Origin: an uncultured Spirochaetota bacterium
GTDB lineage: Bacteria; Spirochaetota; UBA4802; UBA5550
Reading direction: 5' to 3'
NCBI GenBank assembly: GCA_937872225.1
Contig: CALMRZ010000047.1
Coordinates: forward strand, 62,001-126,000
Length of the DNA: 64,000 bases
This document shows, piece after piece, positions 1 to 64,000 of this stretch (its first letter is position 1; the number at the start of each line of letters is the position of its first letter). Under the pieces are notes generated by a model that did not search any database, was not told the origin of the DNA, and saw only the letters and a list, made by a program, of their open reading frames with translations. Position numbers and translations under genes: made by a program.

Positions 1-240
1 ACTATAGATATAAGAACTATATGTTTCAGCGTATTATTGTTGATGGTGTAGTCTGCTGGATGCTGTCCTGGGGAATACCGCAAAGCATAGTTGTCAGTCA
101 TTATTGAGTTAATAGCTGATTTGCCGTATATTTGTAGGATTACACACCAACCATATTGATTTTACGAACAATCTGCATAGTTCTTGACGGCATGAAAAAA
201 TATTATTAAAAGGACATTTAAATAAAATAAGGAGTCTATC
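1..240. other. Upstream intergenic stretch
   Basis: No convincing gene is visible here. The stretch is AT-rich and ends with a GGAG ribosome-binding site a few bases before the GTG start of the permease gene at 241. It presumably holds that gene's promoter, but I could not fix a clear -35/-10 pair. Confidence 0.5.
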
Positions 241-1575
241 GTGGAATTAAAAAGGCAGATAGGTTTGGTTACGGCAATGATGATTATCATAGCCGATGTA
301 ATAGGAACCGGGATTTTCATGACTACCGGTGAAGTGCTTGGCATGACGGGGAGCGCTGTGGCAGTGCTTGTTCTTTTCGGCATAGGAGGTGTCATTGCCT
401 TGACCGGTTCCCTGTGCTATGCGGAACTGGCCACCATGTGGCCTGAAGATGGCGGTGAGTATGTTTATCTGAAAAAGATCTATGGCCACCTGCCTTCATT
501 CCTGTCTGGATGGATCTCCCTTATCATTGGTTTCTCCCTGGCTGCTTCAATGTCTGCAATAACAGCTGTAAACTATGTAAACAAGCTTTCCCCTGAAGGC
601 ATTTTCACCGGTTCATGGCTCCCGAAATTTGTCGCAGCAGGAATAATTGTATTTTTCAGCATGATACACCTGATCGGTGTGCAGAAAGGCAGTCTGGTGC
701 AGAACATATTGACGATATTAAAACTTTTAGTAGTCTTTTTGTTCATAGCATTAGGTTTCTATTTCGCGGACTGGTCTACGGTTGGCAGATTGTCCGATAA
801 CTATCAGGTGGGAGATGGATCCTCTGTCTTTAAATGGGGGTCGGCCCTCATTATTATTATGTATGCTTACTCCGGATGGAACGGCACAACCTATATCGCG
901 GGAGAGATACGGGATCCCGATAAGAATCTGCCCCGGGCCCTGTTTCTGGGAACGCTTCTGATCACCGTGATTTATCTCGCCATGAACGTGGTATACCTGA
1001 TGTCGGCTCCCGGGGATGTGATCATGACTGAAGGGAAGTACACCATAGGAGCGCTGGCCGCGAAAAATCTCTTCGGCCCGAACATAGGCCCTGTGTTCGA
1101 TGCCAGCATCGTCCTTATCCTGCTTTCGTCAGTATCAGTTCAGATGATGATCGGCCCCCGCGTAACCTTCGCAATGGCCAAGGACAGGACTATATTCGGG
1201 TCCCTGGGGCGCGTAAACCTGCGCTTCCAAACGCCTGACCTCGCCATTGTGGTGCAGATGGTCATCGCTGTTTTTTACGTGTTCATCGGCTTTGACGCGA
1301 TCCTGAAAATGCTTATTTACATGGGGTTTGCCCTGAGTATTTTTCCTCTCATGACAGTTATCGGAATGGTCTACACCAGGATTAAAAAACCTGAACTGGC
1401 GCGTCCCTTCAGGGTGCCGCTTTTTCCGTTGATCCCGTTGATATATATCACCCTGATGATTGCAGTTATTATTACAACATTAATTGAGAAAACAGTACCA
1501 TCATTGTTTGCCGTTGGCGTAGTTCTGGTGGGAATTGTTATTTTCTTTATAAGAAGCAGGATAGTGAAGGAGTAG
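241..1575 (+). CDS. APC-family amino-acid permease
   Basis: A 444-aa polytopic inner-membrane protein with about twelve hydrophobic segments, predicted to move amino acids or polyamines across the inner membrane. The first segment carries GTGIF near residue 23, the unwound-helix motif of the APC superfamily, and the second part has YSGWNG, as in LAT/SLC7-type exchangers. The length fits the family. The start is GTG, preceded by GGAG. The gene stands alone and is followed by a GC-rich hairpin. The substrate cannot be read from the sequence. I am confident of the family and not of the transported molecule. Confidence 0.88.
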   Translation: MELKRQIGLVTAMMIIIADVIGTGIFMTTGEVLGMTGSAVAVLVLFGIGGVIALTGSLCYAELATMWPEDGGEYVYLKKIYGHLPSFLSGWISLIIGFSLAASMSAITAVNYVNKLSPEGIFTGSWLPKFVAAGIIVFFSMIHLIGVQKGSLVQNILTILKLLVVFLFIALGFYFADWSTVGRLSDNYQVGDGSSVFKWGSALIIIMYAYSGWNGTTYIAGEIRDPDKNLPRALFLGTLLITVIYLAMNVVYLMSAPGDVIMTEGKYTIGALAAKNLFGPNIGPVFDASIVLILLSSVSVQMMIGPRVTFAMAKDRTIFGSLGRVNLRFQTPDLAIVVQMVIAVFYVFIGFDAILKMLIYMGFALSIFPLMTVIGMVYTRIKKPELARPFRVPLFPLIPLIYITLMIAVIITTLIEKTVPSLFAVGVVLVGIVIFFIRSRIVKE

Positions 1576-1583
1576 GATAGTAT

Positions 1584-1623
1584 GCCGGCGCAATTCATGA
1601 ATGGAACGGCGCCGGCTCGTTTT
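1584..1623 (+). terminator. Hairpin after the permease gene
   Basis: Arms GCCGGCGC (1584-1591) and GCGCCGGC (1609-1616) pair perfectly and are followed by a short T-rich stretch. This is a plausible intrinsic terminator for the permease gene. Confidence 0.6.
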
Positions 1624-2017
1624 ATTTCTCCGATGTATAAAACTTGTTCTTGCTCGCAGTTCCCAGGTCCGGGCGCAATTTTTCCGCCTCATGAAGATAC
1701 ACATGCTTCATTTCTTCCTGTTTAAGATCGGTATTGACGTGCAACAGAACGCGGATGCAGCTTTTTAGGCTTCCCTGAACCGGTATCTCCATCGTGCAGA
1801 AAAGTGGTGTGTACAACCACCCCATCTGGCGGGCGGCAACTGCCGGGAATTCCGCGTTCAGGTCTTCGGTTACTGAAAAAATTGCCGATGCTATGTCATC
1901 AGTCCGGATATCATTGAGCCTGACCAGTGTCTCAAGCATTTCCTTTGTCCTGGCCACGATATCGCTTTTCGTGTTGGCGGGGGCCGTTGTGGCACCCCGT
2001 ATTCCGCGTACCGCCAT
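1622..2017 (-). CDS. aroH: Chorismate mutase, AroH type
   Basis: A 131-aa protein matching the small trimeric AroH chorismate mutases, which turn chorismate into prephenate on the way to phenylalanine and tyrosine. It opens with VRGIRGATT, the family's N-terminal arginine motif, and has the SVTEDLNAEFPA and RQMGW blocks expected of the active-site region. A conserved arginine follows in the CIRVL segment and the C-terminal YLHEAEKLRPDL is typical. It begins four bases after the stop of aroA, so the two are almost certainly co-transcribed. The length is normal and I see no defect. Confidence 0.92.
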   Translation of the reverse strand: MAVRGIRGATTAPANTKSDIVARTKEMLETLVRLNDIRTDDIASAIFSVTEDLNAEFPAVAARQMGWLYTPLFCTMEIPVQGSLKSCIRVLLHVNTDLKQEEMKHVYLHEAEKLRPDLGTASKNKFYTSEK

Positions 2018-2021
2018 AGTT

Positions 2022-3293
2022 CTACTCCCTACGGGTAATATCTGCGCCGATTGATATCATCAGATCGGGAAAATTCGGAAAAGTGACCGAGACCGACTCG
2101 GCCGTTTCAATGATGGTCTCACCCTCTGCGGCGAGCCCCGCCACTGCCAGGGCCATGGCGACGCGGTGGTCATGGTGTCCTTTGACACGACATCCCCGGA
2201 GAGAGCTTTTACGTATTACCAATCCGTCGGGACGTTCATCAATGTCCGCTCCCATTTTAGCGAGCTCGTCGTGCATGACCCTAATGCGGTCAGTTTCCTT
2301 GAGGCGGGCCTGCGGCACGTTGATGAGACTGGTTTCGCCCTCGGCGAAGCAGGCGGCAACCGATAGCGCCGGCAGTGCATCCGGTATGGCGTTCAAATCG
2401 AAGACTCCACCCTTAAGCCGGACGCCACGTATAGTTATCGTCTTATCGCCGATGTTCACCTCGGCGCCCATGGCTTTGAGGATATTAACAACCTCCTTGT
2501 CGCCTTGGGTATCGTTCCAGTCGGGCCCTTTCAGCACAAGTTCGGAACCGGTAATGGCGGCGGCCACCAGGAAGAATGTCGCCGATGAAAAGTCGGCGGC
2601 GATGTATTCGCGGAAATTCGGATAGCGCTGCCTGCCCGGTATCGAGAAGGACTGATAGTTATCGGTCGTATACCTGATGCCCAGCCGGTCGAGCCAGCTC
2701 ATGGTCATGGTCACGTAAGGTTTTTCATTGAGCAGGGGAACCCGGATCACCGTATCACCCGTGGCGCAGGGCGCGGCTATCAGGAGCGACGTCAGGTACT
2801 GCGAGGTGACAGCCTTGATGGATGTTGTGCCCCCGGCGATTTTTCCTCCGATAACAATCGGAGGCATACCATTGCCCCTGGTCGAGTAGGCTGTGCCGCC
2901 CAGGTCCTGTATGGATGCCATGAGACCTTCGGCCGGACGGCTGCGGATCTGGTGGTCGCCGGTGAACACGGTGTATCCGTCGGCAAGGGACGCGATGCCG
3001 AGCCCGATATACAGGGTCGTCCCCGAATTCCCTACATCGACCACGTCGTCAGGCGCTGTCAGGGCGCCCCCGGTCCCGGTGACGTTCCATCCGCCGGCCG
3101 ATTCTTCTATACGGGCGCCGAACCTCTGTATCATTGAGCGGCACGAGCGCGTGTCAGATGAGTCGAGAGGCTCTTCGATGAATGATTCGCCCGATCCCAG
3201 GAGGGCGAATACAAGGGCCCGGATGGTATGCGACTTGGATCCGGGGATGATGACGGCGCCTTTCAGGCGCGATGGCTTGACTATGAATTCCAC
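2022..3293 (-). CDS. aroA: 3-phosphoshikimate 1-carboxyvinyltransferase (EPSP synthase)
   Basis: A 423-aa cytosolic enzyme that joins phosphoenolpyruvate to shikimate-3-phosphate in the shikimate pathway. Diagnostic motifs are PGSKSHTIRAL at residues 18-28 (substrate-binding lysine and serine), GNSGTTLY near 88, the LKETDRIRVM block near 330 and HHDHRVAMA near 376. The length is standard. It lies between a methyltransferase gene (83-base gap upstream) and aroH (4-base gap downstream), making a likely aromatic-amino-acid operon on the minus strand. Whether it is the glyphosate-sensitive or tolerant class cannot be judged safely from reading alone. Confidence 0.95.
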   Translation of the reverse strand: MEFIVKPSRLKGAVIIPGSKSHTIRALVFALLGSGESFIEEPLDSSDTRSCRSMIQRFGARIEESAGGWNVTGTGGALTAPDDVVDVGNSGTTLYIGLGIASLADGYTVFTGDHQIRSRPAEGLMASIQDLGGTAYSTRGNGMPPIVIGGKIAGGTTSIKAVTSQYLTSLLIAAPCATGDTVIRVPLLNEKPYVTMTMSWLDRLGIRYTTDNYQSFSIPGRQRYPNFREYIAADFSSATFFLVAAAITGSELVLKGPDWNDTQGDKEVVNILKAMGAEVNIGDKTITIRGVRLKGGVFDLNAIPDALPALSVAACFAEGETSLINVPQARLKETDRIRVMHDELAKMGADIDERPDGLVIRKSSLRGCRVKGHHDHRVAMALAVAGLAAEGETIIETAESVSVTFPNFPDLMISIGADITRRE

Positions 3294-3376
3294 GATTCGC
3301 TATCCATTGTGTTCTGTATCGGTCTATAAAAGACTGATAACCTGTCTATCGGAAAAGCATTCTGGCGCAGAAAAAA

Positions 3377-4156
3377 TCACTGGGTATCCTTCGGTTTTTC
3401 GCGCAGGTAGATGCTGATATAGTACGGCTCGGATATCGTGCTCTTCTCGAGACCGTAAAGCCTGACGAATTCGTCATGATTATCATCGATTACACCCAGA
3501 GCTGCGTCGGTCCCGGTCTGGAAATAGGCATTGAAATAATTGGCCAGGAGGAACAGGTCGACCGGGTAATAGTCGATGGAGCCCTTGACGAACTTGAACT
3601 CGTTCAGTGTCATGACGGTCTTCAGGTCGTCCCGGAGGTAGTAGTCGTTATGCAGGGGGAACGCCGCCTTCATGAAGTCATCATAGATTCCCTCGATGTC
3701 ATCATCGAACAGGACGATACCCGCCATGAAGAGGACTCCGTCAAACTGGAGGGCCCGCCTGAATTCATCCACGACTTTCCCCGATTCGAGAAAATCCAGG
3801 TTGTCGATACAGACGAGCAGGTCCGCGGCGTAGTAATCTATCGGGAACTGGTTGAATTCACCGTTTATAAAGTGGATCTTCTTGATGACCGGGTCCTCGA
3901 AATGACCGTCAATGAAATCCCTGATGATCTTCATCGACGGCTCAACCACGACGATATAAGCCTCGGAGCCTTTCGCGAGCTCGTAGAGCAGGTGGCCGCT
4001 TCCCAGGCCGGCCTTGACGATCACGCCCGGATTGTAGGTGGCTATGACGTCAAAAAGGCTTTCGTGGAGTTTCGACGAGCGTTTTTCCGGCTCGATGACG
4101 ACCCTGTTGGGGAAGTCGTATTGTGAAAATAAAACAATATCATTCAACCTGCTCAT
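3377..4156 (-). CDS. SAM-dependent methyltransferase-like protein
   Basis: A 259-aa protein with a Rossmann-like core. VIVKAGLGSGHLLYELA around residue 45 resembles the glycine-rich SAM-binding motif, VVVEPS gives an acidic second-strand end, and DLLVCIDNLDFL resembles motif IV. The ATG at 4156 is chosen because AGAGAGG lies just upstream; a longer in-frame reading to 4204 lacks such a site. It heads the aroA-aroH operon. The substrate is unknown. It may act on a small molecule or protein, and a non-methylating SAM-fold role is also possible. Confidence 0.65.
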   Translation of the reverse strand: MSRLNDIVLFSQYDFPNRVVIEPEKRSSKLHESLFDVIATYNPGVIVKAGLGSGHLLYELAKGSEAYIVVVEPSMKIIRDFIDGHFEDPVIKKIHFINGEFNQFPIDYYAADLLVCIDNLDFLESGKVVDEFRRALQFDGVLFMAGIVLFDDDIEGIYDDFMKAAFPLHNDYYLRDDLKTVMTLNEFKFVKGSIDYYPVDLFLLANYFNAYFQTGTDAALGVIDDNHDEFVRLYGLEKSTISEPYYISIYLREKPKDTQ

Positions 4157-4394
4157 GAAGGACCTCTCTGAACGGTTTATCATCGGCGGTTTCGTTTTAT
4201 GCAACCATTTTTTTATAACGCGGCAGTACCGCTATCTTTTCTATATGACATAATCGGAATTCTTATTGACAGGCTGACAAGCCGGGTTAATTATTCACAC
4301 CAATACAATAAGACCGAGTGCAATCGCCAGGTGTAACGATGGCGCTCACGGCTCGCCCGGCGGCGCCGTTATCAGGAGACACAAGGAGGAATAC

Positions 4395-5213
4395 ATGAAG
4401 GACAATTCCGTGTACTACGATTCATACAAAGAGGAACGGGACCTTATCCTTGAATACAATCAGGTTGACCTGAGCGATGCCAGAATTACCAACATCATGG
4501 GTGTGGGGGTGGATAATATCACCAGGGCCCAGGCCGTGGTGCGCATCATGGAAATGATAAAAGCAGGCGGCGTCTACCATGTCATTTCCCTCAACCCGTA
4601 CAAGATACAGCGCTTTAAGAGCAATGCGGACCTTCGCCTCATTTCCGGGGCCGCCGACATGCATCTGCCCGCCGGCGCCGGTATACAGTGGGCGGGCAAA
4701 GTCCTGAAAACCCCCATACGGGAGAGGATCCCCACCCTGAGCTTCATGATGGATATTGTCCGGATCGCGGAGATCAAGGAATTCTCCATATTTCTTGTCG
4801 GTGGAAAGCCGGAAGTGGCGGAGCGGGCCTTTTTCAATATCAAGAAGTCTTTCCCCAAGATTCGAATAGTCGGACGGCACGGCGGTTATTTCAACCCGGA
4901 GCGGGAAAAATCCGTCATCGAGGCGATCAGGAAATCCGAAGCCAACATAGTTTTTGTCGGGTTGGGCTTCCCCAAGGAGGACCGGTGGATACACACCATC
5001 AAAGGCGAATTTAAAAACACGATCTTCATCAGCGTCGGGGGAAGCATTGATATTATTTCAGGTGAAATAAAGAAGGCCCCTGCCTATTTCATGGAGCGGG
5101 GTCTTGACTGGTTCTATCGCATCATTTCCAAGCCGTGGCGCATCGGCAGATTCGTCAGGACCATGATGTTCTTCTGCGGCGTGATTTTGAAGAGGCTTTT
5201 TTCCAGGAAGTAG
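4395..5213 (+). CDS. WecG/TagA/CpsF-family glycosyltransferase
   Basis: A 272-aa GT26-type protein. Family members transfer N-acetylmannosamine or a related sugar to an undecaprenyl-linked acceptor at the cytoplasmic face of the membrane. The SLNPYKIQ block, VGGKPEVAERA, the VFVGLGFPKEDRWI block and SVGGSIDIISG match the family, as does the basic C-terminal membrane-binding tail rich in arginine and tryptophan. The position that normally reads PDG, holding the proposed catalytic aspartate, reads PAG here near residue 95. It has a good AAGGAGG site. No polysaccharide genes surround it, so the acceptor is unclear. Confidence 0.85.
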   Translation: MKDNSVYYDSYKEERDLILEYNQVDLSDARITNIMGVGVDNITRAQAVVRIMEMIKAGGVYHVISLNPYKIQRFKSNADLRLISGAADMHLPAGAGIQWAGKVLKTPIRERIPTLSFMMDIVRIAEIKEFSIFLVGGKPEVAERAFFNIKKSFPKIRIVGRHGGYFNPEREKSVIEAIRKSEANIVFVGLGFPKEDRWIHTIKGEFKNTIFISVGGSIDIISGEIKKAPAYFMERGLDWFYRIISKPWRIGRFVRTMMFFCGVILKRLFSRK

Positions 5214-5215
5214 CG

Positions 5216-5434
5216 CTATTTTTCGTACCTGCCGCGCTTGGCCATGGTGTCCCGCGCATTCATAAGTTCGGTATTGCTGATCTTCCCCCTGCCGAGGGTA
5301 AAGTTGGTGAGTATTTCCTTGTTGTTGCAGGAGCGGCACTGAACGATGGCCTTTCCGTCAGAGGTCCATTCCGATATTTCCACGAAGCGCGAGTTGCAGT
5401 TTCTGCAGAAAATGACCGACACAAAATTGCTCAT
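5216..5434 (-). CDS. Small zinc-ribbon-like protein
   Basis: A 72-aa protein with two CxxC pairs, FCRNC near residue 9 and CRSC near residue 34, spaced as in a treble-clef or zinc-ribbon fold. The C-terminal half is basic and hydrophilic. The start at 5434 follows a run of G residues that can serve as ribosome-binding site; a longer in-frame extension upstream is low-complexity and unlikely. It ends two bases from the convergent glycosyltransferase gene. A nucleic-acid-binding or metal-binding role is possible, but the function is unknown. Confidence 0.6.
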   Translation of the reverse strand: MSNFVSVIFCRNCNSRFVEISEWTSDGKAIVQCRSCNNKEILTNFTLGRGKISNTELMNARDTMAKRGRYEK

Positions 5435-5513
5435 GGCCCCCCCCCTTTTTTTTCTCTCTATAGGAGAATGCTGACGTCTCCGCGTATTTTTTGCAAGAAG
5501 TTTTTGTTGCGTC

Positions 5514-6800
5514 TCAATCCACCCGCAGCACGATGACGGATATATCTTCCCTGATCCCCAGCTCATCGGCGAAATCGCGCGCAAAACCGAGGATTGATTC
5601 GATGATGTCCTCCGACGGATCGAAACCTCTTTCAAGGAAGCGCATAACGCTCTTCAGCCCGAGGTGCTTCCCCATCCGGTTTTTTATCCTGAGAATGCCG
5701 TCGGAGACCACGACGAAGAGGTCCCCGGCCATGAGGGAAACCGCGACGCTTTTCGCCTCTTCTATATTCTGCCCCAGGCTCCTCTTGCCGAACCTGAGAT
5801 AGCGCGCGACGCCGTCCCGCACAAGGATCGGATAGGCGACGCCGGCGTTGAGGAAACGGAGCTTGCTTTCCGGAAGATCAAGGACGCCGTAGAGGAGCGA
5901 AGCGTTGCGCACGGGCCTCTCGTCATGCTCCATGATCAGGTGGAGCAGCCTCACCAGCTCGACCGGGTTTTTTCCTTTTATCTTTGCCAGGGCCCTGATG
6001 GCGCCGCTCACGATTGACGCGTGCAGGCCACCGGGCACGCCCTTGACGTGCAGGTCGCCGAGGGCGATGCCGATATGGTCGCCGTCAAGGCGGAAGATGC
6101 CGTGGAATTCGCCGCCGATCTCGCGCGCCGTTACCGACTTGGCGGTGATCGTGATGGGGCCGAGGCGCATGTTGACGTCCGGTATCAGGGCCTCCTGGAT
6201 CGTCCGCGCGGAGGTGAGCTCGCTTTTTATCCGTTCCTCTTCCAGCGCGTTCTGGAAGAATATGGCGTTCTGCACCGCCAGGGAGGCCTGTTCGGCGAAC
6301 ACCTTGAAGAGGTTCATGTCTTCCTCGGTAAATCCGGGCCGGTCTATGGGATTGATCGCCTGGATGACGCCGAGGAGCTTGCCCTTGAAGAGCAGGGGCG
6401 TGCAGATGATCGATCGTGTCGTAAAGCCGGTGATCTTGTCGAATTCAGGGTCAAAGCGACGGTCTTCATAGACGTTGTTGATGAAGATGGGCTTGCGTGT
6501 TTCTGCGACCCATCCGGCAATCCCCTGCCCCAGCCGCACGCGGTAGCGCTCGGTGAGTTCCTTGCCCGCTTCTCCCAGGGCGACCTTGAAGACGAGGTCG
6601 TTCTCTTTTTCCTCGTAGAGCAGGAGCGTGCTGGCCTCGGTCTCCATGATGTCCTTGATCGTTTCCATGATGACGGTCATCAGTCTGCCCATGTCGAGGG
6701 TGGAGTTGATCATGCTGTTGATATTGACCAGTTTGGTCAGATTGAATATCTGGCGTTCAACAACAGCGAGGTCGGCCAACGGCTGCTTTTTTTTGAACAT
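5514..6800 (-). CDS. GAF-domain PP2C (RsbU/SpoIIE-type) phosphatase
   Basis: A 428-aa cytosolic signalling protein. An N-terminal coiled stretch precedes a GAF sensor domain at about residues 40-190 (TEASTLLLYEEKENDL, GIAGWVAETRKP), then a linker and a SpoIIE-like PP2C phosphatase at about 225-428 (IGIALGDLHVKGVPGGLHASIVSG, LNAGVAYPILV, VVVSDGILRI). Such proteins dephosphorylate anti-sigma-factor antagonists in partner-switching systems. The GDVSGHG-type metal motif reads GDLHVKG here, so the residues around the metal aspartate differ from the consensus. No antagonist or anti-sigma gene adjoins it. Confidence 0.85.
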   Translation of the reverse strand: MFKKKQPLADLAVVERQIFNLTKLVNINSMINSTLDMGRLMTVIMETIKDIMETEASTLLLYEEKENDLVFKVALGEAGKELTERYRVRLGQGIAGWVAETRKPIFINNVYEDRRFDPEFDKITGFTTRSIICTPLLFKGKLLGVIQAINPIDRPGFTEEDMNLFKVFAEQASLAVQNAIFFQNALEEERIKSELTSARTIQEALIPDVNMRLGPITITAKSVTAREIGGEFHGIFRLDGDHIGIALGDLHVKGVPGGLHASIVSGAIRALAKIKGKNPVELVRLLHLIMEHDERPVRNASLLYGVLDLPESKLRFLNAGVAYPILVRDGVARYLRFGKRSLGQNIEEAKSVAVSLMAGDLFVVVSDGILRIKNRMGKHLGLKSVMRFLERGFDPSEDIIESILGFARDFADELGIREDISVIVLRVD

Positions 6801-7127
6801 AGTACGGCGGTTTCCGTCCTGTTATGTGTTATGGGATGATCGGGAGCCGGCACATTATCCGGCGTTATTATCAGTACGCATGCTGTATCAGAGTTGGCCA
6901 TAGCCCGTTGTGCAATAAAAAGCAAGCATTATTTTAATAATTTTGCCGTCTTGAAGGATACAGTCCCCGGCTTCATTGTCCTCGATTTTGTTGTTGTATG
7001 GGGGTGATGTGTTGTGCCGTTGAGATGGTTTGTAACGTCTGTTAAACCCGGATGGATCTAAGATTGAACACCTGTTATACACAATGTCATTTTTAACCGA
7101 TAAAATCAGTTCCACTAAAAAAATATA
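6801..7127. other. Intergenic region between divergent genes
   Basis: No gene is supported in these roughly 330 bases between the minus-strand phosphatase and the plus-strand porin promoter. The sequence is moderately AT-rich and presumably carries the promoter of the phosphatase gene. I see no RNA gene signature. Confidence 0.4.
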
Positions 7128-7154
7128 TTGACATAATATTTTGCATATTATAAT
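7128..7154 (+). promoter_or_regulatory. Sigma-70-type promoter of first FadL-type gene
   Basis: TTGACA at 7128-7133 and TATAAT at 7149-7154 are both perfect consensus boxes, separated by 15 bases, slightly short of the usual 17. It would give a leader of about 140 bases before the start codon at 7303. Confidence 0.6.
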
Positions 7155-7302
7155 TTATTAAAAATAAAAAAGGAATAAAGCCTGATTCTGATAACACCTG
7201 TACGTGAGAGCGGGGCTGTTGGGGTCAGGTATTTTATTATTCAGAAGTCTCTTGCTTAAGGAAGATTTAAACAAAGTCTTTAAATTTATTAAGGAGGACA
7301 GT

Positions 7303-8562
7303 ATGAAGAAAACGTTAGTAGTGTTGGGAGCAATCCTGTTTGCTTCTGCATTCATCGTAGGCGATCTCTATGCCTATACGTACAGCCACAGCACAAGCTT
7401 TACCAGGACCATGGCCAGAGCGGCGACCGTCAGCACGCCGGATTCTGTCTATTATAACCCGGTCGGCTTGGCAAAAATTAAAGATGGCCTGTACCTCGAC
7501 CTGGGGAACCAGCCCGGTATGAAGCGGTACGAGCACAGGTTGGTCTGGGCGAACTACCATGACGCGACTCCGTCATTTACCATACCGAACTTCGCTCTTG
7601 CCTACAAGAATGGCAGAGGGGCGATCTTCGCGGCTATGTACATTCCTGCCGGCGGCGGTTCAGTTAACTACAAAAAGAACATGGGGATTTTGACCGGTTC
7701 GTTGTCCGGTATGATGCCGGCAGGGTTCCCTCCTCCGCAGAAAATCAAGGCCACTAATTTCTGGATACAGGGAGCAGTGGGCGGCGCTTTTTCTCTGACC
7801 GATTGGCTCGCTGTAACGGCCGGTATGAAATATAGCCAGTTCAGCTATGAAGTGCAAATGGGTTACTATGGAACAGGGTCTGTCATGAAGCAAAAGACCG
7901 CGGCAAACGGCTTCTCCGGTTTCGGCGGCATCATGATCACCCCCATGGAAAAAATCAACTTCACGGTCCTTTATTCCAGCCAGGTCATAGCCCGTGGCAA
8001 GACCACTGACATGAAATTGCACTATAGCCAGATCGCTGAAGAGCGGCTTCCCGATTACCTGCTGGTCGGTATCAATGTAAAACCGGCTGATCCTGTCGAG
8101 ATCCAGTTCTCCTATCAGCTGAATTTCAGCCAGCAGCGCAATTACGGAACGACAAATACCATTAACCTGGCCACCGGTGCCGCACTTCACGAATTCGGGT
8201 ATGCAGGCTATGATTCTCTGGGCAATGCCATCCTCGGCGGAAATACCCAGAATTACAAAGGCAAACTGCAGCATAAACTCGGCCTCGGCATTGAAAGCAG
8301 GGTCCACGAGATGCTGCTCCTGAGCGCAGGGGTATCCTATGAAACACAGGAGATTTATCCCCGGGTGCAGAACCCGCTTGATCCGGACCTCGTGAACATC
8401 GGCGTCGGCATAGGCGGCAAACTCATCATCAATGAGCAGATCAGCCTTGAGATCGGCGGAGCCAGGTATTTTTATTTTACCGACCGCGCAATGTACGGCT
8501 TGATCAAGATGAACAAGAGCGTCACGTCTTTTGGAGCGGGCCTTACCGCGAAAATTCTGTAA
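7303..8562 (+). CDS. FadL/OMPP1-type outer-membrane protein (copy 1)
   Basis: A 419-aa protein with a signal peptide (about residues 1-23, ending LYA) followed by a beta-barrel sequence of alternating hydrophobic strands and an aromatic C-terminal part. The mature N-terminus has SVYYNPVGLAKIKDG, the NPAGLA-like hatch motif of the FadL/TodX family, whose members let long-chain fatty acids or hydrophobic compounds through the outer membrane. The ATG at 7303 follows AAGGAGG; an upstream in-frame extension lacks a signal peptide start. A close paralogue follows at 8964. The substrate is unknown. Confidence 0.85.
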   Translation: MKKTLVVLGAILFASAFIVGDLYAYTYSHSTSFTRTMARAATVSTPDSVYYNPVGLAKIKDGLYLDLGNQPGMKRYEHRLVWANYHDATPSFTIPNFALAYKNGRGAIFAAMYIPAGGGSVNYKKNMGILTGSLSGMMPAGFPPPQKIKATNFWIQGAVGGAFSLTDWLAVTAGMKYSQFSYEVQMGYYGTGSVMKQKTAANGFSGFGGIMITPMEKINFTVLYSSQVIARGKTTDMKLHYSQIAEERLPDYLLVGINVKPADPVEIQFSYQLNFSQQRNYGTTNTINLATGAALHEFGYAGYDSLGNAILGGNTQNYKGKLQHKLGLGIESRVHEMLLLSAGVSYETQEIYPRVQNPLDPDLVNIGVGIGGKLIINEQISLEIGGARYFYFTDRAMYGLIKMNKSVTSFGAGLTAKIL

Positions 8563-8587
8563 CAAGCAGTTTAGTTAGTAACGTAAA

Positions 8588-8622
8588 GGGCTGTCTGACC
8601 GGTGTCGGACAGCCCTTTTTTA
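8588..8622 (+). terminator. Intrinsic terminator
   Basis: Arms GGGCTGTC (8588-8595) and GACAGCCC (8608-8615) form a strong stem followed by TTTTTT. This ends the first FadL-type gene, so the paralogue downstream is transcribed separately. Confidence 0.88.
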
Positions 8623-8819
8623 TCACATTTCCATCATCGCGACTCCGGTACAGCTTCCAGTCATAAATCTATTGAATTATTTCCCCCTTTGTGTTAGATT
8701 GCATACAGGTATAGCATACCATATAAAGCCTTTGCGAACATTTGCAATAAATTCAGGGAAGATGGCTGCTGCATTGGAAGGCATGGTGAGATGGTGGATA
8801 ATGAATAAATCTCTCAAGG
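8623..8819. other. Intergenic region upstream of structured leader
   Basis: No gene is visible. The region lies between the terminator of the first porin gene and the structured leader of the second, and probably holds the second gene's promoter. I could not assign -35/-10 boxes with confidence. Confidence 0.35.
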
Positions 8820-8908
8820 CGAGAGGTCCCATGTAATCGGGACTCACGATGATGAGGGAAACAATAGGTTTGTGAAGGGGCTGTATTGTTGAAGTTGGCG
8901 GCCTCTCG
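8820..8908 (+). promoter_or_regulatory. Candidate structured 5' leader RNA
   Basis: Three helices can be drawn: CGAGAGG (8820-8826) with CCTCTCG (8902-8908) closes the structure, TCCC (8827-8830) pairs with GGGA (8839-8842), and AACAATA (8860-8866) pairs with TATTGTT (8884-8890). Together they make a three-way-junction-like fold ending about 45 bases before the ribosome-binding site of the second porin gene. It matches no riboswitch class I recognise. It may be chance pairing. Confidence 0.35.
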
Positions 8909-8963
8909 GGTCGTCTTTTACGTCAGGTGCATGACTTAATCTACAGTTTTCCAGGAGGACCAT

Positions 8964-10217
8964 ATGAAAAAACCGTCAATCATGGCTGGATATTTGCTGT
9001 TTACGGTATTATATTTTACGACGAATATTTTTGCCTATACGTACAGCCATAGCACAAGTTTTACGAGGACCATGGCCCGGGCGGCGACCATCAGCTCACC
9101 CGATTCGGTCTACTATAACCCGGTCGGCCTGGTGAAACTGAAAGATGGGATGTATCTTGACCTGGGAAACCAGGGGGGCATGAAATTGTATGAACACCGG
9201 CTGGTATGGGCAAACTACCATGATGCGACGCCCTCATTTACCATACCGAACCTCGCGGTTATCGGCAAGATCGGCAGGAGCGCGATTTTCGCGGCCGTTT
9301 ACATTCCGGCCGGCGGCGGATCGGTGAAATACAAATCGAATACGGGCATATTCACCGGTGCCCTGTCGGGGATGATGCCCTATGCGATGCCGCCGCAGTA
9401 TATCAAGGCCACCAATTTCTGGATCCAGGGCGCGGTGGGGGGCGCTTTTTCTTTCACCGACTGGCTGGCGGTCACTGCCGGCGTGAAGTACAGCCGGTTC
9501 AGCTATGAAGTATCCATGGGCTACTGGGGCGCCTGCGTCATGAAGCAGAAGACCGCGGCGGACGGCTTCTCCGGCTTCGTCGGCATCATGATCACGCCGA
9601 TGGACAGGATCAGGTTCACGGCCCTCTATTCCAGCCAGGTCATAGCCCGCGGCAAGACTACCGACATGAAGTGGCACTACAGCTCCATCGCTGAAGAGCG
9701 TCTTCCCGATTATCTGCTGGCAGGCATCAACGTGAGGCCGGGCGATGCCGTCGAGATACAGGCGTCATACCAGCTCAATTTCAGCCAGCAGCGCAATTAC
9801 GGCACGACGAATACCATGAACCTGGTAACGGGCGCCGCCCTGCACGAATTCGGGTTCGCGGGTTATGATTCGGCGGGCAATGTGGTACTCGGCGGCAACA
9901 CCCAGAATTACAAGGGAAGGCTGCAGCACAAAATCGGTCTCGGCCTCGAGGGCAGGGTCCATGAAAGGCTGATCTTAAGCTGCGGCGTATCCTATGAGAC
10001 CCAGGAGATCTATCTCCGGGTCCAGAATCCCCTTGATCCCGATCTGAGGAACATCGGCGTCGGCATAGGCGGGAAGGTGATCGTCAGCAGGCAGGTCAGC
10101 CTCGAGATCGGCGCCGCCCGGTATTTCTATTTCACCGACCGGGCGATGTACAACCTGATCAAGATGAACAAAAGCGTAACGTCATTCGGTTTCGGTCTCA
10201 CCGCCAAACTCATATAG
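8964..10217 (+). CDS. FadL/OMPP1-type outer-membrane protein (copy 2)
   Basis: A 417-aa close paralogue of the preceding porin, sharing the mature N-terminus AYTYSHSTSFTRTMARAAT and nearly all barrel segments. A signal peptide covers about residues 1-24. It starts at ATG 8964 after AGGAGG. Differences cluster in the signal peptide and in a few loops, including the region around residue 125, so the pair probably differs in surface loops or specificity. It has its own leader and its own terminator. Family function is passage of hydrophobic molecules through the outer membrane; the cargo is unknown. Confidence 0.85.
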   Translation: MKKPSIMAGYLLFTVLYFTTNIFAYTYSHSTSFTRTMARAATISSPDSVYYNPVGLVKLKDGMYLDLGNQGGMKLYEHRLVWANYHDATPSFTIPNLAVIGKIGRSAIFAAVYIPAGGGSVKYKSNTGIFTGALSGMMPYAMPPQYIKATNFWIQGAVGGAFSFTDWLAVTAGVKYSRFSYEVSMGYWGACVMKQKTAADGFSGFVGIMITPMDRIRFTALYSSQVIARGKTTDMKWHYSSIAEERLPDYLLAGINVRPGDAVEIQASYQLNFSQQRNYGTTNTMNLVTGAALHEFGFAGYDSAGNVVLGGNTQNYKGRLQHKIGLGLEGRVHERLILSCGVSYETQEIYLRVQNPLDPDLRNIGVGIGGKVIVSRQVSLEIGAARYFYFTDRAMYNLIKMNKSVTSFGFGLTAKLI

Positions 10218-10273
10218 AAAAGATTTATCTGATAACACGGAATGCCTGATGGGCGGATACCAGCATGAAAATG

Positions 10274-10304
10274 AAAAGGCGCGGTATTTGTCCCGCGCCT
10301 TTTC
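10274..10304. terminator. Bidirectional terminator
   Basis: Stem GGCGCGG (10278-10284) / CCGCGCC (10293-10299) is flanked by AAAA on the left and TTTT on the right. It can end both the porin gene and the convergent lipoprotein gene. Confidence 0.8.
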
Positions 10305-10327
10305 TGCGTTCAGCTTTGTTTGGCCCG

Positions 10328-11491
10328 CTACCTGATCTTCTCGGCCGTCATCAGGTTCGACTGTCCCGGTTTATAAACATATCCGTAGCTGAAGGGAAGC
10401 CTGCCGGTGGACTTTTCGTCCATCGCCTTCTTTAAGTCGCGCTGCATCCGGTTGGCAAAGAGGCCGATGGGTCCGTCATAGTAGCCGTGGAAGGCGAGCT
10501 TCCACCTGTCCGGCTTGAAGTAGCGGAGGGGTATGCCGGAATCGTCCTGGACCAGGTAGTTGGTCGACTCCAGTATCGCGGCGCGGATCTTCGTGAACTT
10601 CACGTTGTCGTTGTGCATCAGGTACGATGCGGACTTGATGATTGTCGCGTAAGGGCCTTCCTTCCTGAGGTAAGGGAGGAAGTTGGGCGAGCTGGTCTCC
10701 AGCGCATGGTCGATCACGTTAAGCATGTAATAGCGGACGGTTTTCGTCTTGCCGGAGCCCTTGCGGAAGCTTATTTCCACGCCGGGGATGCGGGATTTCG
10801 GCGGGTTCTGCCAGTTGATGCGGTCGTCCGAATCCGTGCCCGGCACCACGGTGCTTTTCGCGTCAATGGCGATTTTTCTCGCGTCAACAATGGTGTAGTC
10901 GTTGGTGGCGAGAAAGTACATGATGATGCCGCCGATGCTGTTGAAGGACTTGTTGCTCATTTCCGCCGCCATCCCCTCGGTCTTGAAAAAGTTCATGTGA
11001 AGAATGTCGCCAAGGGATCCCCGGAGCCCGTTAAGCCCGCGGGTGATCTGGTCGGCCGACATTCCCGCCGGGTTCGGTATCACTCCCGGCGGCTCCAGGC
11101 CGAACATGATGATGCTGTCGCAGTCCGGGTAAAAGGTGAGGGCGTTCATGATGTCTGGCCCGCTGAAGGGGTACAGGACGCTTCCGCTGGGCCGTGACGG
11201 ACGGTGCTTCTGCCACCAGTCGGTTATTTTCTGGAGGTTCGGCTTCTGCATGCTGTTCCAGGACGAAGCCATCTGCTGCCGGTACGATTTGTAGAAAGCG
11301 GACTGGCTGTACCGGTACAGCTTGGATTCCTTCGGCAGGTCCTTGCCGGCAAAGAGGAGCGCCGTGTCATTGATTTCGGGTGACGATGTGTTTTTGGCGA
11401 ATCCATTCTCCTTCTGCTTGCAGTAAGTGAAGGAAGCAAGAAGGATGAACAGTGTTGTCAGGATAACCGACCTGTGTCTCGAGATGTTCAT
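10328..11491 (-). CDS. Hypothetical lipoprotein
   Basis: A 387-aa protein with a lipoprotein signal peptide; the lipobox-like SFTYC places the lipidated cysteine at about residue 24. The mature part is soluble and alpha/beta in character, with segments such as FYPDCDSIIMFGLEPPG and a stretch discussing no recognisable catalytic motif. I do not recognise the family. It likely sits in a membrane facing the periplasm or on the cell surface. It converges on the porin gene and shares the bidirectional terminator. No operon partner is evident. Confidence 0.7.
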   Translation of the reverse strand: MNISRHRSVILTTLFILLASFTYCKQKENGFAKNTSSPEINDTALLFAGKDLPKESKLYRYSQSAFYKSYRQQMASSWNSMQKPNLQKITDWWQKHRPSRPSGSVLYPFSGPDIMNALTFYPDCDSIIMFGLEPPGVIPNPAGMSADQITRGLNGLRGSLGDILHMNFFKTEGMAAEMSNKSFNSIGGIIMYFLATNDYTIVDARKIAIDAKSTVVPGTDSDDRINWQNPPKSRIPGVEISFRKGSGKTKTVRYYMLNVIDHALETSSPNFLPYLRKEGPYATIIKSASYLMHNDNVKFTKIRAAILESTNYLVQDDSGIPLRYFKPDRWKLAFHGYYDGPIGLFANRMQRDLKKAMDEKSTGRLPFSYGYVYKPGQSNLMTAEKIR

Positions 11492-11784
11492 GCATGTTCT
11501 CCAGGTGATATAATGTATGCCTGTTTCTTCTCGTTGTGGCGGTCAGGAATATCCAGTGATTAAGACGAAGAAGAAGCAGGTCTGATTATGCCGGTGACCG
11601 GCACTGTGAATATAGGAAGTTTGAATCGGCCATGTCAAGCTTTTATGGAGGAGGGGTATATTTTTCTTGACTAAAATCAATTATACGAGCAGCTTGTTTT
11701 GAAAGCTGCCGTTTAAAAAGCGCGGCCGATGCATACATCTGAAACAGCCCGCGGAACATCACAGCAAGTTTATATAGGCGAGAT

Positions 11785-12279
11785 ATGAAAATGAAAAGCA
11801 TAAAGACGGCATTGATTGCAATCCTGGGCGCCGGCCTTGTTTTCACCGGGTGCGCGAAGATGCCGGAAAAGCTCGTATCCCCGACCCTCAAGATAGAGCC
11901 GGTGGTCAAGGACAACAAGGAGTTCTACAAGCTGTCGCTGAGCACCGGAATCCAGAATGAAAACAGCGATACCGCCTTCGTTGACCTGAAAGGACTGATT
12001 GTTTTCAAGGACGGGAAGACCCGCGTGCTGACTGTTCCCTTCCATCTTCCCATCGTGCTTCCCTTTGATACCGGAATCATAGAAGCGGAAAAAACCTTTA
12101 CCGAAAGCGAGATCATGCCCCTGGTGACTCTCCTTGGCTCGGACAGGGAAAAGCTCCTGAACGAAAAGGCCCTTGAGCGCTCTTTTATAGATGAAAAAAA
12201 CATCGGCTTTGAGCTGACCGGATGCGAAAAAAAGAACATTCTCGATGTGCTGAAGGATAAAGTGAATGAAAAAAATTGA
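11785..12279 (+). CDS. Small lipoprotein, LEA/WHy-like character
   Basis: A 164-aa lipoprotein: the signal peptide ends in VFTGC with the lipidated cysteine near residue 23. The mature part is a single beta-rich domain containing IQNENSDTAFVDLKGLIVFKDGK and PFDTGIIEAEKTF, which reads like the water-stress/LEA-2 type of immunoglobulin-like fold, though I would not insist on it. The gene overlaps the next membrane-protein gene by 14 bases, so the two are translationally coupled and probably work together at the envelope. Confidence 0.65.
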   Translation: MKMKSIKTALIAILGAGLVFTGCAKMPEKLVSPTLKIEPVVKDNKEFYKLSLSTGIQNENSDTAFVDLKGLIVFKDGKTRVLTVPFHLPIVLPFDTGIIEAEKTFTESEIMPLVTLLGSDREKLLNEKALERSFIDEKNIGFELTGCEKKNILDVLKDKVNEKN

Positions 12280-12703
12280 TGACAGCAAAATATATCTCAT
12301 TACGGCCGTAACGACCCTGGCGGTCGCCGTGATTCTGGCTGTGGTCGCCTATTATTCCATCCTCTCCGTCGAGCCGAAAGTTGAACAGCTGCTCTCCGCG
12401 AAGGACAATATCAGCACCAACTACAAGAAGGCATACCTTATCCTGCGCGATCCCCAGGTCTTTGCCGGTTACAGCTATTTTGACGCCGAGGGCGTATCGG
12501 TCAAGAATTCCCTGGCCTTTTTCGATAAGCGGGTCTACAACGGCGAGGAAATCGACACAAACCGCAAGGCGTACCTGGAACTCCTCCTCGAAAGACGCAA
12601 AAAAGGTTCGGTCCTGACCAGGAATACCATGGTCTTTTTTCTGGTCCTTTCGCTGGCATTCTGGGCCGTTTTCGTCCAGGAACGGCGATCTTCCAGACGA
12701 TAA
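12266..12703 (+). CDS. Two-pass membrane protein of unknown function
   Basis: A 145-aa protein with hydrophobic segments at about residues 10-32 and 116-137 that enclose a soluble region containing NISTNYKKAYLILRDP and a short KKGS turn. The topology suggests a periplasmic or extracytoplasmic central domain. It overlaps the upstream lipoprotein gene by 14 bases. I do not recognise the family. Pairing with a lipoprotein suggests a small envelope complex, but that is inference. Confidence 0.6.
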   Translation: MKKIDDSKIYLITAVTTLAVAVILAVVAYYSILSVEPKVEQLLSAKDNISTNYKKAYLILRDPQVFAGYSYFDAEGVSVKNSLAFFDKRVYNGEEIDTNRKAYLELLLERRKKGSVLTRNTMVFFLVLSLAFWAVFVQERRSSRR

Positions 12704-12845
12704 TCCCCCTTTATTTTAGTCTTGACAATTGCTCCTTAAAACGCGATATCTAATGCAGCCGTGATTTCTTTGCATTATTGATGGTTTGCGCAGTTATTCA
12801 TGGTTGCGGAATGACTGACGCTTGATTGGTTTTCGTAAGATTATA

Positions 12846-13946
12846 ATGAAAAAAAAGATAATGGTCATCGACGACGAGGAGCAGATACGGAAGCTCCTGG
12901 TGCGTATCCTGTCCTCTTCGGGCTACGATGTTGTCACCGCTTCGAACGGCAAAGAGGCCCTGGAACGGCTTGAGTCCGTATCCGTTGACCTCATCATGCT
13001 CGACATGAACATGCCGGAAATGGACGGCCTGAGCTTCCTTCGCAGGTTGAAGGAAACCAATCTCACCCATGTGCCGGTCCTGATGGTTTCCGGAGAGCAC
13101 AATCCCGACAACATAGTGGAAAGCTACAAGCTTGGCGTGTATGATTTCATCCGCAAGCCGGAACAGACCGAGGTCATGCTTAAAAGGGTGGAAAACGGCC
13201 TTAAGATCGGCGAAATGATCAATTTCAACGAGTTCATTCGGGTTGAGCTCCTGATGGCCCGGAAGCTGCAGAAATACCTGTTCCCTGAACCGAACGTCAA
13301 TACCGATAAGGTGAAGATCAATACCTGGTCGATGCCGCTGTCGGATATCGGCGGCGACCTGTACGACTATGTCATATTTCGCGACGGCCGGGTCATCTTT
13401 TTCATTGCGGACGTTTCCGGTCACAGCATTTCAGCTTCGCTGTTCACCGCCATCGTTAAAATGGTGTTCCGCAACGCCCTCCAGAAGACCGACATCCCCG
13501 GCGACATCATGACCATGATGAACCATGAGCTGACCGGAAACCTTCCCGTCGAATCCTTCGTTACCGCCTTCTGCGCCCTCTTCAATCCGTCGACCAGGGA
13601 GCTGATGTATGCCAACGCCGGCCACCCGAACCCGTACTGCATCGACGGCGGCGGATTTATCCAGCTTGAAGGGAATGATTCCTTCCTGGGACCCATTGCC
13701 GGCGCTGATTTTGAAACCTATGCCATCAAGTTGAACGGGCCTACGAGTATTTTCGCGGTAACCGACGGTATCCTGGATATAATCGACGGAGATGACCTGC
13801 CGGTGGGGGAAAAGCTCGTCAGCGATATCCTCATGATGAAGGGGAAAACACCCATCGACAAGTTCAGAATGATACAGAAATTCGTGACGGGCCCCGATGT
13901 CGTTGTCAATGACGACTGCACCCTGATGCTTGTCGACCTCGCGTGA
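12846..13946 (+). CDS. Response regulator with PP2C phosphatase output
   Basis: A 366-aa protein: receiver domain at residues 1-120 with acidic pocket D9/D10, phospho-acceptor D53 in LIMLDMNMP, switch serine in LMVSGE and lysine in FIRKPEQ; a short helical linker; then a SpoIIE/RsbU-type PP2C domain from about 160 (DIGGDLYDY, IADVSGHSISASLFTA, YANAGHPNPY, VTDGILDI, NDDCTLMLVD). All metal-binding aspartates look intact. It likely dephosphorylates an anti-sigma antagonist when phosphorylated. No histidine kinase adjoins it. The ATG at 12846 begins a normal receiver domain; an ATG 24 bases upstream is possible. Confidence 0.92.
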   Translation: MKKKIMVIDDEEQIRKLLVRILSSSGYDVVTASNGKEALERLESVSVDLIMLDMNMPEMDGLSFLRRLKETNLTHVPVLMVSGEHNPDNIVESYKLGVYDFIRKPEQTEVMLKRVENGLKIGEMINFNEFIRVELLMARKLQKYLFPEPNVNTDKVKINTWSMPLSDIGGDLYDYVIFRDGRVIFFIADVSGHSISASLFTAIVKMVFRNALQKTDIPGDIMTMMNHELTGNLPVESFVTAFCALFNPSTRELMYANAGHPNPYCIDGGGFIQLEGNDSFLGPIAGADFETYAIKLNGPTSIFAVTDGILDIIDGDDLPVGEKLVSDILMMKGKTPIDKFRMIQKFVTGPDVVVNDDCTLMLVDLA

Positions 13947-13952
13947 CCTGCC

Positions 13953-14417
13953 ATGCAAAAAATACTGGTTGTATCGGATTCCCACGGGAGCCACGGCAAG
14001 CTTGCCCGCATACTGGCCCGGGAATATCCCTTTGATTGCCTCGTCCACTGCGGCGACGGCGTCAACGACCTCTTTCATGTTGAGATACCGGACGGGGTCA
14101 CGGTGGTGCGCGTGAGCGGCAATATTGACCTGGCCCGCGCCATCGACATGGAGCGGGTCGCCTTTTTCGATGCCGGTCCGGCCCGGTTCATGGTGGCGCA
14201 CGGCGACCAGTTCGGCGTGCACAACGATTACGGGCCGATCGAGAGGGAAGGGCGCAACAGGAAGGTCGATGCGGTGCTTTTCGGCCATACCCATATCAAG
14301 TACCACAGGGACGGGAAACCGGCCCTGTTCAATCCCGGACCGGCCACTAGCGGCATGTACGGGCTGGTGATGGTCAATGGCTCACCGCGGTTCAGTCACG
14401 GCAGTCTTGAAGACTAA
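13953..14417 (+). CDS. YfcE/MJ0936-type phosphodiesterase
   Basis: A 154-aa calcineurin-like metallophosphoesterase. It carries DSHG (residues 9-12), HCGDG, GNID in place of the usual GNCD, VAHGDQF and FGHTH, the five metal-binding blocks of the YfcE family. The size is typical for these cytosolic enzymes, which cleave phosphodiesters in vitro and whose true substrates are mostly unknown. It starts six bases after the response-regulator phosphatase and is probably co-transcribed with it. Confidence 0.88.
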   Translation: MQKILVVSDSHGSHGKLARILAREYPFDCLVHCGDGVNDLFHVEIPDGVTVVRVSGNIDLARAIDMERVAFFDAGPARFMVAHGDQFGVHNDYGPIEREGRNRKVDAVLFGHTHIKYHRDGKPALFNPGPATSGMYGLVMVNGSPRFSHGSLED

Positions 14418-14441
14418 AAAAAGCGGTTGTGATACCGCTTT
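14414..14441 (-). terminator. Terminator of the small minus-strand gene
   Basis: Arms AAAGCGGT (14420-14427) and ACCGCTTT (14434-14441) pair; read on the minus strand the stem is followed by seven T residues. It overlaps the last codons of the convergent phosphodiesterase gene. Confidence 0.7.
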
Positions 14442-14468
14442 ACACGCTCCGGTTTATCGAATGAAGGA

Positions 14469-14657
14469 TCAGGCCGAGAAGGTCGGTTCTTTTTTTATCA
14501 GGATTTCCTTTATTTTTGCGTCCCCCGCTGAAAAATAAATTATGGGGGATTCCATCAGAGAATATTCATCAATCAGCCGGACGAAATCCTCGTCACGCTT
14601 GAGATCAATAAGATCGATTTCCCTGAATTTCCTGTTCCCGATAAATATTGCTTTCAT
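14469..14657 (-). CDS. Small protein of unknown function
   Basis: A 62-aa ORF starting KAIFIGN with a plausible beta-alpha-beta pattern (KAIFIGN, IDLIDLKRDEDFVRLIDEY, PIIYFSAGDAK, IKEILIKKEP). An AGGA site lies upstream of the ATG at 14657, and a hairpin with a T-run on this strand follows the stop, so the ORF has both translation and termination signals. I do not recognise the family. Confidence 0.55.
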   Translation of the reverse strand: MKAIFIGNRKFREIDLIDLKRDEDFVRLIDEYSLMESPIIYFSAGDAKIKEILIKKEPTFSA

Positions 14658-15235
14658 GGTAGATCCTGTCTGATGTTGTTGATGCAATTTTCACGATGGG
14701 GTCCATGATATTGCACTGGTTCATTGTAAGGCAAACGCTGCTTTAATAGTCGCAAGAATAAAGTCTGTACTAGCTTCATACGGCAGAATGGCAAGTATTC
14801 TATACATTGCAACGTTACAACTATTAATTTATTTGTCCAGTATTTTTACTGTTATTTTTTAATGGAGAAGAAAATATTGCGAAAAAAAATTATCGTTATG
14901 TCTGATAAGTTCGTTCTTTTAAGTGCGGATTTTGGTCAACCATTAATTAAAAAAAATTTTTTTACTATCCCGGTGAATTGCTGATTCCTAAATTACTTGA
15001 AGTCTGTTAAAATCATTCTCAATTCAAGGCCCTGTTCTTCGTGATTATCCCGTCATCCATTGTTCTGTCGCATTCGCCGGCAATAGGCGTGATGAAATCA
15101 TTACTGACGGTGTGATAATTTCCTTTAACGCTGCGGTCAGGAGTCCCGGAAAAGCAGGGCCGTCCGTTCTGACTGCGGTTTATGAACTGACACTGTCGGA
15201 GCGGCTATGGTGCGGCTATAATATTAAATTTCCGA
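14658..15235. other. AT-rich intergenic stretch of about 580 bases
   Basis: No supported gene. A 40-codon ORF at 14862-14984 lacks a ribosome-binding site and looks like chance in AT-rich sequence. The left part is strongly AT-rich, the right part is of ordinary composition and leads into the lolA promoter. It could hold a remnant gene or a small RNA, but I see no diagnostic structure. Confidence 0.4.
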
Positions 15236-15263
15236 TTGACTTTTAAAGGCACGATAATATACA
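15236..15263 (+). promoter_or_regulatory. Promoter of the LolA-like/RodZ-like operon
   Basis: TTGACT (15236-15241) and TATACA (15258-15263) are separated by 16 bases, about 50 bases upstream of the ATG at 15313. Confidence 0.55.
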
Positions 15264-15312
15264 TTGACCCCAAATTTAGGTCTGTTTATCTTACCGGCAG
15301 GTTCATTATATC

Positions 15313-16011
15313 ATGAAATTATCTGGCAGAGCGGCACTGTTTGTATCGATGATCGCATTGATTGCGGTTTCGGCCACCGGTCTGTATGCATTTAAATTCG
15401 ACTTTACCACGGTCAGTGATATCGTCGATAATATTAAGAGCAACTTCGGCAAACTGGATTCGTACCAGGCCAATTTTACCATTATGTCCGATAAAGGCGG
15501 CAGGACGAACCAGCAGACCGGCACGATAAAATACAAGGCCCATAACAAGCTGTGCATAGAGTTCAGCCAGCCCTATGGGCAGAAAATCGTTTCGAATGGT
15601 AAGACAATGTGGATTTACATCCCATCCATGAATGTCGTGGCTGAACAAGACCTCAATTCCGAATCGGGTATCTTCACCACGGGGTCCAGGAGCGGCCTGA
15701 ACTGGCTGTTTTCGAAATATCATTACCGTTTCGCCTCCAAAGAACAGCCGGAAACACAGGATGACGGCACCAAGCGATACACTCTCATCCTGAAGCAGAA
15801 GGAGAGCCGGAGCGGTTACCGAAAGATGAAACTGTGGGTATCGGAACGTTATTTTATCGTCCGGGCCCAGGGCGAGACGTCAACGGGAAAAAAGGTTGAC
15901 ATAAAGTTTTCCGAACTGAAAACGAACGTCAGCCTGCCGAACGGTATTTTCAAGTTTGATGTGCCGTCACGGGCCCGTGTAATTAAAAATCCAATGATAT
16001 CAGAGGAGTAG
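15313..16011 (+). CDS. LolA-like outer-membrane lipoprotein carrier protein
   Basis: A 232-aa periplasmic protein with a signal peptide (about 1-26). The mature part has the LolA/LolB half-barrel signature: DSYQANFTIMSDKGG, GTIKYKAHNKLCIEF, KIVSNGKTMWIYIPSMN and LILKQKESRSGYRKMKLWV. LolA shuttles lipoproteins from the inner-membrane LolCDE complex across the periplasm. The central NSESGIFTTGSRSGLNWLF replaces the usual helix region. It could instead be an LolA-fold sterol- or lipid-binding relative. Four bases separate it from the next gene. Confidence 0.8.
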   Translation: MKLSGRAALFVSMIALIAVSATGLYAFKFDFTTVSDIVDNIKSNFGKLDSYQANFTIMSDKGGRTNQQTGTIKYKAHNKLCIEFSQPYGQKIVSNGKTMWIYIPSMNVVAEQDLNSESGIFTTGSRSGLNWLFSKYHYRFASKEQPETQDDGTKRYTLILKQKESRSGYRKMKLWVSERYFIVRAQGETSTGKKVDIKFSELKTNVSLPNGIFKFDVPSRARVIKNPMISEE

Positions 16012-16014
16012 ATC

Positions 16015-17139
16015 TTGGAAAGCATCGGCGAAACTTTACGTCAGGCGCGGGAAGCCAGAAAAATATCCATCAAGGACGTTGTCAAGGAGACCAATATCAG
16101 CCCGATATATCTCCAGGCTCTCGAGGAAGAGAAATTCGACAAGTTTCCCAGCGAAACCTATCTTATCGGTTTTCTCCGCACGTACTCGGAATTCCTCAAG
16201 CTTGATGTGGAAGCCATAGTACAGGCTTACAAGGGATACAAGATCGGGGAAAGCGCAACGCCCCTGGAAGAACTGACCAGGCCGACGAAGTCCAATATCA
16301 GCATGGTGGCGTCTTCGTTCCTTAATAAAAACCGCAATGTCCTCCTGATCGCCGGGATCGTCATTGTGTCCATTTTCCTCATCTGGGGGATCAAGTCCCT
16401 TTTTACGTCAAATGTTGATATCTCCAGCGATGATTCCACCGATACTATAAAAGAAGAATACGCGAAAAACAAGGAACATGAGATTGAAAACCTTCGCAAC
16501 CTCCAGCTTTCCAACAACAAGGGCTTCATCCTGGTGTATAAAAACGAAGCCGTCCAGTTCCTGGTCGACAACAAGGAAGTGGTATTTCTCCTGAAAAGCG
16601 TCAATGGAGAGACCGTGGCCCTGGAGCTCCTCCCCGGCAAAAAGGTCGTCAAGCTGAAAATTGAAGAACCCAGGACCCTCGCCATCGAGGGATGCCCCCG
16701 GGACGTGACCTTCACCCTCAAGGGCCTCACCGAGAACAGGGCCAAGATCATGGTTTCTCTGGGAGAAAAGAAGGAAGTTGAAGAAACGGTCGCCAAAGAG
16801 GATGAAAAAACGACCGCCGACAGCACCAGCGTCGAGGCCCAGAACCGCCAGAGCCTTAAAATCGTATTTGAGGCTGAATTTGTGCAGAAATCCTTCATAG
16901 AGCTGTATCTGGACGGCGTTCGCAAGGTCCGCGGGTTCATACCCCAGGGCCAGGTTGAGCGCTGGGAGGCGACCGAGTACATCCAGATTAAGATCGGGAA
17001 TGCCGGCGGCATCAAGGCCCGCATCAATGGAAAGGAATTCTCCTTCGGGGCAGCGGGCCAGGTGGCAAACAAGGTCATAACCTGGAAAAAGGACGTCCAG
17101 AACCCGAACCTGTACCATATCGTGGTCAAGGACTGGTAA
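16015..17139 (+). CDS. RodZ-like HTH membrane protein
   Basis: A 374-aa protein: HTH_25-type domain at residues 1-70 (GETLRQAREARKISIKDV, ISPIYLQALEEEKFDKFPSETYLIGFLRTYS), a basic juxtamembrane stretch, one membrane segment at about 106-127, and a long extracytoplasmic region ending in a DUF4115-like beta domain (SFIELYLDGVRKVRG, IKIGNAGGIKARING). This is the layout of RodZ, which anchors MreB filaments. The start is TTG with AGAGGAG just upstream, three bases after the LolA-like stop. The mreB operon is 20 kb away, so the link is by family. Confidence 0.82.
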   Translation: MESIGETLRQAREARKISIKDVVKETNISPIYLQALEEEKFDKFPSETYLIGFLRTYSEFLKLDVEAIVQAYKGYKIGESATPLEELTRPTKSNISMVASSFLNKNRNVLLIAGIVIVSIFLIWGIKSLFTSNVDISSDDSTDTIKEEYAKNKEHEIENLRNLQLSNNKGFILVYKNEAVQFLVDNKEVVFLLKSVNGETVALELLPGKKVVKLKIEEPRTLAIEGCPRDVTFTLKGLTENRAKIMVSLGEKKEVEETVAKEDEKTTADSTSVEAQNRQSLKIVFEAEFVQKSFIELYLDGVRKVRGFIPQGQVERWEATEYIQIKIGNAGGIKARINGKEFSFGAAGQVANKVITWKKDVQNPNLYHIVVKDW

Positions 17140-17150
17140 GAGACAGTTGT

Positions 17151-17200
17151 CCCCGTCCCCCGGAGGGGGCTGATGATCCCCCCGATCCCCTGAGGGGGCA
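17151..17200. repeat. Dispersed C-run/G-run repeat, two units
   Basis: Two neighbouring inverted C-run/G-run units, CCCCCGGAGGGGG and CCCCTGAGGGGG, each able to form a hairpin. They belong to a family found at eight or more intergenic sites in this window. Confidence 0.7.
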
Positions 17201-17393
17201 TCTGACATCGGCTTTATTATTCATCACAGCATGCCCTCCGTCCACCGGTGTATATATATGCTTTTCCTGGTCCCCCGCGTGGGCATGCATCAGCGGCCGC
17301 AATATTAATCCCAATGATTATGTGTGAAATAATAATTGCAGTGTCGTATAATAATAAGCCAGTAGGTATGAACAAGATAGTATCGGTTGCCAC

Positions 17394-17418
17394 GGGCCCC
17401 CTCCGGGGGACGGGGGTC
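17394..17418. repeat. Dispersed C-run/G-run repeat
   Basis: CCCCCTCCGGGGG followed by a second G-run; one of the intergenic GC-rich family. Confidence 0.65.
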
Positions 17419-17461
17419 AGGAATTCGCTAATCGATTGAACATGATTTGAGGTAACCTGCC

Positions 17462-18811
17462 GTGTTTTCATCCCGGGACATCTCCTGTTATATCATTTCC
17501 CTCGGGTGCGCCAAGAACCTGGTCGATTCCGAGCGGATCAACGGAGCCCTGTCGGCGGCCGGCTACTGTCATGCCGAATCCTCTGAAGATGCCGATATCA
17601 TCATTATCAATACCTGCGGTTTCATCACCGAGGCCAAGGAAGAGTCTATCGAGGTCATTTTTGACGCTATCGAACAGCAGCAGTCGTCCGGGAAAAAGAA
17701 CCTGAAGCGGTTTTACCGGGAAGACGGGCCGGAAAAGCGCAATTTTGGCCGCAGGGTGGTGGTGGCAGGGTGCCTGTCCGGGCGGTACCGAGAGGATATC
17801 CTCAGGGACATACCGGAAATCGATTTTCTGTACGGCCTGCCTGACGGCCGCTTCGTCGAGCGGATGAGCAGGGATCTCGGTATCTCGACATTGCCGCCGG
17901 AGCCGCTCCGGGAACCGCTCCTGCCGGGGCTGTCCTACGCCTACATCAAGATCTCGGACGGGTGCTCCAACAACTGCGCGTACTGCGCGATCCCCCTTAT
18001 CCGCGGGCCCCATGAGTCGTGGCCGCCGGACCTGGTCCTGGGCGATGCCCGGAGGGAGGCGGCGCGGGGAGTGAAGGAGCTGGTCGTCGTGGCGCAGGAC
18101 ATCGCCGCCTACCGGTGGCGTGACACGGGTCTCCGCGGGCTGGTGGAGGGCATGGCCCGCATCGACGGCGTGGAGTGGATCCGGCTGATGTACTGCCATC
18201 CCGATCACCTTGACGACGGCATCATCTCCATACTTGAGGGCGTTGACAAGGTGGTGCCCTACATCGACATACCGTTCCAGCATGTGAGCGGCCCCGTCCT
18301 CCGCTCCATGGGGCGCCGGGGCGATGCCGGGACCTACAGCTCCCTTGTGACGAAGCTGCGCGGCCGCGTGCCTGACATCAGGATCCGTTCGACCTTCATG
18401 GTGGGATATCCCGGCGAATCCGAAGGGGACTTTGAGGAACTGCTGCGTTTTCTCGGAGAGGCGATGCTCGACCGGGTGGGGGCCTTCATGTATTCCCCTG
18501 AAGAAGGCACCCGTGCGTGGGACCTGAACGACCCGGTGCCGGCGGCGGTGAAGAAGGAACGCTACAACCGTCTCATGGCCCTGCAGCAGGAACTATCGTC
18601 GCGGAAGCTCGCCGCCATGGAGGGAAGCGTGGTGCCGGTCATCGTGGAGGAGAGGATCGATGACTCGACCTGGGCCGGCAGGTCCATCTACGACGCGCCG
18701 GAGGTGGACGGTATTTTTTACTTGACCGCAGGGGATGTTCCGGTTAATTCGATTGTCAATGCACGGGTTACCGGAGCGACCGAGTACGACCTGGCAGGTG
18801 AAATCGCATGA
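17462..18811 (+). CDS. rimO: Ribosomal protein S12 methylthiotransferase RimO
   Basis: A 449-aa radical-SAM enzyme that adds a methylthio group to aspartate in ribosomal protein S12. The N-terminal MTTase domain has the three cluster cysteines (SLGCAKN, NTCGF, VAGCLSGR); the radical-SAM core carries CSNNCAYC near 170; a C-terminal TRAM-like segment follows after residue 380. SLGCAKN and the early domain favour RimO over MiaB. A modest insertion rich in lysine and glutamine lies before the third cysteine. The start is GTG behind a GAGGT site. It overlaps pgsA by four bases. Confidence 0.93.
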   Translation: MFSSRDISCYIISLGCAKNLVDSERINGALSAAGYCHAESSEDADIIIINTCGFITEAKEESIEVIFDAIEQQQSSGKKNLKRFYREDGPEKRNFGRRVVVAGCLSGRYREDILRDIPEIDFLYGLPDGRFVERMSRDLGISTLPPEPLREPLLPGLSYAYIKISDGCSNNCAYCAIPLIRGPHESWPPDLVLGDARREAARGVKELVVVAQDIAAYRWRDTGLRGLVEGMARIDGVEWIRLMYCHPDHLDDGIISILEGVDKVVPYIDIPFQHVSGPVLRSMGRRGDAGTYSSLVTKLRGRVPDIRIRSTFMVGYPGESEGDFEELLRFLGEAMLDRVGAFMYSPEEGTRAWDLNDPVPAAVKKERYNRLMALQQELSSRKLAAMEGSVVPVIVEERIDDSTWAGRSIYDAPEVDGIFYLTAGDVPVNSIVNARVTGATEYDLAGEIA

Positions 18812-19413
18812 AAATACCGAGGTTCATCTTTACCATACCCAATCTGCTCTCTCTCTCGAGGATCGTGCTGATCCCGCTCCTCATCTATCTCATATACGAA
18901 AAAATGTGGATCTACGCCCTCATCCTGTTCGCGGTGGCGTCCTTTACCGACATGCTTGACGGATGGAGCGCCCGCAAGCTCAACCAGGAATCCGAGTTTG
19001 GGATATTCATCGATCCCCTCGCCGACAAGTTTCTGGTCATATCGGTCTTGGCCGCCCTCATGGTCCTTGACCCATACCTCGAAATTTTCGATTTCTGGAT
19101 GATCCTGGTGATCGTGGGACGCGACGTGCTGATCACCTTCATGCGCTACCTGGCGATCCGGCGCGGCCAGATCCTCAAGACGAGCCGGTTCGGCAAGGTC
19201 AAGACGGCCTTCCAGATGATTTCCATCGTCATTATCATAATGATATACTTCGTGCGCAAAACGGGGATCTACATAACCCACCAGTCGGTTCCCTACTGGA
19301 TCATGCTGGGTGTCACGATCCTCACGGCCCTGTCCGGCCTGCGGTATCTCTTCACCAACTGGCGCCTTTTCCTCCCTGAAAAACCGAAAGAGGACACGAA
19401 TACCCAGGCATGA
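18808..19413 (+). CDS. pgsA: CDP-diacylglycerol--glycerol-3-phosphate 3-phosphatidyltransferase
   Basis: A 201-aa integral membrane enzyme making phosphatidylglycerophosphate from CDP-diacylglycerol and glycerol-3-phosphate. The CDP-alcohol phosphotransferase signature DGx2ARx8Gx3Dx3D is intact (DGWSAR, then G, D and D in GIFIDPLAD). About five to six hydrophobic segments are present. Its start overlaps rimO and its end overlaps pgpA, each by four bases, so rimO-pgsA-pgpA is translationally coupled, and pgsA-pgpA form consecutive steps. Confidence 0.93.
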   Translation: MKIPRFIFTIPNLLSLSRIVLIPLLIYLIYEKMWIYALILFAVASFTDMLDGWSARKLNQESEFGIFIDPLADKFLVISVLAALMVLDPYLEIFDFWMILVIVGRDVLITFMRYLAIRRGQILKTSRFGKVKTAFQMISIVIIIMIYFVRKTGIYITHQSVPYWIMLGVTILTALSGLRYLFTNWRLFLPEKPKEDTNTQA

Positions 19414-19889
19414 GGATAAAGGAATTCCTGTTCACCGCATTTTATGCCGGGCACAGCCCGGTCGCTCCGGGTACGGCGGGGACCCTCGTGGGCATGGCAC
19501 TCTATTTCATCGTATTCCTGCTCTCCGGCGAGATCAGCTGGGTCGTTAACCTCATCGCTGTCGTTGCTCTCTTCTATCCCTTCATGAAGCTTGCCGATGA
19601 CGGTGAAAGATACTTCGGTGTGAAGGATCCGGAGCAGGTCGTGATTGATGAAATTATGGGATACTGGATCAGCGTCCTGTTCTATCCCTTCAATATAAAG
19701 ATAGCCGTTGCCGCTTTCTTCGTATTCAGGTTCTTTGATATCCTCAAACCGTGGCCCGCCGGAAAATTGCAGAGCCTCCGGGGCGGACTGGGAATTATGA
19801 TTGACGATTGCGTTGCCGGGGTGTATACAAATCTTATTCTTCTGGCGGCGGTCCTTGTGTTAAAGCTCTTTCATGTCGATATATATTAA
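19410..19889 (+). CDS. pgpA: Phosphatidylglycerophosphatase A
   Basis: A 159-aa membrane protein of the PgpA family, removing the phosphate from phosphatidylglycerophosphate to give phosphatidylglycerol. It has the typical opening (AFYAGHSPVAPGTAGTL), the VIDEIMGYW block and the C-terminal GIMIDDCVAGV metal motif. Its start codon overlaps the pgsA stop, linking two consecutive reactions. The length is normal and all visible key acidic residues are present. Confidence 0.93.
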   Translation: MRIKEFLFTAFYAGHSPVAPGTAGTLVGMALYFIVFLLSGEISWVVNLIAVVALFYPFMKLADDGERYFGVKDPEQVVIDEIMGYWISVLFYPFNIKIAVAAFFVFRFFDILKPWPAGKLQSLRGGLGIMIDDCVAGVYTNLILLAAVLVLKLFHVDIY

Positions 19890-19906
19890 GAGGAGCCGTT
19901 TAACAT

Positions 19907-20761
19907 ATGAAACATATCGTGATTCTATCATCCCTGGCTGTTTTTTTTCTTACGGCTGCCGGAGCGCCCCTCCAGGCCGAGAAAGAGAAAAAATCCGGCG
20001 GCGGGAATGAAACGGATTATTGCGTTTCCTGCCACGAGGGCCAGGGAAACCAGCAACTGAAAAAGCCCGTGGACGAATGGCGTAAAAGCGTCCATGCGGC
20101 AGCGGGAAACAAATGCTCCCTGTGCCACGGCGGCGATCCCACCGTCAACGACAAGGTGAAGGCGAAGAGCAAGCTCGCGAATTTCATCGGCAAGCCGGTG
20201 CGGAAGACCATTTCCGAGTTCTGCGGCAGGACCGGCTGCCACGTCCTGGCCCTGGAACAGTTCAAGCGGGGTCCCCATTACGAAACTGTCCAGAAAAGCG
20301 GCGAACCGGGATGCTCCTCGTGCCACGGGGCCCACAATATCCAGCGCTCCTCCATTGATATTATCACCGTTGATTCATGCGTGTCGTGCCACCCGGCCGA
20401 ATATTCGAAGAACATCATTTCGGTCATAGCCGGCATCGACCGGAACTTCAGCGCCATCGACAGCAATATCAGCTTCATCACCGAGAAGCAGGGCGAGGTT
20501 AAGGGCCTGAAGGAGCGCATCAACAATGCCCGGCACCTCTTCCACCAGTTCGTGCACGTGTTTTCCAAGCAGGAGATGGACACCACCAAGAAAATCCTGG
20601 AAATGGAGATGCAGAGCCTTGACTCGGAGACCAGGATGAAGGTCGCGTCCATCCGGCGACTGGACGTTCTGTACCTGGCGATGCTCATCTTCGGCGTGGC
20701 CATCGTCGGCGGAATATCAACGTATTCGATCGTCATGTACGGCAAAAGAAAAAAAAGCTAG
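19907..20761 (+). CDS. Membrane-anchored five-haem c-type cytochrome
   Basis: A 284-aa secreted protein with a signal peptide (about 1-24) and five haem-binding motifs: CVSCH (39), CSLCH (70), a CX4CH at 106-112 (CGRTGCH), CSSCH (136) and CVSCH (158). A helical coiled region follows, then one membrane segment at about 256-276 with a basic tail, so the haems face the periplasm. CX4CH sites are known from cytochrome c3-type proteins. It may pass electrons between quinols and a periplasmic or outer-surface acceptor. It follows pgpA closely, but that link may be only positional. Confidence 0.85.
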   Translation: MKHIVILSSLAVFFLTAAGAPLQAEKEKKSGGGNETDYCVSCHEGQGNQQLKKPVDEWRKSVHAAAGNKCSLCHGGDPTVNDKVKAKSKLANFIGKPVRKTISEFCGRTGCHVLALEQFKRGPHYETVQKSGEPGCSSCHGAHNIQRSSIDIITVDSCVSCHPAEYSKNIISVIAGIDRNFSAIDSNISFITEKQGEVKGLKERINNARHLFHQFVHVFSKQEMDTTKKILEMEMQSLDSETRMKVASIRRLDVLYLAMLIFGVAIVGGISTYSIVMYGKRKKS

Positions 20762-20847
20762 CGGTGCGGCACCGGGTCCCACAGTAGCGGTCCCGGCCGG
20801 CCGGCGCTTATTCACGAAATGGCCTCCGACACAGGTGGATAATCCTT

Positions 20848-21333
20848 ATGAGCGACTATCTTTTCAATACCGATAAGCTTAAGTATGTCAAGGGGGACAA
20901 GCCGAAGGTGGAATGCATCCTCTGCGCTATCAGGGACAGGAACCCCGATGTCAGGAGCTTCGAGGTTGCGCGCCGTGACGGCTTCATTGTATCCGTAAAT
21001 CTCTATCCCTTCAATCCCGGTCACCTGATGATATTCCCGGAACGGCATGTGGAAAACCTCCATGATCTCACCGACCGGGAAGCGCTGGGACTTCACCGGC
21101 TCCTGGCTGAAACCATCACCATCCTTAAGGAAGAATTCGGCCCGGATGGCTTTAATGTGGGATATAATCTCGGCCGCCACAGCGGCGCCAGTATTCCCCA
21201 CCTCCATGCCCATGTGGTCCCCCGTTACGGTAACGAAGTCGGTTTTATGGATGTCCTTGCCGGAACCCGTCTCGTCGTGGCCGATCCGGTTGAGTCTAGG
21301 GACCGCCTCAGGAAGCGCTTTGCGGATAAATAA
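20848..21333 (+). CDS. HIT-family nucleotide hydrolase/transferase
   Basis: A 161-aa cytosolic protein with the histidine triad HLHAHVVPR near residue 120 preceded by NLGRHSGASIPH, as in the diadenosine-tetraphosphate phosphorylase-like branch. An N-terminal CILC pair and NLYPFNPGHLMIFPERH match the family core. Likely activity is hydrolysis or phosphorolysis of a nucleoside-phosphate bond such as in Ap4A. The length is typical. Confidence 0.88.
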   Translation: MSDYLFNTDKLKYVKGDKPKVECILCAIRDRNPDVRSFEVARRDGFIVSVNLYPFNPGHLMIFPERHVENLHDLTDREALGLHRLLAETITILKEEFGPDGFNVGYNLGRHSGASIPHLHAHVVPRYGNEVGFMDVLAGTRLVVADPVESRDRLRKRFADK

Positions 21334-21343
21334 TGGCATATTC

Positions 21344-21436
21344 TTGCTCTGACCCCTGCCTGATTGCCGATAACAATCGGTAGCTTCACGTCCGGATTAT
21401 CCTGATCCCTACTGATCCCTAAGTTGCTCTGACCCC
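21344..21436. repeat. Short repeats: TTGCTCTGACCCC pair and CCGAT palindrome
   Basis: TTGCTCTGACCCC occurs at 21344-21356 and again at 21424-21436, with the palindrome CCGATAACAATCGG at 21367-21380 between them. Both motifs recur elsewhere between genes in this window, which suggests remnants of a REP-like element. Confidence 0.6.
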
Positions 21437-21473
21437 TCCCATTAATTTTTTAAAATTAATAGAATAATTAATC

Positions 21474-21502
21474 TTGACATTAAATAGAATTTATTACAAT
21501 AT
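21474..21502 (+). promoter_or_regulatory. Promoter of the IclR-headed cluster
   Basis: TTGACA (21474-21479), a 17-base spacer and CAATAT (21497-21502). The -10 box overlaps the left arm of an inverted repeat, a typical place for repressor control. Confidence 0.55.
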
Positions 21503-21540
21503 CATATCTCGTATGACATTATAATACATAATATGATATT
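21498..21540. promoter_or_regulatory. Inverted repeat, candidate IclR operator
   Basis: AATATCATAT (21498-21507) and ATATGATATT (21531-21540) are exact 10-base inverted copies about three helical turns apart. They lie between the promoter and the regulator gene, which fits autoregulation. Confidence 0.5.
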
Positions 21541-21616
21541 ATCGGGGATAATACGTGGGCAATAATTATGGAATAATTATGGTGTCAGAGTAAAATACAA
21601 GCAAGAGATACAGACC

Positions 21617-22381
21617 GTGCCAGGATCAATCCAATCACTTAAAAAAGCTGCAAGGATACTGAATCTTTTCACCCAGGACTGCAAATTTTACGGAATAACC
21701 GATATTGCGAAGAAACTTAACCTTCCTAAGCCGACGGTCCAGAGCCTGGTGCGGACACTGGAAGAGATAGGATACCTTGAAAAGGACCCCCTCACCAGCA
21801 AATACATGCTGGGCCCGGCCCTTTTCCAGCTTGGCATGAAGTTCATCGCCACTATGGACCTGGCGGTGATTGCCCGGGTCTGGATGGAGCGTCTGTGCCG
21901 CCAGTTTGACGAGGCCGTCCACGTGGGCATGATGGTGGGCACCAAGGTGGTGATTGTGCTCCGGGCCGACCCGGCATCGCGGTATATGGTATTTCCCCAG
22001 GCCGGATCGGTGATTCCTGTCCATACCTCGGGCATCGGCAAGATCCTCCTCGCCTTCATGGAGGAGGATCGGCGCGACGAAGTGCTCGCGGAGTGCTCCT
22101 ATCCCAGACTGACGGAGAGGTCAATCGATAACCGGGCGGATTTCCTGTCTGAGCTTGAACGGGTCCGGAGCGACAGCATCGCTTTTGACCGGGAGGAGTC
22201 GCTGACGGGACTGTCCTGCGTGAGCGGCCCGGTATTCAACAACAAGGGGCAGTGCCTGGCGGCCTTTTCGGTTTCGGGTAACGCCCAAGCCATTGAGACA
22301 AAACGGGAGGAGATCATAAGCGCGGTGCGCTACGTGAGTTCCCAGATTTCATCCCAGCTGGGATATCGCAGGGAGTACTGA
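21617..22381 (+). CDS. IclR-family transcriptional regulator
   Basis: A 254-aa regulator: winged helix-turn-helix at about residues 8-70 (AARILNLFTQD, TDIAKKLNLPKPTVQSLVRTLEEIGYLEKDP) and an IclR effector domain at about 80-250 (VGTKVVIVLRADP, PVHTSGIGKILLAF, SCVSGPVFNNKGQCLAAFSVSG). IclR members commonly control breakdown of small organic acids or aromatic compounds. The start is GTG. It heads a run with a 2-hydroxyacid dehydrogenase and a dehydratase and likely senses their substrate. Confidence 0.92.
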   Translation: MPGSIQSLKKAARILNLFTQDCKFYGITDIAKKLNLPKPTVQSLVRTLEEIGYLEKDPLTSKYMLGPALFQLGMKFIATMDLAVIARVWMERLCRQFDEAVHVGMMVGTKVVIVLRADPASRYMVFPQAGSVIPVHTSGIGKILLAFMEEDRRDEVLAECSYPRLTERSIDNRADFLSELERVRSDSIAFDREESLTGLSCVSGPVFNNKGQCLAAFSVSGNAQAIETKREEIISAVRYVSSQISSQLGYRREY

Positions 22382-22429
22382 TCCATTCTTTACCTGCGCT
22401 ATAACGGCAGGCAACCATAGAGGTAACCG

Positions 22430-23419
22430 GTGAAGAAAAAAATTGTCTCTCTCTCAACGCTCGGTCCCGAGCTGTTGATGGTGATGATGCGGAACAACGG
22501 CATTGTAGATCCCGACAATGTGGAGGTCATCGGGGCGAACCACCTGCCCGACAGGAATATTGTTGAGCTGGTGAAGGACGCCGATGTCATCTTCGGAGAT
22601 TTCTGCTTTAACAAGAATATCACCGCCGAAATGGCCCGCGCCGCTAAAAAGGCTAAATTGATACAGCAGCCGAGCGTTGGTTACCAGAACATCGACGTCG
22701 AGGCCTGCACCGGGGCGGGGATTCCCGTGGCCAACACCGCCGGCGCCAATACCGTGAGCGTGGCAGAACATGTCGTCATGACCGGCCTCTGCATGGTGAA
22801 AAACCTCCTGCTGGCGCACCGGGCCACGGCGGCAGGGGAGTGGCGCCAGATGGATATCGGTGCGGGCGAATTGCAGGGAAAACTATGGGGCCTCATCGGC
22901 ATGGGGAGGATCGGCAGGGCCGTGGCGGAGCGGCTGATCCCCTTCGGTGTCCGCATGGCGTACTATGACGTGGCGAAACTGGATGAACATGACGAGTCAA
23001 GATACCATACTGCCTACAGCGGATTGGAGGATCTCCTGAAAACGGCGGATATCATCAGCATCCACTGTCCCCTCACCGATGAGACGCGCGGGATGCTTGG
23101 CGCCGGCAGGCTTGCCCTTATGAAGCCCTCGGCATTCATCATCAATGTGGCGCGCGGGGAAGTGCTTGATGAGCAGGCCCTGGCTTGTGCCCTGAAGGAA
23201 AAGCGCCTGGCCGGCGCCGCCCTCGATGTTTTTTCCGAAGAGCCGGTCGGCAGGGACAACCCGCTCCTGAAACTGGAAGGAACAAACCTGGTGCTGACGC
23301 CGCATATCGCCGGCGTGACACAGGAAGCCAAGATGAGGATAATCACCGCGGCGGTAAGGAACATGGTTGCCGTCCTCAACGGCGGCAGGCCCGATTTTGT
23401 CGTCAATGAAGTGAAATAA
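22430..23419 (+). CDS. D-isomer-specific 2-hydroxyacid dehydrogenase
   Basis: A 329-aa NAD(P)-dependent oxidoreductase. The nucleotide-binding GMGRIGRAVAERL lies near residue 162; the catalytic arginine is in NVARGEVLD, the glutamate in DVFSEEP, and the histidine in TPHIAG. It would interconvert a 2-keto acid and a D-2-hydroxy acid. The sequence does not tell phosphoglycerate, glyoxylate or other substrates apart; the short C-terminus excludes a serA-type ACT domain. Start GTG follows AGAGGT. It sits between an IclR regulator and an IlvD/Edd-type dehydratase. Confidence 0.9.
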   Translation: MKKKIVSLSTLGPELLMVMMRNNGIVDPDNVEVIGANHLPDRNIVELVKDADVIFGDFCFNKNITAEMARAAKKAKLIQQPSVGYQNIDVEACTGAGIPVANTAGANTVSVAEHVVMTGLCMVKNLLLAHRATAAGEWRQMDIGAGELQGKLWGLIGMGRIGRAVAERLIPFGVRMAYYDVAKLDEHDESRYHTAYSGLEDLLKTADIISIHCPLTDETRGMLGAGRLALMKPSAFIINVARGEVLDEQALACALKEKRLAGAALDVFSEEPVGRDNPLLKLEGTNLVLTPHIAGVTQEAKMRIITAAVRNMVAVLNGGRPDFVVNEVK

Positions 23420-23592
23420 AAATAGACCTGCTGATAAACTGTCATTTCGACGAATCCCGGTAGTACGGGATGAAAAGAAATCGTACCGCCATGCATTATT
23501 CAAGATTTCTCACTTCGACGAGCGTGGTTTGAAATGGCAAATATTGGAAGGCAATTAGTTCAATCATTAGAAAGTACGTTACGGAGAAGAAC

Positions 23593-25236
23593 ATGAAGAA
23601 GCCAAAGAGCGCACCCATATTCAACGAGAAGGACTTTCCCCTCAACCTGATCCGCGGGAATTTTTTCCACGGCACGGGATACGAGATCAATGAGCTGAAG
23701 GAAAAGCCTTTCATCGGCATCGTCAATTCCCGGACCGATATCAATCCCGGCCATGCCCATCTTGACACGATCGCGGGGCGCGTTAAAGAAGGCGTCCACG
23801 CCGGCGGGGGGATTCCCTTCGAATTCAACGTGCCCGCGCCCTGCGACGGCATGACCGAGGGGCACGAGGGGATGCGCTTTGTCCTTGCCCAGCGAGACCT
23901 GATCGCCGATATCGTCGAGACTCACACGCGCAGCATGCTCTACGACGGCCTGGTATTCATCGCCAGCTGCGACAAGATCATTCCGGGCATGATCATGGCC
24001 GCGGCGCGGCTGAAGCTCCCGTCCATTTTCATCACCGGCGGTCCCAACTCGATGCAGGTCAGGTACCGTAACCGAAACAACCGGAGCGTTGATCAGGAAT
24101 CCTATACCGACCTTATGGACAAGATGGCCACGAACACCTGTGCCACCTGCGGCGCCTGTGAGTTCATGGGCACGGCCAATACAATGCAGTGCCTCACCGA
24201 GGCGCTGGGGCTTTCAATTCCGCGGTCGGCAAATTCCCCGGGCTACGGGACCGAGAAGCTTATGTTCGCCCGCCAAGCGGGGAAGCGCATCGTGGCCATG
24301 GTGGATGAGGGCCTGACATCGGACAGGATTCTCACCATGAAGGCCATCGAGAACGCCCTCATGGTGGACCTGGCCATCGGCGGCTCCACCAATTCTGCCC
24401 TGCACCTGCCGGCCATTGCCCGGACCATCGGGATGGAGCTGCCCCTGAAGGCCTTCAATGATTTCGCCAAAAAAATCCCGACCCTCTGTGCCATAACCCC
24501 CAACGGGCCCCATGGCATAACTGAATTCTACATCGCCGGCGGCGTCCCTGCCGTGCTGAACAGGATCAAGGACGACCTCCACGGGGACGCCCTCACCGTC
24601 ACCGGCGCGACCATCGGCGAGATAGCAGCGGCGGCGAAGGTCGTTGACGAGGAGATCATCCCGGACAGGTCAAAGCCGCATTCCCCCGAGGGTGGAACGG
24701 TGATCCTGTACGGGAACCTGGCGCCCGACGGCGCCGTGGTCAAGCAGTCGGCGGTGGCGCCGGACATGCATGTCTTCACCGGAACGGCCCGGGTCTTCGA
24801 GTCAGAGGCGGAATGCCTGAAGGCGATCCATGAGAGAACCCTCAAGGAAGACGAGGCCGTGGTCATCCGGAACGAGGGGCCCCGGGGCGGCCCCGGGATG
24901 CCGGAAACGCTGATGGTGACCATCATGCTGAAGCTCCTCAAACTCAGGCGGGTGGCCCTTATCACCGACGGACGCTTCTCCGGTTATTCGTCGGGGCCCT
25001 GCATCGGCCATGTGTCGCCGGAGGCGGTCGTCGGCGGGCCCATCGCGGCGGTGCGCGACGGCGACCGGATCACCATCGACATACCGGCGCGGCGCATCGA
25101 GGTCGATCTCACCGATGAAGAGATACAGAAGCGCGTCAAGGAGTGGAAGCCGGTGCCGAGGGAAATCCCGGCCGGGTACATGCGGCGCTATGCCCGGCTG
25201 GTTAGCTCCGCTGCCCGGGGAGCGGTGCTGGAATAG
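23593..25236 (+). CDS. IlvD/Edd-family dehydratase
   Basis: A 547-aa iron-sulfur dehydratase of the dihydroxy-acid/sugar-acid group. Cluster cysteines appear in PAPCDGMTEGHEGM, IASCDKIIPGM and TCATCGACEFMG; TDGRFSG and GPRGGPGMPE mark the C-terminal part. The family removes water from 2,3-dihydroxy acids or aldonates. With an IclR regulator and a hydroxyacid dehydrogenase beside it and no branched-chain amino-acid genes, a sugar-acid role is as likely as valine/isoleucine synthesis. A KDPG aldolase lies 9 kb away. The 173-base gap after the dehydrogenase leaves operon membership open. Confidence 0.85.
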   Translation: MKKPKSAPIFNEKDFPLNLIRGNFFHGTGYEINELKEKPFIGIVNSRTDINPGHAHLDTIAGRVKEGVHAGGGIPFEFNVPAPCDGMTEGHEGMRFVLAQRDLIADIVETHTRSMLYDGLVFIASCDKIIPGMIMAAARLKLPSIFITGGPNSMQVRYRNRNNRSVDQESYTDLMDKMATNTCATCGACEFMGTANTMQCLTEALGLSIPRSANSPGYGTEKLMFARQAGKRIVAMVDEGLTSDRILTMKAIENALMVDLAIGGSTNSALHLPAIARTIGMELPLKAFNDFAKKIPTLCAITPNGPHGITEFYIAGGVPAVLNRIKDDLHGDALTVTGATIGEIAAAAKVVDEEIIPDRSKPHSPEGGTVILYGNLAPDGAVVKQSAVAPDMHVFTGTARVFESEAECLKAIHERTLKEDEAVVIRNEGPRGGPGMPETLMVTIMLKLLKLRRVALITDGRFSGYSSGPCIGHVSPEAVVGGPIAAVRDGDRITIDIPARRIEVDLTDEEIQKRVKEWKPVPREIPAGYMRRYARLVSSAARGAVLE

Positions 25237-25542
25237 ATTTTTCGCGCGGTGCCGCGTTTAACATTTCAGCGGCATCGCGCCGCAGTTCAATGGTTCATCC
25301 GGGTCTTGCTTATGGCAGTAAACCCGGAACCTTCATATGCTATCCCGCAAATTCCGATAACAATCGGGCCTGATAGTGTTTTTTCCACTCCTGTCCCGCA
25401 TTGTCTTGACATTATTTTAAACTTGTCCATATATTGTTGAACCATGATTATATAACTTTGTTCAATTATGTATGCTGTTATTACTTCCGGAAGTACCCTG
25501 GTGCCTGCGGGGATGATCTTACATGTCAGATAAGGTAAAACC
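25237..25542. other. Intergenic region with CCGAT palindrome
   Basis: About 300 bases without a supported gene. It contains the repeat palindrome CCGATAACAATCGG at 25354-25367 and an AT-rich part likely to hold the chemoreceptor promoter. Confidence 0.45.
25354..25367. repeat. CCGAT palindrome
   Basis: CCGATAACAATCGG, identical to the copy at 21367-21380; arms CCGAT/ATCGG around a four-base loop. Confidence 0.55.
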
Positions 25543-27093
25543 ATGAACAGGATTTTCAATTTCTTTCTAAATAAGTATGACGACAGCGATTACCGCCTGC
25601 GGCAGAAGGTCAGGGTGCTTGTGGCTATCAGCGGCTTGGTATTTATCCTTCTCATGGTGCTGAATGGCGTGTACATTTTCTCGGCGGGCCGGGGATTGCT
25701 TAATGTAAGCGTTCTCGCCATCTTTACAGTGCAGGTCATCCTGATAATATCCCTCGTGCTGCTCAAGGCAGGTTACTACATCGCCGCATCGCATGTGACC
25801 CTGGGTATTATTATGGCCGCTGTGTGGGCTACCTTCTTCTCAGCCTCGCAGAAAGACATGATGACGAAAATGAATACCGTCAATTACCTGTTTCCAATGA
25901 TAATTCTGACCACTATGATAACCAGCAAGCGGTGGGTCATGATATACACCGCCGTCAATTCAACGCTGATTGTAGTGCTGGGACAGTTTTTTTACCTGCA
26001 GGACAGGCTTGAGCTGTATCAGGTAATTGATTTTATCGCTGACGGCGTAATAACCTATGTCATCAGCGGCGGGTGCTGCGTCGCCTTCGTCTATATGTCC
26101 GATAACGCCCATAAAAAGGTCCTGGCCGCCCTCGGGGAAAATGAGAAATACAGCGGCAGCATCAGGGAAATTCTTCGTGAAACGAAAGGGGTCGCCGAGA
26201 AGCTGGCGGTTTCCACGGATGAGCTGACCGGCGTCACCGAGTCCTTCTCGTCAAATGCGCAGAGCCAGGCGTCTTCGGTCGAGGAAATCACTTCGACGGT
26301 GGAAGAGGTCACCGCTGCCGGCGAGAGCGTCCACAACATGGCGCAGCGGCAGGTTGACCTGACGCAGAAGGTGCGGAACGAGATGGAGCAGCTATACGCC
26401 GTGGTGGAGAGCTCGATGAATAAAATTCGGGATGCCGTAGCCGTCAGGGGAGAGCTGAATGACATGGTGGAAAAATCAAAATCGGCCATACAGGAAACTC
26501 TGGGAGTCATGAAGAGCGCCACGTCACGCTTCAGGAACGTCCAGGAAACGGTCGACATCATCCAGGATATTTCCGACCAGATAAACCTCCTGAGCCTGAA
26601 CGCCGCCATCGAGGCGGCGCGGGCGGGAGACCAGGGTAGGGGCTTTGCCGTGGTCGCCGACGAGATCGGGAAGCTGGCGGATAATACTTCTACCAACGTA
26701 AAGTCGATCAATGATCTTTTCACGGGAAGCAATACCGAGATCAACAAGGCCTACTCGACCCTGGAGATGTTCATCGGAACATTGAACAGGATGATAGAAC
26801 GTATTGCGAGCTTCAGCGGTATGCTGGACATCGTCGCGGATATAACCGGGCAGGACCTCGCCCTCAATCAGCGTGCCCGGGACTCCCTCGGTGATGTCAT
26901 CGGAGAAGCAAACAGCATTCTCGTTGCCATTAGCGAGCAGAAGGTCGCCTTTGATGAGGTTTCCAGGAGCCTTACCGTGATAAATGAAACGGCCCAGCAG
27001 ACCGCCGCCGGCGCGGAGGAACTGCTGGGAACGTCGAAGGAGGTCGCGCAGTCCGCTCAGGACCTGATGGCCCTTTCAATAAAGGTGGAATAA
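25543..27093 (+). CDS. Methyl-accepting chemotaxis protein with six-helix sensor
   Basis: A 516-aa chemoreceptor. About six membrane segments (near 24-45, 53-74, 76-99, 113-126, 131-150, 163-185) form an integral-membrane sensor with only short loops; no periplasmic ligand domain and no clear HAMP domain are seen. The cytoplasmic signalling domain runs from about 205 to the end, with the conserved hairpin tip [20 protein letters not shown] near 352-371, where CheA and CheW bind. Ligand sensing within the membrane is suggested by the topology. A ribosome-binding site is weak. Confidence 0.9.
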
Positions 27094-27129
27094 ACCGGCG
27101 GAGAGCGCGGAAGGGTGACGCAGGGAACG

Positions 27130-27519
27130 CTATTCCGGCTTCAGCTGGCTGCGCCCGTCCTTCACCGGAAGCTTTTCCATGTCGCTGATTGATAGCTCCT
27201 TCAATACTTTGCCGTCTTTTATCACCTGTACCACAGGGTACTCTTCCGGAATGTGCTTGTTGTATTTAATGAACAGGAACTCCGAATAACCGCCATCCAT
27301 CGAAGGAATGGAAACCGCATATATGCCGGGTTGTGCCGGCTTTAAGGGCTCAAATTTCCCGGATACCTTGAGCTGGCTCAGCTGGTACTGTGACCGGTTG
27401 TCCGATACTATTTCCACGGATATGGTCCGGGGCCTGCTGGAAAATTCAACCATCCGGCAGGATGTGATAAGCGCAGCGGTCATCAGAAATGAAAGTGCGA
27501 AAGCAAGGCATTGTTTCAT
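27130..27519 (-). CDS. Small hypothetical lipoprotein
   Basis: A 129-aa protein with a signal peptide ending ALITSC, lipidated cysteine near residue 21. The rest is a beta-rich soluble domain (TISVEIVSDNRSQYQLSQLKV, GIYAVSIPSMDGG, FLFIKYNKHIPEEYPVVQVIKDGK). The ATG at 27519 is chosen because it begins a proper signal peptide; an earlier in-frame ATG adds an unlikely leader. It converges with the chemoreceptor gene. I do not recognise the family. Confidence 0.65.
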   Translation of the reverse strand: MKQCLAFALSFLMTAALITSCRMVEFSSRPRTISVEIVSDNRSQYQLSQLKVSGKFEPLKPAQPGIYAVSIPSMDGGYSEFLFIKYNKHIPEEYPVVQVIKDGKVLKELSISDMEKLPVKDGRSQLKPE

Positions 27520-27707
27520 GGCATCACCCCGATAATAATATCTGCTTTTCAGCATACTTCTTTCTATAATTAATGCAATAGTATTTTTTAAATAAATCAG
27601 CATTATTAAAAAACATTACCGATCCGCAAATTGCAATTTGATTAAATCCTTTACATTCCGGCTATTGTATTGTAGCAGTGCAGTTGATTATTCAGTGAGG
27701 ATCCCCC

Positions 27708-28517
27708 ATGAACCAGACATCCTTTGCGGAAAAATACGGGCCCTGGGCGCTCATTACCGGCGGCGCGTCGGGAATAGGCGCTGAGTTCGGGCGGCAGCTG
27801 GCCGCCCGGGGCCTTAATCTGCTGATCGCTGATATACAGGCTGCCATGATGCGGGGCCACGCGCATGCCCTTGAGAAGGAATTCGGCGTTACGGTGCGCA
27901 CCGTTATGGCCGATCTGTCAAGGCCGGATTTCATGAAAAGGATCCGTCCCGCCCTCCGGGGCATATCGGTTGGACTTCTGGTGAACAACGCGGCGTGGGG
28001 CTCGGCGGGGGAGTTCATGAAGACGGATCCGGCGGATATGCTCCGCGCCGTCGAGGTGAACTGCCGCGCCCCCCTGGTGCTGACCCGCGAGCTGGGGCCC
28101 GCCATGATCGAGCGGGGCAGGGGCGGCATCATATTCCTTGCGTCCAGTTCGGCCCTGCAGGGGACCCCGATCGTTGCGAACTATGCCGCGACCAAGGCTT
28201 ACAACCTCATTCTTGCCGAGGCCCTCTGGGACGAGCTTCGCCCCTGCGGCATCGATGTCCTGGCCCTCTGTCCCGGCGCCACCAACACGCCGGCCTTTGC
28301 GAAGTCGGGGGCCCGCATCGACAACGTGCCGGGCATGCCCTTCATGGAGCCGGCGGAAGTCGTGACCGCGGCGCTTAATGCGCTGGGGAAAAAGCCCGGC
28401 GTGGTGCCGGGGAGGGTGAACGGCATTTCTTCATTTATCATGACGAGATTCCTGTCGAGACGCAGGGCCGTGGCCCTGACGGGGAAGAACACGAGGCTGC
28501 TGTACCCGGGATTATGA
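27708..28517 (+). CDS. Short-chain dehydrogenase/reductase
   Basis: A 269-aa classical SDR. The cofactor motif GGASGIG is at residues 18-24, NNAAW near 88-92, catalytic serine in ASSSALQG and the YAATK tyrosine-lysine pair near 160. These oxidise or reduce alcohols/ketones with NAD(P)H; the substrate is unknown. A GAGGAT site precedes the ATG. An alpha/beta hydrolase gene follows 58 bases later on the same strand, so the two may act on a common ester or lipid-like compound. Confidence 0.9.
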   Translation: MNQTSFAEKYGPWALITGGASGIGAEFGRQLAARGLNLLIADIQAAMMRGHAHALEKEFGVTVRTVMADLSRPDFMKRIRPALRGISVGLLVNNAAWGSAGEFMKTDPADMLRAVEVNCRAPLVLTRELGPAMIERGRGGIIFLASSSALQGTPIVANYAATKAYNLILAEALWDELRPCGIDVLALCPGATNTPAFAKSGARIDNVPGMPFMEPAEVVTAALNALGKKPGVVPGRVNGISSFIMTRFLSRRRAVALTGKNTRLLYPGL

Positions 28518-28575
28518 CGGGCGATTTAACCATCGGTCGTTATGGAAACCCGGATATAAATAACCGGAGGCTATC

Positions 28576-29508
28576 ATGAAAAAGAGAATACTGCTCACGG
28601 CAGTGACCGCGCTGGCCGCAGCGGCGGCAGTGATTTACCTGGCTCTTCCCGGGGTCCTCTACCGCGGTTTTGTCGGCCTGGACCGATGCCGGGCCGGCCT
28701 GACGGAAAAATCGGTCCAGGTGGATGATCACCGGATCGTTTACCTCGAAGGGGGATCAGGGGCCCCGGTGCTCCTTGTCCATGGGTTTTCCGGCGAGAAG
28801 GACCACTGGACGCGGTTCGCCCGTCACCTGACCCCGCGCTATCACGTCATAATCCCGGATGTGCCCGGGTTCGGGCAAAGCTCGAAGATCGACTCAGCGT
28901 TGTATGATATCAAAAGCCAGGCGAAGCGCCTGGAGCGGTTCATGGAAATCCTGAAAATAGAATCCTTTAACGTCGCGGGGAATTCAATGGGGGGCCGCAT
29001 CGCAGGCCAGCTTGCCCTGGACAAGCCGGAACGGGTCGTCACCCTGGCGCTTTTCGACAGCTCCGGGGTGAAGCCTCCGAAAAAGAGTCCCTTCCAGGTG
29101 GCGTGGGATAGAGGTGACAACCTTCTCCTTGTTGAAAACGCCGATGACTATGACCGGGTCATGAAGCTCACTTTTCATAAACCGATCTGGCTCCCGACAC
29201 CGGTGAAGAAGTATTTCGCTGAAAAGGCCGTCAGGGACAGGCCTTTCAATCATAAGATAGAAAATGATAATCGCGTTAGGCCGCAGGAGCTGGAGCCGTA
29301 CCTGGGACTCATCAGGGCCCGGACCCTCATACTCTGGGGCGATGATGATAGGATCCTGGACATGTCGGCGGTTAAGGTCTTTGAAGCGGGGATCAAGGAC
29401 CATAAAACCGTGATCATGAAGCAGTGCGGCCACGCGCCGATGCTCGAGCGCCCTGAAGAAGCGGCGCGGCATTTTCTGGAATTTTTGCGGGAAGGGGAGG
29501 CGAAATAA
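28576..29508 (+). CDS. Membrane-anchored alpha/beta hydrolase
   Basis: A 310-aa hydrolase with an N-terminal hydrophobic segment (about 5-27) acting as signal anchor. The oxyanion HG is in LVHGFSGEKDHW, the nucleophile elbow is GNSMGG near residue 140, the acid lies in WGDDDRILDM and the catalytic histidine in CGHAPMLERPEE. The catalytic triad is complete. It resembles lipases and meta-cleavage-type hydrolases. Ester hydrolysis at the membrane or in the periplasm is likely; the substrate is unknown. It follows an SDR gene. Confidence 0.88.
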   Translation: MKKRILLTAVTALAAAAAVIYLALPGVLYRGFVGLDRCRAGLTEKSVQVDDHRIVYLEGGSGAPVLLVHGFSGEKDHWTRFARHLTPRYHVIIPDVPGFGQSSKIDSALYDIKSQAKRLERFMEILKIESFNVAGNSMGGRIAGQLALDKPERVVTLALFDSSGVKPPKKSPFQVAWDRGDNLLLVENADDYDRVMKLTFHKPIWLPTPVKKYFAEKAVRDRPFNHKIENDNRVRPQELEPYLGLIRARTLILWGDDDRILDMSAVKVFEAGIKDHKTVIMKQCGHAPMLERPEEAARHFLEFLREGEAK

Positions 29509-29514
29509 CGTATA

Positions 29515-29528
29515 CCGATAGTTATCGG
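29515..29528. repeat. CCGAT palindrome
   Basis: CCGATAGTTATCGG, another member of the dispersed palindrome family, six bases after the hydrolase stop codon. Confidence 0.5.
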
Positions 29529-29550
29529 CAGGTCATGTCGCCGTCTTACA

Positions 29551-29620
29551 AGCCCCTCCATCCCACGGAGGGGGACTTCAAGAAACATTATTGATTAGGC
29601 CCCCCTCATGGGGGGGTGGC
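29551..29620. repeat. Dispersed C-run/G-run repeat, two units
   Basis: CCCCTCCATCCCACGGAGGGG and CCCCCCTCATGGGGGGG lie 20 bases apart between two convergent genes and can each form a hairpin; they may act as terminators. Confidence 0.6.
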
Positions 29621-29711
29621 ATAACCGCATGCTTACGGATTACATTTCCAGATAAGGCCGTCTTCTGGACAGCAAAACGGACAGGCGCCGTTGGCGCATG
29701 AACAATCAAAA

Positions 29712-30617
29712 TCAATAGGTATAGATAACAGCCAGGCCCGGCCCGAAAAAGAGGTCACCCTTGTTCCCGTAGGAGTCGCGCACTTTTTTGATATAGTACA
29801 GATACTGTATGCGGAACCCGAGATTGACCGTGACCCCCGCCTGGGCGATGTAGTAGCCGAAGTCCATCTGGCCGTTGACACCGATGGCGCCGGCAATGGC
29901 GGCTTCGCTCTTGAGGGTATACGAAATCTTGTACGGGTTCTTCTCCTCCCACCCGACAAGGCCCACCATGGATACGTTCGGCAGAAAATAGAAACCGGCG
30001 GCGATGGGCACCGTGAAGGCGCAACCGAACCCCATCGCGATCGAATGGTACACCACGGGAGTTGATTTAACGAATAAGAACTTCTCATTATACCGGTATC
30101 CCTGGTACCGGGGACCGAAGAAGAGCCGCGCGTATTTCGACAGGGTGACCAGGGCCAGCAGGTCACTGTCCATTTTCTGGACAACGAAATGGATCTTCCC
30201 CGGTATTAAGAAAGGACTGAAATAAAGGAGGGCGCGCGCATCGGCGACATATCTTCCATACTGGAAATTCCAGGAAAGGGCCCACCGGTCATTGATGGTG
30301 AAGCCCAGCATGGGGCCGAAGATCGCGTTGGGTCCCATCTTGTAGGTGAAATTATCCACCCCGTTGTTAACCTCCTTGGCCACGTATTTCTGCCATACCG
30401 GCTGCCACCAGAAACACCCGACCCTGAAGCCGACGCTCACGTGCCACTGGCGCTTGGTGTCGGCCTCGGTCTTTTTCTTCACCTCGTATATTTTCTGCTG
30501 CTTCGCCGGTTGTTTCGCCGGCTTCTTCTGCTGCGCCTCCGCGGGAATCGGCATGACCAGCGCAAACAGCACCAACCCTGCGATACATGCTGCGGATATT
30601 GATGATAATGGTTTCAT
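29712..30617 (-). CDS. Predicted outer-membrane beta-barrel protein
   Basis: A 301-aa protein with a signal peptide (about 1-29, ending AEA), a short lysine/glutamine/alanine/proline-rich linker (KPAKQPAKQQ), then alternating strands rich in glycine and aromatic residues (HVSVGFRVGCFWW, GFTINDRWALSWNFQYG, MDFGYYIAQAGVTVNLGF) ending in a tyrosine. This fits a barrel of about ten to twelve strands. GGAGGG precedes the ATG. I do not recognise the family. The FecR-type lipoprotein gene lies upstream on the same strand. Confidence 0.65.
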   Translation of the reverse strand: MKPLSSISAACIAGLVLFALVMPIPAEAQQKKPAKQPAKQQKIYEVKKKTEADTKRQWHVSVGFRVGCFWWQPVWQKYVAKEVNNGVDNFTYKMGPNAIFGPMLGFTINDRWALSWNFQYGRYVADARALLYFSPFLIPGKIHFVVQKMDSDLLALVTLSKYARLFFGPRYQGYRYNEKFLFVKSTPVVYHSIAMGFGCAFTVPIAAGFYFLPNVSMVGLVGWEEKNPYKISYTLKSEAAIAGAIGVNGQMDFGYYIAQAGVTVNLGFRIQYLYYIKKVRDSYGNKGDLFFGPGLAVIYTY

Positions 30618-30716
30618 GTTAACCCTCCGTTAATAGCATCGTGATTTATCATGATACGCAGTAACCGGGTACCGTGGCGTGCCCGGCAGATCATGGTTCT
30701 GAACCGTGACACGGCA

Positions 30717-31511
30717 TTACAGGCTCGGTATGCTCTGGATGTCTTTGGGCGCATCCTGCCTTTTCATCGTACCCTGGGTGCCCCCGGTTTTCTTTTCAGA
30801 ATCACTGGTTATCTCGTTGAATTCCTTAAGGGCATCCTGGTCAAGCTTCTCGTTGACCTTGATATCCTTCATCTCTTTCTTTATGTCGGCGCTTTCTTTC
30901 GGGGTCATGGGCACCACTTCAAGCTGTTTTTTTCCGGCAATGATCTCCTTGGCGAGGTCTTCGCTCACGACGATCTTCTTGTCGGCTTCCAGCATTTTTT
31001 CGATACCGGCGGCCAGTTTCCCCTCCCTGGCCAGCTGGACGAGTATTTTCCCCTTTAACACGTAAATCCTTGAATCCTTTGGATCGGACACGACCATGAA
31101 GGAAGTGCCCCTGATGGCGGCAATCGTTGTCCGGGTTTTCACGCTGAAGCCGGATTCCTTTGAGAGCTTCGCCATAACCACAAGTATTTTTCCTTTGTCC
31201 ATGGCAAACTGGACCTGGTCGGTCCCGGTCTCTGTTTTCAAAGCTGTCATCTTGACCAGGGAATTCTCAACCAGCCGTATTACACCCCGGGTGCCGAAAT
31301 TGATGTCCACGAAGGATGACGCGCCGGTGACTATGATGTCGTCAAACGATACAGGTTCCCCGGCCCTGGCGGCCTTTTCACCGCTTGCGGTTATGATTGT
31401 AACGTCGCCGACGGTAAATTGAACTGAAATAACATCCTGCGCCGTCTTCTTGCAGGTCGGGAACGCCATCATTGCCCCCAGCAGCAGTGCCATGATTGTT
31501 CTTGTTTTCAT
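30717..31511 (-). CDS. FecR-domain lipoprotein
   Basis: A 264-aa lipoprotein; the lipobox AFPTC puts the cysteine near residue 20. The mature part is a FecR-type beta domain (VGDVTIITASGEKAARAGEPV, GTRGVIRLVENSLVKM, KTRTTIAAIRGTSFMVV, ADKKIVVSEDL) followed by a charged, probably disordered tail. In other bacteria FecR-type proteins transmit outer-membrane signals; as lipoproteins without a sigma-factor gene nearby they are common in spirochaetes and of unknown role. The ATG at 31511 follows AAGGGG at good spacing. Confidence 0.82.
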   Translation of the reverse strand: MKTRTIMALLLGAMMAFPTCKKTAQDVISVQFTVGDVTIITASGEKAARAGEPVSFDDIIVTGASSFVDINFGTRGVIRLVENSLVKMTALKTETGTDQVQFAMDKGKILVVMAKLSKESGFSVKTRTTIAAIRGTSFMVVSDPKDSRIYVLKGKILVQLAREGKLAAGIEKMLEADKKIVVSEDLAKEIIAGKKQLEVVPMTPKESADIKKEMKDIKVNEKLDQDALKEFNEITSDSEKKTGGTQGTMKRQDAPKDIQSIPSL

Positions 31512-31838
31512 CTTATATCCCCTTGAATTGGAATGGATGTTCATCACTTGCCAGAATAATTATTAAATTGCAACATGTTTTTTTGATTAATTGAATCGAT
31601 GCACCCCGTGATTCATGTTCGATATCAAATGAAGAGCCCGGTCCGGCGGTTTTTTGACATCCCGGCACCGGTTCGCGGAATTATTTCTACGGTCTTTATT
31701 GTACTGCCATCTGTTCCGGTGAATCTGATGCATATGGGATTCCCCCGGTACATAATATAAAGGCATGGGTATCGGTGCTGATGACTGGCAGTGCTCTGAC
31801 ACCTTGCCGGTGGCGATTGTTATCGGTAATGCCGGCCC

Positions 31839-32597
31839 TTACGTCTCCATCACCCGCACCAGCCTCTTCCTGGTGATCCTGGTCTCCCGGGGATAGCCGA
31901 AGGCGTTGTTGATGTACAGTATCCCGTCCCGCTCGATGCGGCGGTTCACGTGGGTGTGGCCGTAAATATGCACCTGGGGCCCGATCATCCGTATCTGTTT
32001 CTCCAGTATCGCGGTTCCGAGGACCGGGTAAAGGAAGCGCTTCTTTTCCGGGATGATCGACGGCATCAGGTCGATGCGCGGCATGAAATGGGAGAAGGTG
32101 ATGATTCGGTCATTGCTGGTTGAAAGGACGTCCCGGTTCATGGCGGTGAAATGGCGGGTGATGGCCGCTTCATCATAGCCTTCCGGCCACGAGCAGGCCA
32201 TGTAATCCATCCATATGAATGACAGCTCTTCCGATGGCCTGCCGAAGGAGTAATCGTACCAGCCGTGGAGGGGGATGATGGAGAGTCCGCCTTCCGTGTA
32301 GGGCCCGGTGCGCACACCGTGGTCCGCCGCCACGTTGAGCGCGTGATCAAAGGCGGCCAGCGAATCCGCCATGCCGTTCCGGTAGGTCCAGAGGTCATGG
32401 TTGCCGGGAACGTAGAGGACTTCGCGGAATGCGCGCTTAAGGCCCGCAAAGGCAGCCGCCATGAGTCCGGTGATGTCGGCGACGTCACCGGCCAGGATGA
32501 GGATGTCATCGCGGTATTCTTCAGTCGACAGTCCCGAAAGCCATGTCCTGTTTTCAGCGTAGTCCACGTGGATGTCGGATAGGGCGAAAATTCTCAC
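31839..32597 (-). CDS. Calcineurin-like metallophosphoesterase
   Basis: A 252-aa enzyme with SDIHVDY (near 7), AGDVAD, PGNHDLW, TFSHFMPR and GHTHVNR, the metal-binding blocks of the family. It lacks a signal peptide, so it is cytosolic. The GTG at 32597 is preferred because AGGTGAT precedes it and it begins at the first core strand; a TTG further upstream is weaker. The substrate is unknown, possibly a phosphodiester or protein phosphate. It stands alone. Confidence 0.85.
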   Translation of the reverse strand: MRIFALSDIHVDYAENRTWLSGLSTEEYRDDILILAGDVADITGLMAAAFAGLKRAFREVLYVPGNHDLWTYRNGMADSLAAFDHALNVAADHGVRTGPYTEGGLSIIPLHGWYDYSFGRPSEELSFIWMDYMACSWPEGYDEAAITRHFTAMNRDVLSTSNDRIITFSHFMPRIDLMPSIIPEKKRFLYPVLGTAILEKQIRMIGPQVHIYGHTHVNRRIERDGILYINNAFGYPRETRITRKRLVRVMET

Positions 32598-32782
32598 GTC
32601 ATCACCTGCATTTTTGTAACCGTCCCGGTTTGGGGCCAACTATATTTTTAGTGCCGTTATTTGCAAATTGTTATTGAATTTTTTTTACCATGGGCGATAG
32701 GTCAATAATGATTATCGCCGCACCGGGATGAGGTCCACCCCCTGGCGGGGCCATACACCGAATCAACCTCAGGGAGGTTCCC

Positions 32783-33082
32783 ATGCAGCCGAAAGATAAG
32801 GATGTGAAGATTGAGGTCAAGGTCGACGAGAACGTCGCCATGGGCATATTCTCAAATTTCTCCAATGTGAGCCACTCCCCGGAGGAGTTCGTCTTTGATT
32901 ACATATTCGTCCATCCCGCGCCGCCACCGGGATTCGGAAAACTGATGTCGCGCATTATCATGACGCCGGGACATGCGAAGCGGTTCCTTCTGGCCCTGAG
33001 CCAAAACATAAGGGAATACGAGGAGCGTTTCGGCGAGATCGACATGCACGCCAAGGCCGACGAGGGCGGACGGCTCCAGTAG
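32783..33082 (+). CDS. DUF3467-type small protein
   Basis: A 99-aa soluble protein matching the pattern of DUF3467 proteins: NVAMGIFSNFSNVSHSPEEFVFDY, PPPGFGKLMSRIIMTPGHAKRFLLALSQNIREYEERFG. The family is widespread and of unknown role. GGGAGG precedes the ATG. The next gene starts directly at the base after its stop codon, so the two are co-transcribed. Confidence 0.82.
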   Translation: MQPKDKDVKIEVKVDENVAMGIFSNFSNVSHSPEEFVFDYIFVHPAPPPGFGKLMSRIIMTPGHAKRFLLALSQNIREYEERFGEIDMHAKADEGGRLQ

Positions 33083-33643
33083 GTGACGCGCTTGAACCGG
33101 CTGAAACATATCAGGCTTATACCGGTCTTCATCATCGCGATGACGGCGGGCGTCTATTGGGGGAACGCTCCCGGATCATGCCCCTGCCATGAAAGCGGGC
33201 TCTGCGCCATGGAGCCCTCCGTGGGAGTTAAGAATTTCTTCCTTCTCCAGAAGCACTACCAGTCATGGCATGACGGCTATTTCGGGAGCCGCCACTATCA
33301 TGAAGGAAAGCTCCGCGAATTTTTATTGAGGCTCCTGGGCAGGGAGGTCACCACGGAAAACGACTTCACCCTGGTCACACCGGAGGGGAATGACGACAGG
33401 AGCGTGGTGTGCGTGTTCCAGTCGTACCGGTGGCTCTACATCCACGGCAAGCTGGACGCGGAGTCGTTGAAAAACGCCGTCGGCAACGATTTCGCTCCCC
33501 GGGGGGACTGGGAACGAAACCGTATCCTCGTGTCGCTCTCCGGGAAAGTGAAAAACTTCAAGCTTGACTGGGACGCCCGGGGCGATACGGTGCACCTGTA
33601 TCTTGAGAAGATCACGGTGTTCGCGGATAACGGAAAAAAGTAA
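33083..33643 (+). CDS. Hypothetical exported or anchored protein
   Basis: A 186-aa protein with one hydrophobic segment at about 12-30, then a pair of cysteine clusters (SCPCHESGLC) and a soluble alpha/beta domain. The start is GTG, immediately after the upstream stop codon with no spacer, implying translational coupling. The cysteine-rich stretch after the membrane segment could bind metal or form disulfides outside the cytoplasm. I do not recognise the family. Confidence 0.6.
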   Translation: MTRLNRLKHIRLIPVFIIAMTAGVYWGNAPGSCPCHESGLCAMEPSVGVKNFFLLQKHYQSWHDGYFGSRHYHEGKLREFLLRLLGREVTTENDFTLVTPEGNDDRSVVCVFQSYRWLYIHGKLDAESLKNAVGNDFAPRGDWERNRILVSLSGKVKNFKLDWDARGDTVHLYLEKITVFADNGKK

Positions 33644-33738
33644 AACCAACCGGATTTTTATATGTCCTTATCATTTTTTCATTATCCAGAGGTATAGTGA
33701 TTGACATAATCCCCCTGATTTGAAGAATATAACTGACT

Positions 33739-33760
33739 GGCGGGATTATTCCCGCCTTTT
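33739..33760 (+). terminator. Intrinsic terminator
   Basis: GGCGGGA (33739-33745) pairs with TCCCGCC (33750-33756), followed by TTTT. It closes the DUF3467 transcription unit. Confidence 0.7.
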
Positions 33761-33838
33761 AAGTATCATCAGGAATGCGATACTATCCCGGCCGTCAAAA
33801 CGGTCCAAACAGATCTATATTACAGTCACGAGGTGGCA

Positions 33839-34210
33839 ATGATAGTCATAGAAAGTATCAACCATATAGGAATCACCGTCTCAAGCCTTGAGGAATCGGT
33901 AAAATTTTACAAAGAACTGTTCGATTTCGACGTAATCGACAAGGCAAGCGGACCGGGCCTCACGTTTATGCGGGTGGCCGATATAACCATAGGTCTCTAT
34001 GAAGTTCCGGGTTTCAAGAACCAGGACGGATCCAAGAACAGGATTTCCTTCTATGTTGACGAGGAGGATTTCGAGGACGCCGTTGACGAGATCCAGGAAA
34101 AGGAAATAGAGATCATATTCGGGCCCGAGGATATCCGCAAGGGTAAAACCGTCGTGTTCCTCGACCCGGACGGGAACCAGATAGAGCTTTCGTACCCCAT
34201 GGTAGGGTAA
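33839..34210 (+). CDS. VOC-superfamily (glyoxalase-like) protein
   Basis: A 123-aa single-module VOC protein: INHIGITVSSLEESVKFYKELFDFDV at the start and FLDPDGNQIELSYP at the end give the usual histidine and glutamate metal ligands. Members include glyoxalase I, methylmalonyl-CoA epimerase and dioxygenases; this one cannot be assigned. The ATG at 33839 follows a GAGGTGG site. The KDPG aldolase gene begins 12 bases after its stop, so both are probably in one operon. Confidence 0.85.
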   Translation: MIVIESINHIGITVSSLEESVKFYKELFDFDVIDKASGPGLTFMRVADITIGLYEVPGFKNQDGSKNRISFYVDEEDFEDAVDEIQEKEIEIIFGPEDIRKGKTVVFLDPDGNQIELSYPMVG

Positions 34211-34222
34211 TCCGGAGGATGG

Positions 34223-34861
34223 ATGCCGGTGAAAAGCGATCTTGTATCGATACTTAAAAAAAACAGGGTCATACCGGTAGCGCAGTTTGATGATCTGCAG
34301 TCCGCCCTCAAAACCGCGGAACTTTTACAAAAGCATTCAATCAATATCCTTGAAATAACGCTCCGCACGGAGAGCGCCCTTGAAAGCATCAGGGGCGTGA
34401 TCAGGGAGTTCCCCGGCCTCCTGGTCGGGGCCGGGAGCATCCTCTCCATGGACGCACTCAAGGGCGCCCTTGACGCCGGCGCGGCCTTCTGCGTCGCCCC
34501 GGGCATGGACCTGGATCTGATCGACCACGCCGCATCCCGCGGCACGCCCTTCATTCCCGGCGTCGCCACTCCCACGGAGCTGAACGCCGCCCTCAAGAAA
34601 TGCGCGGTGATCAAGCTCTTCCCGGCTTCGAGCCTGGGCGGCCCGGAATACATCAAGGCCGTGGCTGCGCCGTTCCGCTCGAAGGACTTCCACCTGGTCC
34701 CGACGGGGGGCGTGAACCAGGACAATTTCCTCGACTACCTGAAGCAGGACCGGGTCATATCGGTCGGAATGTCCTTTATCGTCGACAGCGCCCTGATCAA
34801 GAAGGGCGATTACGCGGCCCTGGGCGAGCGGATGAAAAAAGTCATGTCGGCCCTGCCGTAG
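34223..34861 (+). CDS. KDPG/KHG aldolase
   Basis: A 212-aa class I aldolase of the Entner-Doudoroff type, splitting 2-keto-3-deoxy-6-phosphogluconate (or 4-hydroxy-2-oxoglutarate) into pyruvate and an aldehyde. The general-base glutamate is E44 in LEITLRT and the Schiff-base lysine is K131 in VIKLFPASSLGG; PTGGV near 157 binds phosphate. All key residues are intact. It lies in an apparent operon with a VOC protein and an rRNA-methyltransferase-like gene. The IlvD/Edd-type dehydratase at 23593 could supply its substrate, but the genes are not adjacent. Confidence 0.9.
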   Translation: MPVKSDLVSILKKNRVIPVAQFDDLQSALKTAELLQKHSINILEITLRTESALESIRGVIREFPGLLVGAGSILSMDALKGALDAGAAFCVAPGMDLDLIDHAASRGTPFIPGVATPTELNAALKKCAVIKLFPASSLGGPEYIKAVAAPFRSKDFHLVPTGGVNQDNFLDYLKQDRVISVGMSFIVDSALIKKGDYAALGERMKKVMSALP

Positions 34862-34873
34862 CTGATCCCCGCG

Positions 34874-35830
34874 ATGCAGATCGAATCCCTCCTGACAAAA
34901 GCCGTGCGTAAACGGGAAACGCTTCTCGCCGATGCGGCGACGAACTGCTGCCGCCTTTTTAACGGCGCCGGCGACGGCGTGCCGGGTCTCACCATCGACC
35001 GGTACGGCGATTATATCCTCATGCAATACTTCGATGAGGGCCTTGCTCCCGCGACCGGCGACATCCTTGCAGCCATAACCCGTGTCATCCCGCTACTCCC
35101 GGAACGGCCCCTGGGCATCCTCCTTAAAAAGCGCCTCAAGCCGGACGATACCCGGGACATCGCCTCGGCGATGAAGAGCGTGGTCCTGGAGGGAGCGGAG
35201 CCCCCCGGGGGATACTGTGTCCGCCAGAACGGCATCCTGGCCGCGGTCGACCTGGTGGGGGGCCAGAGCACCGGCATATTCCTGGACATGCGGGAAGTGC
35301 GGGACCGCCTGGCAGGCTATTACCGCTCCTCTGACACCATGCTGAACCTCTTCAGCTACACGGGGCTTTTTTCGGTCCACGCGGTCAGGAACGGCATAAC
35401 CGGCGCGGTTAACGTCGACCTCTCGAAGGGGGTGCTCGAGCGGGCAAAGGAAAATTACCGCCTCAACGGGCTGAAAGTTGATGAGAGGGATTTCATCTAC
35501 GGCGACTCCCTTGAATGGACCAGGCGCTTTACCAAAAAGGGGAAGAATTTTACCCTGGTAATCTTCGATCCTCCCACCTTTTCCCGGAACAGGAGGAGGA
35601 CTTTTTCCACGAAAAAGAATTTCCAGGGGTCCCTGGACCTCCTGAACGGCCTCGTGGAAGATGGATTTGTCCTGACTTCGGTCAATTCCTATTCAATCAC
35701 GCGGGATGAATATCTTTCCTTTCACCCGAAGGGATGGGAACTGGAATTTATCGCCAATGAATCTTCGGATTTCACCCACGGCGGGAATCCCTATCTCAAG
35801 GCCGGGCTCTGGAGAATAAAAAACTCTTGA
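34874..35830 (+). CDS. RlmI-like class I SAM-dependent methyltransferase
   Basis: A 318-aa protein. The N-terminal part (GVPGLTIDRYGDYILMQ) matches the RlmI EEHEE-type domain, and the C-terminal Rossmann domain has FLDMREVRDRL, MLNLFSYTGLFSVHAV (SAM motif I), GAVNVDLSKGVLERAKEN and FDPPTFSR (the NPPY-like catalytic motif). Related enzymes methylate cytosine in 23S rRNA. It lacks the usual N-terminal PUA domain, so the target may differ. It begins 12 bases after the aldolase gene. Confidence 0.85.
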   Translation: MQIESLLTKAVRKRETLLADAATNCCRLFNGAGDGVPGLTIDRYGDYILMQYFDEGLAPATGDILAAITRVIPLLPERPLGILLKKRLKPDDTRDIASAMKSVVLEGAEPPGGYCVRQNGILAAVDLVGGQSTGIFLDMREVRDRLAGYYRSSDTMLNLFSYTGLFSVHAVRNGITGAVNVDLSKGVLERAKENYRLNGLKVDERDFIYGDSLEWTRRFTKKGKNFTLVIFDPPTFSRNRRRTFSTKKNFQGSLDLLNGLVEDGFVLTSVNSYSITRDEYLSFHPKGWELEFIANESSDFTHGGNPYLKAGLWRIKNS

Positions 35831-35884
35831 CAGGCCCCTTTTCTCAATAAACACTTTGTTCAATCTTTGACTGCTTGGTAATCT

Positions 35885-36481
35885 ATGTTATACCTTTCAT
35901 TGGCGCTGATTTTCCTTGGGATTGTGATCTTCCTTTTTTCCATACTACTTGATGCGAAGAGGCGGCATGAAGGTCAGCACGACGCCCCGATGCGCGGCGA
36001 CGCGGCAGCCCGGCAGGACTCCGGTGCCGTTCACGGCGGCAAGGAAGGCCCCACGCCGGCGGTAAACCGCGGGAAACGGGTGCCGCAGGGCGGTCCGGCG
36101 CAGGCAAAAGCTTCTCCGGGAGCAGCAGCGCCGGCATCTCCCAGGGAGCAGAAGGCGGTCCTCTTCGAGGACAAGTCCAACGTGATCGATTACGGCAGCG
36201 AGTCAGGGAGCATCGATCCCAGCCTGGAAAAATACAGGAATATCAAGAGGATCGGCGAGGGGACCATCAGCGTTGAAACGGGGGGAATCACCTTTTACAT
36301 GGGTAAAAAGCTTTACCGGTATGATTTTCACCGGATCAGAGACATCAAGGCGGGTAAAAGCCATCTTGCCCTGTTCCTGATGGGGAGCGGCTCCATTAAG
36401 CTTTTCATCATTGAGCAGGGGAGCGCCGTAATAACGGCAGTCATCGACGCGTTCCGGGACTACGTGAGGAGTTCAACATAG
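35885..36481 (+). CDS. Membrane-anchored hypothetical protein with PH-like domain
   Basis: A 198-aa protein: one N-terminal membrane segment (about 2-23), a low-complexity linker rich in alanine, proline, glycine and lysine (about 28-90), and a C-terminal beta domain (KYRNIKRIGEGTISVETGGITFYMGKKLYRYDFHRIRDIKAG) reminiscent of PH-like or bacterial SHOCT-less lipid-binding folds. No ribosome-binding site is obvious. The next gene starts one base after its stop. I do not recognise the family. Confidence 0.6.
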   Translation: MLYLSLALIFLGIVIFLFSILLDAKRRHEGQHDAPMRGDAAARQDSGAVHGGKEGPTPAVNRGKRVPQGGPAQAKASPGAAAPASPREQKAVLFEDKSNVIDYGSESGSIDPSLEKYRNIKRIGEGTISVETGGITFYMGKKLYRYDFHRIRDIKAGKSHLALFLMGSGSIKLFIIEQGSAVITAVIDAFRDYVRSST

Positions 36482-36482
36482 C

Positions 36483-37481
36483 ATGTACGACAGATATAAA
36501 AGCAAAAGAAAGAACACCGGCATATTCAAGTTTTTAGCCGTCATCATCTTGGTCGCCGCGGCGGTCGCCCTGGCCATCAACTACCGCCACTACCTGGCCT
36601 TTTGGCGGTACAGCCACAATAAGCTGGAAAAACGCATAGACGCGGTGAAAAAGATCAAGGACCGGGTCAAAAAACGCGAGGCCCTTGCAGATTTCGCCGA
36701 TCTCTATGAGAAGCAGAAGGAAGAGCGCATGGTCGATGCGGACCTGTTTTTTCTCTCCGGCGAGATCCACTACCTTCTGGGAGAAACCTACCTGGGCGGT
36801 AATTTTTCCGAGCTTTTCATCAATGACCGAATCGGGGAGGTCAGCAGGGAGGCCAGGGTCGAATTTCTGAAGGCAATCAAAGATATTAAAAAGGGATGCG
36901 CCCTTGATAACGACGCCCCCGACGACAAATACAGCTACATGCTCGCCAAGGCGGCCTATTACACCGGCTTTTACAGCCCCCGGGACATATTTGAGATGAT
37001 TGAAAAAACCGGGGAATCGGTAAAGCAGATGGATGTGGAGAACATCAGGTTTTATTCCATGGCCAATATCATTCATAAAAAAGAGGATTACGGCCTGAAA
37101 TTCCTGTCCCAGTACGGCATGGTGAAGGACAACATCCAGGGGCTCCTGTTTTTTGCCACTGCGGAGCGCGTTGCGAAAAAATATACCGGCGCCATCGTAA
37201 GCTATAAAGACGTTCTCGCCCGCACGTCGGACGACAGCATACGCAAACTGGTCCATGTCAACCTCGGAAAGATATATTTCAACCAGTCGCTGTTCAGGGA
37301 ATCGATAGACCAGTTTAACCTGGCGTTAAAAATTGACGTGAAGGACACGACTCCCAAGATCTGGATAGGGAAAAATTATTCAGCCCTGGGTGAAAAGGAC
37401 AAGGCGAAAGCGATCTGGAGCGAGGTGCTGACAACGGACGGAACCAATGCCGAAGTGAAGCGCCTGATGGGGACCATGTAG
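36483..37481 (+). CDS. Membrane-anchored TPR-like protein
   Basis: A 332-aa protein with a membrane segment at about 16-33 and a long helical extracytoplasmic region. The C-terminal third contains TPR-like repeats (RKLVHVNLGKIYFNQSLFRESIDQFNLALKID and KIWIGKNYSALGEKDKAKAIWSEVL). TPR proteins act as scaffolds in complexes. Immediate coupling with the preceding anchored protein suggests both act in one envelope complex, perhaps related to the mre operon just downstream, although a terminator separates them. Confidence 0.7.
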   Translation: MYDRYKSKRKNTGIFKFLAVIILVAAAVALAINYRHYLAFWRYSHNKLEKRIDAVKKIKDRVKKREALADFADLYEKQKEERMVDADLFFLSGEIHYLLGETYLGGNFSELFINDRIGEVSREARVEFLKAIKDIKKGCALDNDAPDDKYSYMLAKAAYYTGFYSPRDIFEMIEKTGESVKQMDVENIRFYSMANIIHKKEDYGLKFLSQYGMVKDNIQGLLFFATAERVAKKYTGAIVSYKDVLARTSDDSIRKLVHVNLGKIYFNQSLFRESIDQFNLALKIDVKDTTPKIWIGKNYSALGEKDKAKAIWSEVLTTDGTNAEVKRLMGTM

Positions 37482-37541
37482 CATGGCCCTGGCGTGAATC
37501 ATGGACGGCATGGGTGATTCCCGCCGGCAACAATGAAGTTC

Positions 37542-37569
37542 GCCCCGCTGCAGGCGGGGCTTACTTTAT
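37542..37569 (+). terminator. Probable terminator before mreB
   Basis: GCCCCGC (37542-37548) pairs with GCGGGGC (37554-37560), followed by an interrupted T-rich tract. It probably separates the TPR unit from the cell-shape operon. Confidence 0.5.
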
Positions 37570-37590
37570 TAGAAAAATCACGTTATTCAC

Positions 37591-37618
37591 TTGACAAAAA
37601 TGGTGCTTATTGTAGTAG
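37591..37618 (+). promoter_or_regulatory. Candidate promoter of the cell-shape operon
   Basis: A perfect TTGACA at 37591-37596, with a weak -10 (TAGTAG-like) about 16 bases later. The distance to the mreB start is about 150 bases. Confidence 0.4.
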
Positions 37619-37698
37619 AAAGTCCTGTAATCAGTATTTAATGCCATCGAAAAAGCCGGCTGAAAGTGCCATTACAGAAGTCACAGCAGGACCGTCCT

Positions 37699-37720
37699 GA
37701 CCCCCCGGAGGGGGCTTTTA
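37699..37720. repeat. Dispersed C-run/G-run repeat
   Basis: CCCCCCGGAGGGGGC followed by TTTT, between the mreB promoter and its start codon. Its hairpin could attenuate transcription of the operon. Confidence 0.55.
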
Positions 37721-37765
37721 TTTATCAGGATGATTAAAAACGCGACTGATCATAGGAGTATATAC

Positions 37766-38791
37766 ATGTTTCTTGATTCGCTCTACGGGATGTTTTCAAA
37801 CGATATGGGCATCGATCTGGGCACCGCGAACACGCTGGTCCATGTCAAAGGCCAGGGGATCGTTCTATCCGAGCCGTCCGTTGTGGCGGTGCAGACCAGC
37901 ACCGGCAAAGTCCTGGCAGTGGGCCACGAGGCGAAGCGAATGCTGGGAAGGACGCCGGGCGATATCGTGGCGATCCGCCCGATGAAGGACGGCGTCATCG
38001 CCGACTTTGAAACCGTTGAAAAAATGATCCGGTATTTTATCACCAAGGTGCACAAGCGGAAAACGCTGGTGCGGCCGCGGGTCGTCATAGGCGTTCCGTC
38101 GGGCATCACCGAGGTTGAAAAGCGCGCGGTGCGCGAGTCTGCCGAGCAGGCCGGCGCGCGCGAGATATTCCTTATAGAAGAGGCGTTGGCGGCGGCCATC
38201 GGCGCCAATATCCCCATCCATGAACCGGCGGGCCACATGGTGGTCGACATCGGCGGCGGCACCACCGAGATCGCCGTCATATCCCTGGGCGGCATGGTCA
38301 TCGCCGATTCCATCCGGATCGCCGGCGACGAATTCGACGAGGCCATCATCAAGTACATGCGGACGCAGTACAACCTGGTCATCGGCGAAAGGATGGCCGA
38401 GGAAGTGAAATTCAGGATTGGGAACGCCTTCCCCGAGAAGAAAATAGAAATGATGGAACTGAAGGGGCGGGACGCCATATCCGGGCTTCCCCGGACCCTC
38501 GAGATAGATTCAACCGAGGTCCGCAAGGCCCTGAAGGAGCCGGTGGACCAGGTCCTCGACGGCATCAAGCACGTCCTGGAAAAGACGCCGCCCGAGCTTG
38601 CGGCGGACATCGTTGAGCGCGGCATCGTCATGACCGGCGGCGGCTCCCTGCTGAAGGGCCTCGACAAGTACATCAGCAAGGAGACCGGGGTGCCGGTCAT
38701 CCTGGCGGAGAACCCCCTGACCTGCGTTGTCCTGGGGGCCGGCAAGTTCCTTGAAGAGCTCAAGCACCTGTACCGGGCAAACCTGAAATAG
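37766..38791 (+). CDS. mreB: Rod-shape-determining protein MreB
   Basis: A 341-aa bacterial actin that polymerises along the inner membrane and guides lateral wall synthesis. Nucleotide-binding blocks are visible: [12 protein letters not shown] near the start, [24 protein letters not shown] and [13 protein letters not shown]. The ATG at 37766 follows TAGGAG; the in-frame extension to 37730 is unlikely. It heads mreB-mreC-mreD-mrdA-rodA, a complete elongation machinery. Confidence 0.96.
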
Positions 38792-38868
38792 CCCCCCAAC
38801 CCCCCAGAGGGGGGCTTTCGTTATCAAGAGGCGTTAGCAAGTCCCCCTCCGGGGGATTTAGGGGGCTT
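38790..38868. repeat. Dispersed C-run/G-run repeats between mreB and mreC
   Basis: A first unit (38790-38820) has AGCCCCCC pairing with GGGGGGCT followed by TTTCG, terminator-like. A second unit (38838-38868), CCCCCTCCGGGGG plus ATTTAGGGGGCTT, is identical over 31 bases to 57597-57627. They lie within the mreB-mreC gap and may reduce readthrough, giving more MreB than MreC. Confidence 0.7.
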
Positions 38869-38942
38869 GTAGGATATCCTGGTTGTAATATTCTTAACAG
38901 CATCAAATTAAAAAAAATCAGTAGAAAAGAGAATTATCTGAT

Positions 38943-39818
38943 TTGGAATTCATTATACGACATAAAAGCGTGGTAGCCTTTATCTCTTTCACGCTTTTTT
39001 GCATTATATCCCTTTCCATACAGTCGAGCACCCTGGTCCTCACCCTGGAAGGGGTCATAAGCGCGATCACCATGCCGTTCCAGAAGGCCTATGACGGCGC
39101 GCAGAGCGGCGTGTCCCGCCTCTGGGCCGGCTTCACCGAGCTGACGGAAGTCCGCGACGAGCTGAAGAAGACCCGGTCCAACCTCCAGAAGTACGAATCA
39201 ATGGCCGGTGAAATGAGCGAGCTGAAGCGCGAGAACGACCGGCTCCGCGAGCTCCTCGGCATGAAGGAGCGGGTGGAATACGCGTCGATTCCCGCGACGA
39301 TCATCTCCAAGGACCCGGACAACTGGTTCCGCACCATCATCATCAACAAGGGTTCGGGCGACGGCATCAAGGTGAACATGCCGGTCATTGCCTACCAGGG
39401 GGGGCAGAAGGCCGTCGTGGGCACGGTCATCGAGGTGCGCGGCAGCATATCGAGGATAGCCCCGATCATATCGCCCACCGTGAGGATCGGCGTGAAGCTC
39501 CAGGAGAGCCGGTTCCCGGGCCTTCTCTGCGGCTACTCCGGCAATTCCAACCTCTGCAAGATGGATTACATAAGCCGCGCGGCGTACATACGGTTCGGCG
39601 ACATGGTCATAACCTCCGGGCAGGGCGGCGTGTTCCCGCCGGGGCTGTTGGTGGGCACCGTGATTAAGTCCTATTCGCTGGAATCGAGCGCCTATCAGCG
39701 CGCCATCATCAAGCCGGTCATCGATTACAACCTCGTTGAAGACGTGTTTGTCATCAAAAAGGACCTGGACAAGGACCTCTTCGAGATATTTGACGAAGAC
39801 AAGGAAAAAGAGAAGTAA
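38943..39818 (+). CDS. mreC: Rod-shape-determining protein MreC
   Basis: A 291-aa protein with one N-terminal membrane segment (about 8-28), a coiled coil (about 62-100, TELTEVRDELKKTRSNLQ through ELLGMKERV) and the periplasmic beta-barrel domain (IPATIISKDPDNWFRTIIINKG, GGVFPPGLLVGTVIK). It links MreB to wall enzymes. The start appears to be TTG; no strong ribosome-binding site is seen. It follows mreB after repeat elements. Confidence 0.92.
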   Translation: MEFIIRHKSVVAFISFTLFCIISLSIQSSTLVLTLEGVISAITMPFQKAYDGAQSGVSRLWAGFTELTEVRDELKKTRSNLQKYESMAGEMSELKRENDRLRELLGMKERVEYASIPATIISKDPDNWFRTIIINKGSGDGIKVNMPVIAYQGGQKAVVGTVIEVRGSISRIAPIISPTVRIGVKLQESRFPGLLCGYSGNSNLCKMDYISRAAYIRFGDMVITSGQGGVFPPGLLVGTVIKSYSLESSAYQRAIIKPVIDYNLVEDVFVIKKDLDKDLFEIFDEDKEKEK

Positions 39819-39820
39819 CA

Positions 39821-40324
39821 ATGATTGTATCGTATATCTACACGGCGCTGATCATACTCATCTCGCTCCTGGTGCAGGGCCATTCCTCCTTTGACGTGGT
39901 CCGCATAGCCGGCGTGAAGCCCGACCTCATGTTCATCGCCATCGTCTATCTTTCCTATTGCTTCGGGTCGTTCTACGGCGAGGTCACGGCATTTGTGAGC
40001 GGGCTTCTGCACGACGCTGTCTCGAATTCGCCCCTGGGCCTCCTCACCTTCCCCAAGGTGGCGGTGGCCTTCGTCGTGGGCATGTTCGGGAGATCGCTCT
40101 TCAAGAACAACATCCTTACGACATCGCTCCTGCTCTTCGCGGCGTCCCTGGTCAAGGGGTTCCTGACCCTGTTCCTCAGCTACGTGTTTCACGAGGCGTC
40201 GGCGTCGTCCATATTGAGCATCATCCTGCCCGAGTCGTTCTACAACGCGCTGCTCGCCCCGCCGCTGTTCTTCATATTCGACAAAATATTCGAACGGGAG
40301 CTGGAGCGAGAGGGGTACATGTAA
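39821..40324 (+). CDS. mreD: Rod-shape-determining protein MreD
   Basis: A 167-aa hydrophobic protein of five to six membrane segments. VKPDLMFIAIVYLSYCFGSFYGEVTAFVSGLLHD matches the MreD core with its conserved acidic-glycine pattern, and SPLGLLTFPK follows. It starts two bases after mreC and partners MreC in the inner membrane. Confidence 0.9.
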   Translation: MIVSYIYTALIILISLLVQGHSSFDVVRIAGVKPDLMFIAIVYLSYCFGSFYGEVTAFVSGLLHDAVSNSPLGLLTFPKVAVAFVVGMFGRSLFKNNILTTSLLLFAASLVKGFLTLFLSYVFHEASASSILSIILPESFYNALLAPPLFFIFDKIFERELEREGYM

Positions 40325-40325
40325 G

Positions 40326-42329
40326 ATGCTGATGCAGTCGTCCTTAAGGGCCAAACTCCAGGAGGCGTTCCGGTTGCGCATGTATTTCTACATGACGGTG
40401 ACCGCCGTTGCCTTCGCGGCGCTGCTGCTTCAGCTCATTAATCTCCAGCTCATCCAGGGAAAAGAGTACAAGGCCAAGGCCCGCCTCAACATGGAAAGCA
40501 ACGTCCCCATACCGGCGGCCCGCGGCGACATCTATGACCGCAACTTCAGGGAGGGCGAAAAGAACGTGGTCATCGTGTCCAATAGGCCCTCGTTCAACAT
40601 CACCACCATTCCGGCCAAGTTCAAATCAAAAAAAAAATTGTATGAGATACTCGATCTCCTGTCGCGCCTATTTGCCATCAACAAGGATGAAATCATAAAC
40701 GAAATAAACAACGGCAATCCCTGGGAGCGGGTCGTCCTGAAGGAGGACGTCGAGTTCGATACCATCGTGAAGCTGGCGTCGCACCAGGACAGGTTCCCCA
40801 ACATCGATTGGGAGGACGCCTCGGTCCGCGTCTACAATTTCAGCGAAATGTTCGCCCATGTCATCGGATACGTGGGGAGCATCAGCAAGGATGAATACCG
40901 CAAGCTCAAGTTGGAGGGCTACAAGCACTACCAGAAGATAGGGAAATCCGGCATCGAGAAGCAGTATGACCGGCTCCTCCGCGGCCGTGACGGGTACGTG
41001 CGCCGCATCGTCGACGTCCGCCAGAGGACAGAGGGAGAGGAAGTGGGGCAGCGGCCCATTGCCGGCGAAAACCTCGTCCTCACCATCGATTACAATATCC
41101 AGAACACGCTCTACGAGGCCATGAAAGACATGAAGGGCGGCGCCATCGTGCTGAAGCCCGCCACCGGCGAGATCCTGGCCCTGGTGAGCAAGCCCGATTT
41201 CGATCCGAACCTCATCATATCGAAGAACAACGCCGATGTCATCAAGCAGCTGCAGAAGGACAGGGAGCGCCCCTTCCTGAACCGGGTGATCCAGTCCAAG
41301 TATCCCCCGGCGTCGACTTTCAAGCTGGTCACCGCGGTCTCGGCCCTCGAGACGGAAAAGGCGACCCCCGAGAAGTCATACTACTGCCCCGGCAAGTTCA
41401 CCCTCAAGGGATACAAGGACCACGATTTTTACGATTATGACGTGCACGGCACCGTCGACCTCTACTGGGCGATCGCCAAATCGTGCAGCGTCTATTTCTA
41501 CCAACTAGGCCTCCTGACCGGCCCCACGATCATCATGCGTTACGCCGAGGACTTCGGCCTCAACCAGAAGTCGGGCATCGATATCCCCGGCGAGGTCGCC
41601 GGGTTCGTGCCGTCGCGTCAGTGGAAATACAAGACCTTCGGCCAGCCCTGGTTCGACGGCGACACCGTCAACATGGCGATCGGGCAGGGCTTCCTGCACG
41701 TGACGCCCATGGGCATGTGCGAGTTCGTGTCCGCACTGGTCAACAACGGCATCGTGTACCAGCCCCACGTCATCAAGGAAATCCGTACCAACGACAACAG
41801 CCGCGTCCTGAAGACGTTTCCCCGCAAGAAGATCCGGGAGATACCGCTGTCGCCCCTCACCCTGCAGGCGGTCAAGAAGGGCATGCGCATGGGCGTCATG
41901 AGCGGCACTTCGGGACGCCTGGGATACCTCAAGGTGCCGGTGGCTGGAAAGACCGGCACAGCGCAGACCAGGTCGATACGCCAGGAAAAGTATTCTCAGC
42001 ACGCCTGGTTTGTCGGGTTCGCCCCCTATGAGAGCCCCCCCGAAAACGCCGTTGTCACGGTTGTGCTGGTTGAGTACGGCGTCGCCGGCGCCGCAAGCGC
42101 CGTTCCCATCGCTGAAAAGGTCTATACCAGGCTGAACGATCTCGGTTATTTCAGCGTTGCCCCCGCAGCGGCGGCGCAGCAGCCCGAGGCAAAAAAGGCC
42201 GGGGCCGTCCCGGGGAAGCAGGTCATGCTGCCCCAGCCCCAGGTGCAGCCGAAAAAGAACGCCGCCGCCCCCGGCGTCCCCGGGCAGGCGCCGCAGAAAA
42301 AGCCCGTGGCGGTCAAAAAGACGGACTGA
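40326..42329 (+). CDS. mrdA: Penicillin-binding protein 2 (elongation transpeptidase)
   Basis: A 667-aa class B PBP: membrane anchor near 20-40, pedestal domain with AARGDIYDRN, and a transpeptidase domain. The active-site serine is in PPASTFKLV (SxxK), the second motif reads SCS in AKSCSVYFYQL where SxN or SxD is usual, and KTG is present in AGKTGTAQ. A C-terminal tail of about 60 residues is rich in alanine, proline, glutamine and lysine and likely disordered. It cross-links side-wall peptidoglycan with RodA. Confidence 0.95.
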   Translation: MLMQSSLRAKLQEAFRLRMYFYMTVTAVAFAALLLQLINLQLIQGKEYKAKARLNMESNVPIPAARGDIYDRNFREGEKNVVIVSNRPSFNITTIPAKFKSKKKLYEILDLLSRLFAINKDEIINEINNGNPWERVVLKEDVEFDTIVKLASHQDRFPNIDWEDASVRVYNFSEMFAHVIGYVGSISKDEYRKLKLEGYKHYQKIGKSGIEKQYDRLLRGRDGYVRRIVDVRQRTEGEEVGQRPIAGENLVLTIDYNIQNTLYEAMKDMKGGAIVLKPATGEILALVSKPDFDPNLIISKNNADVIKQLQKDRERPFLNRVIQSKYPPASTFKLVTAVSALETEKATPEKSYYCPGKFTLKGYKDHDFYDYDVHGTVDLYWAIAKSCSVYFYQLGLLTGPTIIMRYAEDFGLNQKSGIDIPGEVAGFVPSRQWKYKTFGQPWFDGDTVNMAIGQGFLHVTPMGMCEFVSALVNNGIVYQPHVIKEIRTNDNSRVLKTFPRKKIREIPLSPLTLQAVKKGMRMGVMSGTSGRLGYLKVPVAGKTGTAQTRSIRQEKYSQHAWFVGFAPYESPPENAVVTVVLVEYGVAGAASAVPIAEKVYTRLNDLGYFSVAPAAAAQQPEAKKAGAVPGKQVMLPQPQVQPKKNAAAPGVPGQAPQKKPVAVKKTD

Positions 42330-42352
42330 GCATATGACATGCGAGGAAGCCA

Positions 42353-43672
42353 ATGTTATTCAGTAAAGAGGGATTGAGCAAGATCGATTATGCCCTGGTT
42401 ATCGCGGTGGTGCTGACCGTCTTCATCGGGATACTGATGATTTACAGCGCGGGCTTTGATCCCATCGACAAGGTCAACAACGGCCTCTACCGCAAGCAGC
42501 TCCTCTGGTTCATTTTCGGGTTTATCCTGATGATCGGGCTGGCCATCGTCAACTACCAGTCCCTGGGCGAGTTCTCCCTGCATATCTATGTCATACTCAT
42601 CATCCTGCTGATCATAACCACTATCTTCGGCACGCCCGTGCGCAACACCCGGGCATGGCTCAACTTCGGCGTTTTTTCCATACAGCCGTCGGAGTTCATG
42701 AAGCTCGGTCTGGTCATCATCCTGGCCAAGTACCTGGAAATACGGGAGAGAGACATCACCAGGCTCCGGGAGCTGGTGGTCCCCGCGCTCCTGACCTTTA
42801 TTCCGATGCTCATTATACTCAAACAGCCCGATTTCGGCACGGCCATCATATTCATCCCGATACTCCTGACCATGCTTTTCGTCGGCGGCGCGGACATCTC
42901 GCACCTCCTGTCGATCGTCCTGATAGCGACGATCGCGATGGTGGTGCCGATGGTGCTCACGTACCGGGAATGGATCGGCGCCGAGGGCTCCAATTTCCTC
43001 CTCGATTTCTTCCAGGACGTCAACCTTCTTCTCGTCGTATCGGGGGTGCTGCTCCTGGTGACCCTGGTCACCTTCGTGCTTCACTTCTTTTCGGTGAAGA
43101 AGTTTTTGCGCAAGATCTATATCCCGGGAGCGGTCATATCCCTGGGGCTTATGACGTCGGTTGTCATTCAGAAGCTCTTCAAAGTGTACCAGAAGAGGCG
43201 GATCCTCGTGTTTCTGAACCCGGACCTTGACCCGCAGGGTTCGGGGTACAACATCATCCAGTCCAAGATCGCCATCGGGTCAGGCGGGTTTTTCGGCAAG
43301 GGTTTTCTCAAGGGATCTCAGTCCCAGCTCGGGTTTCTCCCCGAGAAGAGCTCTGACTTTATTTTTTCCGTCGTGGCCGAGGAGTGGGGTTTTTTCGGCG
43401 CCCTGGTCCTCCTGGCCCTCTTCGGCTTTATCATCTTCCGCTGCGTGCAGACGGCCTTCGAGTCCAAGGACAAGTTCGGCGCCCTCCTGGCGAGCGGCAT
43501 CGGGACGATCCTTTTTTTCCATATACTCATCAATATAGGCATGGCGGTGGGCATCATGCCGGTTACGGGACTGCCGCTCTGCTTCGTGTCCTACGGCGGG
43601 TCAAACCTGATGATGTCCATGATCTGTATCGGCATAATGCTCAACATCAGGGCGCGCAAGTTCGTTTACTGA
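42353..43672 (+). CDS. rodA: Peptidoglycan glycosyltransferase RodA
   Basis: A 439-aa SEDS-family polymerase that builds glycan strands from lipid II with PBP2. Core motifs include NTRAWLNFGVFSIQPSEFMKLG, GYNIIQSKIAIGSGGFFGKG, the catalytic-aspartate block EKSSDFIFSVVAEEWG and GLPLCFVSYGGSNL. It is about 60-70 residues longer than typical RodA because of an insertion near residues 200-275 that adds hydrophobic stretches (LLLVVSGVLLLVTLVTFVL). It follows mrdA by 23 bases. Confidence 0.94.
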   Translation: MLFSKEGLSKIDYALVIAVVLTVFIGILMIYSAGFDPIDKVNNGLYRKQLLWFIFGFILMIGLAIVNYQSLGEFSLHIYVILIILLIITTIFGTPVRNTRAWLNFGVFSIQPSEFMKLGLVIILAKYLEIRERDITRLRELVVPALLTFIPMLIILKQPDFGTAIIFIPILLTMLFVGGADISHLLSIVLIATIAMVVPMVLTYREWIGAEGSNFLLDFFQDVNLLLVVSGVLLLVTLVTFVLHFFSVKKFLRKIYIPGAVISLGLMTSVVIQKLFKVYQKRRILVFLNPDLDPQGSGYNIIQSKIAIGSGGFFGKGFLKGSQSQLGFLPEKSSDFIFSVVAEEWGFFGALVLLALFGFIIFRCVQTAFESKDKFGALLASGIGTILFFHILINIGMAVGIMPVTGLPLCFVSYGGSNLMMSMICIGIMLNIRARKFVY

Positions 43673-43681
43673 TGAGGCGAT

Positions 43682-43705
43682 GCCCCCCCGGCCCCTGAGG
43701 GGGTG
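43682..43705. repeat. Dispersed C-run/G-run repeat
   Basis: CCCCCCC and CCCCTGAGGGGG just after the rodA stop codon; may serve as a terminator for the cell-shape operon. Confidence 0.55.
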
Positions 43706-43804
43706 TGTGGGAATTGAATTTTTTTCATCGCGAGGGGCAGTGTAGTGCCCCTGTGTTTGTTTATTAAATCCCGGTTTGATGTTAAATTTTTCGTATTGTG
43801 CCGC

Positions 43805-43831
43805 GTGCCCCCTCCGGCGGTCAGGGGGGTC
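43805..43831. repeat. Dispersed C-run/G-run repeat
   Basis: CCCCCTCCGGCGGTCAGGGGGG, upstream of the small cupin gene. Confidence 0.5.
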
Positions 43832-43914
43832 TATACTGAAAATTATGCATACGGATAATAACATTGATATGCAAAAAGAGCAACTTTTTCTACCTGGAAA
43901 AACATGGCGTTTCA

Positions 43915-44214
43915 ATGCGCCTGTATAATGATTTAACAGATTGCCCCCATGCTGCCGTTGCCTACCAGGAAACAGCAGCGGGACGCGCGGAAGAATCCTA
44001 TCATGAAAAAAGCGCTTTTATCTATTATAACATAGAAGGGAGCGATACGTGGATAATCGAGGATGTTGAGTATCCTGTTGATAAAGATGATGTGGTAATA
44101 GTCCCGCCGGGGAAAAGATTCTATTTCAAGGGGAATTTGAAGCAACTATGCATAACCGTCCCTGCATGGGAAGAGCAGTTTGGACATCATGTAAGGATTG
44201 TCACGGTTCCATGA
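43915..44214 (+). CDS. Small cupin-like protein
   Basis: A 99-aa protein with one cupin-type beta-barrel pattern: EESYHEKSAFIYYNIEGSDTWIIEDVEYPVDKDDVVIVPPGKRFYFKGN. GxxxxVxxDDVVIVPPG is typical cupin motif language, but few of the usual metal histidines are present. The reading frame stays open upstream to 43864 without a ribosome-binding site at either start, so the true start is uncertain and the gene may be weakly expressed or decayed. Confidence 0.5.
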   Translation: MRLYNDLTDCPHAAVAYQETAAGRAEESYHEKSAFIYYNIEGSDTWIIEDVEYPVDKDDVVIVPPGKRFYFKGNLKQLCITVPAWEEQFGHHVRIVTVP

Positions 44215-44267
44215 GACCGGCGGCGCTCATGCGGGATTGATGAATTGCGCCTCTTCAGGTGATGCTA

Positions 44268-45038
44268 ATGAAACAAAAGCAAATCATACCATGCCTCGTG
44301 ATGCTCGTACTTCTTTTCCGATGCTCCTTCGCGGCCGATGATGCGGCAATCTACGGGAAGACGAATCCCGACGATTACGTGACCGGCAGGTTCAATCCTG
44401 CAAAGCACGAGCTGTTTGTCTCCCTCGCGGATTCCGGCATCCCGACCAACAAGTGGCCTCACCTCCTCAGGAAGGAAGCGGCCGGCGCGCTGAAGGAGCT
44501 GTACGCCGCCTTCCGCAAGGAACACCCGCAGGCCCCCTTCTGGGTCCAGAGCTCGACCAGGAGCTTTGTCGACCAGAAAAACATCTGGGACGGCAAGTGG
44601 AACGGCACCATTGCCGTGAAGAATGTCGGCCTCAGCAGGAACGTGAAGGACCCGATGAAGCGTGCCCTCGAGATCCTCAAGTTTTCATCGATGCCGGGAA
44701 CGTCGCGTCACCACTGGGGCACCGATTTCGACCTCAATGTTCTGGAAAACAGCTATTACGAGACGGGCGAGGGAAGGGTCCTGTACTTCTGGATGAAGGA
44801 ACATGCCGGGCGCTTCGGCTTCTGCCAGCCCTACACGGCGGGAAGAAAAACGGGATACCATGAAGAAAAATGGCACTGGTCATACAAACCGCTGGCAAGG
44901 ATTTTTCTGGAGCGCTGGAATTCACTGCACCGGAAGAATCCCGGCGTCTTTTCGCGCAAGGGTCTTTTTGGCGGGTCAGAGGTGTCGGGCAAGCTGGCGC
45001 CGGTGTACGTGAACGCGATCAACAGGGACTGCGATTGA
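44268..45038 (+). CDS. VanY-type D-alanyl-D-alanine carboxypeptidase
   Basis: A 256-aa secreted M15B peptidase with a signal peptide (about 1-22). The zinc motif SRHHWGTDFDL near residue 145 and the distal EEKWHWSY near 205 supply the histidine-aspartate-histidine ligands and the catalytic glutamate. These enzymes trim terminal D-alanine from wall peptides in the periplasm. The ATG at 44268 follows AGGTG and gives the cleanest signal peptide; GTG at 44259 and ATG at 44262 are also in frame. Position near the cell-shape operon fits a wall-maturation role. Confidence 0.88.
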   Translation: MKQKQIIPCLVMLVLLFRCSFAADDAAIYGKTNPDDYVTGRFNPAKHELFVSLADSGIPTNKWPHLLRKEAAGALKELYAAFRKEHPQAPFWVQSSTRSFVDQKNIWDGKWNGTIAVKNVGLSRNVKDPMKRALEILKFSSMPGTSRHHWGTDFDLNVLENSYYETGEGRVLYFWMKEHAGRFGFCQPYTAGRKTGYHEEKWHWSYKPLARIFLERWNSLHRKNPGVFSRKGLFGGSEVSGKLAPVYVNAINRDCD

Positions 45039-45059
45039 CCCGGGGGCGGGGCCTTCCGG

Positions 45060-45809
45060 TTAAAAAATGAGGAGCAGGCCCAGCCCGATTGACACCCCGG
45101 TGGTATCGTAATTAAACTCGCCCGTCTTGTTGCTGAAGTGGGATATCCCCGTCAACCCTGCATTGAACCTCGTATCCTCCGATGTGCGGACCAGGAACCC
45201 GAAGCCGTAGTGCATGGTGAAGGAGTTGATGCTGTATTCCCGGACGGTTCGATCAATCGAGGAGGATGCGCGCAGGAAAAACTTCCGGTAGCCGTACCCG
45301 ATACCGGCGGTGAGATAGGGGGTGTAGGTGTTTTTTTCCAGGTCGAGTACGGAGTAGCTGAACTTGAAGGGAAGGTTGAATTCAACGATGTGGCCGCTCA
45401 TCCTGGTGCGGACCAGGCTGTCCATCAGGTCGCTTTTATTCTTTCTCAAGGATTTCGCGTTGGAGTATACGACGCCGATGTCGAAGGTCATGGTAAACCG
45501 GTCATACAGGACCCCCAGGGGCGCGGACAGGCTCGCACTGCCATAGCCTTCCCGGGCGTCCAGTCCGCCGCTGAGGCCCATGATAAAGCGCGGGACCGTG
45601 CGGGCCAGTTCCCTGTTCTTGTAATCCAGGACGGTGCCTTTTTTATACCTGTTGTCCCTCCCGGTTTCCCTGTCCTCTATGTACTGAGCGGTTTCCATGC
45701 CCCCGTCATCGGTTATGCCGGCGGCCAGAAGATCCGACGGGCCGGCAATGAACAGGATCGGCAGGGCCGCGGATATCGCCAGGATTGAATGGATCAGTTT
45801 TTGTGTCAT
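45060..45809 (-). CDS. Predicted outer-membrane beta-barrel protein
   Basis: A 249-aa protein with a signal peptide (about 1-30) and a mature region of eight or so amphipathic strands (LDAREGYGSASLSAPLGVLYDRFTM, HIVEFNLPFKFSYSVLDL, TPYLTAGIGYGYRKFFLR, MHYGFGFLVRTSEDTRFNAGLTG) ending in LLLIF, a phenylalanine-terminated OmpA/OmpW-like barrel. The ATG at 45809 follows GGGGGACC. Its stop lies 21 bases from the convergent VanY gene. The function is unknown. Confidence 0.65.
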   Translation of the reverse strand: MTQKLIHSILAISAALPILFIAGPSDLLAAGITDDGGMETAQYIEDRETGRDNRYKKGTVLDYKNRELARTVPRFIMGLSGGLDAREGYGSASLSAPLGVLYDRFTMTFDIGVVYSNAKSLRKNKSDLMDSLVRTRMSGHIVEFNLPFKFSYSVLDLEKNTYTPYLTAGIGYGYRKFFLRASSSIDRTVREYSINSFTMHYGFGFLVRTSEDTRFNAGLTGISHFSNKTGEFNYDTTGVSIGLGLLLIF

Positions 45810-46011
45810 TTCGGTCCCCCGCAGGAATGCATAATGCCGCTCTCCGGCCTGACGGCCGGGACGGGTATACACAGAGTGATCATCAACCGTTACAAAATCA
45901 AGTAAAATAGAACCGGTATGCGGCTGAAAATCAAGTATATCCCGCAGAACACCCTGCCTGTTCCGCAGAGGTACGGTTAGCCCTGATTACCCGGCCCGGG
46001 CCGGGGATCGG

Positions 46012-46116
46012 TTATATCCAGGCCAGGCTGTTCAAATAATTGTTGATAACCGCTTCAGAAACGGCGGATATATTCTGGCAGTCTGCATCAAGACAAATTT
46101 TATATATTCTGGTCAT
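46012..46116 (-). CDS. Candidate 34-aa small protein
   Basis: The peptide starts MTRIYKICLDADCQNIS and ends NSLAWI. It has two cysteines (C8 and C13) and a short helix-like C-terminal half. GAGG lies eight bases before the ATG and a good sigma-70-type promoter (46150-46178) lies just upstream on the same strand, so this ORF has the signals of a real gene in spite of its size. It is divergent to the KaiC-like/XRE/cupin gene and may be regulated by it. The function is unknown; it could be a leader or regulatory peptide. Confidence 0.5.
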   Translation of the reverse strand: MTRIYKICLDADCQNISAVSEAVINNYLNSLAWI

Positions 46117-46149
46117 AGTGATAACCTCGCAAATTCATAAAATTATTAA

Positions 46150-46178
46150 ATAATAATGATTTTCCCGGGACAAGTCAA
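46150..46178 (-). promoter_or_regulatory. Promoter of the small ORF
   Basis: On the minus strand, TTGACT (46173-46178), a 17-base spacer and TATTAT (46150-46155), about 35 bases ahead of the small ORF's ATG. Confidence 0.6.
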
Positions 46179-46201
46179 GTTTACCCGCTTTTTTCAGTGT
46201 G

Positions 46202-46230
46202 TTGACAGGCAGTGCAGTATTACATCAATG
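46202..46230 (+). promoter_or_regulatory. Candidate promoter of the KaiC-like/XRE gene
   Basis: TTGACA (46202-46207), 17-base spacer, and TCAATG as a weak -10. It is divergent from the small-ORF promoter with only 23 bases between the two -35 boxes. Confidence 0.45.
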
Positions 46231-46233
46231 TAA
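46220..46233. promoter_or_regulatory. Palindrome, candidate operator
   Basis: TTACATCAATGTAA is a perfect inverted repeat (six-base arms, two-base centre) covering the -10 box of the plus-strand promoter. It is a good candidate site for the XRE-domain protein encoded downstream, but binding is inferred. Confidence 0.45.
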
Positions 46234-46410
46234 AATTATAATTATCCTGATAAAATGTTTAGCAGGAATTAATGGTATTATGATATATTGATCTTGGACT
46301 GATTCCCGATCTGTGCCGTTTGAAAGATCCGCTTGGCGGGGATTACCGGGGAAAGGCCGTGGATTGTTATGATTCAGGGCAGCCTGAATAATAAACGGGA
46401 GAATGACACC

Positions 46411-47679
46411 ATGATAAGCACCGGATTACCGTATCTCGACAAGCTTACCGGCGGATTCAAGGCAGGGGACAATGTCGTATGGCAGATCTCGGACGGCGTT
46501 CCCGTTGAGCATTTCATACGAAGTTTTTTCAATGAGGCGAATGAGTTCAATGAGAATGTCATTTACGTGAGCTTCAATTTTTCGCCCCATACCATCCTGA
46601 GAAGATATGAATATCTTTTTAAAAAGAAAAACGCGATACTGATCGACGCGTTCACCCATGGAAAGGGAAACAGCGATCCGGTGTTCCTTGATTTTTACAA
46701 AGGAGGAAACTACGACAGCAGACAGTTCCGGTGCGTTGAAAACCCGCGGGATATTGCCCATTTTATCGAGATGATGAATGATATAGAAAAACAGTGCCGT
46801 GAGCAACCTTTTTATATTTTTGACAGCCTTACCGGCATGAACGAGCTCTGGAAGGACGAGGGTGCGGTCCTTGGTTTTTTCACCTTCACGTGCCCGAAAC
46901 TGTACGAGCTGAACACCCTGGCATACTGGTTCTTCGGGAGGGACGCTCATACAAAGGAATTCATCGCGGGGATCATGCAGGTAACGCAGATCGTGTTTTC
47001 CATAAGCGCTTCAGACACGGGTTACTATGACTTGAGGATAAACAAGCTGGAGGAGCGCACCTCCCTGTTCGGGTCCCAGCCCAACCTCTTCAGGGTCATC
47101 AACCAGGATATCTGCTTCGAGGAGGACCGGAGCGCGGACCTTTTCAAGATCGGGGACAAGGTGAAGAACCTGAGAAAAGAGTCGAGGATAACCCAGGCCG
47201 AGCTGGCATCGTCCCTGCAGATGACCCCCGGCGCGGTTTCGCAAATAGAGCATGGCGTCGTTTCTCCCTCTCTCCAGACGCTGGTCAAGCTCGCATCGGT
47301 CTTTAAAAAGCCCCTGGATTACTTTATCGGCGGTTCGGCGACTGCCGGCGTGCTGAAGGGTTACCTGGTGTCAAAGAATAACCCCCGGATCGCTTCCCCG
47401 CATAAAAGTGTTTCCATTCGCCAGCTGTTGGTTGCGGAGGAGCTTTCGATAAAATCGTTTCTGGTGAGCATTGACGGAAACATGACCGTCGAAGGGCCGC
47501 TGCTGCTTCACAAGGGCAAGGAGTTTATGGCGGTAATAAGGGGTTCCCTGAAGATCGTCATAGACAACGAGACAAATATTCTGCAAGAGAATGATTCTCT
47601 CCTTGTCACCAATTCATTTGTCACCGTATTGCAGAACGCCGGAGACGGAGAGTGCGTTTTCATGTATTTCCTGTTTTAG
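46411..47679 (+). CDS. KaiC/RAD55-like domain fused to XRE regulator and cupin
   Basis: A 422-aa three-part protein. Residues 1-235 resemble a KaiC/RAD55 RecA-fold domain (TGLPYLDKLTGGFKAGD at the start, FYIFDSLTGM as a Walker-B-like strand), but the Walker A GxxxxGK[ST] is missing. Residues 246-305 form an XRE helix-turn-helix (IGDKVKNLRKESRITQAELASSLQMTPGAVSQIEHG). Residues 335-422 form a cupin (GPLLLHKGKEFMAVIRGSLKIVIDNE). XRE-cupin regulators usually sense small ligands; the added KaiC-like part is unusual. GGGAG precedes the ATG at 46411. Upstream in-frame ATGs are less fitting. Confidence 0.82.
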   Translation: MISTGLPYLDKLTGGFKAGDNVVWQISDGVPVEHFIRSFFNEANEFNENVIYVSFNFSPHTILRRYEYLFKKKNAILIDAFTHGKGNSDPVFLDFYKGGNYDSRQFRCVENPRDIAHFIEMMNDIEKQCREQPFYIFDSLTGMNELWKDEGAVLGFFTFTCPKLYELNTLAYWFFGRDAHTKEFIAGIMQVTQIVFSISASDTGYYDLRINKLEERTSLFGSQPNLFRVINQDICFEEDRSADLFKIGDKVKNLRKESRITQAELASSLQMTPGAVSQIEHGVVSPSLQTLVKLASVFKKPLDYFIGGSATAGVLKGYLVSKNNPRIASPHKSVSIRQLLVAEELSIKSFLVSIDGNMTVEGPLLLHKGKEFMAVIRGSLKIVIDNETNILQENDSLLVTNSFVTVLQNAGDGECVFMYFLF

Positions 47680-47745
47680 GTTTCAGAATGGATGTCCGTG
47701 CGGCGACGCTATCCCCTCTGCTGTCCGCTTGACAGGCGGCACCTG

Positions 47746-48021
47746 TTACTTGAATAACCTGCTGAAAAGGTAGATAAACCGGTTTTGCAGGGAGTCTTCC
47801 ATTATCTGGATTTTCATCGACCTGCCCCACAGCACGGAGCCGTCAAGTTTCGCACACGCCCTCTTTGCTTCCGATATCGACGTCATATCGACAAAGCCGA
47901 GCCCCCTGTTCCTGTTCATCCTGATCTTTTTGATGTCTCCATAGGTTGAAAAGAGGTTGTCAAGGTGCTTCTCCGTCGTCATGGTATCGAGGTTTTCCAC
48001 CATGAGCCTGCTGGTTGTCAT
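47746..48021 (-). CDS. RRM-domain RNA-binding protein
   Basis: A 91-aa protein consisting almost entirely of one RNA recognition motif: RNP2-like RLMVENL at residues 5-11 and RNP1-like RGLGFVDM near 39-46, with the beta-alpha-beta-beta-alpha-beta order complete. Bacterial members of this type bind single-stranded RNA and are often cold- or stress-related. AAGGAG precedes the ATG. The RNP1 aromatic positions read L and F, so one of the usual stacking aromatics is replaced. Confidence 0.88.
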   Translation of the reverse strand: MTTSRLMVENLDTMTTEKHLDNLFSTYGDIKKIRMNRNRGLGFVDMTSISEAKRACAKLDGSVLWGRSMKIQIMEDSLQNRFIYLFSRLFK

Positions 48022-48479
48022 ACGCTATCTCCTTGTGCCTCCGTATTCAGCAACAATTATAAAATAGGAAAACCAGCAGCCGGGGACAATACAAATACTG
48101 CAGCCGAGGTTACGGCCATGTAAAATGAGCATGTTCCCGTAATTTACGCTAAATAATGCGATGTGAAAATATAGCGGCGCTGAATTGATATCGCGCGACA
48201 TGCAGGTTGTCCGGTAACGCAGGGTTGTGGACGGGAGCGTCAAGGAAATTGCCGGAGCCTGCTGCGGCGCAACTCGGCAACCATGGCCCGTCCTTCCGCC
48301 CCTGATGGGGGGCGCGGGACCTTTACGTTTGATGACTCAGATCCCCCGCCAGCTGCAGGGCGCCGGCAATATCTTTTATTGTTCTCCCCTCGGGTAGACA
48401 GGGGCGCCGCATATAAATCCGGTTTCACGTCTTTCCAGGACATGATTTGTTACGGCGATGTTACGGCGGTGTTACTTGA
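48022..48479. other. Intergenic region of about 460 bases
   Basis: No supported gene. The left end is AT-rich and probably carries the RRM gene promoter (a TATAAT-like box on the minus strand near 48058). The middle is GC-rich and holds the inverted pair CCCCT/AGGGG near 48390-48405. A 67-codon plus-strand reading frame at 48283-48486 has no ribosome-binding site and no recognisable protein features. Confidence 0.4.
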
Positions 48480-48509
48480 TTGTTAAATTTGGCCGATTCG
48501 GGGTATAAT
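48480..48509 (+). promoter_or_regulatory. Candidate promoter upstream of amt
   Basis: TTGTTA (48480-48485), 18-base spacer, TATAAT (48504-48509). A second candidate, TTGACG (48523-48528) with TATTCA (48546-48551), lies just downstream. No sigma-54-type site was seen. Confidence 0.4.
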
Positions 48510-48678
48510 GAAAAATTTCATTTTGACGATGAGAGCGAATGTTGGTATTCATTGATGGAAGTGTTGAGGATATAATCATATAATACAACAACTGTTATAT
48601 GAAAAATGTTTGTATTCTCTGCTGACTGCGAAGGCTTCGGGCCGGCAGTACTAGATAACAATTTGAAGGAGGATCGCC

Positions 48679-49902
48679 ATGATAAATTACACTGATACGG
48701 CCTGGATGCTCATCGCAACCGCCCTGGTAATGATCATGACCCCGACACTGGCGTTCTTTTATGGCGGGCTGGTGCGGAAAAAAAACATACTTTCGGTTCT
48801 GATGCAGACCTTCGTGATTCTTTCGGTGATATCCCTGCAATGGATCCTGTTCGGATACAGCTTCGCCTTCGGGCCTGACCTGGGGGGCGTGATCGGAAGC
48901 CTTGACTTCGCGGGCCTGAGGGGAGTCGGCATGGAGCCGATATCCGGACAAACCATACCGCACCAGGTATTCATGCTGTTCCAGATGATGTTCGCGGTCA
49001 TCACGCCGGCCCTGATCATAGGGGCATTTGTTGAACGGATCAAGTTCAGCGGTTTTCTCCTGTTTGCCCTGCTGTGGACTACGTTCATTTATGATCCCAT
49101 GGCCCACTGGGTCTGGTCGCCCGACGGATGGCTGGCCAAGCTGGGGGCCCTCGATTTCGCCGGCGGCACCGTCATCCATATCCTGGCCGGCATATCGGCC
49201 CTGTTGATGGCCATCATGCTCGGCAGGAGGGACGGTCTGCCCAACGGACATGCCCCCCACAACCTTCCCCTGGCGGTGCTCGGGGCCGGCTTTCTCTGGT
49301 TCGGATGGTTCGGCTTTAACGCGGGGAGCGCCCTTGCCGTGGGGCCGGTGACCGTCAGCGCCTTTTTGAACACCAACACGGCCGCGGCCGCGGCGGGTGT
49401 TACCTGGATGCTCATGGACTGGATCGAGAACAAGGTCCCGACCATGCTCGGCGTGATCACCGGCATCGTGGCCGGACTCGTGGCCATAACACCGGCGGCG
49501 GGCTACGTAAAGCCGATGGCGGCCATAGCCATAGGCGCGTCGGGGAGCATCGTGGGCTTCATCTTCGTGACGAAGATAAAGGCGCGTTTTAAATATGACG
49601 ACTCGCTCGACGTCTTCGGCGTCCACGGCATGGCCGGGATCACCGGGGCCATCATGACCGGGATCTTCGCGACCAAGGAGATCAATCCCGCCGGGGCCGA
49701 CGGTCTCCTGTATGGAAACCCGTCACAGCTGCTCGTGCAGGGTCTGGCGGTCCTGGTCGCGATCGTCTTTGCCGCAGCGGGGACCTTTATCATCTTTAAA
49801 ATCGTGGACAAGACCATCGGACTCAGGGTCGACGCGAAGGACGAGCATATCGGCCTCGACCTGACGCAGCACCATGAAGCCGGCTACACGGTGATGGAAT
49901 AA
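48679..49902 (+). CDS. amt: Ammonium transporter Amt
   Basis: A 407-aa membrane protein with eleven hydrophobic segments that conducts ammonium across the inner membrane. Family marks are YGGLVRKKN near the first loop, the first pore histidine in DFAGGTVIHI, GWFGFNAGS, and the second pore histidine in FGVHGMAGITGAI. The C-terminal tail (GLDLTQHHEAGY) is the part bound by PII proteins. AAGGAGG precedes the ATG. A PII gene starts 12 bases after its stop, the standard amt-glnK pair. Confidence 0.95.
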   Translation: MINYTDTAWMLIATALVMIMTPTLAFFYGGLVRKKNILSVLMQTFVILSVISLQWILFGYSFAFGPDLGGVIGSLDFAGLRGVGMEPISGQTIPHQVFMLFQMMFAVITPALIIGAFVERIKFSGFLLFALLWTTFIYDPMAHWVWSPDGWLAKLGALDFAGGTVIHILAGISALLMAIMLGRRDGLPNGHAPHNLPLAVLGAGFLWFGWFGFNAGSALAVGPVTVSAFLNTNTAAAAAGVTWMLMDWIENKVPTMLGVITGIVAGLVAITPAAGYVKPMAAIAIGASGSIVGFIFVTKIKARFKYDDSLDVFGVHGMAGITGAIMTGIFATKEINPAGADGLLYGNPSQLLVQGLAVLVAIVFAAAGTFIIFKIVDKTIGLRVDAKDEHIGLDLTQHHEAGYTVME

Positions 49903-49914
49903 GGAGGAGTGATC

Positions 49915-50256
49915 ATGAAATACGTAATCGCGATAATCAAGCCCCATACCCTGGAAGCGGTGAAAACAGAGCTGGAAAAGGAAGAGGTGCACCTCATGAC
50001 CGTCACGGAAGTCCTGGGATGCGGAAGGCAGAAGGGCATCACCGAGGTCTATCGCGGCGTGAGGGAGGTCGATAACCTTCTCAGGAAGGTAAAGCTCGAG
50101 ATCGCCGTCAACGATAATTTCCTCGAGAAGACGATTGACGCCATAACCCGCGGCGCCGGCGAAGGGGAGATCGGTGACGGGAAAATATTCGTCTTTGATC
50201 TTAAGGAATGCATCAGGATCCGGACCGGCGAGCGGGGCGGCCAGGCGATCGGGTAG
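49915..50256 (+). CDS. PII nitrogen regulatory protein lacking Tyr51
   Basis: A 113-aa PII protein that senses ATP/ADP and 2-oxoglutarate and plugs Amt channels. The T-loop GRQKG, TEVYRG (Tyr46 present) and the B-loop/C-terminal [10 protein letters not shown] and RIRTGERG are intact. The position of the uridylylated Tyr51 reads Glu (YRGVREV). The neighbouring LLRKVKLEI keeps the family core. AAGGAGG precedes the ATG at 49915. It shares a transcript with amt. Control would have to rely on ligand binding or another modification. Confidence 0.93.
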
Positions 50257-50288
50257 ATATAATCGTTGCATGCCGGAGTCCCCTTTTT

Positions 50289-50323
50289 AAAAGTCCCTCC
50301 CTGATGCCAGGGAGGGACTTTTT
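50289..50323 (+). terminator. Intrinsic terminator of amt-PII operon
   Basis: AAGTCCCTCCCTG pairs with CAGGGAGGGACTT (50289-50321), followed by TTT. A long, perfect stem that also works for transcription from the right. Confidence 0.9.
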
Positions 50324-50473
50324 ATCTCTTTTTTCATACTTGAAAAAAAATGATCATGGTAATAGAGATGTAATCAGGCAGAAATAGCGTCCCGGCGTCT
50401 TCCATCGCCTGTGGAGGCCGGGCTGAGTACGGTGCTGTCAGGTCAGATCCTGAAGCGGAAAAGGAACAAAGGC

Positions 50474-50875
50474 ATGAACATACTGGTCATCGTCGCGAAC
50501 CCCCGCGAAGGGAGTTTTAACAACGCCATAGCCCAAAGGGTACAGCAGACACTCCGGGAGATGGGCCATTCAGTGCTGTATCATGACCTGTACAGGGTGG
50601 GCTTCGGCCCGCTGCTCACCGCTGCAGAGCTACCGAAGGATTGTGTCGTGGATCCCGGCATCATGGAGTATTGGGGCGAATTGAGGTCATCGGACGGGAT
50701 TGTCATTATACACCCGAACTGGTGGGGTCAGCCACCGGCGATACTGAAGGGTTGGATCGACCGGGTCATCAGGCCGGGCATTGCCTACGAGTTCCGGGAA
50801 GGTGATGACGGCGAGGGAGTACCGTTGGGATTGCGTGCCGGGAAAAAAGCCCTAGTGTGGAAGCGTTTTTCCTGA
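50474..50875 (+). CDS. Flavodoxin-fold NAD(P)H oxidoreductase, probably truncated
   Basis: A 133-aa protein matching the N-terminal two thirds of MdaB/KefF/NQO-type quinone reductases: VIVANPREGSFNNAIA binds the flavin phosphate, IHPNWWGQPPAILKGWIDRV is the conserved middle block. Normal members run to about 180-200 residues; this ORF ends WKRFS just after the GKKALV strand where NTSN-type sequence is expected. The 3' third seems lost by a deletion or frameshift. Either it is a decaying gene or it has a shortened role. Confidence 0.72.
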   Translation: MNILVIVANPREGSFNNAIAQRVQQTLREMGHSVLYHDLYRVGFGPLLTAAELPKDCVVDPGIMEYWGELRSSDGIVIIHPNWWGQPPAILKGWIDRVIRPGIAYEFREGDDGEGVPLGLRAGKKALVWKRFS

Positions 50876-50890
50876 TAGGGAGATGCGGAT

Positions 50891-51340
50891 ATGTATTCCT
50901 ACAGAACAATAAGCAGGGAAGAGCTGGATATCATCAGGCCCCTCTGGGTAAAGCTGAATGAGATGCATTACAGCGACTCGGTTTATTTCAAGGACCATTA
51001 TTCATCCTTCACCTTCGAGAAACGAACAGCAAAATTCAAAGCATGCGACCCTGATGCACTAATGGTCGAAATCGCTGAAACGGCCGGCCGACAGGCGGCC
51101 GGCTATTGCATTTCCACCGTTTCCCCTGACAATACCGGCGAGATTGATTCAATTTTCATTGATGAGGGCCACCGGGGCAACGGCATAGGTGACAGGCTGA
51201 TGCGGGACAGCATCGCCTGGCTGCGGATGCGGGGGTGCGAAAGAATCAGGGTGTCGGTAGCCCATGGTCACGAATCGGTCTTCCCGTTCTACCGGAAATA
51301 CGGCTTTTTCCCCAGGATGACCTGCCTTGAAATGAAGTGA
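50891..51340 (+). CDS. GNAT-family N-acetyltransferase
   Basis: A 149-aa acetyltransferase. The acetyl-CoA site is clear in SIFIDEGHRGNGIGDRLM (R/Q-x-x-G-x-G/A type) near 90-107 and the final strand-helix FYRKYGF is conserved. These enzymes acetylate small molecules or protein N-termini; the substrate is unknown. AGGGAG lies before the ATG. It follows the truncated oxidoreductase gene by 15 bases. Confidence 0.88.
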   Translation: MYSYRTISREELDIIRPLWVKLNEMHYSDSVYFKDHYSSFTFEKRTAKFKACDPDALMVEIAETAGRQAAGYCISTVSPDNTGEIDSIFIDEGHRGNGIGDRLMRDSIAWLRMRGCERIRVSVAHGHESVFPFYRKYGFFPRMTCLEMK

Positions 51341-51358
51341 TCCCTTTGGATATCAGTT

Positions 51359-51482
51359 CCGATAGTTATCGGTGCCATTAAGCCTGCGTCTTTTCCGGCT
51401 GTTCTGCTCTGTCCCTCCTTCGTAGTATATACCTAAATAGAACCGATAACTGTCGGTCAATAGAAAGCTTTTGCTCTGACAC
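51359..51482. repeat. Cluster of CCGAT palindromes and CTCTGAC motif
   Basis: CCGATAGTTATCGG (51359-51372), CCGATAACTGTCGG (51443-51456) and TTGCTCTGAC (51471-51480) lie together. The same combination occurs at 21344-21436, which supports one dispersed element family. Confidence 0.6.
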
Positions 51483-51554
51483 CACGCATAAAACAGCGAT
51501 TTAGATCATTATTAAATTAAAAAAAAGATGACATTTCAACAGATACGTGTATAA

Positions 51555-52238
51555 ATGCTATCCTATTGCTACTACCTTATGAAATATCCGTCCCTGATTA
51601 TTAATACCGGCGAAAAATACCTGTTGCCGGGCCCTGACCAGATCAGGTTTGCCGCGCAGGGGCAAACCCTGTCGCTGGTCCTGGGGTCATGCATTTCCAC
51701 GGTTTTCATCGGCAGGAGCAGTGAGTACATACTGGCCGCCAACCATATCATGATTGCCAAAGAGCGCCATGCCGGAATAATTGCCAAGAAGAGCGCGCGG
51801 CAGCAGATCGACGAAATCCTCACCGCATATCATGAAGAATTCAAGATCCCTGATCATGACATACTCTGCCTGCACCTCGTTGGGGCGGGAAAGAAGGTAA
51901 ACGATGCCACGTTTCGCGTCCATGATGAAAATATCGCCGAAACCAGGGCTGTCCTGACGGAAAAGAATATAGTCCCCTTTTTTGACGATACCCGGAGCTA
52001 TTACTTCGCCACCTATTCTTTAAGCGGCACTGATATATCCATATTCATTGAGGACAAGCTCGGGGGCTCGCACCTCTCATATATCATCGATCTCAAAAAA
52101 CTGTTTTCCCTGGAAAAGCAGGAGCTGCATGATCTCCCGGCTTCGGCCCTCAAGCCGTGCAACAGGGGCTTTGAAAAATTCGTCGAGCTGGGCGCCATTG
52201 TATTCATTACCGGCGAAAGAAACAGGCCCAATGTCTGA
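51555..52238 (+). CDS. CheD-like chemotaxis protein
   Basis: A 227-aa protein whose first part matches CheD: LVLGSCIST with catalytic-type cysteine C46, followed by AANHIMIA with the histidine H64, and serine/threonine just before. CheD deamidates glutamines of chemoreceptors and can bind CheC. The C-terminal half (DISIFIEDKLGGSHLSYIIDLKKLF, EKFVELGAIVF) is longer than usual. No CheC or other che gene lies nearby. No strong ribosome-binding site is visible; an ATG at 51579 is an alternative. Confidence 0.72.
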   Translation: MLSYCYYLMKYPSLIINTGEKYLLPGPDQIRFAAQGQTLSLVLGSCISTVFIGRSSEYILAANHIMIAKERHAGIIAKKSARQQIDEILTAYHEEFKIPDHDILCLHLVGAGKKVNDATFRVHDENIAETRAVLTEKNIVPFFDDTRSYYFATYSLSGTDISIFIEDKLGGSHLSYIIDLKKLFSLEKQELHDLPASALKPCNRGFEKFVELGAIVFITGERNRPNV

Positions 52239-52350
52239 TTGCAGCCCCGGACCGGATTACGGCCCTCCCTGTCTATGCCCTGTGCCGCTGTTTTTTAATT
52301 ATTCTGTTTGATTTTTATCCGGGACGACAGGAATCTGTTCACGGTGGCAC

Positions 52351-53520
52351 ATGATGTCAAATTCAATCAGAAATGATGCCGATGTCATGGCGAAAAATGT
52401 CCTGGTATATTCCGATAAACTCGCCAGCTTTGACTTCGGCCCGACCCATCCCTTCAAGCCGTCCCGGGCGAAGCAGATGATGGACCTCCTTTCCCGATAT
52501 TCCCTTCTCTATGAAAATAATCAGCTGATCATCGAGGCGGGCCCGTTTCCCGAGGAGGAGCTCTATGTATATCATGACAGGAAGTACCTGGACATCCTTA
52601 AAAATGCGGAAAAAGGCGGTTTCACCATGGATATGCTCGAGGCCGGCCTCGGCACCGAGGACTGTCCCGTGGTCCCCGGACTGTGGGATTTCTGCCTGAA
52701 CGCTTCCGGCGGGACATGCCGGGGCGCCGCGATGCTCGCTGAAGGAGCGGCGCGGGTGGTGTTCAATCCCCTCGGCGGCTTCCATCACGCAGGGCGGGAT
52801 CATGCCGAGGGATTCTGCTATATAAACGACCTGGCCGTGGCCATCACGGATCTGACCCGCCGCGGGATGCGGGTCGCCTACATCGACATCGACGTCCATT
52901 TCGGCAACGGCGTGCGGGACGCCTTCGCCGGCCGGAAGGACGTGCTGTGCATGTCCATCCATGAATCCGGGATGACCATCTATCCCTGGTCCGGTTTTGT
53001 CGAAGACATCGGTGAGGGCGAAGGGACAGGCTACACCGTCAATATTCCCCTCATGGAGGGGAGCGACGACGAGGTGTTCCTCGGGGCCTTTGAGGCGGTG
53101 GTGCCGCCCCTGGTCGGGGCCTTCAAGCCTGACGCGGTGGTCGCCGTGATCGGCGGGGACGCCCACCGCGATGACCTCCTCGGGCACCTGAACCTCACCA
53201 GTATCGGGTACGAGCGGGCAATCAGGATCATCAACTCCCTTGCGCCGAAGCTGCTGGTGACCGGCGGGGGAGGCTACAACGTCTACAAGACCGCTGCGCT
53301 CTGGACCCTTGCCTGGGCTGCCTTCTGCGGCCTTGAGCCGGCGGACGCCTATGCGGGACTCATAGGCGGGATGATGTACGGACCCGAGGCGCAATCGGGC
53401 ACCCTCCGGGACGATCCCTACGTGGTGACCGGGCACCTGAAGGAACGGTGCTCCGAGTACGCCCGCGACATGGTCGGGTATCTGAAAAAGAACGTGTTTC
53501 CCATCCATGGCATATCCTGA
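52351..53520 (+). CDS. Class I histone-deacetylase/AcuC-like deacetylase
   Basis: A 389-aa zinc amidohydrolase of the HDAC/AcuC fold. GGFHHAGRDHAEGFCYINDLAVAI gives the paired histidines, YIDIDVHFGNGVRDAF and HESGMTIYPWSG follow, then GGDAHRDDLLGHLNLT and TGGGGYN. All zinc ligands expected of the class (D, H, D) appear present. Bacterial members remove acetyl groups from proteins or from polyamine-like compounds. GGTGG precedes the start. A cyclase-family gene begins 72 bases later on the same strand. Confidence 0.9.
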   Translation: MMSNSIRNDADVMAKNVLVYSDKLASFDFGPTHPFKPSRAKQMMDLLSRYSLLYENNQLIIEAGPFPEEELYVYHDRKYLDILKNAEKGGFTMDMLEAGLGTEDCPVVPGLWDFCLNASGGTCRGAAMLAEGAARVVFNPLGGFHHAGRDHAEGFCYINDLAVAITDLTRRGMRVAYIDIDVHFGNGVRDAFAGRKDVLCMSIHESGMTIYPWSGFVEDIGEGEGTGYTVNIPLMEGSDDEVFLGAFEAVVPPLVGAFKPDAVVAVIGGDAHRDDLLGHLNLTSIGYERAIRIINSLAPKLLVTGGGGYNVYKTAALWTLAWAAFCGLEPADAYAGLIGGMMYGPEAQSGTLRDDPYVVTGHLKERCSEYARDMVGYLKKNVFPIHGIS

Positions 53521-53592
53521 CGCCAATAAACAACTTGACCGTCCCGCTGAATGTGTTACAACTGCTGGCAGCCCATCCGATGGAGGTATCCC

Positions 53593-54369
53593 ATGCCGAA
53601 ACTGATAGACTGCAGCATTGCCATAGAGAATGATCTTCCATCGGACCCGCCGATGATGATTCCCAGGATACAGTACCTTGGGCATGATTCCGGCGCTGAC
53701 CAGATGAAGCTGTTCTTCCCCGATATTGACACGAAAAAAGACCTCCCCGGCGGCAAGGGGTGGGCCGTTGAAATCGTCACCCTGAGCACCCACGCCGGCA
53801 CGCACCTTGACGCGCCTTGGCATTACCATCCCACCATGGACGGCGGGGCCCGGGCGCTGACCATAGACGAGGTGCCCCTGGAATGGTGCATCGGCCGCGG
53901 CGTGAAGCTGGATTTCCGCCACTTTCCCGACGGCTACCTGGTCACGGCAAAGGACATGGAAAAGGCCTTCAGCGGCATCGGCCATACCCTGGCCGAAGGG
54001 GATATCGTGCTGGTGAACACCGGCGCGGATGCATGGTGGGGCAAACCGGAATATCTTCTCAGGGGATGCGGCATGGGAAGGGAGGCCACCCTGTGGCTGT
54101 GCGACCGCGGCGTCCATGTGGTCGGGACCGATGCCTGGAGCTGGGACCGGCCGCTTCCGCTTATCGCCAGGGATTTCAAGGAATCGGGGGACCCCTCCAT
54201 CGTCTGGGAAGGGCATTTTGCCGGCATAGAGAAAGGGTATTGCCATATTGAAAAGCTGACGAACCTTGACAGGCTACCGGCGACCGGCTTCACCTTTCAC
54301 TGCTTCCCGGTGAAGATCAAGGGAGCCAGCGCCGGCTGGATACGGGCGGTGGCGATGCTGGATGAATGA
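53593..54369 (+). CDS. Cyclase/kynurenine-formamidase-like hydrolase
   Basis: A 258-aa metal hydrolase of the KynB-like cyclase family. The zinc motif HxGTHxDxPxH is nearly complete in STHAGTHLDAPWHYHP near residue 72, and VNTGADAWWG plus VGTDAWSWDRP complete the family. Known members hydrolyse N-formylkynurenine or act in polyketide cyclisation; here neither pathway is visible. TGGAGG precedes the ATG at 53593. It may act with the deacetylase-like gene in front. Confidence 0.85.
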   Translation: MPKLIDCSIAIENDLPSDPPMMIPRIQYLGHDSGADQMKLFFPDIDTKKDLPGGKGWAVEIVTLSTHAGTHLDAPWHYHPTMDGGARALTIDEVPLEWCIGRGVKLDFRHFPDGYLVTAKDMEKAFSGIGHTLAEGDIVLVNTGADAWWGKPEYLLRGCGMGREATLWLCDRGVHVVGTDAWSWDRPLPLIARDFKESGDPSIVWEGHFAGIEKGYCHIEKLTNLDRLPATGFTFHCFPVKIKGASAGWIRAVAMLDE

Positions 54370-54387
54370 GGGAGCTTATGCATTCCC

Positions 54388-54399
54388 GGGGTCAGAGCA
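54388..54399. repeat. GGGGTCAGAGCA motif
   Basis: GGGGTCAGAGCA is the reverse complement of the TGCTCTGACCCC motif found at 21344 and 21424; another member of the short repeat family. Confidence 0.5.
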
Positions 54400-54406
54400 C
54401 ATGCGG

Positions 54407-55042
54407 TCAGCAATGGATCCCCTTCATGATAATCTGGAAAAATTCTTCCGCCATTTTCTCAATATCCGCCGGATTATTGCCATTGTTCTTATTCAGGACA
54501 AAGTAAAAGTAGTCAACCCGTAAAAAGGCGCCGGCGGCGATGTTGGCCGCCAGCTCTATATCGAGGTCGGCCCTGACGATGCCAAGCCTGATCCCTTCCT
54601 TGAGGTAAACAATGATATAATTGAGCATCTTTTCCTCGAATTTGACCAGGTAGGGCTCAAAGATTTTATTAAGACCCGGGCCGATCCTGAGGTAAATGTT
54701 GCAGAGATCCTCATTTTCCCTGAAAAACTTGAAGCTTCTCAATATCAGAAGCTTCAGCAATGAATTAATATTCTCTGATTTAAAATCCGCGAGGTCTATT
54801 GAAGCCGCTTCCTCCCATTCATTGAGAAATTTGATAAGCAATGATATGAACAGGTCTTCCTTGTTTTTAAAGTAGCGGTAGAAGGTGCCTTTCCCGACCC
54901 TGGCTTCCTTTATAACTTCTTCAACATAGGTTTCGTAATATCCTTTTTCTGAAAATAATTTTTTTGAAAAATCAAGAATCTGGTTTTTCCTGAGCTCACC
55001 TTTCATTCTTTTTTGCATGATTTTATGGAAAACTCCTTTCAT
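54407..55042 (-). CDS. TetR-family regulator of module A
   Basis: A 211-aa regulator: TetR helix-turn-helix at about residues 15-62 (ILDFSKKLFSEKGYYETYVEEVIKEARVGKGTFYRYFKNKEDLF) and an all-helical ligand domain. It is divergent from the iron-sulfur/flavoprotein genes and closely resembles the second TetR at 58653-59282, marking a module duplication. It most likely represses its divergent operon and is released by a substrate of the pathway. The ATG at 55042 lacks a strong ribosome-binding site; an ATG at 55018 is an alternative. Confidence 0.9.
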   Translation of the reverse strand: MKGVFHKIMQKRMKGELRKNQILDFSKKLFSEKGYYETYVEEVIKEARVGKGTFYRYFKNKEDLFISLLIKFLNEWEEAASIDLADFKSENINSLLKLLILRSFKFFRENEDLCNIYLRIGPGLNKIFEPYLVKFEEKMLNYIIVYLKEGIRLGIVRADLDIELAANIAAGAFLRVDYFYFVLNKNNGNNPADIEKMAEEFFQIIMKGIHC

Positions 55043-55054
55043 ATCTTAAAAAAA

Positions 55055-55072
55055 ATACCGGTTGGACGGTAT
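55055..55072. promoter_or_regulatory. Palindrome upstream of module A promoter
   Basis: ATACCG and CGGTAT arms around six bases (ATACCGGTTGGACGGTAT), just upstream of the -35 box and close to the TetR start codon. A related palindrome sits in the same place in module B. Confidence 0.5.
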
Positions 55073-55078
55073 TTTTAA

Positions 55079-55108
55079 TTGACATTTTACAAGTTTATTT
55101 GTTATTTG
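55079..55108 (+). promoter_or_regulatory. Promoter of module A
   Basis: TTGACA (55079-55084), an 18-base spacer and TATTTG (55103-55108). The box and spacer sequence matches that of module B (TTTATTTGTTAT shared). Confidence 0.6.
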
Positions 55109-55125
55109 TCAAATATATATATCAG

Positions 55126-55140
55126 ACCGGACGAGTCCGG
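55126..55140. promoter_or_regulatory. Operator-like palindrome, module A
   Basis: ACCGGACGAGTCCGG contains the arms CCGGAC/GTCCGG around GA. It lies about 20 bases after the -10 box, and resembles the ACCTGACGCGTCCGGT sites of module B. Best candidate for TetR binding. Confidence 0.6.
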
Positions 55141-55224
55141 ATTTTTTTTAAGCTGACATGGTAATATCGTTTTTGGCAGTAAATAGATAGTTGGTTGATT
55201 GTCCAATCAAAAGAAAGGAGGTCC

Positions 55225-55257
55225 ATGGCAAACCTTAATCATGCAATCAGATATTGA
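55225..55257 (+). other. Possible 10-aa leader peptide
   Basis: A perfect AAAGGAGG is followed after three bases by ATG and a 10-codon frame (MANLNHAIRY, stop). The spacing is short for efficient start, and no module B equivalent is seen. It may be a leader peptide or a chance Shine-Dalgarno match. Confidence 0.25.
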
Positions 55258-55309
55258 ATCAACGCAGATAGAACCATAATAATAACGTTTAATAAAGGGG
55301 CGGAATAGT

Positions 55310-56215
55310 ATGAAAGCATCAACTAAAATTATGATGAAGAAGCATGGCTGGAGATATGACCGTTTCATTCACAATTATATATATTTCAAGTTTTACCATC
55401 CCTATGTAAAATTCGTCTATTACCTGTTTAAGTTCCTGTCGCAATACCTGTTCTGGTTTAAACCGATTAACGGGGTTCTCTCCATGGCCCTGGCTCGGTA
55501 TCATTCCAAGGTGCTTTCCTACGGCGACACGAAAAAAATATTCACATTGAATGAAAACATATCAGCCATTTCGGCTGAAAATAAAAAGATAGTCCCCTTC
55601 AAGTATGCCTACAAGATTCTTTTCATGGAGCCGGAGCACATCGCCGTCATGGACTGCCCCTGCAAGGTGGCCCTGGGCGACAGGGATGAGAATATCCTCT
55701 CCTGTCTGGCGGTGGGGAAGGGATTATCGTCATTCTGGCTCGAACACGGGAAGAAGTATAACGCGCGGCAGATCAGCCAGAAGGACGCCCTCGCTCTTAT
55801 CGAAAAATTCAGGAAGATGGGTTATCTTACCCAGGCGTTCTTTAAAGTCGCCACGGGGGGCTCCACCGGCGTCATCTGCAACTGCCACCCTGACACCTGC
55901 GTCAGCCTCCAGGCCACGAAATTTGCAAAGAAGTTCGACAGGAAGTTCACCATGAACGCGGCCGCCGGTTACTCCGTGGAGTTTGCGGAAAAGAAGTGCA
56001 AGTGGCACGGAACATGCCAGGAGGTATGCCCGGTAGGTGCAATCAAGGTGGATAAGACTTCAAAGAATTGGACCTATGACAAGGATGCCTGCATCGGCTG
56101 CGAGCTTTGCGTTGAGCACTGTCCGGAAAAGGCCCTAAGTTTCTACCGGGACAACGCCAAGCCGGTCCCGCTTGATATTGAAATTGTTAAAAAAGAATTT
56201 GTCACACCTAATTAA
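55310..56215 (+). CDS. Cysteine-rich ferredoxin-like protein A1
   Basis: A 301-aa protein. N-terminal residues 19-62 are aromatic and hydrophobic and may sit on the membrane. RYHSKVLSYGDTKKIF (63-78) is a conserved block. A cysteine pattern follows: C116-P-C118, C132, and C190, C192, C197 in CNCHPDTC. The C-terminal domain is a ferredoxin of two [4Fe-4S] type motifs: the first reads C230-x2-H233-x2-C236-x3-C240, with histidine for the second cysteine; the second is complete (C261, C264, C267, C271). It is likely an electron carrier paired with the flavoprotein gene 19 bases downstream. I do not recognise the N-terminal domain. Confidence 0.78.
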   Translation: MKASTKIMMKKHGWRYDRFIHNYIYFKFYHPYVKFVYYLFKFLSQYLFWFKPINGVLSMALARYHSKVLSYGDTKKIFTLNENISAISAENKKIVPFKYAYKILFMEPEHIAVMDCPCKVALGDRDENILSCLAVGKGLSSFWLEHGKKYNARQISQKDALALIEKFRKMGYLTQAFFKVATGGSTGVICNCHPDTCVSLQATKFAKKFDRKFTMNAAAGYSVEFAEKKCKWHGTCQEVCPVGAIKVDKTSKNWTYDKDACIGCELCVEHCPEKALSFYRDNAKPVPLDIEIVKKEFVTPN

Positions 56216-56222
56216 ATTCTCG

Positions 56223-57517
56223 GGGAGCAATGCCATGAAGAAAGAACGGAAGAAAGAGTATGACGTGATCGTGGTCGGGAGCGGCGCGGCCGGGTGCACC
56301 GTGGCCCGCGAGATGACGAAGAAGGGGAAGAAGGTCCTCCTCCTGGAAAAGGGGGGCCGCATGGAGTGGCTCGGCACCACGGCCACCGTGGCGTCCATGA
56401 TCGACATCCCGACCCTGCTGCGCAACTACAAGGATATCGTTATCTTCGTCAACAACTACGGCGGCGCGTCGAACATAGCCGCCGGCTGCGCCCTGCCGCC
56501 GCCGAAAAAGGTCTTTGCCCCCCTGGGCATCGACCTGACCGGGGAGGCGGAGGAGGCGAAGAAGGAGCTCTGGATACAGCCGATGCCCGACGAGCTGGTG
56601 GGTGAAAACAACATGCGCCTCCTGGAGGCGGCCAACAGCCTGGGCTACCACTGGCAGAAGGTGGAAAAGTTCATCAACGCCGATAAGTGCACCGGCTCGG
56701 GGAACTGCATGCTCGGGTGCAAGACCGGGGCCAAGTGGACCGGCCGGGTCTTCGGCGACGAGGCCGTCGCGGGCGGGGCCGACCTGAAGCTCCATGCCAG
56801 CGTGAAGGACGTGATCGTCGAGAACGGGAAGGCCGCGGGCGTGGCCCTGAAGAACGGCGAGCGCTATTACGGCAAGGCGGTGGTGCTTTCCTCGGGGGGC
56901 CTGAACAACGTGCACATGCTCCGCAGGGCCGGCATCGACGAGGCGGGGAAGGGACTCTGCTGCGACTGGCTCTCCTTCGTGCAGGGGATCATCCCCGGGA
57001 CCAATTCCCTGGGCGCGACGCCGATGAGCGTGGGGACCACCGAGCACTATGACGAGGACGGTATCTGCATCCTCCCGGTGGCTCCCAACTGGGCCCTCTT
57101 CCTGGGCATCGTGGCCCTGTCCGGCCCGAAACATCTCCTGAAGCTGGCCAACTTCATGAGATACACCAGCATCATGGTGAAGGTGCAGGACGACATCGTC
57201 GGAGAAATAAAGAAGGGGAGGGCGTTCTCCAAGCCCCTCACCGCCAACGACCGGAAGAAGATCGACAAGGGCGTCCAGATCATCACGAAGATATTCAAGA
57301 AGGCCGGCGCGAAGGAGAGCAGCATCTACCCGATGAAGGCGGCCGGCGCGCACCCGTCGGCGACCTGTAGGATCGGCCACGTGCTGGATGCAAACCTCGA
57401 GACGCAGATCAGGGACCTGTACTGCTGCGACGCCAGCGTGTTCCCGTCGTCGCTGGGCGCGCCGGTGGTCTGGACCGTGGTCTCCCTGGGCAAGAGGCTG
57501 TCGAAGCACCTGGAGGC
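56223..57517 (+). repeat. Long direct repeat, copy 1 (flavoprotein gene)
   Basis: Identical in translation, and apparently in nucleotides, to 60584-61878. It starts at the ribosome-binding site GGGAGC and ends a few codons before the stop, so the tract is almost exactly gene-bounded. Flanks on both sides differ. Confidence 0.9.
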
Positions 57518-57530
57518 TCGGCTCAAGTAG
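56235..57530 (+). CDS. GMC-type FAD oxidoreductase, module A
   Basis: A 431-aa flavoprotein. The FAD-binding VIVVGSGAAGCTVA (11-24) and LLLEKGG (35-41) are clear, and the C-terminal GMC block reads HPSATCRIG (373-381) and DASVFPSSLGAPVVWT (399-414). The catalytic histidine of HP is present, but the usual NP that follows reads AP. KCTGSGNCMLGCKTGAK (151-167) gives three cysteines (C152, C158, C162) reminiscent of an iron-sulfur or metal site. It is shorter than most GMC oxidases. Flanked by two iron-sulfur proteins, it probably oxidises an alcohol or sterol-like compound and passes electrons on. The substrate is unknown. Confidence 0.82.
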   Translation: MKKERKKEYDVIVVGSGAAGCTVAREMTKKGKKVLLLEKGGRMEWLGTTATVASMIDIPTLLRNYKDIVIFVNNYGGASNIAAGCALPPPKKVFAPLGIDLTGEAEEAKKELWIQPMPDELVGENNMRLLEAANSLGYHWQKVEKFINADKCTGSGNCMLGCKTGAKWTGRVFGDEAVAGGADLKLHASVKDVIVENGKAAGVALKNGERYYGKAVVLSSGGLNNVHMLRRAGIDEAGKGLCCDWLSFVQGIIPGTNSLGATPMSVGTTEHYDEDGICILPVAPNWALFLGIVALSGPKHLLKLANFMRYTSIMVKVQDDIVGEIKKGRAFSKPLTANDRKKIDKGVQIITKIFKKAGAKESSIYPMKAAGAHPSATCRIGHVLDANLETQIRDLYCCDASVFPSSLGAPVVWTVVSLGKRLSKHLEARLK

Positions 57531-57548
57531 AAGCGGCTACGGAGTTGT

Positions 57549-57627
57549 CTCCCCCCAACCACCCATGGGTGGTTCCAGTAATCAATGATGGTTATTCAAG
57601 TCCCCCTCCGGGGGATTTAGGGGGCTT
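57549..57627. repeat. Dispersed C-run/G-run repeats in module A
   Basis: CCCCCCAACCACCCATGGGTGG (57551 on) and, at 57597-57627, the 31-base sequence identical to the mreB-mreC copy at 38838-38868. They lie between the flavoprotein and second iron-sulfur genes and have no counterpart in module B. Confidence 0.7.
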
Positions 57628-57677
57628 AAGGGTTAGCCGGTGTGTAAAAGGTATAATACTATCGGGGAGGGTAAACC

Positions 57678-58565
57678 GTGAAACAATCGACCAGGGACAT
57701 CATTAAGAAACATGGATGGCGCTGCGACAGGGCCCTCCATAATTATATTTATTTCCGCTTCTATTATCCCTATATCAAAACATTGACCACAGGGGTGCTT
57801 GCCCTGAAGAATTTCATGTGGTTCAAGCCGCTGAAGCCGGTGGCGAATTTCATCTTCCACCGCTACCATTCAAAGGTGCTGTCGATGGGAGACACCAGGA
57901 AGATCTTCGAGTTGAACCAGGACCTGCGCATGATTTCCGACGAGAACAAGCAGATCATACCCTATAAATACGCGACGAAGATAATCTTCCAGGAGCCGGA
58001 GTTCATCGCTGTCATGGACTGTCCCTGCAAGAAATCGACCCATGCGCCGAAGGAAGACCTCAATTCATGCTTCATGGTCGGAAAGGCTGCGCGGTTCTGG
58101 CTGGACAACAAAAAGTATAACGCGCGCCAGGTCACCCAAAATGAGGCCCTCGAGATAATTGCGGGGCTGAGAAAGAAGAAATACATCACCCAGTCCTTTT
58201 TCAAGGTGGCGACCGGCGGGTGCACCGGCGTCATATGCACCTGCCATCCGGACTACTGCCTAAGCCTCATCGCGGCACGGCTAACGAGAAAACTGGGGGA
58301 CGGCGTGGTTCCCGTTTCCACGAAGTCCGGATACTCGGTAAAGCACGATCCGGGGAAGTGCAGGCAGTGCGGGACCTGCGCTTCGATCTGTCATTTCGGC
58401 TCGATTACGTTTGCCGATGGGAAGCGCGGTTACGGGTCAGCTGAATGCAGGGGGTGCGAGCTCTGCGTCGAGAATTGTCCCAACGGCGCCCTTACCCTGT
58501 ATGTGGACCGGGAAAAACCGCTTCCGCTGGATATCGACCGGATCAGGGAAAAAGCCATGGCCTGA
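57678..58565 (+). CDS. Cysteine-rich ferredoxin-like protein A2
   Basis: A 295-aa paralogue of A1. It keeps the aromatic N-terminal region, the RYHSKVLSMGDTRKIF block, C115-P-C117, C131, and C187, C189, C194. Its ferredoxin domain is complete: C228, C231, C234, C238 and C257, C260, C263, C267. The start is GTG behind GGGGAGGG. A GC-rich terminator follows the gene, closing module A. It is best read as an electron carrier for the flavoprotein. Confidence 0.8.
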   Translation: MKQSTRDIIKKHGWRCDRALHNYIYFRFYYPYIKTLTTGVLALKNFMWFKPLKPVANFIFHRYHSKVLSMGDTRKIFELNQDLRMISDENKQIIPYKYATKIIFQEPEFIAVMDCPCKKSTHAPKEDLNSCFMVGKAARFWLDNKKYNARQVTQNEALEIIAGLRKKKYITQSFFKVATGGCTGVICTCHPDYCLSLIAARLTRKLGDGVVPVSTKSGYSVKHDPGKCRQCGTCASICHFGSITFADGKRGYGSAECRGCELCVENCPNGALTLYVDREKPLPLDIDRIREKAMA

Positions 58566-58615
58566 TTCAGACCCGCTACTCTATATATTACCCCTTAATT
58601 GCCGAAATGGCTAGG

Positions 58616-58648
58616 CCCCGGGAAGTATGTACTCCCGGGGATTTTTTT
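58616..58648 (+). terminator. Terminator of module A
   Basis: CCCCGGGA (58616-58623) pairs with TCCCGGGG (58633-58640), followed by ATTTTTTT. The TetR gene of module B ends just beyond on the other strand. Confidence 0.9.
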
Positions 58649-58652
58649 GCGG

Positions 58653-59282
58653 TCATGGCCGCGGCGCGGGGATGTTCTTGTAGAGAACACCGAAAAACAG
58701 CATGTTGAAGAATTCATCCACAAGGGTTTCCAGGTTGTTCAGGGCGGCTTCGTCGTTTTTTAAAATAAAATAATAATAATGCACCCTGAAGAAGGACCCG
58801 GCAATGATGTTGGCCGCCAGCCTGGTGTTGAATGTCTCGTCAAGGAGCCCGAGGCCGCGGGCTTTCTCCAGGTCATTGATGATGTAATCCAGCATCTGGG
58901 TCTCGAAGTTCTTCAGGTAGGGCTCGATGATGGCGCTCAATCCCGGCGCTATGCGGAAGTAAAGGTTTGACAGTTCTTCGTTGTTTTTAAAAAAGGTAAA
59001 GCTCTCAAGGGCAACTTTCTTTATATAATCCAGGTAAGGAAGAGAGGTGTTTTTGTCGACGCCGATGGATACCGAACTCTGCCAGTCATTGAGGAACATG
59101 AAGAGCAGCGCTACGAAAATATCCTCCTTGTTCTTGAAGTTCCGGTAAAAGGTGCCTTTGCCCACCCCAGCTTCCTTGATGATATCGTCGACATAGGTGC
59201 TGTAAAAGCCCTTTTTTGAAAATAGTTTTTTTGCAGCTTCGATAAGCTTCTGCTTGCGCATCTCGTTTTTCTTCAATTCCAT
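58653..59282 (-). CDS. TetR-family regulator of module B
   Basis: A 209-aa regulator with the helix-turn-helix at residues 12-60 (LIEAAKKLFSKKGFYSTYVDDIIKEAGVGKGTFYRNFKNKEDIF) and a helical ligand domain. It is a paralogue of the TetR at 54407-55042; both end their DNA-binding domain with the same KGTFYR pattern, so their operators may be alike. AGGA precedes the ATG at 59282. It likely represses the divergent module B operon. Confidence 0.92.
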   Translation of the reverse strand: MELKKNEMRKQKLIEAAKKLFSKKGFYSTYVDDIIKEAGVGKGTFYRNFKNKEDIFVALLFMFLNDWQSSVSIGVDKNTSLPYLDYIKKVALESFTFFKNNEELSNLYFRIAPGLSAIIEPYLKNFETQMLDYIINDLEKARGLGLLDETFNTRLAANIIAGSFFRVHYYYFILKNDEAALNNLETLVDEFFNMLFFGVLYKNIPAPRP

Positions 59283-59468
59283 GTTGCATTCCTGAAATTG
59301 GTCAAATCGGCAGTGTTAAACTAGGATAATGCAAGTTTGAAGGCAACATATCAATCATTATGAGACTTTTCAATTAGAAAATAATCTAAAAGTTGTACAG
59401 AATTATTGATAAAACAGAATTTAATTATTGTTAATTTTAATTTAATTTAGATAATTAATTATAATCTA
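59283..59468. other. AT-rich part of module B control region
   Basis: No gene. Strongly AT-rich sequence (many A/T runs) between the TetR gene and the promoter cluster at 59469-59617. It may carry the TetR gene's own promoter or aid DNA bending. Confidence 0.4.
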
Positions 59469-59482
59469 ACCGTCTGGTTGGT
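59469..59482. promoter_or_regulatory. Palindrome upstream of module B promoter
   Basis: ACCGTCTGGTTGGT, an ACC...GGT inverted pattern ten bases before the -35 box, matching the position of the ATACCG/CGGTAT palindrome in module A. Confidence 0.4.
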
Positions 59483-59491
59483 ATATTAATC

Positions 59492-59521
59492 TTGACGTTG
59501 ATAAGGTTTATTTGTTATATT
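59492..59521 (+). promoter_or_regulatory. Promoter of module B
   Basis: TTGACG (59492-59497), 18-base spacer, TATATT (59516-59521). The spacer shares TTTATTTGTTAT with module A. Confidence 0.65.
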
Positions 59522-59531
59522 GGTGAAATGG

Positions 59532-59547
59532 ACCTGACGCGTCCGGT
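59532..59547. promoter_or_regulatory. Operator-like palindrome B-1
   Basis: ACCTGACGCGTCCGGT; the centre GACGCGTC is a perfect palindrome and the outer ACC/GGT pair. It lies ten bases after the -10 box, similar to the module A site. Confidence 0.65.
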
Positions 59548-59601
59548 ATTATTTATAAAGGTCAATTAAAATGCAAAAATGGTTTCATGTATTAAATATA
59601 G

Positions 59602-59617
59602 ACCTGACGCGTCCGGT
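59602..59617. promoter_or_regulatory. Operator-like palindrome B-2
   Basis: A second identical ACCTGACGCGTCCGGT, 70 bases from B-1. Two identical sites suggest cooperative repression. Confidence 0.65.
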
Positions 59618-59669
59618 CATAAAAGTGCAGTTATAACAATCATGAATCTTAACAGGAGGAGGAGTGATG

Positions 59670-60581
59670 ATGAGAGACTCGACAAAGGTTTTAATGAAAA
59701 AGCATGGCTGGCGCGTTGACAGGGCAATCCACAACTATCTTTATTTCGCATGGTACTATCCCTATGTCAAAACAGTGTCTCTGGCATTCAAGCCTCTGGA
59801 GTATCTCACCTGGCTGAAGCCGCTGAAATATGCCGGCAATTTTATCTTCAGCCGGTATCACAGCAAGGTGCTGTCCGCCGGGGACACGAAAAAAATATTC
59901 GAGCTCAATGAGAATATCAATATCGACGGAGAGGAGAACAAGCGGGTCGTCCCCTTCAAGTACGCGCGCAAGATCCTGTTCACCGACCCGGAGTTCATCG
60001 TCGTCATGGACTGCCCCTGCAAGAAAGCCCTCGGCGATAAGAAGGAACATATCAATTCATGCCTCTGTGTCGGCAGCGGCACGGGGAAGTTCTGGCTCGA
60101 CCGCTGTAAAAAATACAATCCCCGCGTCGTTTCCCAGAAAGAGGCCCTGGACCTGATCAGTTCTTTCAGGAAGAAGGGATACATCACCCAAGCCTTCTTC
60201 AAGGTGGCAACGGGGGGCTCCACCGGCGTCATCTGCAACTGCCACCCTGACACCTGCGTGTCCCTTAGGGCAACGGCCCTGACAAAAAAGATCGATCCGA
60301 AAACCTATATGACCGAAGTGTCCGGCTACTCGATAAAGCACGACGATAAACAATGCAGGCGGTGCGGGACGTGCGTGCAGACATGCCACTTCGGCGCCGT
60401 GAACATCAACGGCAAAGGGTGGACCTATGATAAAGACAAATGCCAGGGCTGCGAGCTCTGCGTCGAAAATTGCCCCAACGGGGCGATTCGCCTCTACGCC
60501 GATCCCGAAAAATCAATGCCCCTTGACCTGGACCTGATCAGGGAGCGGGCGCGTAAATCCGCCGATGCGTTAAGAAATTAA
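59670..60581 (+). CDS. Cysteine-rich ferredoxin-like protein B1
   Basis: A 303-aa paralogue of A1 and A2. It has the aromatic N-terminus, RYHSKVLSAGDTKKIF, C115-P-C117, C131, C189/C191/C196 in CNCHPDTC, and a full two-cluster ferredoxin domain: C229, C232, C235, C239 and C258, C261, C264, C268. The ATG at 59670 aligns with the starts of A1 and A2; GTG 59664 and ATG 59667 also follow AGGAGGAGG. It precedes the module B flavoprotein by 14 bases. Confidence 0.82.
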   Translation: MRDSTKVLMKKHGWRVDRAIHNYLYFAWYYPYVKTVSLAFKPLEYLTWLKPLKYAGNFIFSRYHSKVLSAGDTKKIFELNENINIDGEENKRVVPFKYARKILFTDPEFIVVMDCPCKKALGDKKEHINSCLCVGSGTGKFWLDRCKKYNPRVVSQKEALDLISSFRKKGYITQAFFKVATGGSTGVICNCHPDTCVSLRATALTKKIDPKTYMTEVSGYSIKHDDKQCRRCGTCVQTCHFGAVNINGKGWTYDKDKCQGCELCVENCPNGAIRLYADPEKSMPLDLDLIRERARKSADALRN

Positions 60582-60583
60582 TA

Positions 60584-61878
60584 GGGAGCAATGCCATGAA
60601 GAAAGAACGGAAGAAAGAGTATGACGTGATCGTGGTCGGGAGCGGCGCGGCCGGGTGCACCGTGGCCCGCGAGATGACGAAGAAGGGGAAGAAGGTCCTC
60701 CTCCTGGAAAAGGGGGGCCGCATGGAGTGGCTCGGCACCACGGCCACCGTGGCGTCCATGATCGACATCCCGACCCTGCTGCGCAACTACAAGGATATCG
60801 TTATCTTCGTCAACAACTACGGCGGCGCGTCGAACATAGCCGCCGGCTGCGCCCTGCCGCCGCCGAAAAAGGTCTTTGCCCCCCTGGGCATCGACCTGAC
60901 CGGGGAGGCGGAGGAGGCGAAGAAGGAGCTCTGGATACAGCCGATGCCCGACGAGCTGGTGGGTGAAAACAACATGCGCCTCCTGGAGGCGGCCAACAGC
61001 CTGGGCTACCACTGGCAGAAGGTGGAAAAGTTCATCAACGCCGATAAGTGCACCGGCTCGGGGAACTGCATGCTCGGGTGCAAGACCGGGGCCAAGTGGA
61101 CCGGCCGGGTCTTCGGCGACGAGGCCGTCGCGGGCGGGGCCGACCTGAAGCTCCATGCCAGCGTGAAGGACGTGATCGTCGAGAACGGGAAGGCCGCGGG
61201 CGTGGCCCTGAAGAACGGCGAGCGCTATTACGGCAAGGCGGTGGTGCTTTCCTCGGGGGGCCTGAACAACGTGCACATGCTCCGCAGGGCCGGCATCGAC
61301 GAGGCGGGGAAGGGACTCTGCTGCGACTGGCTCTCCTTCGTGCAGGGGATCATCCCCGGGACCAATTCCCTGGGCGCGACGCCGATGAGCGTGGGGACCA
61401 CCGAGCACTATGACGAGGACGGTATCTGCATCCTCCCGGTGGCTCCCAACTGGGCCCTCTTCCTGGGCATCGTGGCCCTGTCCGGCCCGAAACATCTCCT
61501 GAAGCTGGCCAACTTCATGAGATACACCAGCATCATGGTGAAGGTGCAGGACGACATCGTCGGAGAAATAAAGAAGGGGAGGGCGTTCTCCAAGCCCCTC
61601 ACCGCCAACGACCGGAAGAAGATCGACAAGGGCGTCCAGATCATCACGAAGATATTCAAGAAGGCCGGCGCGAAGGAGAGCAGCATCTACCCGATGAAGG
61701 CGGCCGGCGCGCACCCGTCGGCGACCTGTAGGATCGGCCACGTGCTGGATGCAAACCTCGAGACGCAGATCAGGGACCTGTACTGCTGCGACGCCAGCGT
61801 GTTCCCGTCGTCGCTGGGCGCGCCGGTGGTCTGGACCGTGGTCTCCCTGGGCAAGAGGCTGTCGAAGCACCTGGAGGC
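60584..61878 (+). repeat. Long direct repeat, copy 2 (flavoprotein gene)
   Basis: Second copy of the tract at 56223-57517. The offset between copies is 4361 bases throughout, so no insertions or deletions separate them. Confidence 0.9.
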
Positions 61879-61891
61879 GAAGATGATATAA
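60596..61891 (+). CDS. GMC-type FAD oxidoreductase, module B
   Basis: A 431-aa flavoprotein whose first 428 residues equal the module A protein; only the last few residues differ (KMI instead of RLK). All features named for module A apply: FAD motif at 11-24, the C152/C158/C162 group, the HPSATCRIG histidine, and AP in place of NP. Identity in codons as well as residues points to recent conversion. It lies between iron-sulfur proteins B1 and B2. Confidence 0.82.
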   Translation: MKKERKKEYDVIVVGSGAAGCTVAREMTKKGKKVLLLEKGGRMEWLGTTATVASMIDIPTLLRNYKDIVIFVNNYGGASNIAAGCALPPPKKVFAPLGIDLTGEAEEAKKELWIQPMPDELVGENNMRLLEAANSLGYHWQKVEKFINADKCTGSGNCMLGCKTGAKWTGRVFGDEAVAGGADLKLHASVKDVIVENGKAAGVALKNGERYYGKAVVLSSGGLNNVHMLRRAGIDEAGKGLCCDWLSFVQGIIPGTNSLGATPMSVGTTEHYDEDGICILPVAPNWALFLGIVALSGPKHLLKLANFMRYTSIMVKVQDDIVGEIKKGRAFSKPLTANDRKKIDKGVQIITKIFKKAGAKESSIYPMKAAGAHPSATCRIGHVLDANLETQIRDLYCCDASVFPSSLGAPVVWTVVSLGKRLSKHLEAKMI

Positions 61892-61997
61892 TCCTGATCT
61901 GTCGTCGAGTACATGATCGGGACAGGACCATTACACGGGGACTGCTGGATCGATGCTGCGATCGGCGGCCCCCCGCAAATAAAAAAGGGGAAATCTG

Positions 61998-62921
61998 ATG
62001 AAAGAATCCACGGCGCAATTATTCAGTCTTCACGGGAGAAATATCTTCCTCAAAATCGACGGGTACCTGTATCTCAAGTATATCTCGACCTATGTGGGGA
62101 TAATAGCCCGGGCCTTTGCTGTTGTAAGCAGGATTATAAGCGATTCAAACAAGTTTATTTTTCTTCCCATAGTGAGATTCCTGACCAGCAGGTACCACGG
62201 GAAGATAATCCTTCTATCTGACGCTCGAAAAATCATCAGGCTTGATGAGGATGTCGCGGTCCCCGATGATGTCGCTAAGTCGGTCATTCCCTATGACATG
62301 GCCTACCAGATCATTTTCCGCAATCCGGACTCTATCGTCGCGGTGGAATGCGCGTGCCGGAACGCCAGGAAGCATGATTGCCAGCCGGCCAACAAGTGCC
62401 TGATGATCGGAGAGCCTTTTTCGTCTTTCATGCTGGAGCATAACCGGAAGGCAAACCCGATCAAGCTCACCCGGGACGAGGCCCTTGATCTTCTCGCGCT
62501 GTGCAAGGAAAAGGGTTACGTGACGAACGCGTATTGCAAGGACGGCGCCGGAAACCAGATGTACGCCATCTGCAACTGCTGCCCTGAATGCTGCGTATCC
62601 ATATCGGCGCACAAGCTGTTCGGATCACTGCATATCAAGGAAAGTTCCCTCGCGCATTCGGGCTACAGCGTATCGATAAATGCCAGAAAATGCGGCTCGA
62701 GGAAACGCTGGGATAACGTGGCGTGTGTTCCAATATGTCCCTTCGGGGCGATTTCCATGAAGGAGGACGGATCGGGCCCGGCTGTTGATCCGAAGCTCTG
62801 CATGGGCTGCGGGACATGCGCGGAAGCGTGCCCGGAACATGCTATCGAAATGATAACATCAACGGAGAGGGGGGTGCCGCTTAATATACATGAACTGGTG
62901 CCGGCCTCTGCCTCAAAGTGA
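61998..62921 (+). CDS. Cysteine-rich ferredoxin-like protein B2
   Basis: A 307-aa, more diverged paralogue. The RYHGKIILLSDARKII block is recognisable, and CPC becomes C118-A-C120. Additional cysteines lie at C128, C134, C192, C194, C195, C198 and C199 (CNCCPECC). The first ferredoxin motif reads C232-x10-C243-x3-C247, with the second cysteine and spacing lost; the second is complete (C268, C271, C274, C278). It may carry a different cluster or have only one standard [4Fe-4S] centre. A terminator follows. Confidence 0.75.
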   Translation: MKESTAQLFSLHGRNIFLKIDGYLYLKYISTYVGIIARAFAVVSRIISDSNKFIFLPIVRFLTSRYHGKIILLSDARKIIRLDEDVAVPDDVAKSVIPYDMAYQIIFRNPDSIVAVECACRNARKHDCQPANKCLMIGEPFSSFMLEHNRKANPIKLTRDEALDLLALCKEKGYVTNAYCKDGAGNQMYAICNCCPECCVSISAHKLFGSLHIKESSLAHSGYSVSINARKCGSRKRWDNVACVPICPFGAISMKEDGSGPAVDPKLCMGCGTCAEACPEHAIEMITSTERGVPLNIHELVPASASK

Positions 62922-62999
62922 GGTCACGGCAGTTTGTTTGAATTATTCTGATGAAAACGGTGATGATCCATCACCGGTAGAGAAAGACGTGCTCATTTC

Positions 63000-63024
63000 A
63001 AGCCGCTCTTCAGCGGCTTTTTTT
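63000..63024 (+). terminator. Terminator of module B
   Basis: AGCCGCT (63001-63007) pairs with AGCGGCT (63012-63018), followed by seven T residues. It overlaps the 3' end of the convergent SDR gene. Confidence 0.88.
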
Positions 63025-63843
63025 ATCATTTCCGTAATGCATCGAAAACATCGAGATAACCAGCCTGTCGAGGAGCCGGTTGGGGACCATGGTCTCCAGC
63101 CATGACAGGAGCCTGTTCCCGGCGATGATGTACCGTTCGCGGGGTCGTTTTTTCGTGACGCACCGGTAGATCTGCTTCGCCGCCTTTTCCGTGTCCATCC
63201 CCCGGGTGCCCCCGGCGATGAACTTTTCCCTGAACAGCCTGAGGGCCGGGCCGTATTTCCGGTCAGCGAAGGAGGAGTCCTGGTTCAGCGCCTTGTTCCA
63301 GATCGGAGTGGCCACGCCCGCCGGTTCCAAGAGGATTGTCCTGATGCCGAAGGGGTTCAGCTCCCTCCGCACGGAATCGCACCAGCCCTCGACGGCGAAT
63401 TTCGAGGCGGTGTAGGGCGACAGGAAGGGAAGGGCGACCCTGCCGGCAAGGGAGCCGTTCACCACGAGGCGGCCCCGTCCCTTGATGAGGCAGGGTACGA
63501 TTTTCTGGGTCAGAATCACCATGCCGAAAAAATTGATCTCCATGACGTCGCGGTAAATGTGGGGAGGAAGGTTCTCGAAGGGCCCCCCCAGGGCCACGCC
63601 CGCGTTATTGATGAAGTATTCAAGGCGGTGCCCCTCGCTGCAGTAGCGGTTGACCAGGGTCGCGAAGGAATTGATCGATGCCTCGTCGCGGAGATCAAGG
63701 CGCCAGGCGATGATGCCGCTCCTGCCGGCAAAGGGATTGGCGTCAAGGTATGATATGATGACCGTGTAGCCTGCATGTGCAAATATGCCGGCCAGCGACT
63801 TGCCGATGCCGCTGTCGCATCCGGTAATTGCAGCAAGTTTCAT
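63010..63843 (-). CDS. Short-chain dehydrogenase/reductase
   Basis: A 277-aa SDR. The cofactor motif TGCDSGIGKSLAG is at residues 7-19, NNAGVAL near 78, catalytic serine in NGSLAGRVALP and YTASKFAVEGW near 147. Sequence style resembles retinol/17-beta-hydroxysteroid-type SDRs, which act on lipid alcohols. GGAGG sits upstream of the ATG. It converges on module B and could act on the same substrate class, but this is inference from location. Confidence 0.88.
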   Translation of the reverse strand: MKLAAITGCDSGIGKSLAGIFAHAGYTVIISYLDANPFAGRSGIIAWRLDLRDEASINSFATLVNRYCSEGHRLEYFINNAGVALGGPFENLPPHIYRDVMEINFFGMVILTQKIVPCLIKGRGRLVVNGSLAGRVALPFLSPYTASKFAVEGWCDSVRRELNPFGIRTILLEPAGVATPIWNKALNQDSSFADRKYGPALRLFREKFIAGGTRGMDTEKAAKQIYRCVTKKRPRERYIIAGNRLLSWLETMVPNRLLDRLVISMFSMHYGNDKKSR

Positions 63844-64000
63844 GGGGGCGCCTCCTGATCCGAAGTTTGGCGGACGTGCTCAGACAGGGGAACTGTAATT
63901 AATGTAATTTAATACCCGCGGCATGTCAAATAGATAACCGGGGCGGAGAGATCCGCAGGTTGTTATAAACCCGCAACCGCTTCCCGCATCCTCTTTAGGG

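Follow-up and report, generated by a model that had tools for sequence, protein, structure and literature searches.

An XRE-cupin regulator with a P-loop-less KaiC-like domain, linked to nitrogen-assimilation genes in one order of Spirochaetota

What might a KaiC-like domain without a P-loop be doing at the front of a DNA-binding regulator? The question is raised by a gene, here called REG, in a 64,000-nt stretch of DNA (the window) from an uncultured Spirochaetota bacterium. A sequence-only reading of the window had described the product as a KaiC/RAD55-like domain without Walker A fused to XRE and cupin domains, had suggested that the front domain may have become a protein- or ligand-binding module that senses state without ATP hydrolysis, and had named a domain-architecture search and structure prediction as checks. 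The gene and the parts of its product discussed below are these:

46411..47679, + strand: REG, XRE-cupin regulator with an N-terminal P-loop-less KaiC-like domain (422-aa ORF, 14 stop-free full-length orthologs)
46411..47130, + strand: KaiC/RecA-fold domain, residues 1-240 (AlphaFold pLDDT 86; Foldseek matches to PH0284, FlaH and KaiC)
46465..46509, + strand: GDNVVWQISDGVPVE, conserved segment at the expected place of the P-loop (alignments; hhalign to KaiC sets GGTGCGKT opposite)
46645..46698, + strand: DAFTHGKGNSDPVFLDFY, near-invariant REG segment, missing from the PPDK-type paralog (alignments; strand-loop-helix in the model)
46810..46824, + strand: FYIFD, Walker-B-like strand with invariant D138 (alignments)
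47149..47328, + strand: XRE helix-turn-helix, residues 247-306 (Pfam HTH_3 above cut-off; 15/15 orthologs match)
47455..47670, + strand: degenerate cupin, approximately residues 349-420 (Cupin_2 in 15/15, best E 6e-10)

The architecture search, carried out within Spirochaetota and in one scan for close relatives, recovered 14 further full-length orthologs by whole-genome search (47-66% identical), all in REG's own order. REG begins with MISTG, as do almost all orthologs in the alignment, and internal stops were found in none of the 15 full-length proteins. REG is present in 15 of 46 genomes of its order and was found in none of ~250 Spirochaetota genomes outside it (296 sampled in all); close relatives in public genomes, in the one scan, were Spirochaetota records only. 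No description of the architecture was found in the open-licence literature. This type of regulator and the RecA/KaiC fold have both been described before; new are the way the domains are combined, the loss of the P-loop in an ancestor and the connection to nitrogen.

The predicted fusion to XRE and cupin domains was borne out. Pfam HTH_3 matched residues 251-305 (E 2e-13, 50.4 bits versus a cut-off of 23), and Cupin_2, found in every ortholog, matched residues 362-418 of REG at E 1e-4 (22 bits versus a cut-off of 27.2). In the ortholog alignment the cupin keeps H367 and E371, and its second metal motif is not recognisable. An AlphaFold run on full-length REG (five sequences) gave a pLDDT of 46 and was left unused. 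Models of defence systems match the helix-turn-helix only, and a defence role for REG is not proposed. Like REG, the XRE-cupin factors PuuR, ErfA, PsdR and PauR have an XRE helix-turn-helix followed by a cupin and lie beside metabolic genes, but they consist of these two domains only, whereas REG adds a 240-aa KaiC-like front domain and has a degenerate cupin. Homologs on plasmids cover only residues ~199-422 of REG, i.e. the XRE-cupin part. These matches, together with the typical character of the XRE-cupin part (42.5 bits to the PuuR model NF007408, below its equivalog cut-off of 211), also fit an ordinary local XRE-cupin repressor in which the KaiC-like domain would add oligomerisation only and carry no signal. 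We regard this explanation as unlikely: despite the 47-66% overall identity, ~66 of 240 N-domain positions are invariant in the 15 REG orthologs, including the REG-specific segment around GKGN, and the domain is therefore more conserved than expected of a mere dimerisation tag.

Sequence alone was insufficient to assign the fold of this domain. The KaiC family PF06745 aligned to residues 2-69 with 12.4 bits, under the Pfam cut-off of 26.6, and was matched at E<0.1 by one of the 15 REG orthologs. Since a search of the N-domain profile against PDB sequences gave chance matches only (ABCA4), the claim of a KaiC fold rests on the AlphaFold model. An AlphaFold2 model of residues 1-240, calculated from seven sequences of the window and its relatives, had a mean pLDDT of 86.3 and a pTM of 0.86, two of the five models being poorer (pLDDT 62-67). 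Foldseek comparison with the PDB yielded 755 matches at E<=0.001, with RecA/KaiC proteins throughout; the best was 2dr3, the RecA-superfamily ATPase PH0284 (TM 0.73, E 1e-11), and FlaH and KaiC came next (TM ~0.7). At the level of a predicted structure, the RecA/KaiC fold proposed for the N-terminal domain is thus confirmed.

With the KaiC/RAD55 proteins of PF06745 (PH0284, FlaH, KaiC), REG shares this fold, a TG-x-LD-GG start and the Walker-B aspartate, but it is without the P-loop and the catalytic glutamates and scores under the Pfam cut-off. As the sequence-only reading had stated, Walker A is missing: in none of the 15 REG proteins does the N-domain contain GxxxxGK[ST] or even GK[ST]. Within GDNVVWQISDGVPVE, G19, D20, N21, V22 and W24 are invariant across the 15. 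An hhalign comparison between REG and KaiC proteins from its order that remain intact set GGTGCGKT opposite QISDGVPVEHF, a weak match that is in register (E 1e-4, probability 54%), and the same register places the KaiC catalytic glutamates, FEE after strand 2, opposite FNF or FNY in REG, which strengthens the idea of a pseudo-ATPase. The Walker-B-like FDSL of the earlier description stood in part, in that F137-D138 is invariant in all 15 proteins and the serine after it varies. Invariant in the REG orthologs, too, are G84-K85-G86 and K212, the latter kept in the PPDK-type family described below; by strand order, K212 presumably corresponds to the lysine that KaiC offers across its subunit interface.

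Because the RecA fold is kept and the P-loop and catalytic glutamate are gone, we read the KaiC-like domain as a pseudo-ATPase, probably serving in oligomerisation and the binding of a ligand or partner, not in ATP hydrolysis. Another reading is that the N-domain still binds nucleotide in a different manner, for example via the GKGN loop, which would make REG an ATP/ADP or nucleotide sensor. The invariance of D138, G84-K85-G86 and K212 would suit such a sensor, and Elp456 offers a precedent of RecA-like proteins that lie far from the canonical motif (PMC11050213), but given the missing Walker A and the replaced catalytic glutamates we hold it to be quite unlikely.

The P-loop-less domain is not confined to REG. 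A family of ~865-aa proteins, commoner than REG within Spirochaetota, often encoded in REG's cluster and usually adjoining gdh, has the same N-domain (hhalign 99.7%, E 1e-26), with GDNVVWQ and FD-x-L, followed by a PPDK_N ATP-grasp domain and, at the C-terminus, by ~200 aa without assignment; no Pfam match to the PEP synthase histidine or PEP-binding domains was found. Unlike REG, these proteins have an ATP-grasp domain, no DNA-binding domain and no DAFTHGKGN segment. Representative genes are:

L049:4092-6686, - strand: ~865-aa KaiC-like/PPDK_N protein
L048:7627-10206: ~865-aa KaiC-like/PPDK_N protein
L050:5927-8512: ~865-aa KaiC-like/PPDK_N protein

Since this family shares the P-loop-less domain, the loss is older than REG, and a loss specific to REG was rejected; of the earlier statement that the P-loop was lost, the absence in all 15 proteins holds and the placing of the loss in REG does not.

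Of the candidate partners of REG's KaiC-like domain, the KaiC/PPDK protein interests us most. The two proteins might even form a mixed RecA-type ring, through which REG would report carbon state (PEP/pyruvate/ATP) to nitrogen genes. The P-loop-less domain is common to both, their genes adjoin each other in five genomes and co-occur in 11 of the 15 REG genomes, PEPCK and GDH genes occur in the same clusters, and K212, which would match the KaiC interface lysine, is invariant in both families. However, four REG genomes are without the paralog and the co-occurrence has p = 0.06, and we consider such a ring quite unlikely.

Returning to REG as a regulator with a pseudo-ATPase domain, we examined the genes around it, the identities of its nitrogen-gene neighbours being checked by Pfam. 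The nitrogen setting that emerged had escaped the sequence-only reading. In family f1, a nitrogen-assimilation gene lies near REG in all nine carriers, in several different arrangements: gltB divergent from REG (G001, G003, G005), gdh (G003, G004, G005, G010, G015, G016), FMN glutamate synthase (G001, G008), nfnAB (G010, G015, G016) and, in the window's own genome (G000), amtB-glnK:

48679..49902, + strand: amtB, ammonium transporter (PF00909, E 4e-131)
49909..50256, + strand: glnK/glnB, PII signalling protein (PF00543, E 4e-26)

In two genomes (G003, G005), REG is flanked immediately by the KaiC/PPDK gene on one side and gltB on the other. The window's own genome has a pepck-gdh-KaiC/PPDK-gltB-gltD cluster without REG on another contig, and REG there is beside amtB-glnK, which suggests that REG moved yet stayed with nitrogen genes. 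None of the six REG carriers in families f2 and f5 has a recognised nitrogen-assimilation neighbour; the neighbours there include hisD in two and TPR/EAL genes in five. In family f5 (L042, L044, L045, L041), a TPR gene and then an EAL-domain gene follow REG, which suggests a different regulatory setting. Within the window, a gene for a small RNA-recognition-motif protein (47746-48021, - strand) lies between REG and amtB. In G003, amtB-glnK is directly preceded by the end of a gene for an NtrC-type sigma-54 activator (L132:1-468, G003:C113). In L048 and L141, two large ORFs next to nitrogen sites were discarded, having turned out to be frames antisense to gdh.

The upstream regions of REG and amtB carry copies of a palindromic nitrogen box, scored with a matrix (PWM) derived from 29 sites in other genomes:

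46215..46238, + strand: nitrogen box CAGTATTACATCAATGTAAAATTA upstream of REG (best PWM site of the 64-kb window, 25.1 bits)
48445..48490, + strand: tandem degenerate nitrogen boxes (TGTTAC, 11-bp spacing) upstream of amtB (PWM ranks 4, 5 and 8 in the window)

The score of the box upstream of REG was reached by none of 200 shuffles, and the three boxes upstream of amtB overlap. A nitrogen-box-like site of 13.5 bits also lies at 48105-48128, ~84 bp upstream of the start of the RNA-recognition-motif gene. The palindrome TTACATNNATGTAA has two exact copies in the window's own genome, one upstream of REG (46220-46233) and one in the gltB/KaiC-PPDK intergenic region, and family f1 has 20 exact copies versus one for the reversed control. 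Exact boxes were found upstream of gltB, gdh, amtB, FMN glutamate synthase, carA, purF (named from sequence only) and REG, with a minority at unrelated genes; sites of the box include G000:C87:34925, L145:520, L158:2936 and L146:3632. Across 45 genomes, amtB, gltB and gdh are preceded by the box or close variants, whether or not the genome has REG. The order-wide form, GTTAC-n6-GTAAA/GTAAC, agrees with the actinobacterial GlnR box consensus GTnAC-n6-GTnAC (PMC10704036). Upstream of REG the box is ATTAC-n6-GTAAA (around 46219-46234), its first base A, not G, and otherwise fits the GlnR target form GTnAC-n6-GTnAC or GaAAc. The box thus marks a Spirochaetota nitrogen regulon with GlnR-like sites.

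A candidate reader is encoded in the window's own genome. This genome has two OmpR-type regulators only, one adjoining phoU and a histidine kinase and the other an orphan, L243:1081-1728 (G000:C17:73407-74054), in which Pfam found no receiver match. The best PDB matches of the orphan are 8hig, 8hih and 8hml, which we take to be GlnR structures, and 35 of 45 genomes in the order encode an L243-type protein. In five REG-carrying genomes with the box no match to a GlnR-like protein was found, perhaps reflecting incomplete MAGs, and REG is not tied to that protein by presence or absence. On the GlnR-like form of the box and the orphan's PDB matches, the GlnR-like protein is the likelier reader, with REG as a member of its regulon.

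REG could instead read the TTACATNNATGTAA palindrome itself, as an autoregulated repressor that controls gltB, gdh and amtB in response to nitrogen. XRE-cupin regulators of Pseudomonas repress neighbouring metabolic genes and bind palindromes as dimers beside their own genes (PMC7901475), and REG has the window's highest-scoring box upstream of it. Genus g1, in which REG is common, has tight boxes, and REG carriers without a detected GlnR-like protein still have boxes. However, four genomes without REG (G007, G018, G019, G035) also have boxes, lying in front of gdh, gltB or the PPDK-type gene, so that the box is no evidence of REG binding, and our estimate was lowered after these; furthermore, GTnAC-n6-GTnAC is the form of GlnR sites (PMC10704036), and REG carriers of family f5 are often without a clear box at REG. 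Binding of the box by REG therefore seems improbable to us.

Taking together the architecture, fold, motif loss, conservation, neighbourhood and upstream box observed for REG, we think it probable that REG is a secondary transcription factor of nitrogen assimilation whose KaiC-like pseudo-ATPase serves in oligomerisation or sensing. It would act in the ammonium/glutamate-assimilation network of one Spirochaetota order, its gene lying inside a nitrogen regulon whose GlnR-like box is probably read by the orphan OmpR-type regulator; because REG itself belongs to that regulon, it would be a secondary regulator. We infer its DNA binding, direction of regulation, ligand, oligomeric state and box reader: the XRE domain would bind operators near REG's neighbours, like ordinary XRE-cupin regulators, and the degenerate cupin and the KaiC-like domain would form the sensory part.

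Two described regulators resemble REG in part. GvpD of haloarchaea is presumably of the P-loop class. It controls transcription, repressing gas-vesicle genes (PMC4390858), but, unlike REG, it needs its p-loop, acts on the activator GvpE and is not itself an XRE DNA-binding protein. NsrX of Anabaena is an XRE protein and a secondary nitrogen regulator subordinate to a master (PMC12584617); it differs from REG in having no KaiC-like domain, and its masters are NtcA and FurC.

KaiC-like domains are known as ATP-driven switches. In REG, a branch of this family that has long been without the means of gripping ATP, and that retains near-invariant positions, sits on a DNA-binding regulator and tracks nitrogen genes as they move. 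If a mixed ring with the KaiC/PPDK protein were true, the P-loop-less RecA domain would be used twice within one gene cluster, on a transcription factor and on an ATP-grasp protein resembling PEP synthase, and the ring would tie carbon state to nitrogen assimilation. The box, for its part, reveals a Spirochaetota nitrogen regulon like that of actinobacterial GlnR, with concrete targets, and REG offers a defined protein for asking what a dead RecA domain can sense.
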